A stretch of 64,000 nucleotides of DNA, from contig QCKB01000008.1 in the NCBI GenBank assembly GCA_003215655.1, forward strand, positions 1-64,000. Direction: 5' to 3'. The position numbers were made by a program, and so were the translations under genes. Positions 1 to 64,000 of this stretch are shown here, piece by piece (positions within the stretch are counted from its first letter, which is position 1; every line of letters starts with the position of its first letter). Below the pieces are notes generated by a model that ran no database searches, was not told the DNA's origin, and was given only the letters and a program-made list of their open reading frames with translations. The DNA is from Prochlorococcus sp. AG-409-J16 (GTDB taxonomy: Bacteria > Cyanobacteriota > Cyanobacteriia > PCC-6307 > Cyanobiaceae).

Positions 1-76
1 TTATATTCTCAATAAGAAGCCTGTTGTTTATCCATCACTAGGTTTCCTGGAATATAAAAAATTGCTATTCATCGGA

Positions 77-316
77 ATGCGTATCACTTTCATTGTTATT
101 ACGGTTATTTCGCTTTTCATAGCATTTGTTCTTTTCTTTACAAGTTATCGTTCAGCTTTTGAGGCTGACCAGGCGTGTCATTTTGAGAAAAGAAATATTT
201 ACCAAGACAAAGCTGAGTTTGGATGTGATCATGATCTGGAAACTCATCAATGGATATTATTTGAAACTGGTCTGAATGATCGCCCTGCAATGGTTGTTAA
301 GCGTTTCAGATATTAA
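77..316 (+). CDS. Small single-pass membrane protein, unknown function
   Basis: Not recognised. The 79-residue product opens with a strongly hydrophobic segment (about residues 3-23), followed by a polar tail with two cysteines (in DQACHFEKR and FGCDHD). It would be an N-terminally anchored or secreted small protein. I chose the ATG at 77 over the in-frame TTG at 62 because it puts the hydrophobic helix right at the N terminus. The gene stands alone, with a convergent small gene downstream. It may be lineage-specific. Fairly sure it is coding, no claim on function. Confidence 0.55.
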   Translation: MRITFIVITVISLFIAFVLFFTSYRSAFEADQACHFEKRNIYQDKAEFGCDHDLETHQWILFETGLNDRPAMVVKRFRY

Positions 317-376
317 TGAAAAGCTCGAAATATGAGATTATTACCTTTAAGAGATAAGAGTTTAAATACTTTTTAT

Positions 377-661
377 TTAATTTCTACTCCCATTGCAGTT
401 GGGAACTGAGAGCCATATTTTTTCTGATTTTGTGGCACTAATAATTTGAAGGTGATTAATTTCTTCCTTTACGCAGACATTCCAAAGATTAGCTTGACGA
501 GAGATTGGACCCAGTTTTAGTGCTATTGAGGCAAGGCTAATGGCAGCTAATCCACCACATAACGTAATGAATCTCCTACCAAAAGAAGAATTGATATCGA
601 AGTCGATCTGCTTGAGTTGCTTAGTGAATTCTTCAACCTTCTTAGCATTGATTTGTTTCAT
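377..661 (-). CDS. Small hypothetical protein with one hydrophobic segment
   Basis: Not recognised. The 94-residue product has a charged N terminus with a helical pattern (MKQINAKKVEEFTKQLKQID), then a hydrophobic Gly/Ala-rich stretch around residues 33-50 (ITLCGGLAAISLASIALKL), then a polar tail with two cysteines. The layout suggests a cytoplasmic helix followed by a membrane or amphipathic segment. It converges on the 77-316 gene. Start is the first ATG. Confidence 0.5.
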   Translation of the reverse strand: MKQINAKKVEEFTKQLKQIDFDINSSFGRRFITLCGGLAAISLASIALKLGPISRQANLWNVCVKEEINHLQIISATKSEKIWLSVPNCNGSRN

Positions 662-859
662 CTTTTGAGTTAATAAAGTTCCTTAGAGCCAGTAGCAATT
701 GTTTTTTAACATTAATTTTCAGGAATTCAAATCTTACAAGGTGCGTATTGTCACATTCTCGCCAAAAATCAAGCTCGTTAAGGGTTTTGATATAGATTGT
801 GTTTTCTATATATATGCCTTAACTCTCAATAGCAAAGGCTGTTTCTTTTTAGAATTACT

Positions 860-1003
860 ATGGTTAGGTTTTTAAAACAGGCATATGAGGAATTTTGGGT
901 ACCTTTTTTAGGAAGACTTTTAACGATGTTTTCAACTTGGATTGAAGGTGAGCCCCCTAAGCAAAAGCCTACTTTTAATCTTAGGACAAAGGAAAATGAG
1001 TAA
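860..1003 (+). CDS. Small protein upstream of and overlapping a small membrane protein
   Basis: A 47-residue open frame beginning ATG GTT AGG, with an aromatic-rich amphipathic N-terminal half (residues 3-28) and a Pro/Lys-rich tail (EGEPPKQKP). Its last 8 bases overlap the next gene's start through ATGAGTAA, a classic translational-coupling arrangement. That overlap, plus codon use like its neighbours, is the main reason to believe it. No family recognised. It could be a peripheral membrane partner of the downstream protein. Confidence 0.55.
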   Translation: MVRFLKQAYEEFWVPFLGRLLTMFSTWIEGEPPKQKPTFNLRTKENE

Positions 1004-1142
1004 TTTGTTCGTTAGTTTAGGGCCAGAAGTAAAGTCGTTTTTAACTGCCGCATTTATTATTGGTCCTGTATCAATCTTTTTATTGCTATTATTTCTGAGG
1101 CAAATCGAGAGAAAGGATCCAAATAAAATTAGGTGGAGGTAA
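996..1142 (+). CDS. Small single-pass membrane protein, coupled to upstream ORF
   Basis: A 48-residue protein with a short polar N terminus, one transmembrane helix (about residues 14-34, TAAFIIGPVSIFLLLLFLR) and a basic C terminus (QIERKDPNKIRWR). An in-frame TTG at 942 would extend it by 18 residues, but the ATG at 996 follows AGGACAAAGGA and overlaps the upstream stop, so it is preferred. The size and shape resemble small photosynthetic or respiratory complex subunits, but no family can be named. Confidence 0.6.
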   Translation: MSNLFVSLGPEVKSFLTAAFIIGPVSIFLLLLFLRQIERKDPNKIRWR

Positions 1143-1198
1143 TTAAATGCTAATTACTTTAGTCTTAAAGAATAGAGTCGATAAATATTTTATATTCT

Positions 1199-1864
1199 TT
1201 ATGTCTTTAAGCCATATCCAAGAGTTTTGAACTTATTTATAACTATTCTCATCTCTTCAGAACTTAGGTAATCAGGTTCTCCTAATTGCCTCGCTTCAAG
1301 ATACATATGTGAAAGGGTTTCTATTTGTATAGCAAGATTCAGGGCAGTTTTTAGATCAGAAGCTATTGTTAATTGACCATGATTGGCCAATAAACAAGCT
1401 AATCTGCCTTCTAGAGCTATGACTGCATTTTTTGAAAACTCACGTGTTCCAAATGTTGAATATGGTGCACATCGGATATTATCGCCACCTGCAATTGCGA
1501 TCATATAGTGAAAACTAGGAATATTTTTTTTATGACATGCAAGTGCTGTAGCATGTATTGAATGACAATGCAAAACTGCATTAATTTCTGGTCTGTTTAT
1601 ATATATATCTGCATGCAAATTAGACTCAGAAGATGGCCTTCTATTCAAAGGATTGTGAACCTCTTTCATTTGTTTATTTCTATTTACCTCAATTTCGATT
1701 AGATCATTACAGCTCATTTGTTCAAAAGGTATTGAACTTGGTGTAATAATCATTCCTTTTTTTGATCGGATAGAGAGGTTCCCAGAAGTTCCATGGTTCA
1801 TTCCGGACGTGTCCAGAAGCTTTGCTATTGAAAGTATTTCCTTTTTCTTTTTCCTCTTGTTCAT
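1199..1864 (-). CDS. Class II aldolase/adducin-family protein (FucA-like)
   Basis: A 221-residue single-domain protein of the zinc-dependent class II aldolase family, whose members act on sugar phosphates (L-fuculose-1-phosphate or ribulose-phosphate aldolases or epimerases, methylthioribulose-phosphate dehydratase). Visible hallmarks are GTSGNLS near residue 26, PSSESNLH with the catalytic-type Glu, the zinc-binding pair in LHCHSIHATAL, and the third histidine in LLANHGQ. Length fits the family. The substrate cannot be told from sequence alone. The basic N terminus (NKRKKKKE) is unusual. There is no operon partner; the gene stands alone between gaps, so metabolic context is missing. Confidence 0.85.
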   Translation of the reverse strand: MNKRKKKKEILSIAKLLDTSGMNHGTSGNLSIRSKKGMIITPSSIPFEQMSCNDLIEIEVNRNKQMKEVHNPLNRRPSSESNLHADIYINRPEINAVLHCHSIHATALACHKKNIPSFHYMIAIAGGDNIRCAPYSTFGTREFSKNAVIALEGRLACLLANHGQLTIASDLKTALNLAIQIETLSHMYLEARQLGEPDYLSSEEMRIVINKFKTLGYGLKT

Positions 1865-2250
1865 ATGTTTAGACTATTTGTTAGTGTTGGTTTGTTTTGA
1901 ACTTTTAAACTACTTATTTTAGAATTAATTTGTATAGTGCCTGGACTTTATTCGTAAAAACCATTTTCCTTTTATAAGAAAATTAAGATTGATTCAAGCT
2001 GACTAGATAAAAAAAAAGGCCCGTGTTAAACACACAGGGCCGGGTGATGGGGAATTAATTATCTAATCGAAAATGAAAAAAAAATCAAGACACCATATTT
2101 AGTGGGTGAACATACCTATAGTCGCTAAAGGGGTATATATAGCGTTTTAATGCTAGAGGAGTAATATTGACCTAAAAGTCAGCTTGATATTTACAAGGAA
2201 TCTAAAGACTTTTGATTCTTTGAGAATCAAGTAATAAAAGTAGACCGAAG
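1865..2250. other. 386-base gap without a convincing protein gene
   Basis: I see no ORF of credible length or composition. The stretch contains a strong minus-strand terminator (2009-2041) and a short perfect hairpin (2212-2219 pairing with 2223-2230, three-base loop) just downstream of the 43-residue minus-strand gene. The interval between the two structures, about 170 bases, is a plausible place for a small RNA or a long 3' UTR. Confidence 0.5.
2009..2041 (-). terminator. Strong intrinsic terminator, minus strand
   Basis: GGCCC at 2018-2022 pairs with GGGCC at 2037-2041, and GTGT (2023-2026) with ACAC (2032-2035), giving a nine-pair stem with a single bulged A and a five-base loop. A run of nine A on the plus strand (2009-2017) becomes a T9 tract after the hairpin on the minus strand. 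It ends minus-strand transcription coming from the right, but the nearest minus-strand gene stops about 210 bases away. Confidence 0.75.
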
Positions 2251-2382
2251 CTATATAGATGTAAGTTTTTTGTGGGCTTTATCGGCTTTTCTAATCAGCT
2301 TTTGAGCCTCTTCTCTAGACAAGCAATCTTGAGCTTTTGTTTGTAGCTTGAGGAGCTTGGAGTGTTGTTTTTCTGGATTCAT
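2251..2382 (-). CDS. Short helical protein (43 aa), unknown function
   Basis: A short frame encoding a Lys/Gln/Ala-rich, almost entirely helical product (KLLKLQTKAQDCLSREEAQ followed by a KADKAHKKL tail). The composition is far from random for this AT-rich DNA, and the SREEAQKLIRKA segment looks like a real helix-turn-helix or helical hairpin. An in-frame ATG at 2391 could add three residues; no strong ribosome site separates them. A perfect 8-bp hairpin follows the stop. Function unknown. Confidence 0.5.
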   Translation of the reverse strand: MNPEKQHSKLLKLQTKAQDCLSREEAQKLIRKADKAHKKLTSI

Positions 2383-2625
2383 GGAAAACATATTAGCTTT
2401 GAAAGGCTTAAAATATAAGCTGATTAACCAGTTTCAATACTGGAATCCTTTTCTGTAGCTGCATCTTTGCCCCTTTCTTCTAGTTTCTAATAGATGCTAG
2501 ATACAGATATCTTCATAGGACTATCATATTAAGTCTTGGCTCTAATTGAAGGAATCAATAATCGCAATCCAGCTTTGGCAAATGTTTTGCGTTTAATGGT
2601 TTAATTTGGTTTAAGGCCTATTTAG

Positions 2626-3093
2626 TTGCAGTATTTGACTCTTAGAGAAGACCACAATGGTGAGTCGCGTTTGTGGTGCTCATACAGGAAAGTTTCTGGT
2701 TCTAACAAGTGTGAGCCTTGTTTTTTGATGAGTTCTCCATTGTTGGATTCAGAAGGAGTGAAGGTTGGGTGGAACTTGATCTTCTCCTACCCATTGCTCG
2801 AACTACCTCTAGGAAAGATGGAAATCGGAGAAAATTAAATGGTCACTATGTTGAGGTTTTTCTTAAGACACAGCCTGAGTGGATCAAGCTTAAAAAAAGA
2901 ATATGACCAGCGGGGTGATTGGTTGAGGCCGTATACCTTCAGGGATACAAACAGCGTGCGTTGTCATCGGACCCGATTCGAAACTGCTCAAATTTTCCGA
3001 GCGATGGGTCATGGTTTAGCAGCGTTAAGTAGGGCTTATCGATTAGCAACTGATCAGACCATGTTCGAAGCATTCGATCAGCTTCCTGCCTGA
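2626..3093 (+). pseudogene. Decayed tyrosine-recombinase (phage-type integrase), C-terminal part
   Basis: Read in one frame, the region resembles the catalytic C-terminal half of picocyanobacterial integrases: a WCSYRK segment near the start, then WLRPYTFRDTNSVRCHR, then RAMGHGLAALSRAYR. These fit the RxxH-like Arg/His box, the MGH box and the tail of the tyrosine-recombinase family. A TAA stop at 2836-2838 interrupts the frame, and TAG at 2623-2625 closes it upstream, so the N-terminal half is missing. The two halves (2626-2838 and 2839-3093) share one frame, so a single nonsense change explains the break. It lies near the tmRNA gene, a common integration target. The family call rests on motif memory, not a search. 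Confidence 0.65.
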
Positions 3094-3100
3094 AAGTGAT

Positions 3101-3265
3101 ATGACGATCAGAGTTTTAGAGCTAGCTGAACAGCTCAAAGTTGGCACGGATGACTTGCTAGCTGTTTGCACGCTTCTAGAAATTCCAGCCACTTCAAGGA
3201 TTAGTTGCATTAGCCCTGAGCAAATCAAAAAGCTGAGGAATTACTACCAAGAGAAATCAGAATGA
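3101..3265 (+). CDS. Mini-protein resembling the IF-2 N-terminal domain
   Basis: A 54-residue frame starting 8 bases after the integrase remnant. The pattern (IRVLELAEQLKV, then DDLLAVCTLLEIPATS, then SPEQIKKLRNYY) matches the short helical IF2_N fold at the front of translation initiation factor 2 (V-x-ELA-x-L, then LL-x-x-L-x-LGI, then L-x-x-E-x-x-x-L). It lacks any G domain, so it is not an initiation factor. It may be a small nucleic-acid or ribosome-binding module belonging to the former mobile element, or a leftover fragment. Start ATG has no strong ribosome site. Confidence 0.5.
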   Translation: MTIRVLELAEQLKVGTDDLLAVCTLLEIPATSRISCISPEQIKKLRNYYQEKSE

Positions 3266-3338
3266 AAGTCACATCCAACTTGAAAGCAGCTTGAATTACC
3301 ACCTAATGTAGGCAAATACTAAGTTTTAATGAGTAGCA

Positions 3339-4931
3339 ATGAAAGACTACGATGAGATGAAAAATATAAATTCTAAAAAGGGAGTTGGGAATTGCAAAAA
3401 ATCTGATAAAGATAAACTTATTCAAGATGCTTTCATGCATCATTCACAGGGCAATATCGAGAAAGCTATAGAATGCTACCAATTGTTTATTGATAGCGGT
3501 CATACAGATCCAAAGGTCTTCTCAAATTATGGCAGTATTTGTAAACAACTAGGACAAACTAAATTCGCAATAACACTATATCAGAAATCCATAGACTTAT
3601 ACCCAGATAGTCCAGAAGCCTATGCGAATCTTGGGTTAATACTTAAAGATCAAGGAAACCTTAAAGCAGCATTAATAAATACTAGAAAAGCTATAGAAAT
3701 AAATCCTAATTCTGCCGTATTTTATTATAATTTAGCGAACATATTTAGAGATCTAGGTAACCTGAAAGAGGCTAAATCTAATATTCTAAAAACAATAGAG
3801 TTGAATCCTATTTTTGCAGAAGGATATTTAAATTTAAGTACTATATGTAAAGATCTTGGTGATTTAAATAAAGCTGAGATCTATTCGCGTAAAGCAATTG
3901 AGCTTAATCCTGCTTTTGGAGGAGCATATTCGAACTTGGGAAGCGTATTAAGTGAGCTAGGAAAGTTTGATCAAGCTGAAAAGTACGTTCATAAAGCAAT
4001 TGAGCTTAATCCTAATTCTGCTATTTATCATTACAATTTAGCAAATATATTTCTTTCACAAGGAATGGCTCAAAAAGCAGAAATTTGTAACAAAAGGGCT
4101 TTAGAAATAAATCCTAATTTTGCTGATGCTGCTTGGAATTTATCAGGATGCGTAAAAACAATTCAAGAATCAGAAAAATGGCTTAAAAAATGCTTAGAAA
4201 TAGATAGTAATCATATAGCTGCAAAAGTTACTCTCAGCATATTAAGAGCACATCAATCAGATAACTTGTTATTTAATGAGTTAGCAAATTCGGATTTGCA
4301 ACATCATCCTTTCATACGTTCATTCTTATGGGTTTTATCTCTTAATCATAGACCCAGGTTGGATTTCAATAAATGGGAATTTTTCGATAATCTTATTAAA
4401 GTAAGCGATAAGAATAGACCCTTCTATGAATTTGGAGTTTGGCGCGGAATTTCCTTTAGATACTTACTTAAGGCATTTAATAAAGGCTATGGATTTGATA
4501 CCTTTGATGGATTACCTGAAGACTGGCATAATCAAAAGAAAGGCAGCTATTCAAGTGAGGGAAATCAGCCTGAAATAAACGGAGGCACATTTATAGAAGG
4601 TAAGTTTCAAGATACGCTCCCGAAGTTTTTCTCCAAGGCTCGCCCTACCGCATCAATTATCAATTTCGATGCGGATCTTTACTCTTCAACTATATGTGCC
4701 ATTAATCATGCAAAATCTATAATTGATGAAGATACAATTCTTATATTTGATGAATTCATAATGAATGATTACTGGGAAGAAGATGAATACAAAGCTCTTA
4801 ATGAATTTTGTTTAATGAATGATTTCATCTATAAAGTTATAGCAGTTTGTTATTTCTCGAAACAGGTAGCAGTGAAGTTAATAAAAAAAGGACCTAAACC
4901 AGAGGAAAACAACATAGAGCTAATATTATGA
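3339..4931 (+). CDS. TPR-repeat protein fused to a TylF-like methyltransferase domain
   Basis: A 530-residue two-part protein. Residues about 30-300 are tetratricopeptide repeats of 34 residues (recurring A-x-x-x-Y/S-x-K-A-I-E-L/I-N-P and Y-x-NL-x-x-I-x-x-x-x-G), normally a protein-binding scaffold. Residues about 340-520 resemble macrocin O-methyltransferase (TylF/MycF) type SAM enzymes: FYEFGVWRGISFR is a motif-I equivalent, followed by GFDTFDGLPEDW, the FQDTLP segment and INFDADLYSST. Such fusions are usually linked to glycan or surface-polymer modification in picocyanobacteria; the acceptor is unknown. Two TPR units share an identical 21-base stretch exactly one repeat (102 bases) apart, so duplication may be recent. 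Low GC and position between an integrase relic and tmRNA suggest acquisition. Confidence 0.8.
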   Translation: MKDYDEMKNINSKKGVGNCKKSDKDKLIQDAFMHHSQGNIEKAIECYQLFIDSGHTDPKVFSNYGSICKQLGQTKFAITLYQKSIDLYPDSPEAYANLGLILKDQGNLKAALINTRKAIEINPNSAVFYYNLANIFRDLGNLKEAKSNILKTIELNPIFAEGYLNLSTICKDLGDLNKAEIYSRKAIELNPAFGGAYSNLGSVLSELGKFDQAEKYVHKAIELNPNSAIYHYNLANIFLSQGMAQKAEICNKRALEINPNFADAAWNLSGCVKTIQESEKWLKKCLEIDSNHIAAKVTLSILRAHQSDNLLFNELANSDLQHHPFIRSFLWVLSLNHRPRLDFNKWEFFDNLIKVSDKNRPFYEFGVWRGISFRYLLKAFNKGYGFDTFDGLPEDWHNQKKGSYSSEGNQPEINGGTFIEGKFQDTLPKFFSKARPTASIINFDADLYSSTICAINHAKSIIDEDTILIFDEFIMNDYWEEDEYKALNEFCLMNDFIYKVIAVCYFSKQVAVKLIKKGPKPEENNIELIL

Positions 4932-4945
4932 AAATAGAAATTAAT

Positions 4946-5092
4946 CTAAATAAATATAATAGTTATAAGGAGTATTTTCTCTCCCCCCTGTAGGTCTTTG
5001 ATTACTGGGCTTTGCCGATCAACCAACTCGCAAGCAGCATCCTTTTCAGACTCTCTACAAGCTCCCATAAATGTTTTGAAATCGACGTTCAT
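4946..5092 (-). CDS. Possible small protein downstream of tmRNA
   Basis: A 48-residue frame from an ATG at 5092 (MNVDFKTFMGACRESEKDAA...) with two cysteines and a hydrophobic C-terminal end. The frame can be extended upstream to 5176, but that would run through the tmRNA terminator hairpin, so the internal ATG is the only sensible start. Nothing is recognised. The sequence could equally be tmRNA 3' flanking DNA that happens to be open. Confidence 0.3.
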   Translation of the reverse strand: MNVDFKTFMGACRESEKDAACELVDRQSPVIKDLQGGEKILLITIIFI

Positions 5093-5146
5093 ATCATTGG
5101 GGTTTCTTTTGTAAAAAGCTTCACGGACACTGTCGACTTGACCTTG

Positions 5147-5174
5147 AAATAAAAGAGGGGACCTTCCAGTCCCC
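5147..5174 (-). terminator. Terminator hairpin at the 3' end of the tmRNA gene
   Basis: On the minus strand GGGGAC, a six-base loop TGGAAG, then GTCCCC, followed by TCTTTTATTT. The arms lie at 5169-5174 and 5157-5162. The hairpin follows the coding piece of tmRNA and is the expected end of the primary transcript, although part of it may also belong to the mature RNA. Confidence 0.65.
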
Positions 5175-5450
5175 ATGAGTCATTTGGGTGATAAGGCTGA
5201 CTTCACCCCATCTCCCTTAATAGGGTCAGGCAGCAACTGGGGCTGTCTGACGGGAGAAACGAACGATGTTGTTCGCAGTTACGGATTTGCTCTCACCGAG
5301 CAGGCTTCAGTAACCCTCCTCATGCCTCGTCGAAACCATTACAGCCCCATGTGGGATTAAGTATGTAATGGAGCTGAGCGGAATCGAACCGCTGTCCGTG
5401 ACACTGGTGTGGACCACCTAGCCCATCAAGGATGGGCGTCATTATTCTTG
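5157..5450 (-). ncRNA. ssrA: Transfer-messenger RNA, two-piece (circularly permuted) form
   Basis: tmRNA rescues stalled ribosomes with SmpB. On the minus strand the tRNA-like 3' part comes first: a T-arm AGCGG-TTCGATT-CCGCT, then CAGCTCC plus discriminator A (5376 down to 5369). After a 20-base spacer (5368-5349) comes the mature 5' end GGGGCTG (5348-5342), which pairs base for base with CAGCTCC (one G-U). This inverted order is the hallmark of permuted, processed two-piece tmRNA, known in alphaproteobacteria and some cyanobacteria. The coding piece holds the resume codon GCG and a tag frame. The 5' limit of the acceptor piece (about 5450) is approximate. Confidence 0.93.
5226..5276 (-). other. 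tmRNA proteolysis-tag reading frame
   Basis: Reading from GCG at 5276 down to TGA at 5228-5226 gives ANNIVRFSRQTAPVAA followed by stop. The 16-residue tag ends in AA, as required for ClpXP-type degradation, and closely matches the A-N-x-I-V-x-FSRQ-x-APVAA tags known from cyanobacteria. It confirms the tmRNA call and its strand. Confidence 0.93.
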
Positions 5451-5516
5451 CAGGATTATTGGATTCAGTCATTTCAGAGTTTTTGACTTCCCCATTTAGC
5501 TAAGGACTTTCTCTAG

Positions 5517-6641
5517 ATGAAGGTAATTGCAGTTTTGCCACAAGGGTTCGAAGAAATCGGTTCTCAAGAATTAGCTGCTTTTGGCGCAAGAGAAATAACA
5601 ATTTTGAGGAGAGCAATTGCATTTGAAGCCGATATGGCTTGCTTGTATCGATTGCATTTAAATGCTCGGCTTCCTTTTCGCTTCTTGCGAGAGATAGCTT
5701 GTTTCCCTTGTCAAGGGCCAGATTCTTTGTATAGAGGAATACAAAGGGCTTTTGATTGGGTGAGGTGGCTAAAGCCTTCAATGAGCTTCAGAGTAGATGT
5801 ATCCGGTAGAAGCGATGGCCTTAGTCATTCCCACTTCAGTGCCTTAACAGTTAAAAACGCTTTGGTTGACCTTCAGCGTCAAGAATGGGGTAAGCGATCC
5901 CTCATTGACTTAGATGCCCCTGACTTGTCGATACATGTTCATCTAAGACCTTCAGAGGCTGTTTTAAGTTTTGATGGCTCAAAAGGTAGTTTGCATAGGC
6001 GAGGTTATAGAGCGGCTATGGGCATAGCACCTTTAAAAGAAAACCTTGCAGCTGGTTTGATTTGTTTAAGTAATTGGGACAGTAATGCGCCATTGGTCGA
6101 TCCCTTATGCGGATCAGGATCGCTCTTAATAGAAGCGGCATCTATTGCCCTTGGATTTGCACCAGGGCTAAACCGTTCATTTTTGTTGGAGAAATGGGCT
6201 GATTTTGATTCGCATCTTTGGGCTTCAGAAAAAACCAGAGCTGCAAGCTTTGAAAAGCAAGATAATCCTAAGTTAAAAATAATTGGCTGTGAGCAAGATA
6301 GTGAAATTGCTGAAATGGCCAAGTCCAATGTCCTGTCAGCTGGCTTGGAGGAGGTTATTTCAATTCAAACATGTAATTTTAATGAGTTAGATCTTCCTAA
6401 TCAACCTGGATGGGTTGTTTCCAATCCACCATATGGAAAGAGATTAGGTTGTAATCAAGAGTTAACAGATCTGTATGAAGAGCTTGGGAAATATTTAAAG
6501 AATAATGCATCTGGTTGGCAATTATGGCTACTTAGTGGAAATGCTGATTTAACAAAAGCTCTTCGAATGAAATGTAGTCGAAAGATTCCAATTCAAAATG
6601 GAGGGATTGATTGTAGGTTTCTGAATTACGCTATTCATTAA
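5517..6641 (+). CDS. THUMP-domain RNA methyltransferase, RlmL/YpsC-like
   Basis: A 374-residue protein of the family that methylates the exocyclic amine of guanine in 23S rRNA (RlmL N-terminal half and YpsC/RlmK-like relatives). The THUMP region covers about residues 1-160. The SAM-binding Rossmann domain follows, with LVDPLCGSGSLLIEAA (motif I) near residue 195 and the NPPYG catalytic motif (VVSNPPYGKRLG) near residue 303. It lacks the second methyltransferase half of E. coli RlmL, as is usual in cyanobacteria. It is often mislabelled as an N6-adenine DNA methylase because of NPPY. ATG start at 5517; it reads away from the tmRNA gene. Confidence 0.88.
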   Translation: MKVIAVLPQGFEEIGSQELAAFGAREITILRRAIAFEADMACLYRLHLNARLPFRFLREIACFPCQGPDSLYRGIQRAFDWVRWLKPSMSFRVDVSGRSDGLSHSHFSALTVKNALVDLQRQEWGKRSLIDLDAPDLSIHVHLRPSEAVLSFDGSKGSLHRRGYRAAMGIAPLKENLAAGLICLSNWDSNAPLVDPLCGSGSLLIEAASIALGFAPGLNRSFLLEKWADFDSHLWASEKTRAASFEKQDNPKLKIIGCEQDSEIAEMAKSNVLSAGLEEVISIQTCNFNELDLPNQPGWVVSNPPYGKRLGCNQELTDLYEELGKYLKNNASGWQLWLLSGNADLTKALRMKCSRKIPIQNGGIDCRFLNYAIH

Positions 6642-6643
6642 AT

Positions 6644-7036
6644 TTACGTTTTGCCAAGAACAGCTTTTGTTGTTTTTAAAAGACCTTCAAATGTTTCGGG
6701 AAGATAAGGACCTTTAGCAAGTTGTCCTCCGATTCTTAAGCTCACTCCAGCAAGGAAAATATTTGAGCAAGCCAGAATAAATAAGGCCCAACTTAGGCTC
6801 CATTCCAACGAGTTTTGCATCCAGATTAGGCAAATTATTTCAACTATTAATAGGGCGAAGATCATTAAGACCCCTCCCATCGCCAGGAATATTCCGCCGC
6901 TTATTAAGCGGCGTTTTTCTCTATCAACTTCTTGAAGAGCAATGCGGACATGTAAGTCCATTACAGAGCCTGCAAGAGCTGTTACACGTGCGGCTGCGCC
7001 TAGCCCTCGAGAGCGTTGTGGTTGAGATTCACTCAT
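6644..7036 (-). CDS. Holin-X-like / DUF1469-type small membrane protein
   Basis: 130 residues: a soluble N-terminal region with an amphipathic helix (ARVTALAGSVMDLHVRIALQ), then two transmembrane helices (about residues 44-68 and 76-99), then a short soluble tail. This topology matches the actinobacterial Holin-X/YqjE-like superfamily, membrane proteins often next to YqjD/ElaB-like partners. Its ATG overlaps the stop of the upstream gene by one base (TAATG), so the two are co-translated. Function is not established; a role in lysis is not implied by the name. The minus-strand stop sits 2 bases from the convergent methyltransferase gene. Confidence 0.65.
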   Translation of the reverse strand: MSESQPQRSRGLGAAARVTALAGSVMDLHVRIALQEVDREKRRLISGGIFLAMGGVLMIFALLIVEIICLIWMQNSLEWSLSWALFILACSNIFLAGVSLRIGGQLAKGPYLPETFEGLLKTTKAVLGKT

Positions 7037-7497
7037 TAGGATCTTCTGCCTCCAGCCAAGATCAGGCCTAGAAGTAAACCTATCCCCGCGGCCATGCCAA
7101 TTGAGAGCAAAGGTCTCTTACGGACAGGTTGTTCAATGCGAGGCCTAAGGGTTTTATTTAAGTCATCGAGGAGTTCTTCTAGTTGTTTTTCTAATGGCTC
7201 TAAATTTTCAGCAAAATCCCTTGTGCGATCTCCTGCTGCATTAATTAATTCCTCTAATTGCTCATGTACGCCATAAGACTCCCTTCCGGAGTGTTCCGAA
7301 ATCACTTTTACCACCTCATCAACGCTTCCTCGAGTTGCTTCTAAGGTTTGCTTGGCCAAGTCAGGCCATTGTTCTTGAATTTTGGGAAGCAAGCTTTCGA
7401 AGCGTTCTATGAATCTCGGTTCACTACCTGACGAAGGAGTGTCTTCTTGCTCTAGTTGGGTTTGGGTGTCGCTGGATGCGGAACTCGCGGATTCCAT
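7036..7497 (-). CDS. YqjD/ElaB-like membrane-anchored protein
   Basis: 153 residues: an acidic, Ser-rich N terminus, a long helical middle rich in Glu and Leu (about residues 30-125, with LEPLEKQLEELLDDLNKTL), then a C-terminal transmembrane helix (LLSIGMAAGIGLLLGLILAGG) ending in RRS. That is the layout of DUF883 proteins (YqjD, ElaB), tail-anchored inner-membrane proteins reported to bind ribosomes in E. coli. It is translationally coupled to the Holin-X-like gene (TAATG), as in the yqjD-yqjE pair. Homology is by architecture rather than strong identity. Confidence 0.6.
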   Translation of the reverse strand: MESASSASSDTQTQLEQEDTPSSGSEPRFIERFESLLPKIQEQWPDLAKQTLEATRGSVDEVVKVISEHSGRESYGVHEQLEELINAAGDRTRDFAENLEPLEKQLEELLDDLNKTLRPRIEQPVRKRPLLSIGMAAGIGLLLGLILAGGRRS

Positions 7498-7717
7498 TGG
7501 ATCCAGGGGGTTTTTACAAGACTAGTGAGAGCTTTGCTTTAGTGGAACCCCCCCTAAACAAATTTGACCTCAATAGGCATCACTGCATATTGATTCCTTT
7601 AGGGCGAAAGGAAGATTTAGCCCAATTTTGGAGCTATGAACCATGGCCTTTGATTACAACCTATATGCAATTAAATACTTCTAGTGCTAAAGGTTTTGGG
7701 TCACATCTTTAACAATC

Positions 7718-7852
7718 ATGGGCATCGGCTTGTCCGCACTGGTTTTTGCATCAGCTGCACTTCCAAACACCAATCAACAATTTGGAGCCGCAGTTGCAGG
7801 AGCTGCAGGTCTTCTGGCTATAGCACTTCTGTTTACACCAAAGAAAAACTAG
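7718..7852 (+). CDS. Small two-helix membrane protein (44 aa)
   Basis: A short frame with two hydrophobic, Ala/Gly-rich stretches (IGLSALVFASAALP and the GAAVAGAAGLLAIALLF run) separated by NTNQQF, and a basic end (TPKKN). The pattern is typical of tiny photosystem or membrane-complex subunits, but I cannot match it to a named Psb, Psa or Pet protein. The codon use is much less AT-biased than the flanks, which supports coding. No neighbour suggests a role. Confidence 0.6.
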   Translation: MGIGLSALVFASAALPNTNQQFGAAVAGAAGLLAIALLFTPKKN

Positions 7853-8034
7853 GTTTCACCAAAGCCTGTTTTTATCTCAAAGTTAGCTTTATCTCTGGGT
7901 TTAATTCATCACAGAAATTGCTTGCGAAGTGCCCCCAAGAGCATTGCGTGCTAATTGGGTAGGATCTCTTTGTAAATTTTCTATTGCAACTATTTTCTAG
8001 ACTCTTTTAAATTCTTTTTTTCTTAGTTTTTGAT

Positions 8035-8256
8035 TTGTCATTAGAAGATCCTATAAGGCCTAGCATCCAATTACAGTTTCAAACTGAGAAGTTGAGGCGT
8101 ACAATTTATGAATGTAAGGATATAGAAGTGCTTAGAGATATAGCAATTGAGTTGCTTAAATTGCATCAGAAAAAAAGTGCTATAGCTGAGTGGGCGACTA
8201 AAAGGGCTGCAGATGCTGAGCAAAGAGCTATTCAGTCTGATGCACATCGCAGATAG
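8035..8256 (+). CDS. Conserved-looking small helical protein
   Basis: 73 residues, all-helical pattern with charge repeats (LQFQTEKLRRTIYECKD, LRDIAIELLKLHQKKSAIAEWATKRA). The middle (E-x-LRDIA-x-ELL-x-LHQKKSAIAEWA) looks like a short coiled-coil or helical-hairpin family seen as a stand-alone gene in cyanobacteria, but I cannot name it. Starts at TTG; no ATG is available in frame before it, and no clear ribosome site is visible. Confidence 0.6.
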   Translation: MSLEDPIRPSIQLQFQTEKLRRTIYECKDIEVLRDIAIELLKLHQKKSAIAEWATKRAADAEQRAIQSDAHRR

Positions 8257-8437
8257 AAAGGTCAGAGCACTTTTATTTGATTTTCCTGTTTTTCATATTT
8301 CAATAATTACCTAGTTCCTTTTTATTTATGTTTTTATTAGTTGGAAATTTTCGAATCTAGGAGGAAGTCCTGCTTATCTTTGGGCTTTAATCTATATGGA
8401 TGTTACTTAAAAGCAAAAAGTTCGCTTTAGATAATTT

Positions 8438-8830
8438 ATGGGAGGAGGAAATCGATGGGTTCTGCTAGAGCATATAAATGATCCATGTGACCTTTCTGGA
8501 AGGCATTATGATCTCTTATTGGAAGATGGAATGACCTGTAGAAGTTGGCGTCTCAAGAAAATTCCAGTCTTAGATGGACCTGCTGTTCAAGTTATTCCAT
8601 CAACAACTCATAAGCTTGCATGGTTGGAAAAGCTTGAAGCTCCGGTTTCAGGAGGCCGGGGTTTTGCTAAGAGAATTTTTTCGGGCGTTTTTAATGGCTT
8701 TTTACCCGACACACCTAGCAGAGTGATTCGAATTTATCTCGACAGTCAAAAATATCAGGGCTTTCTTGAGATAGCTGGAGACAGATGCAGACTCAAGAGC
8801 AAAGATTTCAATGCATCCAAAAGTCATTAA
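8438..8830 (+). CDS. Stand-alone LigD N-terminal (3'-phosphoesterase-like) domain protein
   Basis: 130 residues with features of the LigD_N domain (the phosphoesterase module of bacterial NHEJ ligase D): WVLLEH near residue 7, HYDLLLEDG with a following SWRL segment, and a later APVSGGRG block. In LigD this domain trims 3' ends using histidine and aspartate metal ligands; the LLEH and HYD residues are in suitable positions. No ligase or polymerase domain is attached and no Ku gene is visible here. It sits just before smc on the same strand, about 60 bases apart. Activity is inferred; it might be a non-catalytic relative. Confidence 0.55.
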   Translation: MGGGNRWVLLEHINDPCDLSGRHYDLLLEDGMTCRSWRLKKIPVLDGPAVQVIPSTTHKLAWLEKLEAPVSGGRGFAKRIFSGVFNGFLPDTPSRVIRIYLDSQKYQGFLEIAGDRCRLKSKDFNASKSH

Positions 8831-8891
8831 TTCCCCCTTGAGGTTCTTCAAGCTTTCGCTAAACTTTTTTTGCCTATAGCCCCGTTTCCTG

Positions 8892-11800
8892 TTGGTTCAT
8901 ATCAATCAGGTAGGGCTAACGCATTTCAAGTCCTTTGGGGGGTCTATGACTATCCCCTTGGAGGAAGGCTTTACAGTTGTTACTGGTCCTAATGGATCAG
9001 GTAAAAGCAATATTCTTGATGGAGTCCTTTTCTGCTTAGGTCTTGCCACTAGTAGGGGGATGAGGGCAGATCGATTGCCTGACTTGGTAAATAGTGGTGT
9101 TTTGAGAGATGGTAAATCTGCTGAAACAGTAGTTAGCGTTCGTTTTGATCTTAGTGATTGGGAGCCTGATATTGCAGAACAAGGAATCGATGTACCAAGT
9201 GAAGGTCCTTGGATTAAACCAGATCAGAAGGAATGGACTGTTACTAGACGCCTTCGAGTAATGCCTGGAGGTTCTTATAGCTCTAGCTATAGCGCTGATG
9301 GCGAGCCTTGCAATCTTCAGCAACTACAGACTCAATTGCGTCGCTTGAGAGTTGATCCTGAAGGGAGCAATGTGGTCATGCAAGGTGATGTGACGCGGAT
9401 TGTTTCTATGAGCAATCGTGATCGGAGGGGCCTTATCGATGAATTGGCAGGTGTAGCTCTTTTTGATCACCGAATAGAACAAGCCAGAGGAAAACTTGAT
9501 GATGTTCAGGATCGGCAAGAACGTTGCAGAATTGTTGAACAAGAGTTGTTGGCTGCAAGATTAAGGCTTGAGAAGGATTGTGCTAAAGCTCGTAAATACA
9601 AAGAATTGAGGGAGCAATATCAAGATGGGAAAAAGCAAGAGTTAGTGCTTGCTTTTGAAGAAGCACAGAAAGGTCTTACTGCATTAAAAGTTAATCATCA
9701 AGAAATGGGTGAGAAGGAGGTTTTAGATGCTGCACATATTTCCACTGCTGAAGAAAAACTTCTAAGTTCTAATGAGAAACTGAAAAGTCTCCAAGAAGAG
9801 GTTAAAGCTTTAGGAGAAGACAAATTACTTGCTGTTCAAGCTGAATTAGCAGGCCTTGAAACTCAAGAGAGAGAATTAGAGCGACAAGCTGTTCAACATC
9901 AACAAGAGGGTGAAAATCTTCAGGCTTATCGTCAAGAACTTGGCGATCGACGTAAAGAACTTAAATCTCATAACTATAATCAAAAAGATCAAACACTTTC
10001 TAAGAAATTAGAGGTTGCAGAACAAACCTCTAAAGAGGCTGAAGTGGCTGTTGAATTAACTAGACGAAGGCTTGGAGAGGTTGCAGGGCGTTCAGGGGCT
10101 TTAATCGAAAATCAAAAAACAAGGACCTATCGCAGGCAACAGATTCAATCTATTCTGAGCCCACTACAAAAAGAGGAGCAACAATTACAAGAGAGATTGC
10201 GCAAAGATGAGTTTCGATATAAAGAGCTTTCAGATGAGCAGAGCATTGATAACAATGAAAATAAAAAAGTTAATCTGCATTTACAACAATTAGAAAAGGA
10301 ATGCAAGGAATTACTCCAGATAATTAGTGATAAAAGAAAAATGGTTGAACAAATAATTGATTCCTTAGAAATACAAAAAAGGACTCGCTTTAGATTGGAG
10401 CAAGAGCAGAAAAAACTTGAGAAGGAAATAACAAGGCTTGAAAGTCGAAGAGAGACTCTTCAAGAGAGCAGAGGTGCAGTAGCTCTTAGGCTTCTATTAG
10501 AGTCTGGTATAGAAGGAATTCATGGCCCAGTAGCTCAACTTGGTGAGGTAGAGGATCTACATCGCCTTGCATTAGAAGTAGCAGCAGGTGCCAGACTTGG
10601 TCATATTGTTGTTGATAATGATCGCATTGCTGCAAAAGCAATTGAGCTTCTGAAAAGTAAGAAGGCAGGAAGATTGACATTTTTGCCTTTAAATAGAATA
10701 AAAACTTCAACGAAATACTCAAATATTGCCTTAGAAAGAAGAAGTAATTATCAAAAGTCTGATGAATTCAATGGCCTTATTGGTCATGCGTTTCAATTAG
10801 TCAGCTTTGAGAAAGTATATACAGATGTTTTTGCTTATGTCTTTGGCGAAACTCTTGTTTTTAAAGATTTGAACTCTGCCCGAACTCAACTTGGAGTGCA
10901 GAGGTCTGTCACTCTTGATGGAGAGCTTCTTGAAAAGAGTGGTGCAATGACAGGAGGTAGTTTTTTAAGAAAATCTGGTGGATTAAGTTTTGGCAGCGCT
11001 ACTGATCGTGATGAAGCACAGCCTCTTCGCAATAGACTTTTGGAACTAGGAGAAACATTAGTTGCCTCTAAGCAGGAGGAATTACGACTTGGTAAGGCTT
11101 TAGATCAAATACGTTCTGATTTACGTCAACTTGAGCAAAGACAAGCTGCTATGGAGGCAGAGCGCAGCGCTGCTCAACGCTCAAATGCTCCTATGCTTGC
11201 TCGGAGAAGTGAGCGCACAGACAAAATAGAACTGCTTGAAAAGGAGCAGAAAAAACAGCAGGATCGGTTGCAACTTATTACTCAAGAGCTAAAGCCTTTA
11301 GTTAATGAGCTAAGTGATCTTGAAGATGAAGAACAGTCAGCACAATCAGATGGTAATGATGAGAATTGGAAGAAGTTGCAAACTGATCTTGAAATTGCTG
11401 ATCAGGCTTTAGTTAATGCAAGAAAGAATCGTGATGATTTATTAAATGAAAAGCGCGAACGTGAATTAGCTATAGAGCGTTTATCGGATCAAGAGGAAAC
11501 CTTGAAACTTGAAGAGCAACGATTAAAGGATTCTGTACAAGCACTTGCTATAGCTCATGGTAAGAGACGAGATCAACAACAAGGGGTTAAAGAAAAGAGA
11601 GAAAATTTACAAGCGCAGCAGCAAAAGCTACAGGCCCAATTTGGCGAACAACGCAGAGCAAGAGATATAGCTGAAGCTGAGGTAGCTGATCAGAGACAGA
11701 AGCTACAGGAAGCCAAGTGGAAACTAGAGCGTCTGCGTGAGGACCGCCAATCCTTAGAAGAAGAGATACGTAGTTGTACTGTCAGGATTAAAGAACTAGA

Positions 11801-12500
11801 GAGCAATCTGCCTGACCCATTGCCAGAGGTACCTGCTGAAATACGGGCTAATGGATTAGAAGAATTGCAATCTACTTTGCTGCAATTACAGCAAAGTATG
11901 GAGTCTCTAGAGCCTGTCAATATGCTTGCCTTAGAGGAGTTAGAAGAACTTAATCAAAGGCTTGGAGACCTTGTTGAAAAGCTTGAGATTCTTAGCCAAG
12001 AAAGAGAAGAACTTTTACTTCGTATAGAAACAGTTGCCACAATGCGACAAGAGGCATTTATGGAAGCATTTGAAGCAGTTGATATACATTTTCGTGAGAT
12101 ATTTGCCAGTCTTTCCGATGGTGACGGACATCTCCAGTTAGATAATGCAGAGGAGCCTTTAGAAGGTGGTTTGACCTTAGTGGCGCATCCAAAAGGTAAA
12201 ACAGTAAGACGACTTGCAGCTATGTCTGGTGGGGAGAAATCTCTAACAGCTTTGAGTTTTCTTTTTGCTCTCCAACGATTTAGGCCTTCTCCTTTCTATG
12301 CACTTGATGAAGTAGATAGTTTTTTAGATGGTGTCAACGTAGAAAGACTTGCTTCTTTAATAGCTAGACAAGCTGAGCAAGCTCAATTTCTAGTTGTAAG
12401 TCACCGACGCCCAATGATAGGAGCATCTAGTAGAACTATTGGGGTCACGCAGGCTCGAGGATCCAATACGCAAGTGATTGGTCTTCCTGAGGCAGCATAA
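8892..12500 (+). CDS. smc: Chromosome segregation protein SMC
   Basis: 1202 residues, standard SMC length and order. Head N-part with Walker A (VVTGPNGSGKSN, near residue 31), first coiled coil (about 170-500, very Glu/Gln/Lys rich), hinge (about 530-680, beginning GIEGIHGPVAQLGEV and including AAKAIELL), second coiled coil, then head C-part with the ABC signature MSGGEKSLTALS and Walker B YALDEVDSFLD. The ATPase compacts and organises the chromosome with ScpA/ScpB, which are not in this window. Translation starts at TTG (MVHINQVGL), since no earlier ATG fits the conserved N terminus. Confidence 0.97.
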   Translation: MVHINQVGLTHFKSFGGSMTIPLEEGFTVVTGPNGSGKSNILDGVLFCLGLATSRGMRADRLPDLVNSGVLRDGKSAETVVSVRFDLSDWEPDIAEQGIDVPSEGPWIKPDQKEWTVTRRLRVMPGGSYSSSYSADGEPCNLQQLQTQLRRLRVDPEGSNVVMQGDVTRIVSMSNRDRRGLIDELAGVALFDHRIEQARGKLDDVQDRQERCRIVEQELLAARLRLEKDCAKARKYKELREQYQDGKKQELVLAFEEAQKGLTALKVNHQEMGEKEVLDAAHISTAEEKLLSSNEKLKSLQEEVKALGEDKLLAVQAELAGLETQERELERQAVQHQQEGENLQAYRQELGDRRKELKSHNYNQKDQTLSKKLEVAEQTSKEAEVAVELTRRRLGEVAGRSGALIENQKTRTYRRQQIQSILSPLQKEEQQLQERLRKDEFRYKELSDEQSIDNNENKKVNLHLQQLEKECKELLQIISDKRKMVEQIIDSLEIQKRTRFRLEQEQKKLEKEITRLESRRETLQESRGAVALRLLLESGIEGIHGPVAQLGEVEDLHRLALEVAAGARLGHIVVDNDRIAAKAIELLKSKKAGRLTFLPLNRIKTSTKYSNIALERRSNYQKSDEFNGLIGHAFQLVSFEKVYTDVFAYVFGETLVFKDLNSARTQLGVQRSVTLDGELLEKSGAMTGGSFLRKSGGLSFGSATDRDEAQPLRNRLLELGETLVASKQEELRLGKALDQIRSDLRQLEQRQAAMEAERSAAQRSNAPMLARRSERTDKIELLEKEQKKQQDRLQLITQELKPLVNELSDLEDEEQSAQSDGNDENWKKLQTDLEIADQALVNARKNRDDLLNEKRERELAIERLSDQEETLKLEEQRLKDSVQALAIAHGKRRDQQQGVKEKRENLQAQQQKLQAQFGEQRRARDIAEAEVADQRQKLQEAKWKLERLREDRQSLEEEIRSCTVRIKELESNLPDPLPEVPAEIRANGLEELQSTLLQLQQSMESLEPVNMLALEELEELNQRLGDLVEKLEILSQEREELLLRIETVATMRQEAFMEAFEAVDIHFREIFASLSDGDGHLQLDNAEEPLEGGLTLVAHPKGKTVRRLAAMSGGEKSLTALSFLFALQRFRPSPFYALDEVDSFLDGVNVERLASLIARQAEQAQFLVVSHRRPMIGASSRTIGVTQARGSNTQVIGLPEAA

Positions 12501-12563
12501 CAATGTTTGTTTTAGCTCCTTGAGTCAAAATGAAACGATCTGCCCACTCTTGATTGCTTAAGT

Positions 12564-13604
12564 TTGACAAGTACACAATCTCCTAACGAACCAATTCTGG
12601 ACAACGTCCCAAGTGACAGGCTGTGGCTCCGCTCAGAGCTGATGGGAACCCAGGTGATTACCCGAGACACTGGTAGGCGACTCGGGGTTGTAGGTGAAGT
12701 TGTTGTAGATATCGATCGTCGCGAAGTGATTGCTCTGGGGCTTAGGGATAATCCTTTGACCCGTTTTTTGCCAGGTCTTCCAAGATGGATGCCACTAGAG
12801 CAAATAAGACAGGTTGGGGATGTAATTCTTGTTGACTCTGCTGATTCTCTGAGTGAGGGATTTTCACCAGAACGTTTTAGTAGCGTAATAAATTGCCAAG
12901 TCATTACTGAATCTGGAGAGCAACTTGGAAGAGTAGTTGGTTTCTCTTTTGATATTGAGACTGGTGAACTAACAACTTTGGTAATGGCAGCCTTAGGGGT
13001 CCCGCTTTTAGGAGAAGGTTTGTTAAGCACTTGGGAAATACCTGTTGATGAGATTGTTAGCAGTGGTGCTGATCGGATAATTGTTTATGAGGGTGCTGAA
13101 GAAAAGCTGAAACAGTTGAATAGTGGTTTTTTAGAGAAGCTTGGCGTTGGCGGACCAAGCTGGGAAGATCAAGAAAGGGAGCGTTATCGGGTAAATCTTG
13201 TACCAGTAGAGAATCAACTTTCATCAGGACAACCTATAGATCAAGAAGAGCGAATCCTCGAGGGATCAACTAGAGAGGCCTTTGAGCCAGAAGAAGAGTT
13301 GGAATATGTTGAAATCGAGGATCGTAAGCAAGAAAATATTCCTCAACGGAGATATTTGGATGAAGGCTTTTCTAGCTCTGAAAATTATCAGGAAAATATT
13401 GGAGGTTATCAAGATTCGAATATTCCTAAGGACTTATCTTTTGGGGAGGAGAAGTTGCCTTTTGCTAGAAAATCTTCTGTTACTAGACAAATTAACAAAC
13501 AAGAGGCTCCTCTTGATGTAGAACCTATCGATTCAAATGATTCCGAGATCAATAATTCTTCTCAAGCTTCGAATCAAAATAATGAACTTGAAGACCCATG
13601 GTAA
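12564..13604 (+). CDS. PRC-barrel domain protein with acidic tail
   Basis: 346 residues. Two PRC-barrel-like beta modules appear in tandem: residues about 20-95 (LMGTQVITRDTGRRLGVVGEVVVD..) and about 105-185 (INCQVITESGEQLGRVVGFSFD..). The rest (190-346) is charged, Glu/Gln/Ser-rich and probably disordered. PRC barrels occur in photosynthetic reaction centre subunit H and RNA-processing protein RimM, and in cyanobacterial proteins of unknown role. TTG start (MTSTQSPNEP). It follows smc on the same strand with about 60 bases between. Confidence 0.82.
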   Translation: MTSTQSPNEPILDNVPSDRLWLRSELMGTQVITRDTGRRLGVVGEVVVDIDRREVIALGLRDNPLTRFLPGLPRWMPLEQIRQVGDVILVDSADSLSEGFSPERFSSVINCQVITESGEQLGRVVGFSFDIETGELTTLVMAALGVPLLGEGLLSTWEIPVDEIVSSGADRIIVYEGAEEKLKQLNSGFLEKLGVGGPSWEDQERERYRVNLVPVENQLSSGQPIDQEERILEGSTREAFEPEEELEYVEIEDRKQENIPQRRYLDEGFSSSENYQENIGGYQDSNIPKDLSFGEEKLPFARKSSVTRQINKQEAPLDVEPIDSNDSEINNSSQASNQNNELEDPW

Positions 13605-13688
13605 AAGGAATTATCTGATTAGAATTAGTTCTTGATATATACTTAAGTGAAGTATTAGAGGAATTAATTTAGAAAAACAAGATTTCTT

Positions 13689-14993
13689 TTATCTAGAAAT
13701 TGTTACTTCTTCAAGCAAGGTTTTAATTTCTTTGGCTAGATTATTCACTGCTCCAGGCTTGCCTCTAAGGTTCTGCAAATCATTCTTCTGACCTTCTAGG
13801 AGTTTATTTGAAGCCAGCCAGCTATGGGTTTCTTTCGCGATTTCCTGAGGGAGAATTTTACCAACCCTTTCAGGGACAATCATTCTCCCTGCGTTTATAT
13901 TTGGCCAAGCAAGAAAGCCTTTATTTCTTAATCTCCAAGTGCTGATAATAAAGCTAATAAATCTACGAAAACCAGGCAACCTTGCTAATAATCCAAATAG
14001 GCCATCCCAGGCTTGCATTACAAAAATATGTTGGGTTGGCACTATTACAATCATAGGTACTCCAAGAGCTGCTAGCTCAGCAGTGTTGGCCCCAATAGTT
14101 GTTAGTGCTATATCGCATTGACTAAGAGGACCATGGGCGGGTTGAATTTCTTGTAAGAAAATCTCTGTACCAGCTTTTGTGATTAGCCTTTTCCATGGTT
14201 GATTAATATTTTGAGAAGGTTTTATATTATATATTTCAGATTTATATTTACTTGCTATTGGATTACACGAGCTGTTAAATTTTTCTATTTCTTTTATATT
14301 TGTAGTTGGAGCAATCGATAGTAAGAATTTACAGTTTGGTCTTATTAAAGCAAGTCTATCGGCAGTTTCTAGTAGGAATGGAACTCCTACTGATAGTTTG
14401 GCTGGTTTTGACCCAGGGAGTAATGCAATCCATTCTCCCTTTGGTAATGGTATTTCTTCCTTTGCAAAGCTTGAAAGATCAGCCATTAAGTCTCCAACTA
14501 CATTGCACTTATTTCGATATTTTTTTGGCAATTGGTCTCGAACTTTTTCTGACATCGCTGCAATTCGGTCATTCCATTGAGGCCATCGAGCAATCCATTC
14601 CGCATAGGTGATATGTCGATAACCAAGTTTTGCTGAAAGGAGGACACTCCAGAATTGATCTCCTCCAAGAAATACAACTATTCCTTTACTAGGCCATTCC
14701 CCAAATTTTTTGGGGCAAATTAATAGCTTCCAAAATTGATTAGCTGTTTTGATTTTCTCAAATAGCCCCCATTGCTTTGCTACATCTGCTTCTTTACCTG
14801 TCGCATTAGGGCAAGGCACTAAAACGAGCTTGAGACTTGTCTTTGCATTAAAAACTTTAGGCCGCATTGAAACGGTTTTATGCAGCTTTTCTGCTAAGGG
14901 TCGAACCCAGGTAGTTAACTCACCAGGTCCATTAGCAAGAAAAATGACCGCATAAGAGTTTTCCTGGCTAGCAGTTTGATTTGATGAGATCAA
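13689..14993 (-). CDS. LpxB-related glycosyltransferase-like protein, cyanobacterial type
   Basis: 434 residues resembling lipid-A-disaccharide synthase (GT19 fold) without being LpxB itself. Signs are the N-terminal IFLANGPGELTTWVRPL, VVFLGGDQFW, the central LLPGSKPAKL at the start of the second Rossmann half, and ALTTIGANTAELAALGVPMIVIVPT, the usual donor-binding Gly/Glu region. A cyanobacterial family of LpxB-related proteins is known, with no proven substrate. It stands alone between a convergent gene and tRNA-Leu, so the context does not help. Confidence 0.75.
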   Translation of the reverse strand: MISSNQTASQENSYAVIFLANGPGELTTWVRPLAEKLHKTVSMRPKVFNAKTSLKLVLVPCPNATGKEADVAKQWGLFEKIKTANQFWKLLICPKKFGEWPSKGIVVFLGGDQFWSVLLSAKLGYRHITYAEWIARWPQWNDRIAAMSEKVRDQLPKKYRNKCNVVGDLMADLSSFAKEEIPLPKGEWIALLPGSKPAKLSVGVPFLLETADRLALIRPNCKFLLSIAPTTNIKEIEKFNSSCNPIASKYKSEIYNIKPSQNINQPWKRLITKAGTEIFLQEIQPAHGPLSQCDIALTTIGANTAELAALGVPMIVIVPTQHIFVMQAWDGLFGLLARLPGFRRFISFIISTWRLRNKGFLAWPNINAGRMIVPERVGKILPQEIAKETHSWLASNKLLEGQKNDLQNLRGKPGAVNNLAKEIKTLLEEVTISR

Positions 14994-15008
14994 TTATTAA
15001 GTAGAAAA

Positions 15009-15090
15009 TGCGGATGGCGAGACTTGAACTCGCAAGGCCGAAGCCACACGCTCCTTAGACGTGCGTGTCTACCAATTCCACCACATCCGC
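15009..15090 (-). tRNA. tRNA-Leu, anticodon AAG
   Basis: Class II tRNA of 82 bases without encoded CCA. Acceptor arm GCGGATG pairs with CATCCGC, discriminator A at 15009. D-arm GTG...CAC with GGT in the loop. Anticodon stem CACGT/GCGTG, loop CTAAGGA, so the anticodon is AAG (15056-15054), reading CUU and, if A34 becomes inosine, CUC and CUA. Variable arm TGGCTTCGGCC and T-arm GCGAG-TTCAAGT-CTCGC agree with leucine identity. Confidence 0.95.
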
Positions 15091-15211
15091 GCGGATGAAT
15101 GCATCTATGGAAGTTAGTCAAAACGATCATACTGGGCAACAGTAAACCTTTTTATGGCGCACTAGGGAAGGGAGCGCTGATACGATCCGCCCAAAGCTTG
15201 AACATGCCCGG

Positions 15212-16558
15212 ATGTCCATCGGGAAAGTATTGATAGCAAACCGCGGCGAAATCGCCCTGAGGATTCTGCGTAGTTGCAGGGAGCTTGGGATGGCCACTGT
15301 TGCGGTTTACAGCACAGTGGATCGCAATGCATTACACGTCCAGCTTGCAGATGAAGCTGTTTGTGTTGGGGATGCGCCAAGTAGCAAAAGCTATCTAAAT
15401 GTTCCCAATATTCTTGCTGCTGCAACCTCTAGAGGGGTCGATGCAATTCATCCTGGATATGGGTTTCTGGCTGAAAATGATCGATTTGCAGAAATTTGCC
15501 GGGATCATGGAATCATTTTTATAGGTCCTTCCCCTCATGCAATTAGATCAATGGGGGATAAATCCACAGCTAAGTCCACTATGCAAAAAGTGGGCGTTCC
15601 TACAGTTCCTGGGAGTGAAGGGTTACTTGAAAGCCCAGCACAGGCATCAGTACTTGCTAATCAAATGGGCTATCCGGTAATGATTAAAGCAACAGCAGGA
15701 GGCGGTGGTAGAGGGATGCGATTAGTCAGCGGTGCTGATCAGTTAGAAAGCATGTTTAAAGCCGCTCAAGGAGAAGCAGAGGCTGCATTTGGGAATGCTG
15801 GTTTATACATGGAAAAATTTATTGATCGACCGCGACATGTTGAAGTTCAGGTTCTTGCAGATAGACATGGGAATGTGGTGCATCTTGGTGAAAGGGATTG
15901 TTCTATTCAGAGGCGCCATCAGAAGCTCCTGGAAGAGTCTCCTAGTCCCGCATTGGACCCTCACCTAAGGAGAGCGATGGGAGAGGCTGCTGTAGCGGCT
16001 GCCAGAAGCATTAAATATGAAGGGGCTGGAACTGTGGAATTTTTGCTTGACCGAAATGGCTCTTTTTACTTTATGGAAATGAATACTCGTATTCAGGTGG
16101 AGCATCCAGTAACAGAGATGGTTACAGGTATTGATCTGATAGCAGAACAACTTCGAATTGCAGGAGGAGACCCGATTAGTTGCAAGCAAGATGATATTCA
16201 GTTAAAGGGTCATGCAATTGAGTGTCGAATAAATGCTGAGGATGCAACTCATAATTTCCGTCCCTCTCCTGGAAGAATTACTGGCTGGTTGCCACCTGGT
16301 GGCCCAGGGGTAAGAGTAGATAGTCATGTTTATACGGGATATGATATTCCTCCCTTTTATGATTCCCTTATAGGAAAAGTAATCGTATGGGCAGAAGATA
16401 GAAAGTCAGCTTTAAAACGGATGCAAAGAGCACTAAATGAGTGTGCTGTGACAGGAATACCTACAACAATCGATTTTCATTTGGGACTTTTAAATAGAAA
16501 AGAATTTATTGAAGGTGATGTACACACAAAATTTGTTGAGCAGGAGATGCTCAATTGA
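15212..16558 (+). CDS. accC: Acetyl-CoA carboxylase, biotin carboxylase subunit
   Basis: 448 residues, full length. ATP-dependent carboxylation of biotin on the AccB carrier, first step of fatty-acid synthesis. Shows the N-terminal [14 protein letters not shown]-grasp glycine loop [14 protein letters not shown] (about residue 157), [15 protein letters not shown], the catalytic [14 protein letters not shown] (about 288) and the C-terminal biotin carboxylase domain. ATG start at 15212, matching the conserved [13 protein letters not shown]. Carboxyltransferase and accB genes are elsewhere, as is common in cyanobacteria. Confidence 0.98.
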
Positions 16559-16578
16559 ATTTCTAGGAAACTTTGCTT

Positions 16579-16908
16579 TTAGGATAATGCTTGGCTTTTA
16601 AGCATCATCTGCGATAAGAGCCCTTGAGGCCCTACAGATAACTCCCTTAATAAACTCAGAAGGCCTACCCATATGACAGGTGTGACATCAACGCCACCTA
16701 TAGGGGCAACAACTCTCCGTGAAATTGTCAAAATAGATTCTGTTGGCCAGATAACTAATGGCCATAAACCATTGCTGTGATTGACCTGTGGATACCAAGA
16801 GAGGATGATTCTTACCAAAAACGCAAAGGTCCAAAGTCCAAGAAATAAGCCAACTAACAGGTGCATCGTTGGCAACCCTTTCATCAAGATTGGCGTCACA
16901 AAGCTCAA
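16579..16908 (-). CDS. YggT-family (Ycf19-like) membrane protein
   Basis: 109 residues with two hydrophobic stretches (about 14-36 and 74-91). The YggT signature is visible as FLVRIILSWYPQ and the following W-P-x-x-x-x-x-T-P-type region (here IWPTESILTISRRVVAPIGGVDVTPVIWVGLL). YggT/Ycf19/CCB3 relatives function in membrane-complex assembly such as cytochrome b6f haem attachment or thylakoid organisation. Convergent with accC (about 20 bases apart) and divergent from psbX, a gene order I associate with picocyanobacteria. Confidence 0.85.
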   Translation of the reverse strand: MSFVTPILMKGLPTMHLLVGLFLGLWTFAFLVRIILSWYPQVNHSNGLWPLVIWPTESILTISRRVVAPIGGVDVTPVIWVGLLSLLRELSVGPQGLLSQMMLKSQALS

Positions 16909-16985
16909 AGCATCAACCCCATCATCGTAGAAAAGTGCTCAACATCATTACAATCAATGCAGTCTTGCATCAGTCAGCATCTGTT

Positions 16986-17108
16986 ATGACATCTTCAGCC
17001 GTAAATCTGATACTGAGCCTTCTTGGTGCGGCGGTTTTCATTGTTACACCAGCCGCATTTGCTCTTATTTGGGTCAGCCAGAAAGACCAGGTGGCAAGGG
17101 GACGCTAA
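16986..17108 (+). CDS. psbX: Photosystem II reaction centre protein PsbX
   Basis: 40 residues: short polar N terminus (MTSSAVN), one transmembrane helix (about 8-29), then the diagnostic cytoplasmic end LIWVSQKDQVARGR, which matches the SQ-K/R-D-x-V-x-R end of PsbX. It is a low-mass intrinsic PSII subunit near the Qb side and cytochrome b559. It lies upstream of ycf66 on the same strand and opposite to yggT. A longer frame exists upstream but includes an improbable basic extension. Confidence 0.88.
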   Translation: MTSSAVNLILSLLGAAVFIVTPAAFALIWVSQKDQVARGR

Positions 17109-17191
17109 CCATTATTTAACTAACTTCGTAAACTGATTAAGTAAGGGCTTTTTCAAAAGCCTTTTCTCCGATCGTTTAAGGGGGCCCAACT

Positions 17192-18193
17192 TTGGTCAAT
17201 GCCAGTCTCAACTGGGCCAGCATTGTGGGCATTGCGCTTGCAGTATGTGGCGCAGGTCTGTATTTCATGCGTAGTTTCAAGCCAGCATTAGCACGTGATT
17301 ACGACGTCTTTTTTGCTGCAATTGGCTTGCTATGTGGAGGAATTCTCTTCTTCCAGGGTTGGCGCCTAGATCCAATTTTGCAGTTTGGTCAGTTCTTGTT
17401 AGCTGGCACTACTGTCTTTTTCGCCTATGAGAGTGTTCGTTTGCGTGGTGTAGCGACAGATCAAGCTCGTCGTTCTTCATATTTTGATGATGATTCCCCA
17501 TCACCTAATCGCATGCCTGGGGGCGGCGAGAAAAGAGGTTGGGAAGATTCGTATGATCAATTTGAAGAACCTCAAGAATTTAGGCGCCGTTTTTCTGGTC
17601 AAGATAATTTTGAGAATGATCGTTCTGAAGAAGATTTTTATCGACCACGGCGTACTTCAAGAGCTGCTATCCCTGAAGAGGCAGCAAGCCGAAGAAGAAG
17701 AGTTAGGAGTGAAAGTGAATCTGAATCATGGAGGCAAAATTCAGAAAGGCAGCGCAGGATGGCAAGATTTGGCCAAAGCCAGGATCAAAATGAGAATTCT
17801 CCTCAATTTGGAGAACGTCGTACTCTTCGTGAAGACCAACGTCGAGGCAGTCGCCCATCAGTCAATCGGCAGTCAACTCGTAGAAACAACCCTATAGGAA
17901 GAGACTCAAGGGACTCCATCCCAGCAAGGAGATTTGGTTCATCTAGTGGGACAGTTGGAAACCCTAAGGGAACACCAATGCGTCCTATAGAGCCAGAAGA
18001 TGCTTCTTTTGCTCCTTCTAGATCACGCACTGGAGCTGGGTCCAGACCCCCTATGGGCATGGATCAAGGCAAGTCCGACTTGAGAGTTCGGAAAGAATCT
18101 CAACCTTCTAATGATTCACCTACTCCTCGTAAGGATTCTTCTAGACCTAAGAGTTCTAGGCCTAGAGACAATAGTTCTCGCTTTGATGATTAA
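17192..18193 (+). CDS. ycf66: Ycf66-family protein with long charged tail
   Basis: 333 residues. The N-terminal ~90 residues form the Ycf66 domain: two or three hydrophobic helices (VGIALAVCGAGLYFMRSF, FFAAIGLLCGGILFF) and the family motif FFQGWRLDPILQFGQFLLAGTTVFFAYES. The remaining 240 residues are Arg/Ser/Asp/Pro-rich, clearly disordered, and unlike the folded part. Ycf66 proteins are cyanobacterial/chloroplast membrane proteins of unknown role. TTG start (VNASLNWASIVG). Co-oriented with psbX. Confidence 0.9.
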   Translation: MVNASLNWASIVGIALAVCGAGLYFMRSFKPALARDYDVFFAAIGLLCGGILFFQGWRLDPILQFGQFLLAGTTVFFAYESVRLRGVATDQARRSSYFDDDSPSPNRMPGGGEKRGWEDSYDQFEEPQEFRRRFSGQDNFENDRSEEDFYRPRRTSRAAIPEEAASRRRRVRSESESESWRQNSERQRRMARFGQSQDQNENSPQFGERRTLREDQRRGSRPSVNRQSTRRNNPIGRDSRDSIPARRFGSSSGTVGNPKGTPMRPIEPEDASFAPSRSRTGAGSRPPMGMDQGKSDLRVRKESQPSNDSPTPRKDSSRPKSSRPRDNSSRFDD

Positions 18194-18218
18194 TAAGAGT
18201 CGCTAAAAATTAAATACC

Positions 18219-18464
18219 TTATGGCCAAAGACCAGCCCAATGAAGAAAAGCATCTTTACTAAGTGCTTCTATTAATAAGACCGCGGCAAAACCAATCATT
18301 GCAAAACGTCCATTAACTCTTTCGGCGTAAGCACTCCATCCAAAAGCTGGTAAGTCTTTAGTAGTGGCACTTGTAGAAGGAATTGGAGATTCGTTGTTTG
18401 TATTACCTTCGGCTGCCTTTTGGGCTTCCTCTTCACCTAAGCGGGGTTCATTGGCTTCAGTCAT
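18219..18464 (-). CDS. hli: High-light-inducible protein (HLIP), longer type
   Basis: 81 residues: an acidic, low-complexity N terminus, then the single-helix chlorophyll-binding LHC motif AYAERVNGRFAMIGFAAVLLIEAL (about residues 46-69; ExxNGRxAMIGF with the Glu/Asn/Arg ligands). HLIPs bind chlorophyll and carotenoid and protect photosystems or their assembly intermediates. It is 10 bases from the ABC transporter gene on the same strand and may be cotranscribed with it. Expression is likely stress-responsive, though no promoter motif was identified. Confidence 0.93.
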   Translation of the reverse strand: MTEANEPRLGEEEAQKAAEGNTNNESPIPSTSATTKDLPAFGWSAYAERVNGRFAMIGFAAVLLIEALSKDAFLHWAGLWP

Positions 18465-18473
18465 CTAAAAATC

Positions 18474-20459
18474 TCAGGTTTTTTCAAAGTCATAGCTGGC
18501 AGTTGGAACAAGGCGCCATTGCCCGTCTCCAATTAGTTGTAGAACGGAACTATGAAATTCTATAAGGGTTGGACGATGCCCAACACTTATAACAGCTAGA
18601 TCTCGCTTCTTGAGAAGGTTATAAAGATGTTTCTCAGTTGAAACATCCAGCGCACTAGTTGCTTCGTCTAGGACAGCAAATCTTGGAGAATTTAGAAGCA
18701 ACCGGCCAAATCCCAATCTTTGTTGCTCTCCTAAGGAAAGAATCCTTGGCCAATCTTGTTTGACATCAAGGTCTGGATATCGTTGAACAAACTCATGAAG
18801 GTTAACTTCATCAAGTACAGCCCTAAGCTGATCATCACTAAATCGGCTTTGTTCCGTTGGGTAACAAAGCTGTTCGCGAAGGGACCCTAAAAGCATGTAT
18901 GGCTTTTGTGGTATGAATAATAATTCACCAGTTTTTGGCCTCTGAATACTTCCTTTGAGCGGCTTCCATAGCCCACTGATCATTCGCAATAAAGATGTTT
19001 TTCCGCAACCAGAAGGACCAACAACAAGCAATCTATCAGTCTCTTCAACATTAAGAGATAAGTCTTTCACTATTACCTGACTATTGTCAGGAGGATATAA
19101 ATCAACTCCGTTAATTAGAATCGATCTTTTATTTATAAGTGTTAAATCTTGTGCAGGATTTTCTTTGCTAACTTGCTCAACTTTTGACTGAAAGCCTTCT
19201 AATCTGCTTATTCCTGCTGTGAACTTAGCAAGTTCTTCAATTTGATTAACTATGAAAAATAGAGAACTTTCGACCATGCCAAATGCGAAGTTAGCTTGAA
19301 CAAAACTTCCGTAATCAATTTTAGATGTGAAGTATGGTGCTGCAAGGATTAAATATGGGAAAAAGTTTCCGGCATATCCAATAGATCGGCGCATTACATC
19401 AATAATTACTCTCCAAATAATTAATAGGTTGTAGTTAAAAACTACCGATCCGAGCCTTCTTTTTGTTTCTGCTAACTCTGGCTTTTCACCAGAGTAGAAA
19501 GCTATTGATTCGGCATTATCTCTAATATGGACCAGTCCATATCTAAAGTCTGCTTCATAACGTAATTGATCGAAATCAATTTTAACTAGCCTTTTAAAGG
19601 CTACTAGAAGAATTGCGGTAGCGAAACATGCATAACCGAAAAGAGAAAAAGTCAGATTTCTACTTATTCCCCATAGAATAGTTATAAAAAGGAAAAATGT
19701 TAATAAGGCATCGAATATTCCAATTGTAAAATTTAAACTCTGAATAGTAAATGCTCTTGTATCATCTGTTATTCGCTGGTCTGGGTTGTCAACATCTGTT
19801 TCTTGCTCTTCATTAGGGTTGAGTACATAATAAGCTCGATTATTCATGTAATCAGATAAAAGGCTATTTGAGAGCCACTCTCTCCAAATTATCCCTAGCT
19901 TTAGGGTGAAAAAGATCTGTGATACACGTATAGGCAGTGCTATTACAAAACAACAGGCATAGATAATAAGAATTTTTTGAAAGTTATCGACTTCTTTGGA
20001 TACAAGTGCATTGGTAAGGTCTCTTGCAATGAAACTAATACCTGCATTAATGCCATTAACAGTTAGTAGCATTAAGACAATTACACCAAGTATTAGCCAA
20101 TGAAGCCAACGTTTATTTCTAAGTTGTTGACGAAGGCTGAAGAAACTGCATGCCCCAATTAAGAAAAGAGTCGAAAACCCAAACCCCCACCAACTATTCC
20201 AGATTAAGTCGATTTTGTCTGAAACTCCACCAAAATACTTTTCAGTTAGAGCAGGTTGGAATTGAGAAGCAACTTCTATTAATCCCGTTAGGGATATCAA
20301 TACAACTCCTCCAACGCAGAAAAGCAGAGATATTAATAGCCAAATAAATTGCAATCCATTGGCTTGATCCAAAGGAAGGAAAAATGGTTGCGATAAACGC
20401 CGAAGTTTTCCTAATTGGCTACGAAGTCCCTTTTTGGACCCCTTCGTGGTGGATGTCAT
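18474..20459 (-). CDS. ABC transporter, fused permease and ATPase (SbmA/BacA-YddA type)
   Basis: 661 residues from the chosen start. About five or six membrane helices (residues ~40-420), with the ABCD/SbmA-family core motif NPDQRITDD (about residue 210) and the EAA-like segment around DQLRYEADFRYGLVHIRDNAESIAFY. The C-terminal ATPase has Walker A VVGPSGCGKTSLL, signature LSLGEQQRLGFGR and Walker B FAVLDEATSALD. Relatives are E. coli SbmA/YddA, mycobacterial vitamin/peptide transporters and peroxisomal ABCD. Substrate unknown. The ORF extends upstream to a TTG at 20519, but the ATG at 20459 (MTSTTKGSKKG) avoids overlapping the HIT gene. Confidence 0.88.
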   Translation of the reverse strand: MTSTTKGSKKGLRSQLGKLRRLSQPFFLPLDQANGLQFIWLLISLLFCVGGVVLISLTGLIEVASQFQPALTEKYFGGVSDKIDLIWNSWWGFGFSTLFLIGACSFFSLRQQLRNKRWLHWLILGVIVLMLLTVNGINAGISFIARDLTNALVSKEVDNFQKILIIYACCFVIALPIRVSQIFFTLKLGIIWREWLSNSLLSDYMNNRAYYVLNPNEEQETDVDNPDQRITDDTRAFTIQSLNFTIGIFDALLTFFLFITILWGISRNLTFSLFGYACFATAILLVAFKRLVKIDFDQLRYEADFRYGLVHIRDNAESIAFYSGEKPELAETKRRLGSVVFNYNLLIIWRVIIDVMRRSIGYAGNFFPYLILAAPYFTSKIDYGSFVQANFAFGMVESSLFFIVNQIEELAKFTAGISRLEGFQSKVEQVSKENPAQDLTLINKRSILINGVDLYPPDNSQVIVKDLSLNVEETDRLLVVGPSGCGKTSLLRMISGLWKPLKGSIQRPKTGELLFIPQKPYMLLGSLREQLCYPTEQSRFSDDQLRAVLDEVNLHEFVQRYPDLDVKQDWPRILSLGEQQRLGFGRLLLNSPRFAVLDEATSALDVSTEKHLYNLLKKRDLAVISVGHRPTLIEFHSSVLQLIGDGQWRLVPTASYDFEKT

Positions 20460-20484
20460 TTCAATATTCTTGCTTGCTAATTGT

Positions 20485-20826
20485 TCATCCGGGAGGCCAA
20501 GCCAGGGGACGCCCACCAATTACATGGACGTGTAGGTGGAAGACCGTTTGCCCTGCTTCGCTACCAGTGTTCACTATCGTCCGCCAACTTTCAAGGCCTT
20601 CTTGATTAGCTACTTTTGCTGCAACTATAAGTAAATGCCCTAATAAGTCCTTATCCGCATCCTGCGCGGTTTTAAGGCTCTCTATAAATTTTCTTGGTAT
20701 CACAAGAATATGAATAGGGGCTTGGGGCTGAATATCGCGAAATGCTAAACACTTTTCATCGCTATAAACCTCATCACATTGAATGTTCCCACTAAGAATT
20801 TGACTAAAGACTGTTTCGTCAGTCAT
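20485..20826 (-). CDS. HIT-family nucleotide-binding protein (HINT-like)
   Basis: 113 residues, full-length HINT type. The catalytic histidine triad HLHVHVIGG is near residue 96, with PIHILVIPRKF and GQTVFH upstream as expected. HINT proteins hydrolyse purine phosphoramidates. Immediately upstream of the ABC transporter with 25 bases between, so likely cotranscribed. Start is the first ATG (MTDETVFSQIL). Confidence 0.93.
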   Translation of the reverse strand: MTDETVFSQILSGNIQCDEVYSDEKCLAFRDIQPQAPIHILVIPRKFIESLKTAQDADKDLLGHLLIVAAKVANQEGLESWRTIVNTGSEAGQTVFHLHVHVIGGRPLAWPPG

Positions 20827-21060
20827 AGAGATAAATCTGTTTGAAGGTTACTGTTGAGGATTGGGAGATGATTCTTCTTTAGTAAAGCATATTTTTAAAT
20901 AACTTTGCCTCTAGTTATTCAAGATCAAGGAGTAACTACAATAAATTTTTGCCACGAAAACGCAATATAAATATATTTACTATTTAAGAGCTTTAAGCAT
21001 CTTAAATGCTTTTATATTGTTTATTACGTGGAAAACTATATTTTATAGATATGGAAGTTT

Positions 21061-21204
21061 TCAATGATGCATCTTTTCTGGCTTTTCACTATATGGTTGT
21101 GGACCAATTGGAGGTGGCTGAAGCCTGCTTGAGCTAGGGTTCCCTAGTGTGAATTCGAGAGCTTCTGCAAGCCAGTTGCGAAGACTTTGTAGATTCTTGG
21201 CCAA
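21061..21204 (-). CDS. Short protein (47 aa) with Pro-rich C-terminal end
   Basis: A minus-strand frame starting at TTG, with an AGGAG ribosome site six bases upstream and a stop immediately before it, so the start is well fixed. The product has an amphipathic helix with NWLAEALEFTLG, then a proline-rich tail (LQPPPIGPQPYSEKPEK). The helix-plus-PPxIGxQPY design looks like a conserved short cyanobacterial protein, but no name comes to mind. It lies between HIT and def on the minus strand. Confidence 0.6.
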   Translation of the reverse strand: MAKNLQSLRNWLAEALEFTLGNPSSSRLQPPPIGPQPYSEKPEKMHH

Positions 21205-21308
21205 GGGGATCTCCTAGTGTATCTATCTTTAGTCTGTCAATAACTTTATTTTCGGCAACGAGTAATTTCACTGATTTATTTCTAAGTGTAGGTCCGTTTT
21301 AGTTTGGT

Positions 21309-21914
21309 TTAGGATTTAATCCGAACGTCTTTCTTGTCAAAGCCATGTTCTTCTAGTGCTCGACTGAGATCTTCTTGCTCATTAACTAAGTCGACGAAAA
21401 GAACACCATTTAGATGATCCATTTCATGTTGAATGCAACGAGCAAGTAAGCCATCTGCTTTCATTTTTTTTGGTCGACCCATTTCATCTCTATAACTGAG
21501 GTTGATAGAAGAAGGTCTGATTACATTGAGATATACCCCTGGAATGCTCAGGCAGCCTTCTTCGTATGTGTCCAAAGTTGCACTACAGCTAGTGATTTCA
21601 GGATTTATTAACACTAATGGTGGAGTAGTAGGTGTTTCAAGATCTAAATCTATAACCAATAATTGCTTATGAATGCCTACTTGTGGAGCGGCAAGCCCAA
21701 TTCCTTTTGCGGAGTACATGCTTTGAAGCATGTCTTTTGCTAAATCACGTGTTTCCTCGTTAACCTTGCTGATTCTTCTGGCCTCTTGTCTCAAAACCTT
21801 ATCTCCAAGAGTATGAATCTCTAGGGGCGGGGTCTCAATCGGTTCTTTGCTGATGATGATTGATGACTTGGTCTTTTCTGCAGTACGTGCAAGCTGGGCA
21901 AAGCTTCGAGCCAA
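21309..21914 (-). CDS. def: Peptide deformylase
   Basis: 201 residues. Removes formyl from nascent chains. Three classical motifs are present: GIGLAAPQVG (I), EEGCLSIPG (II, with the metal-binding Cys) and HEMDHLNGVLFVD (III, the HExxH metal site). N-terminal ~30 residues form a polar extension typical of the cyanobacterial/plastid type 1B. The gene starts 62 bases from the divergent peptidase gene. Confidence 0.97.
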   Translation of the reverse strand: MARSFAQLARTAEKTKSSIIISKEPIETPPLEIHTLGDKVLRQEARRISKVNEETRDLAKDMLQSMYSAKGIGLAAPQVGIHKQLLVIDLDLETPTTPPLVLINPEITSCSATLDTYEEGCLSIPGVYLNVIRPSSINLSYRDEMGRPKKMKADGLLARCIQHEMDHLNGVLFVDLVNEQEDLSRALEEHGFDKKDVRIKS

Positions 21915-21976
21915 AAAGAATCCTCTTCTTTATTGGAATGATTCTATGCAAAGTAATCAACTTTCTACAAGAAATT

Positions 21977-23938
21977 ATGCAATTTAATAGTCTTAATGAC
22001 GAAATTTGCCCTAAACCCTTTCAACCAATTACAGCTGCAGAAGCTTTAGGTCAAATACCAATCATTAAAGAACCTCGCTTAATTAATGATTGGGTTCTCT
22101 GGTTGGAGCAGCGACCCGAGGAGAAGGGTAGAACCACGTTAATGATTCGCGAATGGTGGCAACTAGAGCAAAAAGCAAAGGAACTTACTCCTGCACCAGC
22201 CAACCTTAGAACCCGTGTTCATGAATACGGAGGAGGGGCATGGACCGCTGAAGCTCAAGATAATTTGCTGTTATTGAGTTGGATTGATGACAGTAATGGC
22301 TGCCTTTGGATCCAATGGTGGGAAGGAATTAATGAACCTAAAAATGTGCAAAAAGGAATCCTTAGAGAATTGACAGATCCAATATGTCTTTCTTGTAAGG
22401 ACAGTTCTTCGCTGGCTGATGGATTATTAGATCTTCCTCGTAGGCGTTGGATAGGAGTGATGGAGAAAGATGGACGGGATTTTTTGGTTTCCTTTTCTCT
22501 TGACTCAGTAGAGCAATCACCAAAACTATTGCATGCACCCAAGGATTTTGTTGGGTATGCAACTTTGAGTCCCGATGGTGACTATTTGGCTTGGGTTGAA
22601 TGGCAACAACCTCAAATGCCATGGGATCAGAGCCAATTGTGGTTAGCTCGCATTAACGGTATAGGGGATTTAACGAGAAAGACTTTATTAATTGGAGGTA
22701 GTTCTAATCACTCAGATTCAATATCCGTTTTTCAGCCTCTTTGGTCGTCTAATGGAGATTTGATTGTCTCTGAGGACAGCTCAGGATGGTGGAACGTCAA
22801 GATAAGTAGGCAATTAGAACATGGAGATAAAGCAACTTCCTGGCATAGTCCTTGGCCAATGTTTGCAGAAACAGGGATGCCTCAATGGGTTTATGGAATG
22901 AGGACTTGTGCTTGGGATGGTAGGCAGCTTGTATCTGCGATTTGCAAAGAAGGTTGTTGGGGACTTTGTCTTCTTTTACCTGATGGAGGTGTTGAAGCGA
23001 TTGAACAACCTTTTGATGAAATTGCTGGCTTATATGCGAATAACGGTCGAGCAGTTGCGATAGCGAAGAACTCAACTACTCAAATAGGGATATTGGAGAT
23101 TGATTTAAATCTAAAAAAGTGGAAACACGCACCATTTAAACAAGCATCTTTAGAGAAAAATCAAATTAGTATTCCTGAATCATTTTGGTTTGATGGCTAT
23201 CAGGGCAAATTAACTCATGCTTGGTATTACCCTCCTAGAAATAGTGAAAAAGAAGCTTCTCCTCTTTTAGTCAAAAGTCATAGTGGACCAACAAGTATGG
23301 CTGGTCGAGGCCTGAATCTAGGTATTCAATTTTGGACATCAAGGGGATGGGGAGTTGTCGACGTTAACTATGGAGGGTCTACAGGTTTTGGTAGATCGTA
23401 TAGGGATAGGCTTGATTCTGGATGGGGAATGGTAGACGTTCATGATTGTGCAGAAGCAGCAAAGTGTCTTATTTCAGCTGGTAAGGCAGATCCAAGACAT
23501 ATTGCTATCGAAGGAGGAAGTGCAGGAGGTTTTACAACCTTGGCTTGCTTGTGTTTTACGGATGTTTTTCGTGTTGGCGCATGTCGGTATGCCGTTAGTG
23601 ATTTATCGGCGATGGCCAAAGAGACCCATCGATTTGAAGAAAGATATCTTGAAAAGCTTGTAGGACCATGGCCTCAAGAACATAGGCGGTACAAGACAAG
23701 ATCACCTTTACTGAATGCAGATAAAATTAGCTGCCCAGTAATTTTTTTTCAGGGCATGAAGGACAAAGTAGTGTTGCCTCAGCAAACACAAAGCATGGCA
23801 AATGAATTAAGAGCGAATCAAATTCCAGTAGAGGTCCATATGTTTCCTGAGGAAGGCCATGGATTTCGAGATAGACAAGTCAAGATAAAGGTTCTTGAGG
23901 AGACTGAGAAATTTTTCATTAAGCATTTAGGCCTTTAG
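21977..23938 (+). CDS. S9-family prolyl oligopeptidase-like peptidase
   Basis: About 653 residues: an N-terminal beta-propeller part (to about residue 400) and a C-terminal alpha/beta-hydrolase catalytic domain. Nucleophile elbow IEGGSAGGFTTLA carries the serine; MKDKVVLPQQTQSM the aspartate; FPEEGHGFRD the histidine. It likely trims short peptides in the cytoplasm, since no clear signal peptide is seen at the chosen start. Upstream ATGs at 21860 and 21938 are in frame, but the first would overlap def; MQFNSLNDE at 21977 looks best. The end overlaps the convergent sufS by 4 bases. Confidence 0.9.
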   Translation: MQFNSLNDEICPKPFQPITAAEALGQIPIIKEPRLINDWVLWLEQRPEEKGRTTLMIREWWQLEQKAKELTPAPANLRTRVHEYGGGAWTAEAQDNLLLLSWIDDSNGCLWIQWWEGINEPKNVQKGILRELTDPICLSCKDSSSLADGLLDLPRRRWIGVMEKDGRDFLVSFSLDSVEQSPKLLHAPKDFVGYATLSPDGDYLAWVEWQQPQMPWDQSQLWLARINGIGDLTRKTLLIGGSSNHSDSISVFQPLWSSNGDLIVSEDSSGWWNVKISRQLEHGDKATSWHSPWPMFAETGMPQWVYGMRTCAWDGRQLVSAICKEGCWGLCLLLPDGGVEAIEQPFDEIAGLYANNGRAVAIAKNSTTQIGILEIDLNLKKWKHAPFKQASLEKNQISIPESFWFDGYQGKLTHAWYYPPRNSEKEASPLLVKSHSGPTSMAGRGLNLGIQFWTSRGWGVVDVNYGGSTGFGRSYRDRLDSGWGMVDVHDCAEAAKCLISAGKADPRHIAIEGGSAGGFTTLACLCFTDVFRVGACRYAVSDLSAMAKETHRFEERYLEKLVGPWPQEHRRYKTRSPLLNADKISCPVIFFQGMKDKVVLPQQTQSMANELRANQIPVEVHMFPEEGHGFRDRQVKIKVLEETEKFFIKHLGL

Positions 23939-25179
23939 CTGTTTCTTCGCAGAAAAGAGATTGCTGAAACTAGCTCTTCTAGAAAGCGGTCAAGTTCTTC
24001 TTTTGTGCTAATAAAACTTAAGCTTGCTCTTGCAGTGGAGCTAAGGCCATAGTGCCGATGTAATGGTTGACAGCAGTGATGACCACTACGGATGCAGATA
24101 CCAACATCATCGAGAAGAGCGGCGATATCATTTGCATGAATAGCCTCAACATTGAAGGTGGCCAAAGCACCACGCTCTAATTGATCGCTTGGTGTTGGGC
24201 CAAGTACTTGAAGACCTTCGATTTTTTTGAGACCTTCAAACATATGTATGGTTAGTTCTTTTTCCCAACTGTGAATATTTTTCAAGCCCAGATTTTTAAT
24301 GTATTGCAGAGCTGTACCCATTGCAATGGATTCACCAATTGCTGGGGTTCCAGCCTCAAACTTATGAGGTAAATCTGCCCAGTTGCTGTGGTCGAGATAT
24401 ACATCCTGGATCATTTCTCCACCAGCTAAGAAAGGCGGCATTTCATTGAGCAAGCTTTCTCTGCCCCAAAGGAATCCAATCCCTGTAGGGCCACATACCT
24501 TATGAGAGGAGCCCACAAGGAAATCAATGCCTAAAGAATTGACGTTAATGTATCTATGGGCAAGGCTTTGACAGGCATCAAGTAAGACTAATGACGATTG
24601 TTTATGAGCTAAATCGACAACTTCTTCAATTGGATTACAGCAACCAAGAGTGTTGCTTATATGGACTAGGCCGACCAATTTCGTGCGCTTATTTAATTTG
24701 TTTTGAACATCCTTAAGGTCTAGTTCTCCGGTAGAGGTTAGTCCAGCGAAACGAAGAACACAGCCTGTCCTTTTAGCTAGTAGCTGCCAGGGAACGATAT
24801 TGCTGTGATGTTCCATTATTGTAAGAAGGATTTCATCACCTTCTTTGACGAGATTGTCGCCCCAAGAACGAGCAACGAGGTTGATTGCCTCACTAGCATT
24901 CCTCGTAAAGACAATTTCCTTTGTAGATGTAGCGCCAACAAAATTCGCTGTAATTTTTCTTGCTTCCTCAAAGGCTTCCGTAGCGCATACACTTAGTTGA
25001 TGTGCTCCACGGTGCACATTTGCGTTATAGGTAGCGTAGTAGTTAACAAGACTATCTATTACTTCTTGTGGCTTTTGACTTGTCGCGGCATGGTCTAGAT
25101 ATATGAGCGGTTGATCGCTAGAGCTTGATTTAGTAAGAATGGGGAAATCGTTTCTAGTTTGTTCGGCGAGACTTTGCAT
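23935..25179 (-). CDS. sufS: Cysteine desulfurase SufS
   Basis: 414 residues, group II desulfurase. PLP lysine in SSHKVCGPTGIGFLWG (about residue 226), with LTIMEHHSNIVPW and the active-site cysteine in RSGHHCCQPLHRHYG (about 360). It frees sulfur from cysteine for Fe-S cluster assembly and passes it on to the SufBCD scaffold. Last gene of the suf operon, 11 bases after sufD. No SufE is in the window. Confidence 0.96.
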   Translation of the reverse strand: MQSLAEQTRNDFPILTKSSSSDQPLIYLDHAATSQKPQEVIDSLVNYYATYNANVHRGAHQLSVCATEAFEEARKITANFVGATSTKEIVFTRNASEAINLVARSWGDNLVKEGDEILLTIMEHHSNIVPWQLLAKRTGCVLRFAGLTSTGELDLKDVQNKLNKRTKLVGLVHISNTLGCCNPIEEVVDLAHKQSSLVLLDACQSLAHRYINVNSLGIDFLVGSSHKVCGPTGIGFLWGRESLLNEMPPFLAGGEMIQDVYLDHSNWADLPHKFEAGTPAIGESIAMGTALQYIKNLGLKNIHSWEKELTIHMFEGLKKIEGLQVLGPTPSDQLERGALATFNVEAIHANDIAALLDDVGICIRSGHHCCQPLHRHYGLSSTARASLSFISTKEELDRFLEELVSAISFLRRNS

Positions 25180-25190
25180 TGTTTCAGGAA

Positions 25191-26426
25191 TTAACTCACG
25201 TTTTTAAGTAGGTTCTTTAGTAATGACCATTCTTTTGCTGGTAGCGGCAATTGCTTTAAAACATCTTGGCAGTATCCCTTTAGCAATAGTCTTATTGCTT
25301 GTTCAAATGCGATACCTCTACTTCGAAGATAAAAGAGTTCTTCTTCTTTAAGTTGGCTAACTGTGGCGCCATGTGTACATCGAACATCATCGGCAATTAT
25401 CTTGAGTTCAGGTTTTGTATCTATTCGAGCACGCTTTGAGAGCAAAAGGTTGCGACTAAGTTGTGAAGCATTTGTTTGTTGTGCAATCCTAGGGACCTCA
25501 ATTCCACCATTGAAAATACAGTGGGAGTGATCTGCGGCAATACCTTTTTGCAGTTGATCAAGCTTGCCCTCAGGACCTTCGAAGCGGATTCTGGAATGAG
25601 TTGCGATTTGTTCCTTGCCTTTCGTAATTTGAAGACCTCGTAGAGTAGTACTTGCTTCTCCTTCTTTTTGCACTATATGAGGCTCTAGACGACCTAGCGC
25701 CCATCCATGCTGGATGCCAGTAAAGCAATATTGACTATTGGACTCTTGTTGAACTGAAAGCTTTGCTAATAAACAAGACTGCCCACTACCGTAACCAAGA
25801 AAAGCATGGTTTAAGACAGCACCTTTATGTAAATGCATTTCTAGTAGGTGGCTTTGTGTTGAGTTCCCACGACCTAGAACTACTTGAACTAGCTCTAGTT
25901 TTGCATTCTCTTTTAAAATGAAAATAACCCTTGTAGAGGAGAATTTCCCAGGCTCAGCATTAATGATTAATTCAATGGGTGGGACATCTTTCCCTTCGAC
26001 ACTTAGACCAAGAACTTTTGTAGCAGATGCATGGTTTATTAGCTCTGTCCATGAGACATCTGAAGGTTGACTATTTTCTTTTAGAGCAAGTGCTTGTATT
26101 AGCTCTTTGGAATTAAGTATTTGTAATCCTTGAGGAAGAGTCTCAGGATCCATAGGCCTAAGTTGAGGATCGACAATCAAACGAAAAACTTCTTTCGAGC
26201 AATCAGGCCACTCCCTACAGTTCAGCTCAGTTAGTTTTGAATCCTGGCAACTTATAGGTAATGATAAAAATTCTTTTAATTGATTTAGGTTCGTAAGTCG
26301 CCAGTCTTCATCAGAAATTGAAGGCATCCCCTTTTGCAGTAAGGATTGTCTACCAAGAAGTTGTACTTTCCCTAGTAACCCTTCGGCCGTGGGAAGAGAT
26401 TGCAACCATTGCTGAGAGTCAACCAT
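25191..26426 (-). CDS. sufD: Fe-S cluster assembly protein SufD
   Basis: 411 residues. Partner of SufB and SufC in the Fe-S scaffold. The C-terminal half shows the SufBD beta-helix core and the conserved end DVRCTHGATVSQLKEEELFYLRSRG, also present in SufB as an equivalent segment. Its ATG overlaps the sufC stop by one base (TAATG), so translation is coupled. The N-terminal half is divergent, as usual in cyanobacteria. Confidence 0.95.
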   Translation of the reverse strand: MVDSQQWLQSLPTAEGLLGKVQLLGRQSLLQKGMPSISDEDWRLTNLNQLKEFLSLPISCQDSKLTELNCREWPDCSKEVFRLIVDPQLRPMDPETLPQGLQILNSKELIQALALKENSQPSDVSWTELINHASATKVLGLSVEGKDVPPIELIINAEPGKFSSTRVIFILKENAKLELVQVVLGRGNSTQSHLLEMHLHKGAVLNHAFLGYGSGQSCLLAKLSVQQESNSQYCFTGIQHGWALGRLEPHIVQKEGEASTTLRGLQITKGKEQIATHSRIRFEGPEGKLDQLQKGIAADHSHCIFNGGIEVPRIAQQTNASQLSRNLLLSKRARIDTKPELKIIADDVRCTHGATVSQLKEEELFYLRSRGIAFEQAIRLLLKGYCQDVLKQLPLPAKEWSLLKNLLKNVS

Positions 26427-27217
26427 TATTTCTTTTTATTTTGGTTGTTATCAGCAAGATCAAGCCATTCATACCCTGATTGCTCTAATTGGAGGGCTAA
26501 TTCTTTATTCCCTGTACGTACGATTTTTCCTTCTGACATGACATGAACAAAATCTGGCGTAATTTCATTCAATAACCTTTGGTAATGAGTAATTAGGAGG
26601 ATTGCATTCTCAGAGCTAGCCATTTGATTAACGCCCGAGGCAACAATTCTCAAAGCATCAATATCTAAGCCTGAGTCAGTTTCATCGAGAATTGACAAGA
26701 CGGGTTCTAATAAAGCCATTTGGAGAATTTCATTACGCTTTTTTTCGCCTCCTGAAAAGGACTCATTAACGCTTCTATCAAGAAAGGCAGGATCCATCTT
26801 TACCAATGCCAATTTCTCTTTAACAAGATCTTCAAACTCAAAAGTGTCTAGCTCCTCTGCTCCTTTATGGATTCTGCGTGCATTAGAAGAAACACGTAAG
26901 AATTCCAAATTGCTTACACCAGGAATTTCTACTGGGTATTGGAATCCAAGGAAAACTCCAATTCGTGCTCTTTCTTCAGGTTCGAATTCCAGCAGATTTT
27001 TCCCGCGGAAAGTTACCTCGCCCGAGATAACTTTGTACGCAGGATGACCTGCGAGAACTTTAGATAAGGTGCTCTTTCCACTCCCATTCCGACCCATTAC
27101 GGCATGTATTTCGCCCGCCCTGACTTGTAGGTTCACTCCATTAAGGATTTTTTGGTCTTCTACCCCTGCATGGAGGTTGGAAATTTCGAGAATAATTTCT
27201 GCTTCGGGACGGATCAC
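26426..27217 (-). CDS. sufC: Fe-S cluster assembly ATPase SufC
   Basis: 263 residues, ABC-type ATPase. Walker [16 protein letters not shown], signature [15 protein letters not shown], Walker [12 protein letters not shown] and H-loop [10 protein letters not shown]. Standard SufC length and the [10 protein letters not shown] form are diagnostic. Drives structural changes of the SufBCD scaffold. 60 bases after sufB. Confidence 0.97.
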
Positions 27218-27277
27218 GCTTGAAGAGGGATTGTTGATGTTTTTTTAGTAGGCAAAATTTTTAGAAGATAATAGGAG

Positions 27278-28723
27278 TTAACCCACTGATCCCTCCAGCT
27301 TCAATGCAAGAAGTTTGTCTGCCTCTGCTGCAAATTCCATAGGCAGTTGATTAAAGACATCTCGACAAAAACCACTCACTAACATCGACACTGCCTCTTC
27401 AAAATCAATACCTCTACTTTGAAGATAGAACAATTGATCTTCTGAGATTTTGCAAGTACTAGCCTCGTGTTCAATACTCGCTTGAGGCTGTTGAGACCTA
27501 ATGTAAGGGTATGTATTGGCTGAGGCTTGATCGCCAATTAACATAGAATCACATTGGCTGTAATTTTTTGCCCCTAAAGCTTTTGGGCCCATTTGCACTA
27601 ATCCTCTATAACTATTATTTGATTTTCCTGAACTAATCCCTTTGCTAACTATTGTAGACTTTGTTTTTGGTCCAATATGAATCATTTTTGTTCCAGTATC
27701 TGCTTTCTGTAAATTATTAGTTAAAGCCACAGAATAGAACTCCCCTATCGATTCTTCTCCTTGAAGTACGCAACTAGGATATTTCCAGGTAATAGCAGAT
27801 CCCGTTTCAACTTGAGACCAGCTGATTTTACTTTTTTTCCCTTTGCAATGCCCTCTCTTGGTTACAAAGTTGTAAATACCGCCAACACCTTCTTCATTGC
27901 CTGAATACCAATTTTGAACTGTCGAATATTTAATTGAAGCGTCGTCTAATGCAATTAGTTCTACTACAGCTGCGTGTAATGTATTTGTATCAAACATTGG
28001 AGCGGTACAGCCTTCTAAATAGCTAACAGATGAGGCTTCTTCTGCGATAATTAATGTTCTCTCAAATTGTCCGGTGTCTCCGGAATTTATCCTAAAATAA
28101 GAAGATAAATCCATTGGGCATTCCACTCCTTTAGGTATAAATACAAAAGAACCATCGCTAAAGACTGCGGAATTAAGTGCAGCAAAGAAATTGTCATTTA
28201 TGGGCACTACTGTGCCTAAGTATTTTTTAATTAATTCAGGGTATTCAGCGACAGCTTCGCTGATTGAACAGAAAACAACTCCATACTCAGAAAGTTTTTC
28301 CTTGTAAGTAGTTGCTATCGAGACGCTGTCAAAGACTGCATCAACAGCAACATTTGAAAGCCGTTTTTGTTCGCTTAAAGGAATGCCAAGTTTATCAAAA
28401 GTCTCTAATAATTTTGGATCAACTTCATCAAGGCTAGCTTTCTTGTCACTCTGCTTAGGTGCAGCATAGTAAATCATATCTTGATAATCTATTTTGGGAT
28501 AGCCAAGATCAGCCCAATTAGGCTCTCGCATCTTTTTCCATTGCCTAAAAGATTTAAGACGAAAATCTAAAAGAAAATCAGGCTCTTGTTTTTTTCTTGA
28601 TATTAATTTGATAACATCTTCATTTAAACCTTTTGAAAATTTCTCTGTTTCTATATCAGTAACAAAGCCATATTTATATGGTTTTTGAGTATTGAGTTCA
28701 CTGGTATTTTGATTTTCTGCCAT
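27278..28723 (-). CDS. sufB: Fe-S cluster assembly scaffold SufB
   Basis: 481 residues, full length. Contains [45 protein letters not shown] and [26 protein letters not shown], which are SufB hallmarks; the Glu/Cys/His residues for cluster binding fall here. First gene of the minus-strand sufBCDS operon, divergent from sufR with 315 bases between. Regulation by SufR is known for cyanobacteria and is likely here. Confidence 0.97.
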
Positions 28724-29038
28724 AGGTTTGGCTCGAGCAAGCTTTTATAACTAGCCAAGCGGCTGAGTTCATGGGATACGAAACTTAGCCGTTTCCTATC
28801 TCAAGGCTTAGTGTACAACTCGCTAAGCACATTTCTGCTTCATAGCCTCTGACTTTGCTTAGGAGGCGCTATTTATGCCCTCATTTGAATATCTCTTAAT
28901 AGAAATCTTCTAGATTTTGGTTTTGAACCTCTTCAAGGGCTCCTTAGGAGCAAAGGATCCGTCGTCAGGCTAAAAAAAGCACAAAATCAACCATCAGGGA
29001 GGTTTTCATGGCATGGTTGGTTTAAGTGTCAAAGTCTT
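28724..29038. promoter_or_regulatory. sufB-sufR intergenic control region with inverted repeats
   Basis: This 315-base divergent gap has no ORF over 15 codons. CAACCAT (28988-28994) and ATGGTTG (29013-29019) form a perfect seven-base inverted repeat with an 18-base spacer, 20 bases before the sufR start. A hairpin GCTCC-TTA-GGAGC lies at 28939-28951. In cyanobacteria SufR binds its own promoter and that of sufBCDS when iron is sufficient. The inverted repeat is a candidate operator by position; no match to a verified SufR box was checked. Confidence 0.5.
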
Positions 29039-29674
29039 ATGGCTGAAGAGGACAAGACATCTACTAGAGAATTAGCTTTGAATCTTCTATTAATGCATGG
29101 GGAAAGTAACGCATCAGAATTGGCTGGTTTAGTGGGTATTTCAGTACAGGCAATGCGTCGCCAATTACGAAAGATGGAGTTGGAGGGCTTGGTAAAGCCA
29201 AAGCTGCGCGTTAATGGATCAGGCCGTCCATCGAATGATTGGGAGTTAACCTTTCAAGGTCAGAAACATTTTCATGATGGGAGCGAGAGATTTGCTTTGG
29301 ACCTTATGGGTTCCATCAAAACAGCTCTTTCAGAAGAGTCTATTAAGGGTTTATTTGAATCTCAGGTGACGACAAAAGTCAAAAAATACCGTGAGGAAAT
29401 TGGAGTAGGTGCAATAGAAGAGCGACTTGCGAAATTAGTTGAATTGCGGAGATTAGAGGGTTTTTTACCTGAATGTATCCCTGATGAAGAAGGTAAGGGC
29501 TGGTATATAAATGAATTTCATTGCTCAGTACGCACGATTGCTGAGGATCACCCGTGTTTGTGCGATCAAGAATTAGATATTTTCCGCAAAACTTTGCCTG
29601 ATTGCGATGTGGAGAGAGTTCAATGGATGATTAAAGCAGGTCATTTTTGTGGATTCCATATCACTCGTAAGTAG
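29039..29674 (+). CDS. sufR: Fe-S-dependent transcriptional repressor SufR
   Basis: 211 residues. N-terminal winged helix (ELALNLLLMHGESNASELAGLVGISVQAMRRQLRKMELEGLV), then a C-terminal domain with several clustered cysteines (PECIPDEE, FHCSVRT, HPCLCDQE, PDCDVE, HFCGF), the expected cluster ligands. SufR holds an Fe-S cluster and represses suf genes. Divergent placement to sufB and ATG start at 29039 agree. Confidence 0.96.
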   Translation: MAEEDKTSTRELALNLLLMHGESNASELAGLVGISVQAMRRQLRKMELEGLVKPKLRVNGSGRPSNDWELTFQGQKHFHDGSERFALDLMGSIKTALSEESIKGLFESQVTTKVKKYREEIGVGAIEERLAKLVELRRLEGFLPECIPDEEGKGWYINEFHCSVRTIAEDHPCLCDQELDIFRKTLPDCDVERVQWMIKAGHFCGFHITRK

Positions 29675-29682
29675 TTAGGCAG

Positions 29683-30057
29683 ATGGTTAATAATGATCAT
29701 TTTCATGAAACAAAGCTGTGCTTAAAAGATGTTGAATTCATAGACGGGACAAGCCTTTCAAGCGTGGATAAACATTATTTGAGGCTTTTGACTCATTGTT
29801 TAGCTTGTTTCCATTCAATGGTTGTTGATGATCGATCTGGACAGCTGCCAGGCCATGAACTGAGGCTGCAATGGTGTATGAAGCAACCAAGTTTGATAGC
29901 AGATAAGTCCTTCATTCCTATTTTTCTAAAGCAACTAGAAGTCGCAGGAGATTATCTAGAAGCGCTTGCTTTAAGTGAAGGGGTAACACCCCTTGCATTG
30001 CAAACGGAGGATTTGATTAAGAGTATGTCAAGTCAAGCTTTGAGGAAGAGCTCTTAA
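29683..30057 (+). CDS. Hypothetical protein downstream of sufR
   Basis: 124 residues, eight bases after sufR on the same strand and surely cotranscribed. Mostly helical with a distinctive middle (KHYLRLLTHCLACFHSMV, LPGHELRLQWCMKQPSL). Contains three or four cysteines and histidines, but no named motif. By operon logic it may relate to iron or Fe-S control. I do not recognise the family. Confidence 0.7.
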   Translation: MVNNDHFHETKLCLKDVEFIDGTSLSSVDKHYLRLLTHCLACFHSMVVDDRSGQLPGHELRLQWCMKQPSLIADKSFIPIFLKQLEVAGDYLEALALSEGVTPLALQTEDLIKSMSSQALRKSS

Positions 30058-30067
30058 GATGATGGTA

Positions 30068-30088
30068 TTAACTAGATCGTCTAGTTAA
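30068..30088. repeat. Perfect 9-bp inverted repeat with 3-base loop
   Basis: TTAACTAGA (30068-30076), loop TCG, TCTAGTTAA (30080-30088). Ten bases after the stop of the gene downstream of sufR. No T tract follows on either strand, so it is a poor intrinsic terminator; it could be an RNA processing stop or an operator. Confidence 0.7.
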
Positions 30089-30232
30089 ATGCTCTTGGTT
30101 GATTTTCAGAATTTAGACAGCCGACTTTCCAGACCAAGTTCGAAGATGGTTTTGGTATTTTCGCTGCTAGGCATCATTGGATATTCCTTGATTGAGTTTC
30201 TTTTAGTGATTGGACCTAAACCCATTGCCTGA
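30089..30232 (+). CDS. Possible small single-pass membrane protein
   Basis: A 47-residue frame beginning immediately after the inverted repeat. It has a polar N-terminal part and one transmembrane helix near the C terminus (MVLVFSLLGIIGYSLIEFLL), ending GPKPIA. An alternative ATG at 30146 would give a 28-residue protein starting exactly at the helix. Supported only by composition. Confidence 0.4.
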   Translation: MLLVDFQNLDSRLSRPSSKMVLVFSLLGIIGYSLIEFLLVIGPKPIA

Positions 30233-30325
30233 ATAGGGTTTACATATGAACCACTTTCTAAAGAGCACCCTCTGGCGTGAGTAGATGCTGACCACCTGGG
30301 CTAAGGGGTATCGGAATAAAGAATA

Positions 30326-31459
30326 ATGATCCCGAACAAAAATGGAGTGTTTTTAGACGTGACCCAAGCCCAAAATGATCTGGCACGTCTAACGCTTCGT
30401 CAGCTTCGCTATTTGGCAAGCGACTTAGACGTACCTTTGTATAGCCGTAAAAGCAAAGAAGCGCTAATTAAAGAGATCTCTTTAAGACAGGAGAAAAAGG
30501 CATCTGTTAAAGAAGCTGCTACTTCAAAAAAAGTTGCTACACCTGCTACCAGCCTTTCAAAAGAGTTTGAATTTGCGAAAGAAACCCGGGTTGTTTTTCT
30601 TCCTAGGGACCCAGAATGGGCATATGTGTTTTGGGAGATTTCTGAAGCTGATAGGAATAGGGCTTTAAACCAAGGAGCAAGCAGACTTTTCCTCCGTTTG
30701 GCCGACGTTACAGGGATGGAAGAAGGTCGTTTCCACCCTCAAACTCTTCAAGAGGTTCCTGTTGATAGCTATACAACCGAATGGTATTTACCTGTTCCTA
30801 TGTGTGATCGCGACTATCGGGTAGAAATTGGATATCGCTTAGATTCACAATGGATGTCACTTGCTTTTTCAGCTGCTGCAAGAGTTCCTGCTTTACATCC
30901 AAGTGATCAAATCCTTGATGAATTTGTTCCATTTCGATTAGATACTAATCAGGTTAGTACTCCTGAAACAACAGATATATCTGACCAATCTGCTGATATT
31001 GATTTGCATGAACGTCTCTATCAAAGTGCTACTAGCAATTTCAGGAAGACTCGTATTGGTTCTGAGGAGTTCCAAGAAAGGGGCTTCCTTAGTAATGACA
31101 TAAGAGGCCTTAATGATTCAGGAGTTGGAGTTTGGGCCAGTGGACGTAGTGAGTCGGGATCAGGTTTTGTTTCTTCTCGGAAGCGTTCATTTTGGTTGAT
31201 TGCTGATGCAGAACTAATTGTTTATGGATCAACTGATCCATCCGCTAAGCTGACTATTGGGGAGGAAGAAGTGCCATTGTCTAGTGACGGTACATTCCGA
31301 ATACAAGTGCCTTTCCGCGATGGTCAGCAGAATTACTCCATTCAGGCGACTGCAAATGATGGGGAACAAAAAAGGAACATTACTCTTCAATTTCAAAGGA
31401 ATACTCCAGAAGATAACAGTAACCCAAATGATGAATCTCTTATGAAGACATGGTTTTGA
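30326..31459 (+). CDS. DUF4912 protein with Rho_N/SAP-like N terminus
   Basis: 377 residues. Residues about 13-52 (LARLTLRQLRYLASDLDVPLYSRKSKEALIKEI) form a Rho N-terminal/SAP-like nucleic-acid-binding helix bundle. DUF4912 follows (about 80-200: VVFLPRDPEWAYVFWEIS, DSYTTEWYLPVP, DYRVEIGYRL), then a Ser/Gly-rich linker, then a C-terminal repeat of DUF4912-like strands (FWLIADAELIVYGSTDPSAKLTIGEEEVPL). Widespread in cyanobacteria, function unknown. ATG start. Confidence 0.85.
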   Translation: MIPNKNGVFLDVTQAQNDLARLTLRQLRYLASDLDVPLYSRKSKEALIKEISLRQEKKASVKEAATSKKVATPATSLSKEFEFAKETRVVFLPRDPEWAYVFWEISEADRNRALNQGASRLFLRLADVTGMEEGRFHPQTLQEVPVDSYTTEWYLPVPMCDRDYRVEIGYRLDSQWMSLAFSAAARVPALHPSDQILDEFVPFRLDTNQVSTPETTDISDQSADIDLHERLYQSATSNFRKTRIGSEEFQERGFLSNDIRGLNDSGVGVWASGRSESGSGFVSSRKRSFWLIADAELIVYGSTDPSAKLTIGEEEVPLSSDGTFRIQVPFRDGQQNYSIQATANDGEQKRNITLQFQRNTPEDNSNPNDESLMKTWF

Positions 31460-31481
31460 AAGGACTTTTGTTTAACTTGCA

Positions 31482-31652
31482 ATGCTTCGTTTAGTGGTAC
31501 TTATTACCCCAATAGTAGGGGTGATAATATTTCCTTTGATTGTGCCATATATAATGGCTAAGCTAGGAATTGCAGCAGGCATTTTAATAGCTCTGTCGTC
31601 TATAACTTTATGGTTTATAGCGATGCTTAAAACATCAGAAATGCCTCATTAG
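31482..31652 (+). CDS. Small two-helix membrane protein (56 aa)
   Basis: A frame 22 bases after the DUF4912 gene. Two hydrophobic helices (LVVLITPIVGVIIFPLIV and AAGILIALSSITLWFIAML) joined by PYIMAKLGI, then a short polar end KTSEMPH. Composition is clearly that of a membrane protein. Probably cotranscribed with the DUF4912 gene. No family recognised. Confidence 0.65.
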   Translation: MLRLVVLITPIVGVIIFPLIVPYIMAKLGIAAGILIALSSITLWFIAMLKTSEMPH

Positions 31653-31692
31653 TATAGTTTAAATATTATTTAATAAGGATTTATTGTCAATT

Positions 31693-31725
31693 TTATTATA
31701 ACTATATCGCTAATAGTTATAATAA
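31693..31725. repeat. Perfect 13-bp inverted repeat before a start codon
   Basis: TTATTATAACTAT (31693-31705), seven-base loop, ATAGTTATAATAA (31713-31725), ending five bases before the ATG at 31730. In RNA it would form an A-U-rich hairpin that covers the ribosome-binding region. No T tract follows, so simple termination is less likely than control of translation or protein binding. Confidence 0.8.
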
Positions 31726-31729
31726 CCTT

Positions 31730-32155
31730 ATGGAAAGATTATTGATTCGTTTTGATTCAAGACTTAGCTTTGTTTTGATTGCTTTTTCTGCTTTGATATT
31801 TACACCTTCTTATGTGAATGGGGGTAGATTAAATCCTTTTATGCCTACAAAGGAAGAAGTGCGGGTTATTCAGAAAGAGGCATATATTTGTTCGCTGGTG
31901 AACAAGGCTTTGCCTTGTCAAAAAACCAGGAAATTGCTTAGACCCCTTCTTGATAATCAAGCTATATCTACGCATTGTAAAGATATCCTATGGGACTTGT
32001 TGCAGGTCGCTAACCATAGTGAAGTTAATGATTTCTTGAGAAGGGATTCTATTGACCAGCCTGCGAGAAAACTATTGACAGTTTGTGTTAAGCCAAAAAA
32101 ATTGAGTTCACCTAAGAAGTTTTATAAAACTACCTTACGAATTACTGAAACGTAG
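31730..32155 (+). CDS. Exported hypothetical protein, Cys-containing
   Basis: 141 residues with a signal-peptide-like N terminus (RFDSRLSFVLIAFSALIFTPSYVNG) and possible cleavage around residue 28-30. The mature part has four or five cysteines (YICSLVNKALPCQKTRK, HCKDI, VCVKP) and basic residues. May be periplasmic or lumenal with disulfides. Nothing recognised. Start just after the 13-bp inverted repeat. Confidence 0.6.
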   Translation: MERLLIRFDSRLSFVLIAFSALIFTPSYVNGGRLNPFMPTKEEVRVIQKEAYICSLVNKALPCQKTRKLLRPLLDNQAISTHCKDILWDLLQVANHSEVNDFLRRDSIDQPARKLLTVCVKPKKLSSPKKFYKTTLRITET

Positions 32156-32206
32156 AATAGTGAAAATAGAATTTAATTTTCCTATTCAAGGACACCCATC
32201 CCGTTT

Positions 32207-32222
32207 GTTTAATGCATTAAAC
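32207..32222. repeat. 16-bp perfect palindrome upstream of pgm
   Basis: GTTTAATGCATTAAAC is self-complementary with no spacer, 110 bases before the phosphoglucomutase start. Possible site for a dimeric regulator; in AT-rich DNA a chance palindrome of this size is unlikely but not excluded. Confidence 0.5.
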
Positions 32223-32332
32223 ACTCCTTTTTGGAATATTGCTTTAAGCGAACTTATAGAAAACCTTGTTTTCAAGCCTTTTGAAGGGTTTCTTGTTCTT
32301 TTATCTTCACTCTACTGTTTGCATTTTGTCTA

Positions 32333-33991
32333 ATGTCCATATCTGAGCCATTGCAACCCATTAGAAAAAAAATTCGACTAGATAGTCCGTTTACTGACCA
32401 AAAGCCTGGTACGTCTGGTCTGCGCAAAAGCACAAAGCAATTTAGCGAGCCTAATTATTTAGAAAGTTTTATCGAAGCAATTTTGCGAACTTTACCTGGG
32501 GTAAACCAAGGGGTATTGGTGATTGGAGGAGATGGTCGCTATGGCAATAAACAAGCGATTGATGTGATTCTGCGTATGGCCGCAGCACATGGGCTTCGAC
32601 ATGCAATTACTACTACCGGTGGAATCCTTTCAACACCAGCCGCATCAAATCTGATTCGTTACCGTAAGGCGATTGGTGGAATAATTCTCTCGGCAAGTCA
32701 CAATCCAGGTGGAGAGAATGGAGACTTTGGCGTCAAGGTTAACGGAGCTAATGGCGGACCTGCCCCTGAATCGTTTACTGAACAGGTTTATTCCTGTACA
32801 AAGATTTTAGAAGATTATGCAATTGTCGACTCTTCTTCAATATCTCTAGATCTACCAGGCCAATATTCTATTGGCAGTATGACTATTGAAGTTTTAGATG
32901 GAATTGAAGATTACATATCTTTGATGGAGCGTTTATTCGATTTCGATTTAATAAGGTCAGCCTTAAAGAAGGGTTTTCCTATTGTTTTTGATGCAATGCA
33001 TGCCGTTACGGGCGGGTATGCAACTCGTTTGTTTGAGGACTGTCTTGGAGCTCCCAAAGGAACAGTGCTTAATGGGTTGCCACTAGAGGATTTTGGTGGA
33101 GGACACCCTGATCCCAACCTTACATATGCTAAGGAATTGGCTGACCTTTTGTTGAATACTGACTCTTATTGCTTTGGAGCTGCTTGTGATGGAGATGGTG
33201 ACCGAAACATGATTCTAGGTCAAGGTTGTTTCGTAAACCCTAGTGATAGTCTGGCTATTTTGACTGCAAATGCAAAAATTGTACCTGCTTATAGCAAGGG
33301 ACTTGTAGGTGTTGCACGCTCTATGCCAACCAGTTCTGCAGTAGATATTGTCGCAAAAGATTTGAAGATCGATTGCTTTGAGACACCTACTGGATGGAAG
33401 TTTTTTGGGAACTTGCTTGATTCAGATCGGATTACTTTGTGTGGCGAAGAAAGTTTTGGAACTGGGAGTAATCATGTAAGAGAAAAGGATGGGTTATGGG
33501 CTGTACTTTTCTGGCTTCAGATACTTGCTCAAAAACAATGTACTGTAGCTGACTTAATGTCTCAACATTGGAGTAAATATGGCCGGCATTATTATTCTCG
33601 CCATGACTATGAGGATATACCTATTGATGTAGCGCATGATCTTTATGGTCGACTTGAATTGATGCTACCGAAACTGGTTGGTCAAGAATTTGCGGGACAA
33701 ACTGTTAAAACAACAGATAACTTTAGTTATGTTGACCCTATAGATGGATCAATAGCTTCTAATCAAGGCTTACGAATAATTTTGGATGATGGTAGTCGGG
33801 TTGTGGTGCGCCTTTCGGGCACAGGCACTAAAGGTGCAACTCTAAGGATTTATTTAGAGAGATATGAACATAGTAATGGCAACCTTAGGCAACACTCACA
33901 AAAGGCTCTTGAACCTCTGATCATCGGAATTGACGCGCTTGCGGAAATTACTCAGAGAACTGGTTTAGAAAGACCTACTGTAATCACATAA
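32333..33991 (+). CDS. pgm: Phosphoglucomutase (alpha-D-phosphohexomutase)
   Basis: 552 residues, standard length. Interconverts glucose-1-phosphate and glucose-6-phosphate, linking glycogen and sugar-nucleotide metabolism. Catalytic serine in GGIILSASHNPGG (near residue 123), metal loop ACDGDGDRNM (near 285), sugar-binding GEESFGTGSNHVREKDG (near 377) and phosphate-binding VRLSGTGTKGATLRIYLE near the end. ATG start (MSISEPLQPIRKK). Monocistronic by spacing. Confidence 0.96.
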   Translation: MSISEPLQPIRKKIRLDSPFTDQKPGTSGLRKSTKQFSEPNYLESFIEAILRTLPGVNQGVLVIGGDGRYGNKQAIDVILRMAAAHGLRHAITTTGGILSTPAASNLIRYRKAIGGIILSASHNPGGENGDFGVKVNGANGGPAPESFTEQVYSCTKILEDYAIVDSSSISLDLPGQYSIGSMTIEVLDGIEDYISLMERLFDFDLIRSALKKGFPIVFDAMHAVTGGYATRLFEDCLGAPKGTVLNGLPLEDFGGGHPDPNLTYAKELADLLLNTDSYCFGAACDGDGDRNMILGQGCFVNPSDSLAILTANAKIVPAYSKGLVGVARSMPTSSAVDIVAKDLKIDCFETPTGWKFFGNLLDSDRITLCGEESFGTGSNHVREKDGLWAVLFWLQILAQKQCTVADLMSQHWSKYGRHYYSRHDYEDIPIDVAHDLYGRLELMLPKLVGQEFAGQTVKTTDNFSYVDPIDGSIASNQGLRIILDDGSRVVVRLSGTGTKGATLRIYLERYEHSNGNLRQHSQKALEPLIIGIDALAEITQRTGLERPTVIT

Positions 33992-34039
33992 TGTCAATTT
34001 AAAAATGCTTTTAATGGAGCATCGACCTATATAAATAAG

Positions 34040-36247
34040 GTGAACTTGGAACAAGATCTTTTTACTTTTCGAGGAGAGCAGGAGCTTCAGCGACATGCAC
34101 CATTGGCCGAACGCTTGCGCCCTAGGACGTTAGAAGAATTTGTTGGACAAGGTGCAATTCTTGCTGAAGGACGTCTACTGCGAAGAGCCATAGCTGCTGA
34201 CCGAGTTGGCAACTTGTTATTGCATGGCCCTCCTGGTGTAGGCAAAACAACACTCGCAAGGATCATTGCAGGTCAGACACGCGCACATTTCACAATTCTG
34301 AATGCAGTTTTAGCAGGAGTTAAAGACATCCGACAGGAAGTTGATGCAGCTAGGCACCGCCTTGATCGACATGGATTGCGTACTATTTTGTTTCTTGATG
34401 AAGTACATCGTTTTAATAGTGCTCAACAGGATGCATTGTTGCCTTGGGTTGAAAATGGAACTTTGACTCTTATAGGTGCTACCACTGAGAATCCCTATTT
34501 TGAGGTAAATAAAGCATTAGTTAGTCGTTTTAGATTGTTTAGGCTTCAAGCTTTAGAGGCTGAAGATTTACACCAATTACTTAAACGTGCTTTAAAAGAT
34601 AGAAAGCGAGGTTTTGGCGATCGCAATGTTGATATCACTTTAGATGCTGCAAATCACTTGGTTAATGTTGCAAATGGGGATGCACGTAGCTTGTTAAATG
34701 CCCTTGAACTTGCGGTTGAAAGTACTACCCCAAATGAACATGGCATTGTAGAAATCGGGCTTGCTATTGCAGAGGAATCTATTCAGGAGAGGGCTGTCCT
34801 TTACGACAAGCAAGGCGATGCTCATTTTGACACAATCAGTGCGTTTATTAAATCGCTTAGAGGTTCTGACCCTGATGCAGCTATGTTTTGGCTCGCTCGA
34901 ATGGTTGAGGCAGGTGAGAACCCTAGGTTTATTTTTCGACGAATGCTTATTGCAGCAGGCGAGGATATAGGTATTGCTGACCCTCACGCAATAGTTGTCG
35001 TTGAGGCATGTGCGTCAGCCTTTGAAAGGATAGGTTTACCTGAGGGGTTATATCCCTTGGCTCAAGCTGCACTTTATTTGGCTTGTGCTGAGAAAAGTAA
35101 TAGTGTAATGGGCTTTTTTGAGGCTCTGCGAACAGTGCGTGAAGCGCAGAAGCAAGAAGTGCCTAGACATTTGCGGGATTCTCATCGAGATAAAGATGCC
35201 TTTGGCGATGGCATCGGTTACCGCTATCCACATGCCTTTGCGGAGCATTGGGTCTCTCAGCAATATTTACCAAATGCTTTGCAAGGGGAGGTTTTCTGGC
35301 AACCAGGTCTCAATGGTTGGGAAGGTAAGCGTCGTTTAAAGATGCTCGAGCGGAGAGCAGCTCAATTTGCTGCAGCGACAGAATCAGTGCAGGAACATCC
35401 TCTTTTCTTAAGTAGTGGACCTATAACTACCGACTTGGAGAAGTGGTTGCAACGCCAATTGAGTCAAGATGGAGAAAGGCTTAAGGGCTTAAGTCAAAGG
35501 TTATGGGACGGAGTCCCTTGGCAGAGGCACCATAGGGCCCTGGTTCTTGGTTGCAGCTCTCTACTTTGGGCACTAGCGCCTTTGAAGGCTTTGCCAGAGG
35601 GTGGGGTGACAATTCTTGTTGAAAAGAAGGAAGATAAGAATCGAATCTTGGCACAATTAGATCTTCTTGACCAATTACATCGACCTACTCTTTTTGAAGG
35701 GGGTATTGAAGCATTGAATGCTCTTCCAACTGGGCATCAATTTGAGTGGATTGGCGGACGCTGTTTTAATCAAGGACTCGCGAACTTGGGAACAAGGAAT
35801 TCGTTAGAAACTATTAGCCAACGATGCGTTCCTCAAGCCGGTTTGCGTTTGTTAATTACTCAAGGTGCTATAGGACCAGCAGAATCTTTACTTCAAGTAT
35901 TGGATGAAAAAACTATTAATCCTAATGATCTAAATACAATCCGTTCACTCGTTAAAAAGGAAAAAGCGTGGCTAGAAGAACAAGATATGAGTGAAGCAAT
36001 CTTCTCAGAGCTTATAGATTTAGGATGGCAAGTTGAAATTGATCAATGGAATGAATCGTTATCTCTTAACATAGATAAAGGTCTAGAGGATCGATGGTTA
36101 GGCGAGGGTAGACAATATAGAACTCTTCTTGACAAGGCTTCGAAGTCTAATGAAGTTGAGGTTCTTCAGAAATTTCTTAAAATTGCAAAAGGTAGATGCT
36201 TGCCACAAAAGATGAATCATAAACTTTTAATGGGGGAGTTTAAATAA
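34040..36247 (+). CDS. RarA/MgsA-type AAA+ ATPase fused to a C-terminal domain
   Basis: 735 residues. Residues about 15-430 are a complete RarA (replication-associated recombination protein A): PLAERLRPRTLEEFVGQ, Walker A HGPPGVGKTTLARII, Walker B TILFLDEVHRFN, sensor GATTENPYFEVN and the C-terminal MgsA tetramerisation part with DPHAIVVVEACASAFERIG. The last 300 residues form an extra domain (RALVLGCSSLLWALAPLKALPEGG.. like a Rossmann/SAM-methyltransferase shape). Such RarA plus unknown domain fusions are known in cyanobacteria. Role: stalled-fork repair; the tail is unknown. Translation starts at GTG. Confidence 0.9.
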   Translation: MNLEQDLFTFRGEQELQRHAPLAERLRPRTLEEFVGQGAILAEGRLLRRAIAADRVGNLLLHGPPGVGKTTLARIIAGQTRAHFTILNAVLAGVKDIRQEVDAARHRLDRHGLRTILFLDEVHRFNSAQQDALLPWVENGTLTLIGATTENPYFEVNKALVSRFRLFRLQALEAEDLHQLLKRALKDRKRGFGDRNVDITLDAANHLVNVANGDARSLLNALELAVESTTPNEHGIVEIGLAIAEESIQERAVLYDKQGDAHFDTISAFIKSLRGSDPDAAMFWLARMVEAGENPRFIFRRMLIAAGEDIGIADPHAIVVVEACASAFERIGLPEGLYPLAQAALYLACAEKSNSVMGFFEALRTVREAQKQEVPRHLRDSHRDKDAFGDGIGYRYPHAFAEHWVSQQYLPNALQGEVFWQPGLNGWEGKRRLKMLERRAAQFAAATESVQEHPLFLSSGPITTDLEKWLQRQLSQDGERLKGLSQRLWDGVPWQRHHRALVLGCSSLLWALAPLKALPEGGVTILVEKKEDKNRILAQLDLLDQLHRPTLFEGGIEALNALPTGHQFEWIGGRCFNQGLANLGTRNSLETISQRCVPQAGLRLLITQGAIGPAESLLQVLDEKTINPNDLNTIRSLVKKEKAWLEEQDMSEAIFSELIDLGWQVEIDQWNESLSLNIDKGLEDRWLGEGRQYRTLLDKASKSNEVEVLQKFLKIAKGRCLPQKMNHKLLMGEFK

Positions 36248-36250
36248 TTA

Positions 36251-36796
36251 TTAGAGACAATACTTGATGAAATTTTTTGTAGTATAAGGATAGCTTTCTG
36301 ATGCTGATTGAAGGCAGGCAGGTAATGATAGATACCAGTCTGGAAGTAATTTACAGTTTTTATTTGAATAGCAATCGACTTCTCTTCTGAAAACTTCAGG
36401 AAGATTTTTAATGATTCCAATTGTAGAGATGGTTCCATCAATTGAATCAGCTATTATAGAAGTCCGTAATTCCTCGATATTGTTTTTATGCTGGAGAGGA
36501 AAAGTATTTGATTTATTTAGTTTTCTTTTCAAAAAATTAAACCCATTAGATGAATATAGAAAAGATGATAAGGAGTGAGGGTCTATCTGATGAAGCCTGT
36601 TGGCAGCTATATATATTTTATTCTCTTTTAAAACATTACTGGATGAGCTTAAATTAAATACATGGCCCTCTTGTTTCTCGAGAATTTCTTTAGGCTTGTT
36701 TCTTATCTTTGCTCCAGAGATTGTTGAACTTAATAGTGAAATTGTAAGTAAAGGTAATAGCTGATAGTAGTGGTTTGAAAGCTTGACTGGCAACAT
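36251..36796 (-). CDS. Exported protein resembling DUF1400 domain, without hydrolase
   Basis: 181 residues with a signal-peptide-like N terminus (YQLLPLLTISLLSSTISGA). The central part (HSLSSFLYSSNGFNFLKRKL, then LRTSIIADSIDGTISTIGIIKNLPEVFRREVD) follows the pattern of DUF1400, the N-terminal domain before alpha/beta hydrolases of cyanobacteria (a FLYS-x-x-G segment, then LR-x-x-x-x-x-x-A-x-x-x-x-x-T-x-x-x-x-L-x-x-x-P). No hydrolase follows; the end has cysteine-rich SNKNCKLLPDW and ACLQSAS. It converges on rarA, three bases apart. Homology is tentative. Confidence 0.55.
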   Translation of the reverse strand: MLPVKLSNHYYQLLPLLTISLLSSTISGAKIRNKPKEILEKQEGHVFNLSSSSNVLKENKIYIAANRLHQIDPHSLSSFLYSSNGFNFLKRKLNKSNTFPLQHKNNIEELRTSIIADSIDGTISTIGIIKNLPEVFRREVDCYSNKNCKLLPDWYLSLPACLQSASESYPYTTKNFIKYCL

Positions 36797-36829
36797 TTTG
36801 ACTCTCCTTTGAGATTATTGAATGGATTT

Positions 36830-37495
36830 TTATGTTAGGCAAAGTATAGAATAATACCCTTTAGATTCGTCGATTTCTGATACAGTTACAATGCGCCAAT
36901 TAAGGTGATTTATTTTTTGTAATCTCAATTTCTTCTTAAGTACTTTGTTTACTACTGATGAAGAAGTAAAGTCGTAATACCAGTTTGAGAGGTCCTCGCC
37001 AAGACTTCCGTTTTGCCATTTGATAGCTGCTTCTTTGGCTAGCCATTTGTCTAGTACTGCAGAGCGAAGCTCTGCTTTATTAAGATTGGCAAGTGAATCT
37101 AGCTCTAGCTTGAAGAAATGTCGCTTGGCTAATTTTGCCGCATGAAAAGATCTGTCAGATCTCTCTAGATCGACTCCTAGGCGTAAAGAAGACCATCCCA
37201 CAAGAAAGGAATCACAGCAGTAACTAAAGCTCAAATACCCCCAGCCATTAGGGAGTTTAGGTGGCTCGCCAGGCGAAGCAATTAATGGAATATCTAATGG
37301 AGCGATCTTAAAAAGCTGAGCTAGATGATGGCGCGCATATCCACGGGAGTGTCGAAATTGGATAGAGCGTAAAGGAGATAATTGCCTTGCAATTTTTTCT
37401 TCATGAGTAGTTATTGGCTTAACAGGAGAATCCCTTGGAATTAGCCACAACGCGATTACCCTTAGAGAACTAATTTTATTAGGTGGCAATGTCAC
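36830..37495 (-). CDS. 4'-phosphopantetheinyl transferase, Sfp/HetI type
   Basis: About 221 residues. Transfers phosphopantetheine from CoA to carrier proteins. Family marks are FSYCCDSFLVGWSSLRLGVDLER (the GVD-x-E metal box) and VLDKWLAKEAAIKWQNG (the W-x-x-KE-A box). In cyanobacteria one Sfp-type enzyme often serves the fatty-acid ACP. The open frame runs upstream to 37564, but its first 24 codons overlap the divergent bcp gene; the start could be GTG at 37495 or TTG at 37489 or later. Start is not settled. Confidence 0.85.
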   Translation of the reverse strand: MTLPPNKISSLRVIALWLIPRDSPVKPITTHEEKIARQLSPLRSIQFRHSRGYARHHLAQLFKIAPLDIPLIASPGEPPKLPNGWGYLSFSYCCDSFLVGWSSLRLGVDLERSDRSFHAAKLAKRHFFKLELDSLANLNKAELRSAVLDKWLAKEAAIKWQNGSLGEDLSNWYYDFTSSSVVNKVLKKKLRLQKINHLNWRIVTVSEIDESKGYYSILCLT

Positions 37496-37956
37496 TTCAA
37501 ATTGGCGATAAGGCTCCGGATTTTTCTCTCCCTGATGAGGAGGGTAACCCTCTAACACTGTCATCGCTTAGGGGACAACGAGTTGTTATTTACTTTTATC
37601 CGAAAGACAATACCCCTGGCTGTACAAAGGAAGCATGTAATTTCAGAGACCGTTGGTCAGTTTTTCAAGCTCAGGGGATCAAGGTGCTTGGTATTAGTAA
37701 GGACAGTGCGCAATCTCACCAGAAATTCATTAACAAACAACAGCTTCCATTTAGGTTGCTAACTGATCTTGAACCTTGCCCAGTGGCTACTTCGTATGGA
37801 AGCTATGGACTTAAGAAGTTTATGGGTCGAGAATATATGGGAATGATGCGCCATACGTTTGTAGTTGATGCAAATGGAAAATTTGAACTGATCTATCGCA
37901 AGGTTAAGGCTGAAATAATGGCTGATCAGATTATTGGAGATCTTGGCCTTGATTAA
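37489..37956 (+). CDS. Thiol peroxidase Bcp/PrxQ (AhpC-TSA family)
   Basis: 155 residues from ATG at 37489 (MSLQIGDKAPDFSLPDEEG). Peroxidatic cysteine in PKDNTPGCTKEACNF, with a second Cys five residues later, the PrxQ/Bcp arrangement. RHTFVVDANGKF is the usual strand near the end. Reduces hydroperoxides with thioredoxin. An in-frame GTG at 37483 could be used instead. It overlaps the divergent PPTase start at one end and the convergent coaX stop by 26 bases at the other. Confidence 0.93.
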   Translation: MSLQIGDKAPDFSLPDEEGNPLTLSSLRGQRVVIYFYPKDNTPGCTKEACNFRDRWSVFQAQGIKVLGISKDSAQSHQKFINKQQLPFRLLTDLEPCPVATSYGSYGLKKFMGREYMGMMRHTFVVDANGKFELIYRKVKAEIMADQIIGDLGLD

Positions 37957-38644
37957 TCAAGGCTTCTATATCGACCATCCCTTCTAGGGCCAAATTCGGA
38001 TAATGGAACACTTCTAGTCCTCTTTCTTGAAGTGCAGAAAAAACAATAGGTCCATCTCCACCGCAGAGCCAAATAGGTACTGTTGTTTCACGTTGGGCTT
38101 CTATAAGAGCACCTACTAGAGCCATCAGGCTTCCTTTGCGCATTGCCTCATCTGTCTTGAAGGGGAAAGGCTCAACGGGAAGATCGCCTAGGCCAGGATC
38201 ACATAAGTTGTGGCCCCCTTTCGCCATTGCAGATAGCTGTAGGCGCAACCCTGCGATTAATTGTCCCCCAGCGAATTGACCATCACACTTCACTCGAGTC
38301 AGGCTCATAACGGTCCCTACATCTGCAATCAGCATTTCGTTGGATTTGTGTCCATTAATTTGTGCCTTTCTAAATGCACCCCAAGCACCAAAAGCCCGAT
38401 CAATCCCTAGCCAAGGCGGTAAGCACTTCAATGGGACATGCTTGATCTCGAGTCGCTTTATCGAATCAAGCCCAATTTGTTCAGGAATGGGTCCTGCTGC
38501 TGCCCAGGCTGAAAGGGGTGTTTGAAGGGATTTAAGTCTGTTGGGATCTGGGAAGGTGTGGAAGAAGTCCCATCCTTCTGAATTCTGTTCTGCCCAATGC
38601 CAACGAGTATTCCCTATAAGTAAACAACTCCTAACTAAACTCAT
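37931..38644 (-). CDS. coaX: Type III pantothenate kinase
   Basis: 237 residues. First step of CoA synthesis, ATP-dependent phosphorylation of pantothenate. Shows IGNTRWHWAEQ (ASKHA phosphate loop), ADVGTVMSLTRV (Gly-Thr motif) and FAGGQLIAGLRLQLSAMA. The aspartate usual before IGNTR is replaced by Leu (LLIGNTRW), worth noting for catalysis. Overlaps bcp at the 3' end by 26 bases. One base separates it from cysH upstream, so the two are probably cotranscribed. Confidence 0.85.
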   Translation of the reverse strand: MSLVRSCLLIGNTRWHWAEQNSEGWDFFHTFPDPNRLKSLQTPLSAWAAAGPIPEQIGLDSIKRLEIKHVPLKCLPPWLGIDRAFGAWGAFRKAQINGHKSNEMLIADVGTVMSLTRVKCDGQFAGGQLIAGLRLQLSAMAKGGHNLCDPGLGDLPVEPFPFKTDEAMRKGSLMALVGALIEAQRETTVPIWLCGGDGPIVFSALQERGLEVFHYPNLALEGMVDIEALINQGQDLQ

Positions 38645-38645
38645 C

Positions 38646-39431
38646 TTAGATTCCTTCTCCTAGCTGCCCAGGAAGATGAATTCCACATTCTTGTTTTAGC
38701 CCGCCGAAACGGGTATTCCTTCCTGTTGCTTGATCATTGTCTGGAGCGCTTGAATGCCAGTCTCCAACTGTTGAAAAGCCTTTCTCAAAAAGAGGGTGTT
38801 GAGGTAAATTATTTTCCTTCATGTAATAGAAAACATCTTTGGGTGTCCAGTCGAGAATCGGCCTGAGCGATAGGCGCCCACGCATATCATCTAGCAAAGT
38901 CATTTGGCTACGAAGAGTTGTTTGACTACTACGAACACCGCTTGCCCAACATTGAACTTTTAATTCATCTAACTTTTGTTCCAGGGGCTTAACCTTCCTA
39001 AGAAGATGATATTTTTCTAGATCTTTTTCAGAACCTGTTTCCCATAACCTGCCATACAAAGCTTCCATTCTGGCCGGAGATATTTCGCTCTGGGCGACTT
39101 TTATATTTAATCCAAGCTGTTTAGTCAGTTGACTTGCATAGAAATATGTTTCTTTAGGTAGATAGCCAGTGTCAACCCAGATCACAGGGATTTGGGCCCC
39201 ATTTTTCAGACAATGAAGCATATGAAGTAAAACAGCAGATTGAATTCCAAAACTCGTGGTTATTACAAAGTTAGGTCCGAATTCCTCATGTGCCCATGTA
39301 AGCCGATTTTCAGGAGAAAGATTTGAAAGATGACTTCTCGCTGCTTCAATTGGAATGCTTAAAAGGGAATCTGGCGTGACTCCCTCAAGCCGTCCTTCTT
39401 CGGTTTGGTTTTTTGATGTGCCATTAGTCAT
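38646..39431 (-). CDS. cysH: Phosphoadenosine phosphosulfate reductase
   Basis: 261 residues from ATG at 39431 (MTNGTSKNQTEEGR), preceded by AGG; the frame is open to 39485, which would add a hydrophobic stretch not typical of the family. Reduces PAPS to sulfite. Motifs: TTSFGIQSAVLLHML, VIWVDTGYLPKETY, WASGVRSSQTTLRS and the catalytic KQECGIHLPGQ near the C terminus. The CCxxRKVxPL cluster cysteines of APS reductases are absent (here YHLLRKVKPL), so this is the thioredoxin-dependent PAPS type. Divergent from ndbB. Confidence 0.94.
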   Translation of the reverse strand: MTNGTSKNQTEEGRLEGVTPDSLLSIPIEAARSHLSNLSPENRLTWAHEEFGPNFVITTSFGIQSAVLLHMLHCLKNGAQIPVIWVDTGYLPKETYFYASQLTKQLGLNIKVAQSEISPARMEALYGRLWETGSEKDLEKYHLLRKVKPLEQKLDELKVQCWASGVRSSQTTLRSQMTLLDDMRGRLSLRPILDWTPKDVFYYMKENNLPQHPLFEKGFSTVGDWHSSAPDNDQATGRNTRFGGLKQECGIHLPGQLGEGI

Positions 39432-39503
39432 ACCTCTATCTTCCAATGTCAAGGTTCCAAAGAGCTTGAATAGGCTAAAAAGCATCTCAGGCGATGTATA
39501 GCG

Positions 39504-40661
39504 ATGGTTCTAAACATTGCAAATAATGCTCTGGTCATTATTGGGGGTGGATTTGCTGGGCTATCAACTGCACTTGGGTTAAGTCGATGCAAGCCAAGAC
39601 CACCAATAGTTTTGTTTGAACCACGCAGAAGGTTCATATTTCTTCCCCTTTTATATGAACTTTTGAGTAAGGAAGTACGTAGCTGGGAAGTTGCTCCTAC
39701 ATATAACTCTTTATTAACTGGCAGAGGCATTATTTCCCTTAATGAGCATGTTACTTCTATTGATACAAATAAACAAGTTGTAGAAAGTAGCTCAGGAAGA
39801 ACAGTTAACTATTCTCAACTTGTTATTGGGACCGGATCAGCTTTGCAGGATTATGGAGTCAAAGGTGTGAAAGAGTATGCATGGAAGTTCCAAACTCTTG
39901 AGGACGTAGAATTCCTCCGTGGACAGATTAAGTGTTTAAAAGAATTCAAGTCGAATCGACAAGCTTTGGTTGTTGTTGGTGCTGGACATTCGGGCGTAGA
40001 ATTGGCTTGTAAGTTGGCCGACCTTCTGGTTGGTTTCGCTGAAGTAAATCTTATAGAGAAGGGGCCTGGAATCCTTCCAGAAGCTAGAATATTTAACCGA
40101 GAGCAAGCCGAAATTGCCTTAAAAAGTCGTGGCATTAAATTGCACTTATCGACGGAAGTTATTGAAATCTTAGAAGGAGAAGTGAAATTAAAGAGAGTAT
40201 CAGAAAAAGAATTTTCTATATTTCACAAAGGCCTTATTTGGAGTGCTGGTAGATACCCTCTTCTGCCTCCTCTTAATCCTGCTGTTCCTCTTGTTAATAA
40301 GAGAATTGCTATAGATTCATATTTAAAAGTTAATGGTTTAGAGAATGTCTTTGCTATTGGGGATGCAGCATGCAATAAAGATGTGTTACTGCCAGCGACT
40401 GCACAAGTGGCAATTCAACAAGGTAAGGCTCTCGCCAAGATCTTGATTGCTTTTCAGGAGGGCGAGAAACCTGCCCCTTTCCAGTTTCATGACTTTGGAG
40501 AAATGCTTAGTCTTGGATTAGGGAATGCGACTATTACAAGTTTGGGGATAACTCTTTCAGGTCCAATGGCTTTTCAACTTCGCAGAATTGCTTATCTCAC
40601 CAGATTGCCTGATCTGTCTTTAAGCTTGCGCTCAGCTGGATCGTGGCTGCTTAACTATTGA
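39504..40661 (+). CDS. ndbB: Type II NAD(P)H dehydrogenase (NDH-2)
   Basis: 385 residues. Two Rossmann motifs: FAD site NALVIIGGGFAGLSTALGL (residue 8) and NAD(P) site ALVVVGAGHSGVELACKL (about 152). VFAIGDAA is the FAD-closing motif. Non-proton-pumping quinone reductase at the thylakoid or cytoplasmic membrane. ndbB-type calls in cyanobacteria also relate to phylloquinone synthesis; the subtype is a judgement. Overlaps hflX by 4 bases. Confidence 0.88.
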   Translation: MVLNIANNALVIIGGGFAGLSTALGLSRCKPRPPIVLFEPRRRFIFLPLLYELLSKEVRSWEVAPTYNSLLTGRGIISLNEHVTSIDTNKQVVESSSGRTVNYSQLVIGTGSALQDYGVKGVKEYAWKFQTLEDVEFLRGQIKCLKEFKSNRQALVVVGAGHSGVELACKLADLLVGFAEVNLIEKGPGILPEARIFNREQAEIALKSRGIKLHLSTEVIEILEGEVKLKRVSEKEFSIFHKGLIWSAGRYPLLPPLNPAVPLVNKRIAIDSYLKVNGLENVFAIGDAACNKDVLLPATAQVAIQQGKALAKILIAFQEGEKPAPFQFHDFGEMLSLGLGNATITSLGITLSGPMAFQLRRIAYLTRLPDLSLSLRSAGSWLLNY

Positions 40662-42340
40662 AACAAGCTCGTCTTGCTGGCCGAACAAAAGGTCTGAGGC
40701 CTTCTAAACAGCGCCGTTTGGAACGCCTCAGCCATACTAGACACCCAGAGTTTGGTGCCGATGAAAGAACGCTAGAGCTATTGGCTAATGAAGTCCTGGA
40801 GATTAATCAGCCAATTCATTTGATTTTGGATAATCGAGGTTTATGTCGTTTGCTTTGGATTGGACCACTGGAAAAGTCTGGGGAGCTTCTTGCGTATTTG
40901 CCTAAAACATCACGAAGGCAAAGAATAAATTGGCGCTTGATTAGTTGTTCTTTGAATCCTCATAGGGAAGAGCTTGAGCTTGATTCACGTGATGCGATTG
41001 CTGCACTTGATTTATCACCAGTTTCATGGCTTCGTTTCTCGTCATTATCTGATCAAGTCGGGACTAGAAACTCCTCGCTTTGGCAACCAGATATATCTAA
41101 GGGTTGTGGGTGGAAATTGCTCAGAAAGGGACTCCTTGGTGAACTTTGCAACCCTTCTCAAGAGCCCCCCCCATCCCTTGGTAAAACTAATTCTCAGGAT
41201 TCATCGAACAATGTAGAGAGAGTATTGATTTTGGTACTTGTTGGACCAGATATAGAACGCAGTGAAAGACATCTTGCAGAATTAGAAGGCTTAGTACGAA
41301 GCGCTGGGGCTCAGCCAGTAGCTGTAGCCAAGCAAAAACAAAGAGCTTTTAACCCGCAAACTATATGGGGGCAGGGAAAGCTACAAGAGATTGCTTTAGA
41401 GGTTCGTCGCAATAGGGCTTCGCTTGTAATAACTGATCGTGAATTAACTCCTGGGCAAGCAAGGAATCTCGAAAGGCTGCTTGCTTGTTCAGTAATGGAT
41501 CGAAGTGAATTAATTCTCGATATTTTTGCGCAACGTGCTTCTAGTTCGTCAGGACGACTACAGGTAGAACTTGCTCAGTTGAGATATCGTCTCCCAAGGC
41601 TTCTTGGTAAAGGCCATGCTCTTTCTCGTCAAGGCGGAGGCATAGGTACTCGAGGACCTGGTGAAACACAGCTTGAGAAAGACCGCCGTGCAATTGCTAA
41701 GCGAATTGAAAAGTTGAAAGGAGAACTTAAGGAGTTAAAGAAACACAGGAAAATTGTTCGAAGCAGAAGAGATTCTTTGCCTAGGGTTGCATTGGTGGGC
41801 TATACCAATGCAGGTAAGTCAACGCTTTTAAACGCACTCTGTGGTCTCACTTCTAATAATAAAGTTCTTGCTGAGGACAAGCTTTTTGCCACTTTAGATC
41901 CAACTACCCGTCGTCTTTTGCTCCCTCAACTTGACGGGAGAACCAAAGAGTTGTTAATCACAGATACTGTTGGCTTTATACGTGATTTGCCTGACCCTTT
42001 AAGAGAAGCCTTTCGAGCAACTTTGGAAGAGACGTTAGAGGCAGATGTCTTACTGTTGGTTGTAGATCTTTCAGATCCTGACTGGCATTTTCAGTTGAAA
42101 ACAACCCAATGGCTTTTGGATTCGCTTTCGACAAGTTCTGTTCGTCAAGTATTAGCTAATAAGATTGATCATTGTGAAAGCGGCGCTATTGATGCAATCC
42201 AAAAAATTGATCAAAATGTGATGTATATCTCTTCTACTTCGGGCTCTGGTTTAAAGGGCCTTAAGAATTGGCTTCAAAAACAGTTTTGGGAGAACAGTCC
42301 AAAATCAGCTTTAAGGGTTTCTAGCCAAGAGAATCTATGA
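40658..42340 (+). CDS. hflX: GTPase HflX
   Basis: 560 residues. N-terminal extension (about 1-180) beyond the usual HflX length, then the HflX domain (GLVRSAGAQPVAVAKQ, WGQGKLQEIA, MDRSELILDIFAQRA, GGGIGTRGPGETQLE) and the G domain with LVGYTNAGKSTLLNAL (G1), TDTVGFIRDLP (G3) and ANKID (G4). Splits or rescues stalled ribosomes. Start TTG at 40658 overlaps the ndbB stop (TTGA); the end overlaps the SLC13 gene (ATGA). The long N-terminal domain is known from cyanobacteria. Confidence 0.95.
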   Translation: MKQARLAGRTKGLRPSKQRRLERLSHTRHPEFGADERTLELLANEVLEINQPIHLILDNRGLCRLLWIGPLEKSGELLAYLPKTSRRQRINWRLISCSLNPHREELELDSRDAIAALDLSPVSWLRFSSLSDQVGTRNSSLWQPDISKGCGWKLLRKGLLGELCNPSQEPPPSLGKTNSQDSSNNVERVLILVLVGPDIERSERHLAELEGLVRSAGAQPVAVAKQKQRAFNPQTIWGQGKLQEIALEVRRNRASLVITDRELTPGQARNLERLLACSVMDRSELILDIFAQRASSSSGRLQVELAQLRYRLPRLLGKGHALSRQGGGIGTRGPGETQLEKDRRAIAKRIEKLKGELKELKKHRKIVRSRRDSLPRVALVGYTNAGKSTLLNALCGLTSNNKVLAEDKLFATLDPTTRRLLLPQLDGRTKELLITDTVGFIRDLPDPLREAFRATLEETLEADVLLLVVDLSDPDWHFQLKTTQWLLDSLSTSSVRQVLANKIDHCESGAIDAIQKIDQNVMYISSTSGSGLKGLKNWLQKQFWENSPKSALRVSSQENL

Positions 42341-44157
42341 GCGAGCTAATTACTGCTCTTCAAAACCCCCAGGCGCTGATCACCTTGGCAGTTTTGTCGA
42401 TTGCGGTGTTTTTATTTATTAGTGGGTCGCTTGCTCCTGAACTGACTGGTTTATTAAGCATGGCGTTGCTTATGGCAACCGGCGTTCTTGAGCCACAAAA
42501 AGCATTGTCAGGCTTTGGAAGCCCTGCCTTGATTACTTTAATGGGGCTTTTTGTAGTTTCAGCTGCATTATTTCGGAGTGGAGCCCTAGATCGTCTACGC
42601 GAACTAATTGCGTCAGAGCGTATTCGAACCTCAAGGAGATTAATAGCTTTAATGGGATTGGTTGTTGCACCAATATCAGGATTTGTCCCAAATACTCCTG
42701 TTGTAGCTTCTTTGTTGCCTGTAATTGAGGCTTGGTGTAACAGGCGAAAAATTTCTCCATCACGAGTTTTATTACCTCTTTCTTTTGCAACAGTGCTTGG
42801 GGGGACACTAACTCTCTTGGGAAGTTCAGTAAATCTCCTCGTAAGTGACATAAGTGAGCAACTTGGCTATGGCTCTTTAGAGCTGTTCAGTTTTACTGCA
42901 ATAGGTATACCCATTTGGTTGGTTGGGACTGTTTATCTTTTATTAGCTCCTCAGACTCTTTTGCCTGATCGCGGTAGTGATATTAATCAATTAACTGGTA
43001 ATAAAGATCAAATAGGTTATTGCACAGAGGTAACAATTCCTTTTCGTTCAGATTTAGTTGGTCGATCACTTCTTAATAGTCGATTACAGCGACGTTTTGA
43101 TGTGGATGTCCTTGAGCTGCAAAGAGGTAGAGAAAGATTCCTGCCACCGTTAGCAGACCGTAGGTTGGAGCCTGGGGATCGTTTATTGCTGAGAGTTACT
43201 AGATCAGATCTTTTACGCTTGCAACAAGAACACACTGTCCAGTTAGCAAGTACTGAAACTGATAAGGAGCCATTTTTGCAAACAGATTCTTCAGATTCAG
43301 ATGAAGGTCAGAAGACAGTAGAAGTTCTACTACCTGCTGGTTCGACTCTTGCAGGTGCAAGCCTTAGGGAGTTGCGCTTTAGGCAACGGCATAATGCCAC
43401 TGTTCTTGCTCTTCGTAGGGGCCAACAGACAGTTCAAGAACGACTAGGACAAGCAGTTTTGAGGGAAGGCGATGTCTTATTGCTCCAGGCTCCTATGGAT
43501 TCAATAAGGGGGCTCCAGTCCAATAATGATTTGCTTGTGCTTGATCAGTTGGAGTCTGACTTGCCAACGGTTCGGCGTAAACCGTTGGCTATTTCGATTG
43601 CTTTAGGAATGCTTGTTGTCCCAACAGTCACGCCCTTACCTTTAGTCGCATCAGTGCTTCTTGCTGCTATAGCGATGGTAGCCGGAGGATGTCTCCCCCC
43701 TGGAGAGGTACAGCGATCAATTCGTTTGGATGTAATTTTGCTGATTGGCTCTCTTTCAAGTTTCAGCGTGGCTATTCAGCACACTGGATTGGCTGATGCT
43801 TTGGCAACTAGTCTTGACAAACTCATATTTGGATGGCCTACGTATATCTCTTTATTAGTTGTTTTCTTTGCGACAACCATATTTACTCAGTTCATTAGTA
43901 ATGCTGCCTCTGTAGCTTTGCTTGCTCCGGTGGCTATTCAACTTGCACCTTCAATGCATTTACCGCCTAAAGCTCTTTTGATTACTGTTTTATTTGGAGC
44001 CAGTCAATCTTTTTTGACACCTATGGGTTACCAGACAAACTTGATGGTTTTTGGTCCAGGACGCTATCGATTTCTTGATGTAACTCGATATGGTTTTGGT
44101 CTTACAGTTTTAGTGACTTTAATGATCCCAGGTTTAATTCTTTGGCAATACGGATGA
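42337..44157 (+). CDS. SLC13/DASS-family anion transporter with RCK-C domains
   Basis: 606 residues. Two membrane blocks (about 10-210 and 415-600, roughly 10 or more helices) flank two cytoplasmic RCK-C/TrkA-C domains (about 225-300 and 325-400; IPFRSDLVGRSLLNSRLQ and LLPAGSTLAGASLRELRF). Transporter motifs: NTPVVASLLPVI in the first half and FISNAASVALLAPVAIQ near the end. Family members move sulfate or dicarboxylates with sodium; SLC13 plus RCK-C resembles algal/cyanobacterial sulfate transporters. Translationally coupled to hflX. Substrate not proven. Confidence 0.88.
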   Translation: MSELITALQNPQALITLAVLSIAVFLFISGSLAPELTGLLSMALLMATGVLEPQKALSGFGSPALITLMGLFVVSAALFRSGALDRLRELIASERIRTSRRLIALMGLVVAPISGFVPNTPVVASLLPVIEAWCNRRKISPSRVLLPLSFATVLGGTLTLLGSSVNLLVSDISEQLGYGSLELFSFTAIGIPIWLVGTVYLLLAPQTLLPDRGSDINQLTGNKDQIGYCTEVTIPFRSDLVGRSLLNSRLQRRFDVDVLELQRGRERFLPPLADRRLEPGDRLLLRVTRSDLLRLQQEHTVQLASTETDKEPFLQTDSSDSDEGQKTVEVLLPAGSTLAGASLRELRFRQRHNATVLALRRGQQTVQERLGQAVLREGDVLLLQAPMDSIRGLQSNNDLLVLDQLESDLPTVRRKPLAISIALGMLVVPTVTPLPLVASVLLAAIAMVAGGCLPPGEVQRSIRLDVILLIGSLSSFSVAIQHTGLADALATSLDKLIFGWPTYISLLVVFFATTIFTQFISNAASVALLAPVAIQLAPSMHLPPKALLITVLFGASQSFLTPMGYQTNLMVFGPGRYRFLDVTRYGFGLTVLVTLMIPGLILWQYG

Positions 44158-44255
44158 TCTATGGAATCATTTGACTATATTTATTGGTCTATTTTAGACG
44201 TCTTCCTAAGCGTTAAATGTTTTTTTGCTCTATTGCATGATTAGGAAAGATAACA

Positions 44256-45659
44256 GTGCAATTTCCTAAAGCCATTCACCGTACTCAAGAAAGGTATCGA
44301 CGTTTAACGGTACCTCAGTTCACTGTATTAACAGGACTATTGGTGATTTTTATTGGAACATTAATTCTCTCAACACCCTTGTGTTCCCAATCAGATGTTG
44401 GTTTATGGGAAGCATTTTTTACGGCCACTTCAGCTGTAACAGTGACAGGCCTAACAATTATTGATATTGATCAAGATCTCACAATGTTTGGACAGGGAAT
44501 CCTTGCGGTAATGCTCCTTATAGGGGGACTTGGCCTTATGGCAATAACTACTTTTTTACAAGGGTTTGTTGTAAGGGGTACTGAATTGAGGACCAGATTA
44601 GATGGAGGTAAGACACTGGATGAATTCGGGGTTGGTGGTGTCGGAAAGACGTTTCGAGGCATTGCTGCTACCGCCACAGTTTTGATTTTGATTGGATCAA
44701 GTGTTCTTTATAACTTTGGGTTTACTGACATTCCCAACTCAAGAGAAAGGCTTTGGGCTTCCTTGTTCCACAGCATCTCCGCTTACAACAATGCTGGGTT
44801 TGGTTTGTGGTCCGACAGCATGCAGCAATATCGAAATAATTGGGTTGTAAATGTGGTGATTATTTTGTTAGTTGTTTTAGGAGGGTTGGGTTGGAGAGTT
44901 ACTAGTGATTTATGGGGTCAGCGAAAAAGACTTCGGCGGAGATCGTTAAGTCTTCATACACGTCTAGTGCTTCGCACATCTCTTTGGCTAACCCTATTTG
45001 GAACTGTTGGATTGATGATTACAGAGTCTCTAAGTTATGGGAATTTCTTTTCAGGAATTGGGTGGTCTGAGCGACTTATTAGTTCACTATTTGAATCTGT
45101 TAGTGCAAGAACTGCTGGTTTTACTACTATGCCTCTGTCCTTGGAAAGCATTTCTGACTCAGGTTTGCTTTTATTGATGACACTTATGTTTATAGGTGCC
45201 AGTCCAGGTGGAACAGGAGGCGGGATTAAAACTACAACTTTTGCAGCCTTAATGGCTGCAACCCGTTCTACTCTCCGTGGACAAGATGAGGTGGTTATTC
45301 GAAATCGTCAAATTTCAGACAAAGTCGTACTTAAAGCTGTAGGTATTACAGCAGGCTCACTTTTGTTTGTGTTGATTATGGCTTTGTTATTAGGTATGAC
45401 AAGTAATTTCGCAGGAGAAAAACCTTTTTCATTTTTGGAGATGCTCTTTACCTGCATTTCAGCTTTTGCAACCGTGGGCTTTGATGTTGGCGTAACCGAA
45501 AAACTTGACCATTTTGGTCAATTGGTATTAATTGTCGGAATGTTTGTTGGAAGGTTGGGGATTTTGCTTCTTTTAAGTGCAATATGGGAATCAGTTTACC
45601 GAGGACGATTTAACCATCAGAATCGTATTGGTTACCCCAAAGAAGACTTGTATGTCTGA
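44256..45659 (+). CDS. ktrB: Potassium/sodium uptake channel subunit, KtrB/NtpJ type
   Basis: 467 residues, start GTG preceded by AGGAAAGA. Four M1-P-M2 units are expected; filter-type segments are visible: AVTVTGLTII, SISAYNNAGFGLWSDS, SARTAGFTTMPL and ISAFATVGFDVG, each with a conserved glycine. Works with the KtrA gene next downstream (25 bases). In cyanobacteria Ktr is Na-dependent K uptake important for osmotic response. Confidence 0.93.
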   Translation: MQFPKAIHRTQERYRRLTVPQFTVLTGLLVIFIGTLILSTPLCSQSDVGLWEAFFTATSAVTVTGLTIIDIDQDLTMFGQGILAVMLLIGGLGLMAITTFLQGFVVRGTELRTRLDGGKTLDEFGVGGVGKTFRGIAATATVLILIGSSVLYNFGFTDIPNSRERLWASLFHSISAYNNAGFGLWSDSMQQYRNNWVVNVVIILLVVLGGLGWRVTSDLWGQRKRLRRRSLSLHTRLVLRTSLWLTLFGTVGLMITESLSYGNFFSGIGWSERLISSLFESVSARTAGFTTMPLSLESISDSGLLLLMTLMFIGASPGGTGGGIKTTTFAALMAATRSTLRGQDEVVIRNRQISDKVVLKAVGITAGSLLFVLIMALLLGMTSNFAGEKPFSFLEMLFTCISAFATVGFDVGVTEKLDHFGQLVLIVGMFVGRLGILLLLSAIWESVYRGRFNHQNRIGYPKEDLYV

Positions 45660-45683
45660 TCTGTTTTTTGCTGAGGGATTGTT

Positions 45684-46388
45684 ATGAGGGAATGGTGGCA
45701 ATGGTCTGCGAGACAGGCAACTGATGAGTTGGGTTTTGCAGTAGTAGGTGTAGGTCGTTTTGGTACAGCTGTTTGCAGGGAGCTGATTAGTAATGATGCT
45801 GATGTACTTGCAATAGATAGCTCAGAGCGAGCAATAGAAGAACTACGCCAAGTTGAGCCTTCAATAGAAGCAAGAGTAGTTGACTGTACTGATGAAGAGT
45901 CGATGAGAGCAGCTGGTGTTTTAGAGATGGGAACTGTTGTTGTTGGCATAAGCGAGCCTATTGAAGCAAGTATTACTACAACACTGATTGCAAAGGACAG
46001 TGAAGGAAGTCGAGTACGCCAGGTTATTGCTAGGGCAACGAGTGATCTTCATGAAAAGATGTTGAAGAGAGTTGGAGCTGACCGTGTTGTATTTCCATCA
46101 AGGCAACAGGGTGAGCGTTTAGGCCTTGAACTCGTACGTCCAAACCTTATAGAACGTCTAGAACTTGATAACAAAACGTGTATTGATGAGATCAAAGTCC
46201 CAGAAATTTTTGTTGGTCGTTCTCTTCGTGATTTAAACCTTCGTAAAAATTATCTAGTTAATGTTCTTGCGGCAGGTCCTATAAAGGGCTTAACGGTAAA
46301 TCCCCCTGCGAGATTTGTTTTGAAGAAGAGTCATGTTTTAGTAGTGATGGGATTAATAGAAGACATCCAGAAACTTCCTAAAACATAA
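45684..46388 (+). CDS. ktrA: KtrA, regulatory subunit of Ktr system (TrkA-N/TrkA-C)
   Basis: 234 residues. Rossmann nucleotide-binding RCK-N: FAVVGVGRFGTAVCREL, then the acidic end DVLAIDSS, followed by RCK-C (about 150-234, IDEIKVPEIFVGRSLRDLNL). Gates KtrB through ATP/NAD(H) binding. 24 bases after ktrB. Usual length. Confidence 0.95.
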   Translation: MREWWQWSARQATDELGFAVVGVGRFGTAVCRELISNDADVLAIDSSERAIEELRQVEPSIEARVVDCTDEESMRAAGVLEMGTVVVGISEPIEASITTTLIAKDSEGSRVRQVIARATSDLHEKMLKRVGADRVVFPSRQQGERLGLELVRPNLIERLELDNKTCIDEIKVPEIFVGRSLRDLNLRKNYLVNVLAAGPIKGLTVNPPARFVLKKSHVLVVMGLIEDIQKLPKT

Positions 46389-46393
46389 ATTAA

Positions 46394-47542
46394 ATGATCG
46401 TGGTGGGCCTAATGAGCGGCACCAGTGCTGATGGTATTGATGCTGTACTTGTGGAGTTCAGAGGACCATCGTCAAAGCCAAAGTGGAAGATTCTGAATTT
46501 CGCCTCAATTTCTTATCCAGATTCCCTTCGGGAAGCGGTTGTCCAATTTGGTCAAGGCAAGCTTTTTAGTGGTTCAGAATTTTTAGAAGTATTAGAGGCA
46601 GTAACTGAATTTCATGCAAAGGCTGCTCAATTGTGTGATCCACAATCTCAATCAGAATTAGTGGGCTGTCATGGTCAAACTCTTTGGCATCGTCCACCAG
46701 AGAAAGATAGACGAGGAGGAAGTTTGCAAGTTTTGCAAGCACCCTTGCTTGCTCAACTTCTAAACAAAACGATTATTTATGACTTTCGAGCTGCAGATAT
46801 TGCCTTAGGGGGCCATGGAGCTCCATTGGTTCCTAAACCAGATGTTGCTCTGTTGGGAAGGGTTGGAGGTTGGCGTGCAGTCTTAAATCTTGGGGGTATC
46901 GCAAACTTGACTCTTATTCCTCCTCAAAATGGCCCGGATCGATTGGCCTCCATTATTGGTTGGGACTGTGGCCCAGCAAACAGTCTGGTGGATTTGGCTA
47001 TGGAAAAAATAACTAATGGGAAGCTGCTCTGTGACTTGGATGGGGCTTGCGCTGCAAGAGGTAATCCTGATTTAGATGTAATAAGCGATTGGCTAATGGA
47101 GCCTTTCTTTAATGTTATTCCGCCTAAATCGACAGGTAGAGATCAATTTGGGATTGCAGATTTAGAGCGACGCTTAGAAACAATGAAGAATATGTCCGAT
47201 CAAAATCAAATAGCTACTCTTACTAGCTTTACAGCTGCAATAGTTGCGCAAGACTTAGAAAGGCTTTATCAAAGAAGCTTTATTCGCCCTTTAGAGTTAA
47301 TTGTCTCTGGAGGAGGGAGTCGAAATCCAGTCATGCTTGAGGAAATAAGACGGAGATGTAAGGGTATTGCGATATCAACTGTTGATCAATATGGAATTTC
47401 TTGTAAAGCTAGAGAGCCATTGGTATTTGCACTTCTCGCTTGGTGGAATGAGCGAAAGTATCCAGGTAATTCACCTTCTATAACAGGTGCCAATCATTCA
47501 GTGGTTCTTGGTGAGAGGGCTATCCCGACTTCGCCTTTTTAG
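46394..47542 (+). CDS. anmK: Anhydro-N-acetylmuramic acid kinase
   Basis: 382 residues. Converts 1,6-anhydroMurNAc to MurNAc-6-P in cell-wall recycling. Starts MIVVGLMSGTSADGIDAVL, the family N terminus. Continues with CHGQTLWHRPP, YDFRAADIALGGHGAPLVP, NLGGIANLT, DCGPANSLVD and ELIVSGGGSRNPVML. Five bases after ktrA on the same strand. Confidence 0.96.
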   Translation: MIVVGLMSGTSADGIDAVLVEFRGPSSKPKWKILNFASISYPDSLREAVVQFGQGKLFSGSEFLEVLEAVTEFHAKAAQLCDPQSQSELVGCHGQTLWHRPPEKDRRGGSLQVLQAPLLAQLLNKTIIYDFRAADIALGGHGAPLVPKPDVALLGRVGGWRAVLNLGGIANLTLIPPQNGPDRLASIIGWDCGPANSLVDLAMEKITNGKLLCDLDGACAARGNPDLDVISDWLMEPFFNVIPPKSTGRDQFGIADLERRLETMKNMSDQNQIATLTSFTAAIVAQDLERLYQRSFIRPLELIVSGGGSRNPVMLEEIRRRCKGIAISTVDQYGISCKAREPLVFALLAWWNERKYPGNSPSITGANHSVVLGERAIPTSPF

Positions 47543-47582
47543 AACACATTTGTTGGTTCAATAATCCTTGGCTTTTCAATTT

Positions 47583-47891
47583 TTAGGATGGTCGATATAT
47601 ACGTAGGCGTCGTGGAGCACCTCTTAGTCTTCGAGGTTGCTGTGCTTCCAGAGCTGATCTGAAGCCTTCTGTAGTAGTTAAAGATTGATTTAGTTCAAGA
47701 GCATTAGCACCTTCTTCGTATGTCTGAATGCCTTTTTGAATAATCACCTTGGCCATATTGCTTACCGTTCTCGACTCTTTTTCGGCTAAGGCCGCTAAGC
47801 GATTGCATAAGTCTTCAGGCAGCACAACTTGCACCCTTGGGGATTTCGGCTTGCCATTTGATGAAGTTTGGCGGGTTGCCACGACCCTCAA
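47583..47891 (-). CDS. Ribbon-helix-helix (CopG-like) protein
   Basis: 102 residues. The centre VQVVLPEDLCNRLAALAEKESRTVSNMAKVIIQKGI (about residues 20-55) fits a ribbon-helix-helix DNA-binding fold: beta strand, two helices with a Ser/Asn turn. N-terminal part is basic and may be disordered, C-terminal part ends in Arg-rich PRRLRGAPRRLRIYRPS. Convergent with anmK. Target unknown. Antitoxin-like size, but no toxin partner is visible. Confidence 0.75.
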   Translation of the reverse strand: MRVVATRQTSSNGKPKSPRVQVVLPEDLCNRLAALAEKESRTVSNMAKVIIQKGIQTYEEGANALELNQSLTTTEGFRSALEAQQPRRLRGAPRRLRIYRPS

Positions 47892-48062
47892 AAAGTAACT
47901 GTTAATAACTAGTGTACAGAGGTATGCAAGGATAGTATCCAGGAGTATGCTTTTAAGACCGTTGAATGCTCTTTCTCAAAAGAGAGTGGATGGACTTTTG
48001 CCTTTCTGTGCTTTTAGCCATTGGGGTTTTAAGTCCTAATCAAATTTCGAAATACCAAACCA

Positions 48063-48428
48063 ATGGATCGCCAAATCACAAAACCATCCCTTCCTCAATC
48101 ACCTAGGGCGAAAATTTCCAAATCGGGAGAAAGTGCGATTAGCACAAGATCCCCACGAAAAAGGGCGCGTAGGTCTCCTGACAAAAGTGATGTACTGATT
48201 TCTGCAGTAATTAGCACTTACCTACTTACCCATCTCCACCATGTTTTGCAAAGAGCGGAATACAGAGCTGCTAAGGACGGCCGTGAGTCGCAAGCTGCCA
48301 ACTTCGCTCAATTAAGGAAGGTTTTATGTATGGATGCCCGGAGCATGTCAGATGCCTTTGCTACAGGAGTTAGAGATAGAAGTCTCGAAAAATTTAAACA
48401 ACCACAAATTGAGTCAAATGCTGCTTAG
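48063..48428 (+). CDS. Basic hypothetical protein (121 aa)
   Basis: N-terminal ~45 residues are Ser/Arg/Lys/Pro-rich and look disordered (STRSPRKRARRSPDKSD). The rest is helical (LISAVISTYLLTHLHHVLQRAEYRAAKDGRESQAANFAQLRKVL). Could bind nucleic acid through the basic tail. Nothing recognised. About 35 bases before the Nif11-like gene, on the same strand. Confidence 0.65.
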   Translation: MDRQITKPSLPQSPRAKISKSGESAISTRSPRKRARRSPDKSDVLISAVISTYLLTHLHHVLQRAEYRAAKDGRESQAANFAQLRKVLCMDARSMSDAFATGVRDRSLEKFKQPQIESNAA

Positions 48429-48460
48429 CTGAATAGGGTTCAAACAGTCCTATTATTTTT

Positions 48461-48691
48461 ATGAGCAGTAACTCCGCTGAGCTATACGCGCGCATTCAGA
48501 AAGATGACGAATTAGTCCAGACTCTTTTTAGGCAGGCATTACAAGACCCCCAAGGAGCCTTGCAAGCTATTTGTGATCTAGGTGAGAGTATTGGATTACC
48601 TGTAACTGTTGAAGAAGTAAAGAATTACTTGGCAAGCTTGGATGACGAAAATACTAAGCAGTGGCTTATCAAGGCGAGAGGGGGGCTTTAA
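48461..48691 (+). CDS. Nif11-like small protein ending in Gly-Gly
   Basis: 76 residues. The pattern (SAELYARIQKDDELVQTLFRQ, LQAICDLGESIGLPVTVEEVKNYL) resembles the Nif11 domain (L-x-x-x-I/L-x-x-D-x-x-L, then I-x-x-x-G-x-x-I/V-T-x-E-E-L). Nif11 proteins serve as leader peptides for ribosomal peptide natural products, including prochlorosins of picocyanobacteria, which end their leader at a double glycine. Here the protein stops right after ARGGL, so there is no core peptide. The 3' end overlaps the minus-strand gene at 48669 by 23 bases. Confidence 0.65.
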   Translation: MSSNSAELYARIQKDDELVQTLFRQALQDPQGALQAICDLGESIGLPVTVEEVKNYLASLDDENTKQWLIKARGGL

Positions 48692-48860
48692 GCTTTTCGT
48701 TTGGTTTTATTGATTGTTCATGTTTTATAGGTAAAGAGGGATCCAGCTTCCTTTTGTCATAACCCCCACCGCCTGCCAAGCTCCAAAAGAACCAATAGCT
48801 AGGGATTGCCAATCCTGCTGCTAAAACCAAAGCTGTAATTTGTTCCAGTCGCACCATCAT
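48669..48860 (-). CDS. Small single-pass membrane protein
   Basis: 63 residues from the ATG pair at 48860 (MMVRLEQITALVLAAGLAI...). One N-terminal transmembrane helix (about 8-28), GGGG hinge (SLAGGGGYDKRKLD), then a Lys/Pro-rich cytoplasmic or lumenal tail. An extra upstream ATG at 48881 adds seven residues. Converges on and overlaps the Nif11-like gene. Not recognised. Confidence 0.5.
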   Translation of the reverse strand: MMVRLEQITALVLAAGLAIPSYWFFWSLAGGGGYDKRKLDPSLPIKHEQSIKPNEKLKAPLSP

Positions 48861-48936
48861 CGTGGATCCGGAATGCACCACTTTAGTCTGCCGTTTCTTA
48901 CGATCTTAAAGATGCTTTTACGTTTGGATCTAAATA

Positions 48937-50661
48937 GTGCTTCGACTTGAACAAGTCAGCAAGATATACCCATCTAATGAAGTTCTTCGGAATATCACTT
49001 GGGAAGTCAAGGCTGGAGATCGGATAGGACTTGTGGGTGTAAATGGCGCTGGGAAGTCGACTCAGTTAGAAATTATTGCTGGATTGGAAGAAGCCAGTTC
49101 TGGGGAGATTTTGCGACAAGGCAATCCAAAGATTTCATATCTCAAACAAGAATTTGATGTTGATTTAAAGAAAACAGTACGTGAGGAGTTATTTCAAGCA
49201 TTTGGAGACGCAGCTACTTTGATTAATAAAATGAGATTTGTAGAAGAAGAAATGACTTCTTCTAGAGCTATAATAGACAGCAATTTTCTCGATAAACTTA
49301 TAGAAAAATTAGGTTATCTCCAAGGTCAATTTGAGGCTATTCATGGCTATCAACTTCAAGCAAAAGTTGAGAAGCTTCTACCTTCAATAGGATTTACTAA
49401 TAAAGAAGCTGATCAATTAGTAGGAGAATTCTCAGGTGGCTGGCAAATGAGAATTGCACTTGGGAAAATACTTCTTCAAGAACCCGATCTTTTGCTGTTA
49501 GATGAACCAACAAACCATTTAGATATTGAAACGATAAATTGGTTGGAGAATTATTTGAATAAACAGACAGCTGCCCTAGTTGTTATTAGTCATGACCGCA
49601 CATTCTTAGATCGAGTTTGCACGCAAATTGTAAGCACTGAAAATGGCATTTCTAGGACTTATTTAGGTAATTATAGTTCTCATTTGGAACAAAAGAAATT
49701 AGAGAAAGAGTCTTTGCAAGCTGCTTTTGAAAGACAGCAAAAAGACTTTGCTACACAACAGATCTATATAGATCGCTTTAGGGCTAGTGCGACTAGAAGC
49801 ACTCAGGCTAAATCCAGGGAGAAACTTTTAGAAAAAGTTGAACGTATTGAGGCTCCTGTAGAAAGTATTAATCAACCTTCTTTTAGATTTCCGCCTGCAC
49901 CTAGATCAGGTAGGCAAGTCGCAATAATTGAGGACTTAACACATAGTTATGGTGAAAAAATACTATTTTTAGGAGCAAATCTAGAAGTTGACCCAGGAAA
50001 TCGCATTGCTTTTGTCGGACCTAATGGTTCAGGCAAATCAACTCTTTTGCGTTTAATTATGGGGATTGAGTTCCCAGATGAAGGTAAAGCTCATATTGGC
50101 TCGCATAATGTTAAAGCAGGTTATTTCGAACAGAATCAGGCAGAAGCTCTTGATTTACAAAAGACAGTTATTGAGACAATGTTTGAAGTGGTTCCTGATT
50201 GGAATCAAACCAAGGTAAGGTCTTTATTGGGTGGTTTTTGTTTTACCAAGGAATCAGTTTTTAATAAGGTTGAAAAATTAAGTGGTGGAGAAAAGGCAAG
50301 ACTGGCCCTTGCCTTGATGTTGCTCAAACCCTCGAACCTTTTGATCCTTGATGAACCAACCAATCACCTTGATATTCCTGCAAAGCAGATGCTTGAAGAT
50401 GCATTAAGGGAATACACGGGATCTGCTTTATTGGTATCCCATGATCGTTATTTTATCTCGCGAGTTGCTAATCGCATTGTTGAATTGCGCGATGGAGAAC
50501 TGGTGCTCTATAGAGGAGATTATTCTTATTACTTAGAGAAAAAGGAAGAAGAGAAAAAGGCAATGCTCAAAGGATTGAAATTAGCCGAGATTGAAGCTAA
50601 GCGAATAGCTAATCGAGATCGACAACGCAAGCGAAAGGCTCAGAAAAGAAAGGCCCTTTAG
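48937..50661 (+). CDS. ABC-F family ATPase (Uup/YheS-like)
   Basis: 574 residues, two ABC cassettes and no membrane part. First: Walker A VGVNGAGKSTQ, signature FSGGWQMRIALG, Walker B LLLLDEPTNHLDIE. Second: [25 protein letters not shown] and LLILDEPTNHLDIP. The linker and basic C-terminal end (KRIANRDRQRKRKAQKRK) match translational ABC-F proteins acting on ribosomes. GTG start (MLRLEQVSKIY). Confidence 0.93.
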   Translation: MLRLEQVSKIYPSNEVLRNITWEVKAGDRIGLVGVNGAGKSTQLEIIAGLEEASSGEILRQGNPKISYLKQEFDVDLKKTVREELFQAFGDAATLINKMRFVEEEMTSSRAIIDSNFLDKLIEKLGYLQGQFEAIHGYQLQAKVEKLLPSIGFTNKEADQLVGEFSGGWQMRIALGKILLQEPDLLLLDEPTNHLDIETINWLENYLNKQTAALVVISHDRTFLDRVCTQIVSTENGISRTYLGNYSSHLEQKKLEKESLQAAFERQQKDFATQQIYIDRFRASATRSTQAKSREKLLEKVERIEAPVESINQPSFRFPPAPRSGRQVAIIEDLTHSYGEKILFLGANLEVDPGNRIAFVGPNGSGKSTLLRLIMGIEFPDEGKAHIGSHNVKAGYFEQNQAEALDLQKTVIETMFEVVPDWNQTKVRSLLGGFCFTKESVFNKVEKLSGGEKARLALALMLLKPSNLLILDEPTNHLDIPAKQMLEDALREYTGSALLVSHDRYFISRVANRIVELRDGELVLYRGDYSYYLEKKEEEKKAMLKGLKLAEIEAKRIANRDRQRKRKAQKRKAL

Positions 50662-50777
50662 GGTGAAGAAGGTAAATTTTGACTAAAAAACTTCATAATT
50701 CATTAGGCATGAAGACTCATTTTTCTTTACCAGCCGTAAAGATCAGCATAGGCTAACAAAAGTCTTTAAGCACTCAA

Positions 50778-50945
50778 GTGGATATTTCTTTCTCACATGG
50801 TTCAAATACAGGGGATCAAGATTCAAGCCTTGCTCAAGGCTGGGATGAGGTAGAAACATATTTTGAATGCATCACCACATGTTCAGTTGATGATGGGGAA
50901 TGTATAACCAGATGCGTAGAACAGTTAAGAGAGACTGAACACTAG
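50778..50945 (+). CDS. Four-cysteine mini-protein (55 aa)
   Basis: Starts at GTG; a stop lies 8 codons upstream. The product has an acidic N terminus and a compact C-terminal half with cysteines in the pattern C-x3-C-x6-C-x3-C (ECITTCSVDDGECITRC), which could bind a metal or Fe-S cluster or form two disulfides in a helical hairpin (the spacing suits a CHCH-like twin C-x3-C). Such small Cys proteins are seen in cyanobacteria. It lies alone between the ABC-F gene and htrA. Confidence 0.65.
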   Translation: MDISFSHGSNTGDQDSSLAQGWDEVETYFECITTCSVDDGECITRCVEQLRETEH

Positions 50946-51009
50946 GCTTCTTTCTGAGGTTGATACCGACAATAAAAAATATATTATCAAGCTATATAAT
51001 AATTACATT

Positions 51010-52134
51010 TTAGTCCCTTCTAAAAAGTCTCATTTCCACTGGTTCAACTAGTATTTCGCGAAGAATTTTACCTCTCTTTACTCTAAAAGCTAATGGCCTT
51101 CCAACGCCATTTTGGTTGATAGCATTTACTACGTCTGCTGGACTTTTTATGGGCAATTTGCCTACTCTAAGTATCACATCTCCTTCTTTTAAACCTGCAA
51201 GTTCCGCAGGTCCTCCTTTTAAAAGGTATCTAATTACTGCACCATAGGGAGTCCCCCGATCTTGTCTAAATGAGGGAATTGGTGATAACCCCATCCCAAC
51301 CATTGGGTGACTAGCAATTCCCTTTTCAACTAATTGCTTGGCAATATTCATCGCTCGATTAATTGGAATCGCAAAACCCAGCCCGGCCCCTGGGCCAGAG
51401 CGAACAAGAGTATTGATTCCTATTATTTCTCCATCTGCATTAAGTAAAGGACCGCCAGAATTTCCAGGGTTAATAGCTGCATCTGTTTGGATTAGATCAA
51501 GCCTTTTTCCATAGATGCCTAATTGTGAAACGTTACGGTTTAAGTTACTGATAATCCCTAGTGTCACAGTATTTTCAAGGCCATAAGGGTTGCCAACCGC
51601 AATAGCCCAATCACCTACTCTTAGCTTTTCAGAATCTCCCAAAGGAACAGTTGGCCATGGACCGCTCCCGTTTAACTGAATTACAGCAAGATCAGTAAGT
51701 GAGTCTTGTCCTACGACACGTCCAGAAACTCTTCGACCATCAGATAGACCTACAACTAACTTTTCAACTTGTTCAACAACATGCGCATTAGTTATGACTA
51801 AGCCTTCAGTAGAAAAGATCACGCCACTTCCTTGATTTCGTTCAACTCGAGAACGAGGGACTCGTAAGCCTCTTCGGCCAAAGAAACCATCGAAGTAAGG
51901 ATCTATTAATAGACCTTGCGGAAAGCCTTGTTGGGACTGGGATTGAACAGTCCGCTGGGTTTCAAGTGTTACAACTGCTGGCCCACTTCGAGCTACAGCT
52001 TCGGCTACAAAGGATTGTTTTGAAAGACCTGCATTGGAAGGGGCCGCATATAAAGGTTGTACAGGCTTTGTGAATGGCAACGAGAGGATCAGGCTGGATC
52101 CCCAAAGAACTCCACCAAGAAATGGTTTCCACAA
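51010..52134 (-). CDS. HtrA/DegP-family serine protease with PDZ domain
   Basis: 374 residues. N-terminal signal or anchor (GGVLWGSSLILSLPF), then a trypsin-like domain: His in LVITNAHVVE, Asp in DSLTDLAVIQL, Ser in NPGNSGGPLLN. One PDZ domain near the C terminus (GAVIRYLLKGGPAELAGLKEGDVILRVG). Periplasmic or thylakoid quality-control protease (HhoA/HhoB/HtrA group); the subtype cannot be fixed. Monocistronic. Confidence 0.95.
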   Translation of the reverse strand: MWKPFLGGVLWGSSLILSLPFTKPVQPLYAAPSNAGLSKQSFVAEAVARSGPAVVTLETQRTVQSQSQQGFPQGLLIDPYFDGFFGRRGLRVPRSRVERNQGSGVIFSTEGLVITNAHVVEQVEKLVVGLSDGRRVSGRVVGQDSLTDLAVIQLNGSGPWPTVPLGDSEKLRVGDWAIAVGNPYGLENTVTLGIISNLNRNVSQLGIYGKRLDLIQTDAAINPGNSGGPLLNADGEIIGINTLVRSGPGAGLGFAIPINRAMNIAKQLVEKGIASHPMVGMGLSPIPSFRQDRGTPYGAVIRYLLKGGPAELAGLKEGDVILRVGKLPIKSPADVVNAINQNGVGRPLAFRVKRGKILREILVEPVEMRLFRRD

Positions 52135-52378
52135 CCTTTTAGCTCATTAGCTCTAGGCAAGATTAAAGGTAGCTCCTTAATGAATATAGAAAAGAGGCAA
52201 GAAATATAGTTAGAGGGGTTTTTAAGAATTGCCGGACGAATCTTGAGCGCTGTTAACTAATGTGACAACTCATAATGCTTTAGTGGGCGTTTAGTTTTCG
52301 TTTAAACCCAAATGGCATGTAACACAAATACAATCAATCTTATAGAGAAGATCCATTGAAGTAGATCAATTGCTTGAG

Positions 52379-52425
52379 AAGATTTAAAAAAACCGTGTTT
52401 TTCAAAAAGATTTAAAAAAAAACGA
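52379..52425. repeat. Short direct repeat before the DUF2973 gene
   Basis: AAGATTTAAAAAAACCG occurs at about 52379-52395 and again, with two extra A, around 52408-52425, with CCGTGTTTTTC between. The second copy lies a few bases before the ATG at 52429, where a ribosome site would be expected and none is seen. May come from slippage, or bind a regulator. Confidence 0.5.
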
Positions 52426-52428
52426 TTC

Positions 52429-52704
52429 ATGCTTAATTCCTTATCCCTACTCTTATACGGAACAGCTGTCATCCTCTTGATCTGGCAGGCTTTCCGATTA
52501 ATGAGTAAAGGATTTGGTATAAATCAAAGACCACTAAATCGACAAGTTAAGGAAAGAAATTCTGGTGGAGATCGCACCGGAAGATTGACTATTCATCCAG
52601 AACTTTTAGATCAAGAAGGACGACTCACTGAAGAAGACCTATTAACAGTTCGTTTCTCGGAGGACAACGAACCACCTCAATCAGCTGAAACCTCTTCTGA
52701 ATAA
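52429..52704 (+). CDS. DUF2973-family membrane protein
   Basis: 91 residues: N-terminal transmembrane helix (LSLLLYGTAVILLIWQAFRLM), a polar middle, and the motif RLTIHPELLDQEGRLTEEDLLTVRF that marks DUF2973 in cyanobacteria (HPELLD-x-x-G-x-x-x-x-E-x-LL-x-VR). Function unknown. Likely cotranscribed with the next gene, 44 bases downstream. Confidence 0.85.
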   Translation: MLNSLSLLLYGTAVILLIWQAFRLMSKGFGINQRPLNRQVKERNSGGDRTGRLTIHPELLDQEGRLTEEDLLTVRFSEDNEPPQSAETSSE

Positions 52705-52748
52705 GTTAGTAGGAGTGGGTCCATGCCTAGGGCTCAGCATTGGACGTG

Positions 52749-53147
52749 ATGGGGGAGGCCCTGGTGGATCAACGAACACGAATTGTTGCTGCAGTTATCA
52801 AGGCTGTGAAATTGCCGCCAAGATTTCGGCTCAAGCTATTAAAGGAAGACCCTGTGAGGCTGGAATTAAGTCTTACGCCTTCTTATGGCAAAGAACCTGT
52901 TCAGGTTGGATTAGTTGAATCTTTAGACCTTGTTGCGAGGAGGGATAGAGAGGGGAGGATCCCTAGAGATTTGCAGGGAACTTGGGATTGGACGGTTAGG
53001 CATGGCAAAGTAAGCACGGGAGGATGGAATCCATTTCTTAAGGAGGCGCTTCAAACTATGTTTGAAACAGGTTTGCCAGCAATAATCTATGAAGAACTAA
53101 CAGGTGATGAATATCATCCCGTCGATGGTTCCAAACATGTGAGATAG
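52749..53147 (+). CDS. Conserved-looking cyanobacterial hypothetical protein
   Basis: 132 residues from ATG at 52749 (MGEALVDQRTRIVAAVIKAV); an in-frame TTG at 52740 adds three. No membrane segment. The regions LPPRFRLKLLKEDPVRLELSL and GTWDWTVRHGKVSTGGWNPFLKEALQTMFETGLPAIIYEELTG look like a folded alpha/beta protein. I recall it only as widespread in picocyanobacteria. No function assigned. Confidence 0.7.
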   Translation: MGEALVDQRTRIVAAVIKAVKLPPRFRLKLLKEDPVRLELSLTPSYGKEPVQVGLVESLDLVARRDREGRIPRDLQGTWDWTVRHGKVSTGGWNPFLKEALQTMFETGLPAIIYEELTGDEYHPVDGSKHVR

Positions 53148-53380
53148 GTATTGGGGAGGCGAAGTTATCTTTAATTACGAATCAGAATTTGAAGAAATTT
53201 TTTGAATTTAAGGACCAATTTAGTATCAAGGTTGCAACCAGTTTTTAGATCTACCTGAATCTGACTATTGAAGGGATAGTGGCAAAGAAATATAGATTTC
53301 GACTTGAATTTGAAAAAATCTATCAAACCCTAGTCAATTATTCGCTATGGTTTTTAATTGAGTTATCTAATTGGATTTTT

Positions 53381-53527
53381 ATGTCAGAGAACCCTGCGCC
53401 CCGTTTTGGTTTTGTTCATTTTGCTGAGACCTGGAACGGTCGCTTAGCAATGATGGGAATAGTAATAGGCCTAAGTACAGAGCTTCTTACCGGGCAAGGC
53501 ATTCTTGGGCAAATGGGAATTGGCTAA
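53381..53527 (+). CDS. hli: High-light-inducible protein (HLIP), short type
   Basis: 48 residues from ATG at 53381 (MSENPAPRFGFVHFAETWNG). Chlorophyll-binding helix motif FAETWNGRLAMMGIVIGLSTEL. Ends GILGQMGIG. The open frame extends 34 codons upstream, but those residues do not resemble the family and an ATG with a GGA nearby is at the right place. Single-helix photoprotective protein. Confidence 0.93.
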   Translation: MSENPAPRFGFVHFAETWNGRLAMMGIVIGLSTELLTGQGILGQMGIG

Positions 53528-53620
53528 AGGCAAAAGCAAGTTTGAAGGATAAAATTTGGCAGCTTCACTTTAAAAGTTAGTAAATTTCTAAGTAGTTATT
53601 AATAGTTTGTACAAATTCGT

Positions 53621-53833
53621 TTGAGTGAGTCAGAGTGGAAAGGAATTAGATTAAATCTAGTGCCTGAGCTTTTCCCAAATAATCGAAGAGACGGTGCAAG
53701 GCTACTTAGTAGTTTTTTGCTCATTTTTACAATTGCTTTAACCCAAGTCCATCATTTTTGGGGCAAGTTCTTTTCCTTGTTCATTGGTGTGATATGTCTT
53801 TATTGGTGGATAGCGTATCGGCGTCTTGAGTAG
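53621..53833 (+). CDS. Small membrane protein overlapping xseA
   Basis: 70 residues from TTG at 53621. Polar N terminus, then two hydrophobic stretches (ARLLSSFLLIFTIALTQVHHF and GKFFSLFIGVICLYWWIAY) and a basic end. Its last 8 bases overlap xseA, so it is probably cotranscribed with it. Family not recognised. Confidence 0.6.
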   Translation: MSESEWKGIRLNLVPELFPNNRRDGARLLSSFLLIFTIALTQVHHFWGKFFSLFIGVICLYWWIAYRRLE

Positions 53834-54983
53834 CGAATCACTGCCCCAATATTCGATCAGTGAACTGAATGCGTCTATTGGCAAACTTTTAGAGCGAGGC
53901 TTTGCTCCGAGATTTTTATTACAAGGAACTGTTTCCAGCCCTCAGCTCAAGAAAGGACATCTTTGGCTAACTCTTTCTGATGGTGAGTCCAGCATTGGAG
54001 CAGTGGTTTGGTCCTCTCAGTTGCGCAAGCTTCATTTCCAGCCATCAGATGGAGATGGCGTGATAGTTGTTGGCAAGCTTAATTTTTGGCAAGCGAGAGC
54101 AACCCTTTCAATACATGTTTTAGATATTCGCCCAACTCTTTCGACTGTTTTTCGACAATTTGAACTCGTTAAAGCTTTGCTTATTAAGGAGGGACTTATT
54201 CAAGACAGTAGAAGGCGAGCTTTGCCTCAATATCCAAGAGCGATTGCCATCCTTACTAGTGTCCCAAGCTCTGCATTGGCTGACATGCTAAGAACAGCTA
54301 AGGAATGCTGGCCGCTAACTCGATTAATCATTATTCCTATCCCTGTTCAAGGGCCAGTAGTTAAGGCGATTAAAGCTGCGTTAAATAATTTGGCTATTCA
54401 TTATCAGGAACTATTCGTTGAAGCAGTTGTGATTGCCAGAGGAGGAGGTAATAGAGAAGACCTTATAGTTTTTGATGAAGAAGAGCTATGTAGAGAGTTG
54501 GCCCATTTCCCTATACCAGTTGTTACAGGAATAGGTCATGAAGATGATTTAACCGTTTCAGATTTAGTTGCTGATTACCGGGCGGCTACGCCAACAGCTG
54601 CAATAGTGTCTTTATTGCCTAATCTTGAGTCTGTAAGATTCCAATTATTGCAAAAAACTCAGAAACTTGACGATCAATGTTCAATTCTAATTAATAACGC
54701 ACATAGAAAGTTATTTGAATTAAAAAGTATTTTAGAAAAATATACACCTTTGAGGTTAGTTCAAATACAGAAAGAACTTTTAGATCAGAAGATTCAATTA
54801 CTCAAGGCATTATCTCCCGATTTCTGGTTTAAGAGAGGCTTTGCAATTTTAAAGAATGACAAAGGTGAAACCATAAGAACTATAGATCAAGTAAAGCTTA
54901 GCGAACCTTTGGCCATTGCTATAGTAGATGGAGAGATTACTGTTGTAGCTGAAAAGATTAAAAGATTTGGAGCTGAGTCATGA
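53826..54983 (+). CDS. xseA: Exodeoxyribonuclease VII, large subunit
   Basis: 385 residues. N-terminal OB fold (about 8-100, SISELNASIGKLLERGF, GHLWLTLSDGESSIGAVVW), then the catalytic region (RRALPQYPRAIAILTS, VIARGGGNREDLIVFDEEEL, PVVTGIGHEDDLTVSDLVAD). Single-strand DNA degrading, mismatch repair and recombination. TTG start at 53826. Short C-terminal coiled coil. Overlaps xseB by 4 bases. Confidence 0.96.
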   Translation: MSSESLPQYSISELNASIGKLLERGFAPRFLLQGTVSSPQLKKGHLWLTLSDGESSIGAVVWSSQLRKLHFQPSDGDGVIVVGKLNFWQARATLSIHVLDIRPTLSTVFRQFELVKALLIKEGLIQDSRRRALPQYPRAIAILTSVPSSALADMLRTAKECWPLTRLIIIPIPVQGPVVKAIKAALNNLAIHYQELFVEAVVIARGGGNREDLIVFDEEELCRELAHFPIPVVTGIGHEDDLTVSDLVADYRAATPTAAIVSLLPNLESVRFQLLQKTQKLDDQCSILINNAHRKLFELKSILEKYTPLRLVQIQKELLDQKIQLLKALSPDFWFKRGFAILKNDKGETIRTIDQVKLSEPLAIAIVDGEITVVAEKIKRFGAES

Positions 54984-55294
54984 ATAGAGATAAAAGATCT
55001 TCAAAGAAAATTGAAAAAAGGGACAAATCAAAAGATGATAAGAATATTATGGAAAAGAAGGAAGATGAGATGGAAGCGAATCGGAAGCAATTGCTTGATT
55101 CAATAAGTAAATTAAGCTACGCAGATGCAATTGCTGAACTTGATAGAATATTGCTAAAGTTGCAGGATGATCAAATACCAGTAGAAGAGATCCAGGCTAA
55201 TCATCTCAGTGCAAAGGTATATCTACAACATTGCAATGAACTCCTTAATAGAGTTGAGCAAGAAGTGATTTATTTTTCAGATACGATTGATTGA
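54980..55294 (+). CDS. xseB: Exodeoxyribonuclease VII, small subunit
   Basis: 104 residues. First ~35 are Lys/Asp/Glu-rich and not part of the usual domain; the XseB helical hairpin follows (LSYADAIAELDRILLKLQDDQIPVEEIQANHLSAKVYLQHC). Overlaps xseA by ATGA. Regulates and stabilises XseA. Confidence 0.93.
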   Translation: MNRDKRSSKKIEKRDKSKDDKNIMEKKEDEMEANRKQLLDSISKLSYADAIAELDRILLKLQDDQIPVEEIQANHLSAKVYLQHCNELLNRVEQEVIYFSDTID

Positions 55295-55329
55295 ATTATG
55301 ATGCAAACTCATTCATATAGTTCTTTTTT

Positions 55330-55677
55330 TTAATCATCTAAGCCTGCATCTTCTGCGACAATATCGACAGTAGCAGAGCTTGCTGGCTCGGAATTACCTT
55401 TAGAGGATGAGCGTTGATTCTCTATTGGGAAGTCTGCTCCACATAGAGGACATTGTGATGAACTCTTTAATGAGCTAACACCGCAAACTTCACACTGAAC
55501 CATGCGAGATTGAATTAGACGCCAGCCAACCCATCCAATACCAGAAACCAAAAGAGGAATAGCCAAGAAGACCAGCATCAATCCACCAGCTAAATCAATT
55601 AAAATCCTTCCAGCTGCCGTTGGCAGCAGAAGAATAATGAGAAGAGCAAACCAGACGAATGGAGAGGTCCTTAGCAT
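55330..55677 (-). CDS. Membrane protein with C-terminal zinc ribbon
   Basis: 115 residues. Two hydrophobic helices (about 8-22 and 28-52), then a zinc-ribbon CEVCGVSSLKSSSQCPLCGAD (two CxxC pairs) and a Ser-rich acidic tail. The zinc-ribbon plus membrane design is common in cyanobacteria, role unknown. Convergent with xseB. Confidence 0.75.
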   Translation of the reverse strand: MLRTSPFVWFALLIILLLPTAAGRILIDLAGGLMLVFLAIPLLVSGIGWVGWRLIQSRMVQCEVCGVSSLKSSSQCPLCGADFPIENQRSSSKGNSEPASSATVDIVAEDAGLDD

Positions 55678-55911
55678 CTCAGTAGTGAAGGCAGGATAAC
55701 TCTTGTCTTGGCCAGTAAAGGTATTTAATACATCTTAAAACCAAATCAATGAAAAGGTGGAGTCTCAATATAAATGATGATATTTTGCAATAGATACTGT
55801 TGTATTTTATTGGCAATTAATGATCATTGCTATTTTAATCTATACGAAATGATTTTCTACATTCTCTATAAATATTTTTGGCTTTGAATTTTAATCCAAA
55901 CTTCATTAATT

Positions 55912-56847
55912 TTAAAATATTAATCTTTTGAATTTAACTCTTGATTGTTTGGGCATACTTGCCAAAACGACACTCCAGCATTGTCCAAAATAAATAATGA
56001 CTCCTATCAGCCAAACCCAAAGTGTTAAGACAAGGACTCCACCTATAAATCCATAAGCTTGAAAACGTGATCCTAAAGAGAGGATACTTCTGCTAACCGC
56101 TAAATTCAGAATAGTTAGAAGTGTGCCAATCATTAAGGCTCCAGGGATGAGAGGTCTTAGAGGTACACGCCTACTTGGAAGTAAGGCTTGCAGAAGCAAC
56201 GCCATTCCTGAAAGGCCTAATAGAGGAACTATGAATTGCCCTACTTCTAGAACAGGGATTTTTGATAAGACATTTGCCAACCATGGTGAATTGCTTTTGA
56301 GCTCCTCAAGAACTACTCCAGGAATCATCCTTACATTGGTGCTGATTTGATCAATTACAACTAGCAATCCGACCATGATGACTACAAAAAAAGCTTCTAG
56401 ACGAGTTCTCAGAAATTTAAAAGCCTGAATGCGCCATGGTGTAGGAGAATTGGGCATTGGGAACACCTCGTCCCAAAGCCTGTCCGCACCTCTTTGTAAG
56501 GTCAGGTAAGCATTTCCAGCGGTCAGTATGAGGAATAGAGCTCCTAATAATCCTGCGCCAAAACCTTGATTGACAAGTTTTGATAACGTTGTTTCAACTA
56601 AGCCGAGAACGGAAGGTGGTAATAATTGTGAGGCAAAATTTATAATCTGTTGATCTAGTCCTGGTTGTCTCCCTAGGAACCAGGAGGCTACCGAAAGAGA
56701 TATTAAAAGAATTGGGAAGAATGATTGAAGTGTGTAATAGGCAAAAGCAGCACTAAGATCTACACAATCACACCGACTCCAACTTTGATATGCTTTCCAT
56801 AAACTTCCGAAAAACCATTTAGCCTTACGTTCCCAATGAACTCTCAC
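55912..56847 (-). CDS. YihY/UPF0761-family inner-membrane protein
   Basis: 311 residues, about six transmembrane helices. Motifs near the N terminus (VDLSAAFAYYTLQSFFPILLISLSVA) and RAMVFP-like DRLWDEVFPMPN in the middle match the YihY (once called RNase BN) family. Function unresolved in most bacteria; the ribonuclease label is wrong for the membrane family. Isolated gene. Confidence 0.88.
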   Translation of the reverse strand: MRVHWERKAKWFFGSLWKAYQSWSRCDCVDLSAAFAYYTLQSFFPILLISLSVASWFLGRQPGLDQQIINFASQLLPPSVLGLVETTLSKLVNQGFGAGLLGALFLILTAGNAYLTLQRGADRLWDEVFPMPNSPTPWRIQAFKFLRTRLEAFFVVIMVGLLVVIDQISTNVRMIPGVVLEELKSNSPWLANVLSKIPVLEVGQFIVPLLGLSGMALLLQALLPSRRVPLRPLIPGALMIGTLLTILNLAVSRSILSLGSRFQAYGFIGGVLVLTLWVWLIGVIIYFGQCWSVVLASMPKQSRVKFKRLIF

Positions 56848-56989
56848 GTTGGCTTGTAAATACTTTTAGAACGCTAGCCAGAATTACATAAAACCATATA
56901 AAATTTAGGAATAATAATTAGATTCTGAAGTAATAAGGTTTATCTTTTTTAATTTGATCGTTCTGTTTGAGAACCGCGGGCTGATTGAT

Positions 56990-57790
56990 TTAATTTTGAA
57001 GTAAGGCTTTCCCCCAAGGCAAAAGACGATGAAGCTCTTTTTGCGAACTAGCTGTTAAAACAGGAAAACTTGCTGAAGCAACGTTTTCGCCAGACTGAAG
57101 ATTAGATGGGTCAGCATCTAACCAATGAACAGGGCATTGCAGTTCGGTAAGAATCAACCACGCAGAGGCTAAATCCCATATTTTTGGAGTCGCCTCTAAA
57201 GCTGCAATGGTCTGCCCCATTGCGACTCCAACCATATTTAGGCTTGCTACACCAAGAAGTCTAATTTTTCCAGGAAAAGGTTGATTAGGATTCTTTTGAA
57301 GGACTCGTATTGATCGGCTGCAAAGTGAAATACAGCTGCTAACTGTTGAGTGACGCGATGAGACATTTAATTGTTTCCCATTTATCCACACTCCTTTTCC
57401 TTTAACAGCAATAATTCTTTTCTTCAATGGTGGAAGGTCTAAAAAGGCAGTTTCTGGCTTCCCGTTTACAAACCGAGCTACAGAAATCGCCCAATGTGGG
57501 ATACCTGCTGCAAAGTTCGTTGTTCCATCTAATGGGTCGACCACCCAATAAGCAGATGTATTTGGGACACATTTAGAGCCTTCTTCGCTCAATACCCCTT
57601 CTTCTTTGGTGATTTGAGATAGTCCAGTGGATAGTGTCCGGTCACTCCATCTATCGCAATCAGTAATCAAAGTCCCATCAGGCTTTAAATCAGCAGAGAT
57701 TTGACCGAAATCTTTAAGTTGGCGTTCTGATACATGATCGATTAGTTCATGCACTGCTGTTAATTGATTTTCAGTAAGTACGTCATCCAC
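56990..57790 (-). CDS. Inositol monophosphatase-family protein
   Basis: 266 residues. Metal-binding motifs: LITDCDRWSDRTL, SEEGS region, VVDPLDGTTNFAAGIPHWAISVA and the late KIWDLASAWLILTEL (W-D). Lithium-sensitive phosphatase fold; the substrate may be inositol phosphate, PAP or histidinol phosphate. Six bases follow from the TolC gene stop, so cotranscription is likely. Confidence 0.9.
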   Translation of the reverse strand: MDDVLTENQLTAVHELIDHVSERQLKDFGQISADLKPDGTLITDCDRWSDRTLSTGLSQITKEEGVLSEEGSKCVPNTSAYWVVDPLDGTTNFAAGIPHWAISVARFVNGKPETAFLDLPPLKKRIIAVKGKGVWINGKQLNVSSRHSTVSSCISLCSRSIRVLQKNPNQPFPGKIRLLGVASLNMVGVAMGQTIAALEATPKIWDLASAWLILTELQCPVHWLDADPSNLQSGENVASASFPVLTASSQKELHRLLPWGKALLQN

Positions 57791-57795
57791 TTTTA

Positions 57796-59523
57796 TTAAG
57801 TACTCTTTTTAAGAGGGAGATTTAATGCCTGGCAAGCAGGCTTTACAGGAATTGGCTCAATTGGCACTTCTATAAATTCATCGTTTTCGGGTTTTTCTGC
57901 AGGCAAAAGAATTTGCTTACAAGATTTGATTTCATCTAAGCCAGTATGCCTACTGAGTTGAGCAAGACTTGTGTTATAAATAGCAATCGCATCTGCGTAG
58001 CGCACTTCAGATTGAGTCAGGTCTCGTTGATTATTTACCACTTCACGCTGAGTAGTTACACCGGCTTTGAATCTTAGTCGAGCAAGCCTTAGGGCTTCTC
58101 TTGAGGCAAGGACTTGCCTAGATGTTGTCGCAATATCTTGATTTGCGGTATTTAAATTAAAGAAACTTTGCTCGACTTCCCTCCTTACTCCATCACGCTT
58201 AGAAGCAAACTGGGCTTCACTCTCTTTAGCTTTTTGCTTATTGAATCTGTATAAGGCTTTTGCTTTGCCACCATCAAAAATATTCCAAGTAGCATTTAAT
58301 CCGATTGTGTTACTAGTACTCCAACCGTAATCATCCATATCAATATCTGAAGATGAATCTATTGCAAGTTGTCCTTGATAATTACTAGCACTATAGGTAT
58401 TAAAGATGCTTAGTTTTGGTTGAGAAGCTGCAAGGGCTGCGTTTGCATTGCTATTATTAATAGAAATGTCCAGTAAAACATCATTTAATTCTTCTCTATA
58501 TTTATATGCAGCAATAATACTTTCCTGAAGGGATGACTCCCATATGCCTATAACTCTTGCTGGGGAAGCTGCAGTAGGGGTTATATCTTGAGGCAGATTT
58601 AAGAGTCCTGCAAGAGATCTTCTGGCGATATTTTGGTCACCTAGCTTACTTGTTAATAACTGCTTGTCTCTGGCAAGTTGCGTTTCGGCTTCAAGGACCT
58701 CTAGTTTAGTAGCTACACCGGCTTTATATCTAGCTTTTGAATCTCTTAAGCTAAGAAGTGAGGCTCTCATAGATTGTTTTCCAATACGAACTCCTTCATC
58801 TGCTCTTTGCAGAAGAAAGTATTGACGAAGAGCTTGTAAACGAAGATCTCTTAGCGCTATTAGATAAGAATTAATAGCTTTTTCATAGTTATCTCTAGCA
58901 GCTGCGATTTCTGGAACTCTCGCTGGGTCAATTAAATTCCATTTCACTTGTACTGATAATGCTGAAGACCATTGCTTACTTTTAGTATCAGGAGTCGTAG
59001 TGAAATCGGAGTTCCTATATTGCTCTCCTACTAAATATTGAGGGAGACCATTAGCTGTCAAATTGACGGTGGGATACCAAGCTGAAATTGCTGAGAGCAG
59101 TAAGGACTTTCTTTGTTCTACTCTGCTCGCAAATATCTTTAAAGTTGGACTATTAACTTCTGACAACTCTCCTACTTCCTCAATAGTTAGGGGGCGGAGC
59201 TCCCTGGTTGTTACTTGAGCAGGCTTATTTGGTAATGCAAGATCAGGAGGGGCCTTTAGTGATGAAAGAGTTGCCCGAAGTCTGGTTTTGGTGGATTTGA
59301 GTAAGTTTTGATTCCCTTTCGGCCTAGTTCCTTTGAGTTCATGAGATCGAGGGAGCGAGGTTTGCCGCAGTAAAGCGTCGCCATTTATGGAAAGATCTTT
59401 GAATACTGGGCCATCCTTGCTTTCAAATGGTTGAGATTGAATGGGTTGCTTAGCTAGGACCGCATTCACCAATGGAACAAGGACGCCTGCAAGTAAAAGA
59501 ATTCTTGCGGTGGTCCTTTGCAC
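57796..59523 (-). CDS. TolC-like outer-membrane efflux protein
   Basis: 575 residues. Signal-peptide N terminus (ARILLLAGVLVPLVNAVLA). Two repeated OEP domains: about 115-320 and 340-530, long coiled helices with LRDSKARYKAGVATKLEVLEAETQLARDKQ and LRLARLRFKAGVTTQREVVNNQRDLTQSE, the twin copies of the alpha-helical duct motif. Partner ABC/RND proteins are not adjacent. In cyanobacteria such TolC acts in protein and toxin export. Confidence 0.93.
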   Translation of the reverse strand: MQRTTARILLLAGVLVPLVNAVLAKQPIQSQPFESKDGPVFKDLSINGDALLRQTSLPRSHELKGTRPKGNQNLLKSTKTRLRATLSSLKAPPDLALPNKPAQVTTRELRPLTIEEVGELSEVNSPTLKIFASRVEQRKSLLLSAISAWYPTVNLTANGLPQYLVGEQYRNSDFTTTPDTKSKQWSSALSVQVKWNLIDPARVPEIAAARDNYEKAINSYLIALRDLRLQALRQYFLLQRADEGVRIGKQSMRASLLSLRDSKARYKAGVATKLEVLEAETQLARDKQLLTSKLGDQNIARRSLAGLLNLPQDITPTAASPARVIGIWESSLQESIIAAYKYREELNDVLLDISINNSNANAALAASQPKLSIFNTYSASNYQGQLAIDSSSDIDMDDYGWSTSNTIGLNATWNIFDGGKAKALYRFNKQKAKESEAQFASKRDGVRREVEQSFFNLNTANQDIATTSRQVLASREALRLARLRFKAGVTTQREVVNNQRDLTQSEVRYADAIAIYNTSLAQLSRHTGLDEIKSCKQILLPAEKPENDEFIEVPIEPIPVKPACQALNLPLKKST

Positions 59524-59547
59524 AGTATTTTGAAAACTGAAAGAAGC

Positions 59548-60945
59548 TTAGTGAATTTCTGCGAGATCTCCTAACGCTGCAACCACGATGTCTTCGGGTC
59601 CATGCACAATTCGAATAGGAACCGCAAGAGAGGAGCTCAGTTCATCGATACTCATATCGTCTAAAAAAACTGCCTCACCTTGCCTCAGCATGACTGATGG
59701 CAAAAGGAGTTGGTCGCCTAAATCGGCCCCTTTTAAACCATTTATTAGGTCTTGACCGGTAAGCAATCCAGTTACAACTTGTTCAGTGCCCCAGAACAAG
59801 CTTGGTAACCCATACAATTTAATTTCTAGTCCCTTAATTGAATTCATTCGAGCACAAATCGGCTCTAGGGCATCCTTGACCAATTTCCCTACTACCCAAC
59901 TACAACGCCTTTGAGTATTGAGTGATGTAGGTAGATCTTGCGTTGCCTCATCCATCATTTCCAAAAAGGCTCTAATGCTCCCTACACCATTTTCTTGTTG
60001 CGGTAAATCTTCATAGGTATTTCGAGCGGGTAGTGGTTGTCTAGCAATTAGATACCACTCATCAGCAAGCCAAGCGAAATTCGAATGCAGAAAACTTTTG
60101 AATTGCTTTTGAAGAGTTTCTACTTGATTTATTACTTGTAATGCACATTTAGGCGAAACAGGCAATAGTCCATCATTCTTAGGACGAAAACGAGTTAATC
60201 CAACTGGTACAACTGCTGTGGATATAACAGTAGGCCATTCACCTTGTCCATATTTAGAGAGGTCAACAAGTGTTTTCTGTAATGCCTCTCCATCATTCAA
60301 ACCAGGGCAAACAACAACTTGAGCATGAATCTGAAGCTCATGTTGTGAGAACCAATCTAATTGTTCCTTGAGATGTGCGGCTTGGGGATTCTTAAGCATC
60401 TTTGACCTGAGATTTGGATCGGTTGTATGCACAGAGACAAAAAGAGGAGAAAGACGCTGCTCGTTTATACGCTGCCAGTCTTTATCTTTGAGGTTGGTTA
60501 GTGTTAAGTAAGAGCCATAAAGGAAGCTCAATCTGAAATCATCGTCTTTGAGGTAAAGACTTTGGCGCCTGCCAGGTGGCTGTTGATCAATAAAGCAAAA
60601 TGAACAATGGTTATTACATTGTTTAAGTCCATCAAACAATGCCTCCTTAAACCCCAGCCCAAGCCCTTGGTCGGGTTCTTTATCGCAGTCGACCACATGT
60701 ATTTTCCCTTTCTTATCAATTACTTTTAGCCGGAGAGTTTCTTCAACAATTAGGTATCGATAATCAATTAGATCCCTAGGTACAACTCCATTGATACTTA
60801 TAAGTCGGTCTCCTGGCTCAAAGCCTAAGTACTCCCCTATGGAGCCCTCCTCGACCAATGTAATCTCTGCAGGAGAAGGTGGAAGAAAAGAAGCTTCAGC
60901 TTCTTTCGCGGTTAGCGCAATACCTGTAGAGGGCTCATTCCACAC
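59548..60945 (-). CDS. Radical-SAM DUF512 protein with PDZ-like N terminus
   Basis: 465 residues. N-terminal PDZ-like part (IGEYLGFEPGDRLISINGVVPRDLIDYR), a radical-SAM cluster site CNNHCSFCFIDQQPPGRRQSLY (CxxxCxxC) at about residue 110, then SLYLKDDDFRLSFLYGSYLTLTNL and a DUF512 C-terminal domain. The cyanobacterial family is conserved but unassigned. Follows uppP by 21 bases on the same strand. Confidence 0.9.
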   Translation of the reverse strand: MWNEPSTGIALTAKEAEASFLPPSPAEITLVEEGSIGEYLGFEPGDRLISINGVVPRDLIDYRYLIVEETLRLKVIDKKGKIHVVDCDKEPDQGLGLGFKEALFDGLKQCNNHCSFCFIDQQPPGRRQSLYLKDDDFRLSFLYGSYLTLTNLKDKDWQRINEQRLSPLFVSVHTTDPNLRSKMLKNPQAAHLKEQLDWFSQHELQIHAQVVVCPGLNDGEALQKTLVDLSKYGQGEWPTVISTAVVPVGLTRFRPKNDGLLPVSPKCALQVINQVETLQKQFKSFLHSNFAWLADEWYLIARQPLPARNTYEDLPQQENGVGSIRAFLEMMDEATQDLPTSLNTQRRCSWVVGKLVKDALEPICARMNSIKGLEIKLYGLPSLFWGTEQVVTGLLTGQDLINGLKGADLGDQLLLPSVMLRQGEAVFLDDMSIDELSSSLAVPIRIVHGPEDIVVAALGDLAEIH

Positions 60946-60966
60946 AATTAATCAGCTTGGTTCTGT

Positions 60967-61830
60967 TTAGTTTGATGCAGCAGACTGATTCCACCACATA
61001 AGAAGTAATAGACCAAATAACAACCTATAAGCGACAAAGATCCAGGAATTGTTCTTTTGAAAAAAATTTAAGAGCCAGTCAATGGCCAGCCATGATACTG
61101 CCGCTGATGAGAGCATCCCAAGAATTATGGGTAAGAATTCCTTAAGTTCTGGACTTACAAATGAATCTTTTAGTTCGACAATCCCAGCAAGAATAATTGC
61201 AGGTATGCCAATTAGGAAAGAGAATTTGGCCCCAGAATCACGTTTCCACCCATAAATCAATGCTGTAGTTAAAGTAATCCCAGATCGAGAAACTCCTGGG
61301 ATTAATGCAAATATTTGTGCGATTCCAATAATTAGTCCATCAATTGGCCTTACATCATTTATTTCTTTTATGCGTGAGCCAAATTTTTCTCCTAAGGCTA
61401 AGAATGATGCCATTAAAATAGATGTTAATGCAATGAAAGGGACGCTTCTTAAAAGTGATTCACTGTAGCCAACCCAGAAAACCTTTATTAGCATCCCGCT
61501 TAAAACTATTGGTAAAATACTAATAAAAATAGCAATTCCTAAGCGTGCATCTGTGTTGCCCCATTTGCCATTACTGAATGCTGAAAATATTCCTTTGAGA
61601 ATCTTCTTCAGATCTTTTCTAAAGTAAGCAATTACAGCAAATATGCTTCCAAGTTGAAGGACTGCAGCAACTGACACCCCTGGATCACCCCAACCCAATA
61701 ATATTGGGACAACCTTTAGATGTGCAGTGCTACTAATAGGCAAGAACTCGGTCAGTCCTTGTATTAACCCTAGAACTAGGAACTCTAAGCAAGTTTTCAG
61801 TAACCCCATTGATTCGTCTAGCTCACCCAT
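60967..61830 (-). CDS. uppP: Undecaprenyl-diphosphatase
   Basis: 287 residues, six to eight membrane helices. Active-site signature LIQGLTEFLPISSTAHL (about residue 18) and IPGVSRSGITLTTALIYG (about 175). Recycles the lipid carrier for peptidoglycan and surface polymers. Start is the ATG of MGELDESMG; an internal MGLLKTCLEF is possible. Confidence 0.96.
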   Translation of the reverse strand: MGELDESMGLLKTCLEFLVLGLIQGLTEFLPISSTAHLKVVPILLGWGDPGVSVAAVLQLGSIFAVIAYFRKDLKKILKGIFSAFSNGKWGNTDARLGIAIFISILPIVLSGMLIKVFWVGYSESLLRSVPFIALTSILMASFLALGEKFGSRIKEINDVRPIDGLIIGIAQIFALIPGVSRSGITLTTALIYGWKRDSGAKFSFLIGIPAIILAGIVELKDSFVSPELKEFLPIILGMLSSAAVSWLAIDWLLNFFQKNNSWIFVAYRLLFGLLLLMWWNQSAASN

Positions 61831-61941
61831 TCAGAGAAAATCTCATAAATCTATTGAGGTATATAAGTCATTACAGCTCTTCAATTCGATTAAGTGCCCT
61901 CAGTCTTCTAAGGTTCCTTAAATTTCCTAGATTAAGGAGGT

Positions 61942-62739
61942 ATGCTTTTGTCTAGCGGTTCGACTAGAAAAGCATCTCTTTATACCTCTTTTCTTCAACT
62001 TGGAGAAGCTTTTTTAAGGCACGAAAAACTGGAACGAGTCAAAACGCCAAAGGAAACATTCTTTTCAAGACCTCTTTATTTGCAATTGCTTGCCAGTGCA
62101 ATGGTGGTCCTTCCAGTATTGGTTCAAGCTCCTTGGGTTCGTCTATACCCTTATTCCGCTTGTCTTTTTACCTTGTGCCTTCTTTCCCTAGGAATTCTTA
62201 TTGGAGAGATTTGGGATGAAAAACTTTCACCTGCAGGCCCACTTTTAATAGGAGTAAGTGGAAGTTGGTTTTGTGGATGCCTATTTTGGGGGTGGCTTAG
62301 GGAATATCCAATATGGCATTTACCAGTTGAGTCTCTCGCTTTGCCAATTGCCTTGATAGGTCTTCGCACTCGTTGGAGAGTGGGCGCGGCTTTTTACTTG
62401 GCTTGCTTGCTTGGCACTGCTCTTACAGATCTAATGATGCTTCTGACGGGAGTTATGGTCCAATGGCCTTTAGTCGTGAATGCGCCTCTCTCTGAGGCTC
62501 CTAAGCTTCTCTATGAGGCTGCGAATCAACTGCTTGACCCGCTCTCAATAGCTTTGCTCTTAAGTGCTGCAGTTTTGATTATGTTGATTGCACGGGCAAT
62601 GCGATTAAAGGCAAGCCTTGATGCTTATTTGAGAGAAACCTGGATGGTTGCAAGCTCTGCTCTCACAACAACTTTATTGATTGATGGACTGTTTCTCATC
62701 ACAGCCTTAATTCAGCCTCAATTGAGTGGATTGATTTGA
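61942..62739 (+). CDS. DUF3120-family membrane protein
   Basis: 265 residues, several membrane helices (VVLPVLVQAPWVRLYPYSACLFTLCLL; LLIGVSGSWFCGCLFWGWL; LLLSAAVLIMLIARAMRL). Conserved SRPLYLQLLAS start and TRWRVGAAFYLACLLGTALTDLMMLLTGVM region agree with DUF3120, a cyanobacterial family. ATG start follows AAGGAGGT. Function unknown. Confidence 0.85.
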   Translation: MLLSSGSTRKASLYTSFLQLGEAFLRHEKLERVKTPKETFFSRPLYLQLLASAMVVLPVLVQAPWVRLYPYSACLFTLCLLSLGILIGEIWDEKLSPAGPLLIGVSGSWFCGCLFWGWLREYPIWHLPVESLALPIALIGLRTRWRVGAAFYLACLLGTALTDLMMLLTGVMVQWPLVVNAPLSEAPKLLYEAANQLLDPLSIALLLSAAVLIMLIARAMRLKASLDAYLRETWMVASSALTTTLLIDGLFLITALIQPQLSGLI

Positions 62740-62892
62740 ACTCATCTTCAAAAACTTATTTCAGAAGCTAATAATTCAAGTTTCATCTAAGTAAAGTTTA
62801 TTGAAAATTCTATTACTACTTTTAAATTGAGGTTTCTTTAAGAGCTGGTATTAAAGTTAATCAAATCTCCTATTGAATAAAATCAACTTAAG

Positions 62893-62919
62893 GCCGTCGC
62901 TCTAGCGGACGGCTTTTTT
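62893..62919 (+). terminator. Intrinsic terminator after the DUF3120 gene
   Basis: GCCGTCGC, loop TCTA, then GCGGACGGC (one bulged G) and T6 at 62914-62919. It lies 150 bases after the DUF3120 stop and just before nadB, so it isolates nadB from upstream transcription. Confidence 0.85.
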
Positions 62920-62928
62920 GCTTAGTTT

Positions 62929-64000
62929 ATGAGGCGTACTTCATCTTCTAGTTCTATATCCACTGGTCCTTGGGATGTAGTGGTAATTGGTGCAGGAGCA
63001 GCAGGGCTGATGACTTGCCTAGAACTACCTGCTCAGTTGAAGGTTCTTTTGTTGAACCGAAACACCAGTCGCCGCTCTTCTAGTCGATGGGCTCAAGGTG
63101 GAATTGCTGCGGCTACTCGTCCTGAAGATAGTGTTAAAAGCCATGCTGAAGATACTCTTAGGTCAGGGGCTGGTCTTTGTGATGGGGATGCTGTTCGCCT
63201 GCTTGTAAAGGAAGCCCCTTATTGCGTGCAGCGCTTAGAAAAGCTTGGGATGACATTTGATCGCATTGGGAATGATTTATCAACAACACTTGAAGCGGCT
63301 CATAGTCATCGGAGGGTCCTACACGTAAAGGATCGAACTGGTAGGGCTTTAGTCGAAGTTCTTCAAGATCAAGTGGAACAGAGGCCCAATCTCACACATC
63401 GGCGAGGAGTGAGAGTTACACAATTATGGGTTGAGCACAATCGGTGTTGTGGCGTGCAGGTCCTAGATGGTCCTGTATTGCATTGGATAGCGGCTAGGGC
63501 CGTTGTACTTGCGACTGGTGGAGGTGGGCACTTGTTCGCAAACACCACAAATCCAGCCCAGGCATGTGGCGAAGGAATAGCTCTTTCATGGAGAGCAGGT
63601 GCTGCTGTGGAAGATCTTGAATTTGTCCAATTTCATCCAACAGCCCTAAAGCTCAAGGACGCTCCGTGTTTTTTGCTTTCCGAGGCCTTGAGAGGAGAAG
63701 GTGCTGTATTGCTTGACTCTCAAGGCAAAAGCCCTGTTGCGAATTTGCCAGGTCGTGAACTCGCTCCTCGCCATCAGGTGAGCATCAGTCTTTTTAAAGC
63801 TATGCAGAAGCAAAGTGTTGATTATTTAGGCCTTGATTTAAAATCAATCCCTCAGGAGAAAGTAGAGAAACAGTTCCCCACAATTCTTGAAAGGCTTAGA
63901 GGTTTTGGTCTGGATCCTCTAAAAGATCAGATACCAATTGCTCCTGCTGCTCATTATTGGATGGGAGGTGTGGCTACTAATTTGAATGCAGAAACAACTC
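62929..64000 (+). CDS. nadB: L-aspartate oxidase (5' part, runs off the window)
   Basis: 357 codons seen, no stop; the gene continues past the window end. First enzyme of de novo NAD synthesis, oxidising aspartate to iminoaspartate. FAD site WDVVVIGAGAAGLMTCLEL (residue 14), SRRSSSRWAQGGIAA, EAAHSHRRVLHVKD, VVLATGGGGHLFANTTNPAQACGEGIAL, EFVQFHPTAL and APAAHYWMGGVATN all match NadB. ATG start 62929, ten bases after the T run of the terminator, so the promoter must overlap or lie upstream of that terminator. Confidence 0.96.
   Translation, partial: MRRTSSSSSISTGPWDVVVIGAGAAGLMTCLELPAQLKVLLLNRNTSRRSSSRWAQGGIAAATRPEDSVKSHAEDTLRSGAGLCDGDAVRLLVKEAPYCVQRLEKLGMTFDRIGNDLSTTLEAAHSHRRVLHVKDRTGRALVEVLQDQVEQRPNLTHRRGVRVTQLWVEHNRCCGVQVLDGPVLHWIAARAVVLATGGGGHLFANTTNPAQACGEGIALSWRAGAAVEDLEFVQFHPTALKLKDAPCFLLSEALRGEGAVLLDSQGKSPVANLPGRELAPRHQVSISLFKAMQKQSVDYLGLDLKSIPQEKVEKQFPTILERLRGFGLDPLKDQIPIAPAAHYWMGGVATNLNAETT

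Follow-up and report, generated by a model that had tools for sequence, protein, structure and literature searches.

Genes for tmRNA are well-known targets of genomic islands, and the target gene is restored by the incoming element (PMC4383910, PMC11915505). The tycheposons of Prochlorococcus, as summarized in a later paper, use seven tRNA genes (Hackl et al. 2023, cited in PMC10872708), and the integrase family cluster158946 (Flamholz et al. 2023, PMC10187409) is reported near tRNA-Phe or tRNA-Cys genes, in many cases accompanied by a small serine recombinase. The open papers searched, a set that does not include the primary tycheposon paper or Williams 2002, make no mention of tmRNA as an attachment (att) site in picocyanobacteria; because those two sources lie outside the set, the novelty of such a site is provisional.

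The window analyzed here is the first 64 kb of one contig (C8) of a picocyanobacterial genome of 1.84 Mb. It carries an apparently intact ssrA of the circularly permuted cyanobacterial type, at the spot where the original prediction had placed a tmRNA gene next to a possible relic of an integrative element. To the right of tmRNA lies a conserved block that begins with an rlmL-like methyltransferase gene, the nearest named relatives of which are Prochlorococcus and marine Synechococcus. To the left, gene content and order vary among relatives, an outcome that the prediction had named as favorable to it, so that the gene order across positions 2600 to 5450 is not one of fully conserved chromosome. 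We conclude with high confidence that positions 2535 to ~5157 hold the decayed remains of an integrative element once inserted at the 3' end of the permuted tmRNA gene. The predicted relic is thus borne out by integrase homology, linkage to tmRNA, att repeats, a crossover step, and an occupied/empty pair of sites in relatives. The features of the locus, in window coordinates, are as follows.

2396 to 2534, no strand assigned: interval containing the relic's left edge (deletion junction), placed by flanking homologies
2535 to 3093, plus strand: tyrosine recombinase pseudogene, C-terminal remnant (codons ~214 to 399), recognized by DNA identity to the intact gene and its list of lesions
3101 to 3265, plus strand: IF2_N-like mini-ORF of 54 aa, directly after the integrase remnant (Pfam PF04760, E=1e-5)
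3339 to 4931, plus strand: intact TPR-methyltransferase gene, 530 aa, low GC (Pfam TPR repeats and Methyltransf_24)
4964 to 5038, no strand assigned: 75-bp segment with 79% identity to internal sequence of the 19-kb element in G093, G006, and G020 (blastn E=5.7e-11)
5135 to 5458, minus strand: ssrA, the permuted two-piece tmRNA gene and integration target (ARAGORN; Rfam RF01851, 298 bits)
5158 to 5194, minus strand: surviving (proximal) att region at the 3' end of the tmRNA gene, consisting of the terminator hairpin and the conserved core ATGAGTCATTTGGGTGATA (top strand)

Positions 2535 to 3146 share 94% DNA identity (579/613) with an intact gene for a 399-aa tyrosine recombinase. The integrase remnant predicted at 2626 to 3093 is therefore real, but its homology to integrase, which is clear, starts at position 2535 and not at 2626. 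The intact reference gene occurs in G006, G011, and G019, which belong to GTDB genera other than that of the window genome, and a fourth copy was later found in G093. The rlmL proteins beside tmRNA in genomes with this 94%-matching integrase show merely 56 to 66% identity. The remnant is without its first ~213 codons, the 5' half of the gene having been deleted. In what is left, there are two stops in the original frame (CAA to TAA at 2602 to 2604 and GAG to TAG at 2623 to 2625), one base has been lost near 2814 and one gained near 2890, and the codon for the catalytic His (H378; 3025 to 3027) is changed at all three positions. Nonsense codons are thus present, as predicted, but the one originally singled out, between 2626 to 2838 and 2839 to 3093, sits between the two frameshifts and is therefore out of the original frame. 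The 31 coding differences comprise 12 synonymous and 19 nonsynonymous changes, and a nonsynonymous share of 61%, compared with 78% expected under random change, suggests that the divergence may partly predate the loss of function.

Across 18 aligned homologues of the intact integrase, R241, K266, R350, and Y382 never vary, and H378 hardly does; R-K-R-H-Y is the residue set of tyrosine recombinases. The family is poorly covered by public profiles, with Pfam Phage_integrase detected in 3 of the 18 members, a PHROG_1 integrase match at E=2e-4, and an XerC-like tyrosine recombinase chain in the PDB as the best solved relative (E=0.016). Naming the integrase from Pfam or NCBIfam alone was rejected as too weak and was replaced by conserved residues, profile, and context. 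Judged by its residues and context, the intact gene is a tyrosine recombinase, and its product is presumably catalytically active. Since Pfam mostly misses this integrase, Pfam-based island finders would overlook these elements.

We searched 400 genomes of the family for close homologues, defined by 45% identity or more. Wherever a close homologue and tmRNA were found on one contig, they lay 7 to 33 kb apart (12 of 12 cases: G093, G230, G089, G135, G098, G249, G229, G060, G245, G137, G146, and G285). The window matches the intact relatives in gene order and orientation: the plus-strand integrase gene (int) comes first and is followed by cargo, and tmRNA, on the minus strand, comes last. In the integrase tree, a 22-member clade (support 98/98) contains all 18 tmRNA-linked integrases, and the rest of the clade consists of one clearly unlinked copy (G106) and three without settled linkage.

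A duplicated segment of the tmRNA 3' end had been proposed as a mark of integration. No duplicated tmRNA end is present in the window or elsewhere in its genome, where the motif ATGAGTCATTTGGGTGAT at the tmRNA 3' end has a single occurrence with up to 2 mismatches allowed. The expected duplication is instead found in relatives, in all 13 mapped elements of the same integrase family, as a direct repeat of the tmRNA 3' end and terminator, 38 to 65 bp in length, just upstream of the integrase gene. Relatives with an intact element contain the motif ATGAGTCATTTGGGTGAT twice, in direct orientation, and 8 to 27 kb apart where the two copies share a contig. The repeats mostly end at GGGTGATA, and the far copy usually lies 120 to 175 bp upstream of int. 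Their alignment scores in the 13 mapped elements range from 45 to 100, compared with shuffled maxima of at most 31. In several genomes, variants of the core are common to both att copies, and the Rfam tmRNA model independently detects several displaced tmRNA fragments in relatives. The hairpin-plus-core motif was also considered as a general terminator repeat; this was rejected, as the motif occurs once in the window's own genome, at tmRNA, and twice mainly where an element is present.

The tmRNA gene is full length in the window and in occupied relatives, indicating that the target gene is restored. Two genomes of the same genus provide an empty and an occupied site: in G049, another gene stands directly against the tmRNA terminator, and in G089, 14.5 kb of element intervenes and the homologous gene is found beyond the far repeat. 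With no second att copy in the window, we infer insertion at its own tmRNA from the relatives, and because the deletion spans the expected position of the far att, the window copy is classed as a relic and not as an intact member.

An intact cousin of the window element, 19 kb in length, was found in five genera. It is whole on one contig in G093, is spread over two contigs each in G006 and G011, is present without its integrase end in G020, and is known by its two ends in G019. Its long shared blocks are 96.7 to 99.3% identical in DNA (93.7% for one block running into host DNA), pointing to horizontal spread across genera at about 97 to 99% identity; the rlmL proteins neighboring the element are 55 to 70% identical among carriers. 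In comparisons with G093 on the tmRNA side, identity is 100% for element DNA and 97 to 99% for the terminator and core, drops to the level of unrelated genomes in the tmRNA body, and is ~50% in the gap between tmRNA and rlmL. On the far side, the core block is 71 to 81% identical and everything outside it is 42 to 58% identical. These steps in identity at the core on both sides place the crossover near GGGTGATA and indicate that the host's terminator is displaced by one carried on the element. Contamination of single-cell genomes as the source of identical cassettes was ruled out by one-contig linkage and by the identity step at the core; in G093, G006, and G020, the element, a host-type tmRNA body, and a host-specific rlmL are together on one contig.

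The cargo of the 19-kb element, by Pfam, includes an ArsR regulator, MFS and chromate transporters, a PstS-like binding protein, an AAA_25 ATPase, a PhoB-like response regulator, and a Crp-type regulator, and by our reading of the sequences, it appears also to include a GAPDH-like protein and a porin. Intact elements further encode a separate HTH protein of ~80 aa with weak excisionase matches, which may be the excisionase.

In ordinary one-piece tmRNA genes, integration uses the tRNA-like 3' end. In the permuted gene, the tRNA-like segment is found at the opposite transcript end, and the att site is therefore the 3' arm of the last helix of the tag-coding piece together with the terminator. 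This agrees with the Rfam consensus, in which the core corresponds to that 3' arm, the tail, and the terminator. In the history that we propose, the tyrosine recombinase encoded at the far end would recombine attP with attB, with the crossover falling within GAGTCATTTGGGTGATA; the shared core, which ends in GGGTGATA, comprises the last-helix 3' arm of the tag-coding piece, the tail, and the transcription terminator. The inserting element would donate its own tmRNA tail and terminator, so that tmRNA stays whole, and the host's copy would be displaced to the far end, near int. A deletion in the window lineage would then have taken the displaced copy and the 5' half of int, fixing the element in place, and the stop codons and frameshifts, together with the destruction of the catalytic His codon, would have come with or after that deletion.

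The edges of the relic can be placed by homology. Positions 2258 to 2395 match DNA of the G006 chromosome on the left side of its distal att; as this match ends at 2395 and element homology begins at 2535, the left edge must lie between the two. DNA homology to the 19-kb element ends at 3146, inside the IF2_N mini-ORF, and the window element therefore differed from the 19-kb element downstream of this point. The segment at 4964 to 5038 is, on its sequence match, probably a second scrap of an element of this kind near tmRNA. Between these homologies lies the TPR-methyltransferase gene, which had been predicted as a gene of low GC. The gene is real and its GC content is 32.3%, compared with 40.7% for the window, but low GC is not peculiar to it: positions 1 to 2500 have 33.8%, so low GC marks the entire left side. 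Its C-terminal domain occurs in just 9 of 201 family genomes, and it is probably an accessory gene, either element cargo or later island DNA. It may have been original cargo; the mapped intact elements contain no counterpart. A distant TPR gene is present in G019, outside the element.

The predicted IF2_N-like mini-protein was confirmed. Its 54-aa ORF matches the N-terminal domain of IF2 (infB), with an E value for PF04760 that is just above the cut-off, and is one of a conserved family of small proteins that occurs across picocyanobacteria (in 99 of 300 genomes at E<=0.01, with infB itself as the weakest match), so that it is not a chance frame. IF2 is a multidomain GTPase of ~1000 aa, whereas the window ORF is free-standing and has 54 aa only; infB in the same genomes is a separate gene of ~1100 aa with only a ~35% match to the mini-ORF family. 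A PDB profile search with this family returned nothing significant. The mini-ORF might be the recombination directionality factor of the element, produced along with the integrase. The IF2_N domain is small and helical and is grouped by fold with excisionases, and in several genomes, the start of the ORF overlaps the integrase stop or lies 8 to 12 nt from it, behind two very different integrases. The second of these is only ~30% identical to the first and is abutted by the IF2_N ORF in several genomes, including on another contig (C11) of the window genome. On the other hand, many copies of the ORF elsewhere stand alone with no integrase beside them, and in the 19-kb element, the ORF is cut after 15 codons, yet that element looks recently mobile. 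We therefore consider this role doubtful; a part in directing integration is possible but not favored, because of the separate excisionase-like HTH protein in intact elements.

The origin of the interval as a whole can be read in other ways. Pfam matches neither the remnant nor the intact reference gene, and one might see only ordinary conserved chromosome with an integrase-like frame arising by chance. This is already refuted by the 94% identity over 613 bp to an open gene of 399 aa and by the variable gene order. It is also conceivable that homologous recombination brought the integrase scrap into a hypervariable island, or that the scrap is debris from another locus, and that no element ever integrated at the window tmRNA. 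Such an origin would be consistent with the missing distal att, with the left side of tmRNA being a general island in relatives, and with a mosaicism that is real, given the IF2_N ORF behind two very different integrases. However, the integrase group is linked to tmRNA in every same-contig case and in the orientation of the window, and a second scrap of a related element lies between the remnant and tmRNA, which makes this history very unlikely. A remnant of a prophage or phage satellite, instead of a cargo-carrying integrative element, is unlikely too. Intact relatives do have a gene of AAA_25/primase-helicase type, as well as HTH proteins that weakly match phage families, but no capsid, tail, or virion protein was seen among the 19-kb element proteins read or scanned, and searches of 50,697 phage records and of 2.9 million viral contigs gave no relatives; a satellite packaged by a helper phage would be a possible exception. 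We therefore retain the reading of a degraded integrative element at the tmRNA 3' end.

The relic alone is modest, and its interest lies in the family, which combines an att site in a permuted gene with a cargo element found across genera: it was by way of the relic that intact elements were reached, with their ends and crossover mapped and with cargo crossing genus borders. Prochlorococcus has a streamlined genome and few recognizable prophages, which makes the swapping of nutrient genes in this group a live question. We lean toward the view that a dedicated picocyanobacterial element lineage, with an integrase adapted to the 3' end and terminator of the permuted tmRNA gene, is a vehicle, still to be named, by which a phosphate/arsenate gene set was recently passed with hardly any change among five or more genera, and that the window holds an extinct copy.

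The locus shares features with each of the closest described systems. Like islands in tRNA and tmRNA genes that follow the Islander principle (PMC4383910), the elements described here have a tyrosine integrase, a restored target, and a displaced fragment marking the far end. They differ in that the 3' end of the target is the tag-coding piece with its terminator and not a tRNA-like acceptor and T arm, so that permutation of the gene changes which RNA segment serves as the attachment site; in the window, moreover, the displaced fragment is gone. The divergent tyrosine integrases of cluster158946 in Prochlorococcus and Synechococcus are likewise associated with variable islands beside an RNA gene (PMC10187409), but compared by description, the window element lies beside tmRNA and not beside tRNA-Phe or tRNA-Cys. 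In the two intact loci L118 and L123, tmRNA was the sole tRNA-type gene found. Tycheposons, as described secondhand in PMC10872708, are also picocyanobacterial cargo elements with a tyrosine recombinase, a position at an RNA gene, and nutrient cargo; compared on that description, the window element differs in its target, which is tmRNA and not one of the seven tRNA genes.

The 19-kb element integrated at tmRNA, which carries phosphate/arsenate-type genes, is nearly identical at the DNA level in five genera, although protein identity of rlmL is only 55 to 70% there. The Rfam tmRNA model by itself picks up displaced tmRNA 3' fragments in four relatives (G060, G176, G183, and G229), and such fragments are a convenient marker of occupied sites. 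In another relative, G331, two related integrases lie ~5 kb apart, possibly representing tandem elements at one tmRNA site.

G093:C1:99408-118383 (L116, L117), 19-kb tmRNA-integrated element; partial copies in G006, G011, G019, and G020
G183:C17:81337-81432, displaced tmRNA 3' fragment
G176:C1:384865-384960, displaced tmRNA 3' fragment
G060:C1:158396-158488, displaced tmRNA 3' fragment
G229:C3:27-163, displaced tmRNA 3' fragment
G331:C8:31794-32972 and 37648-38838, two related integrases

Because the window tmRNA terminator (5158-5192) is unlike that carried by the 19-kb element and similar to the displaced host copy in G093, the element lost from the window may have carried another terminator variant.

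Left of the relic, the short segments at window 842-1000 and 2258-2395 have matches on the left side of the G006 element and, in other genomes, on the left side of tmRNA. Both are conserved small genes, with the rest of the flank variable. An intact class II aldolase gene, fuculose-phosphate aldolase-like (window 1199-1864, minus strand), has no match in the tmRNA loci retrieved from relatives.

The IF2_N-like mini-protein (window 3101-3265; further members, L145-L164) belongs to a family of ~54-aa proteins with a near-invariant IPATS..SC core, present in up to several copies per genome and often encoded behind integrases or integrase remnants. The window's genome harbors a second, intact integrase gene, and at the stop codon of this gene lies a truncated IF2_N ORF.

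L136:3434-4654 (G000:C11), 406-aa integrase

Genes for ArsR, GAPDH-like, MFS, and porin proteins lie next to it; this set resembles the phosphate/arsenate set of the 19-kb element but has a different integrase.
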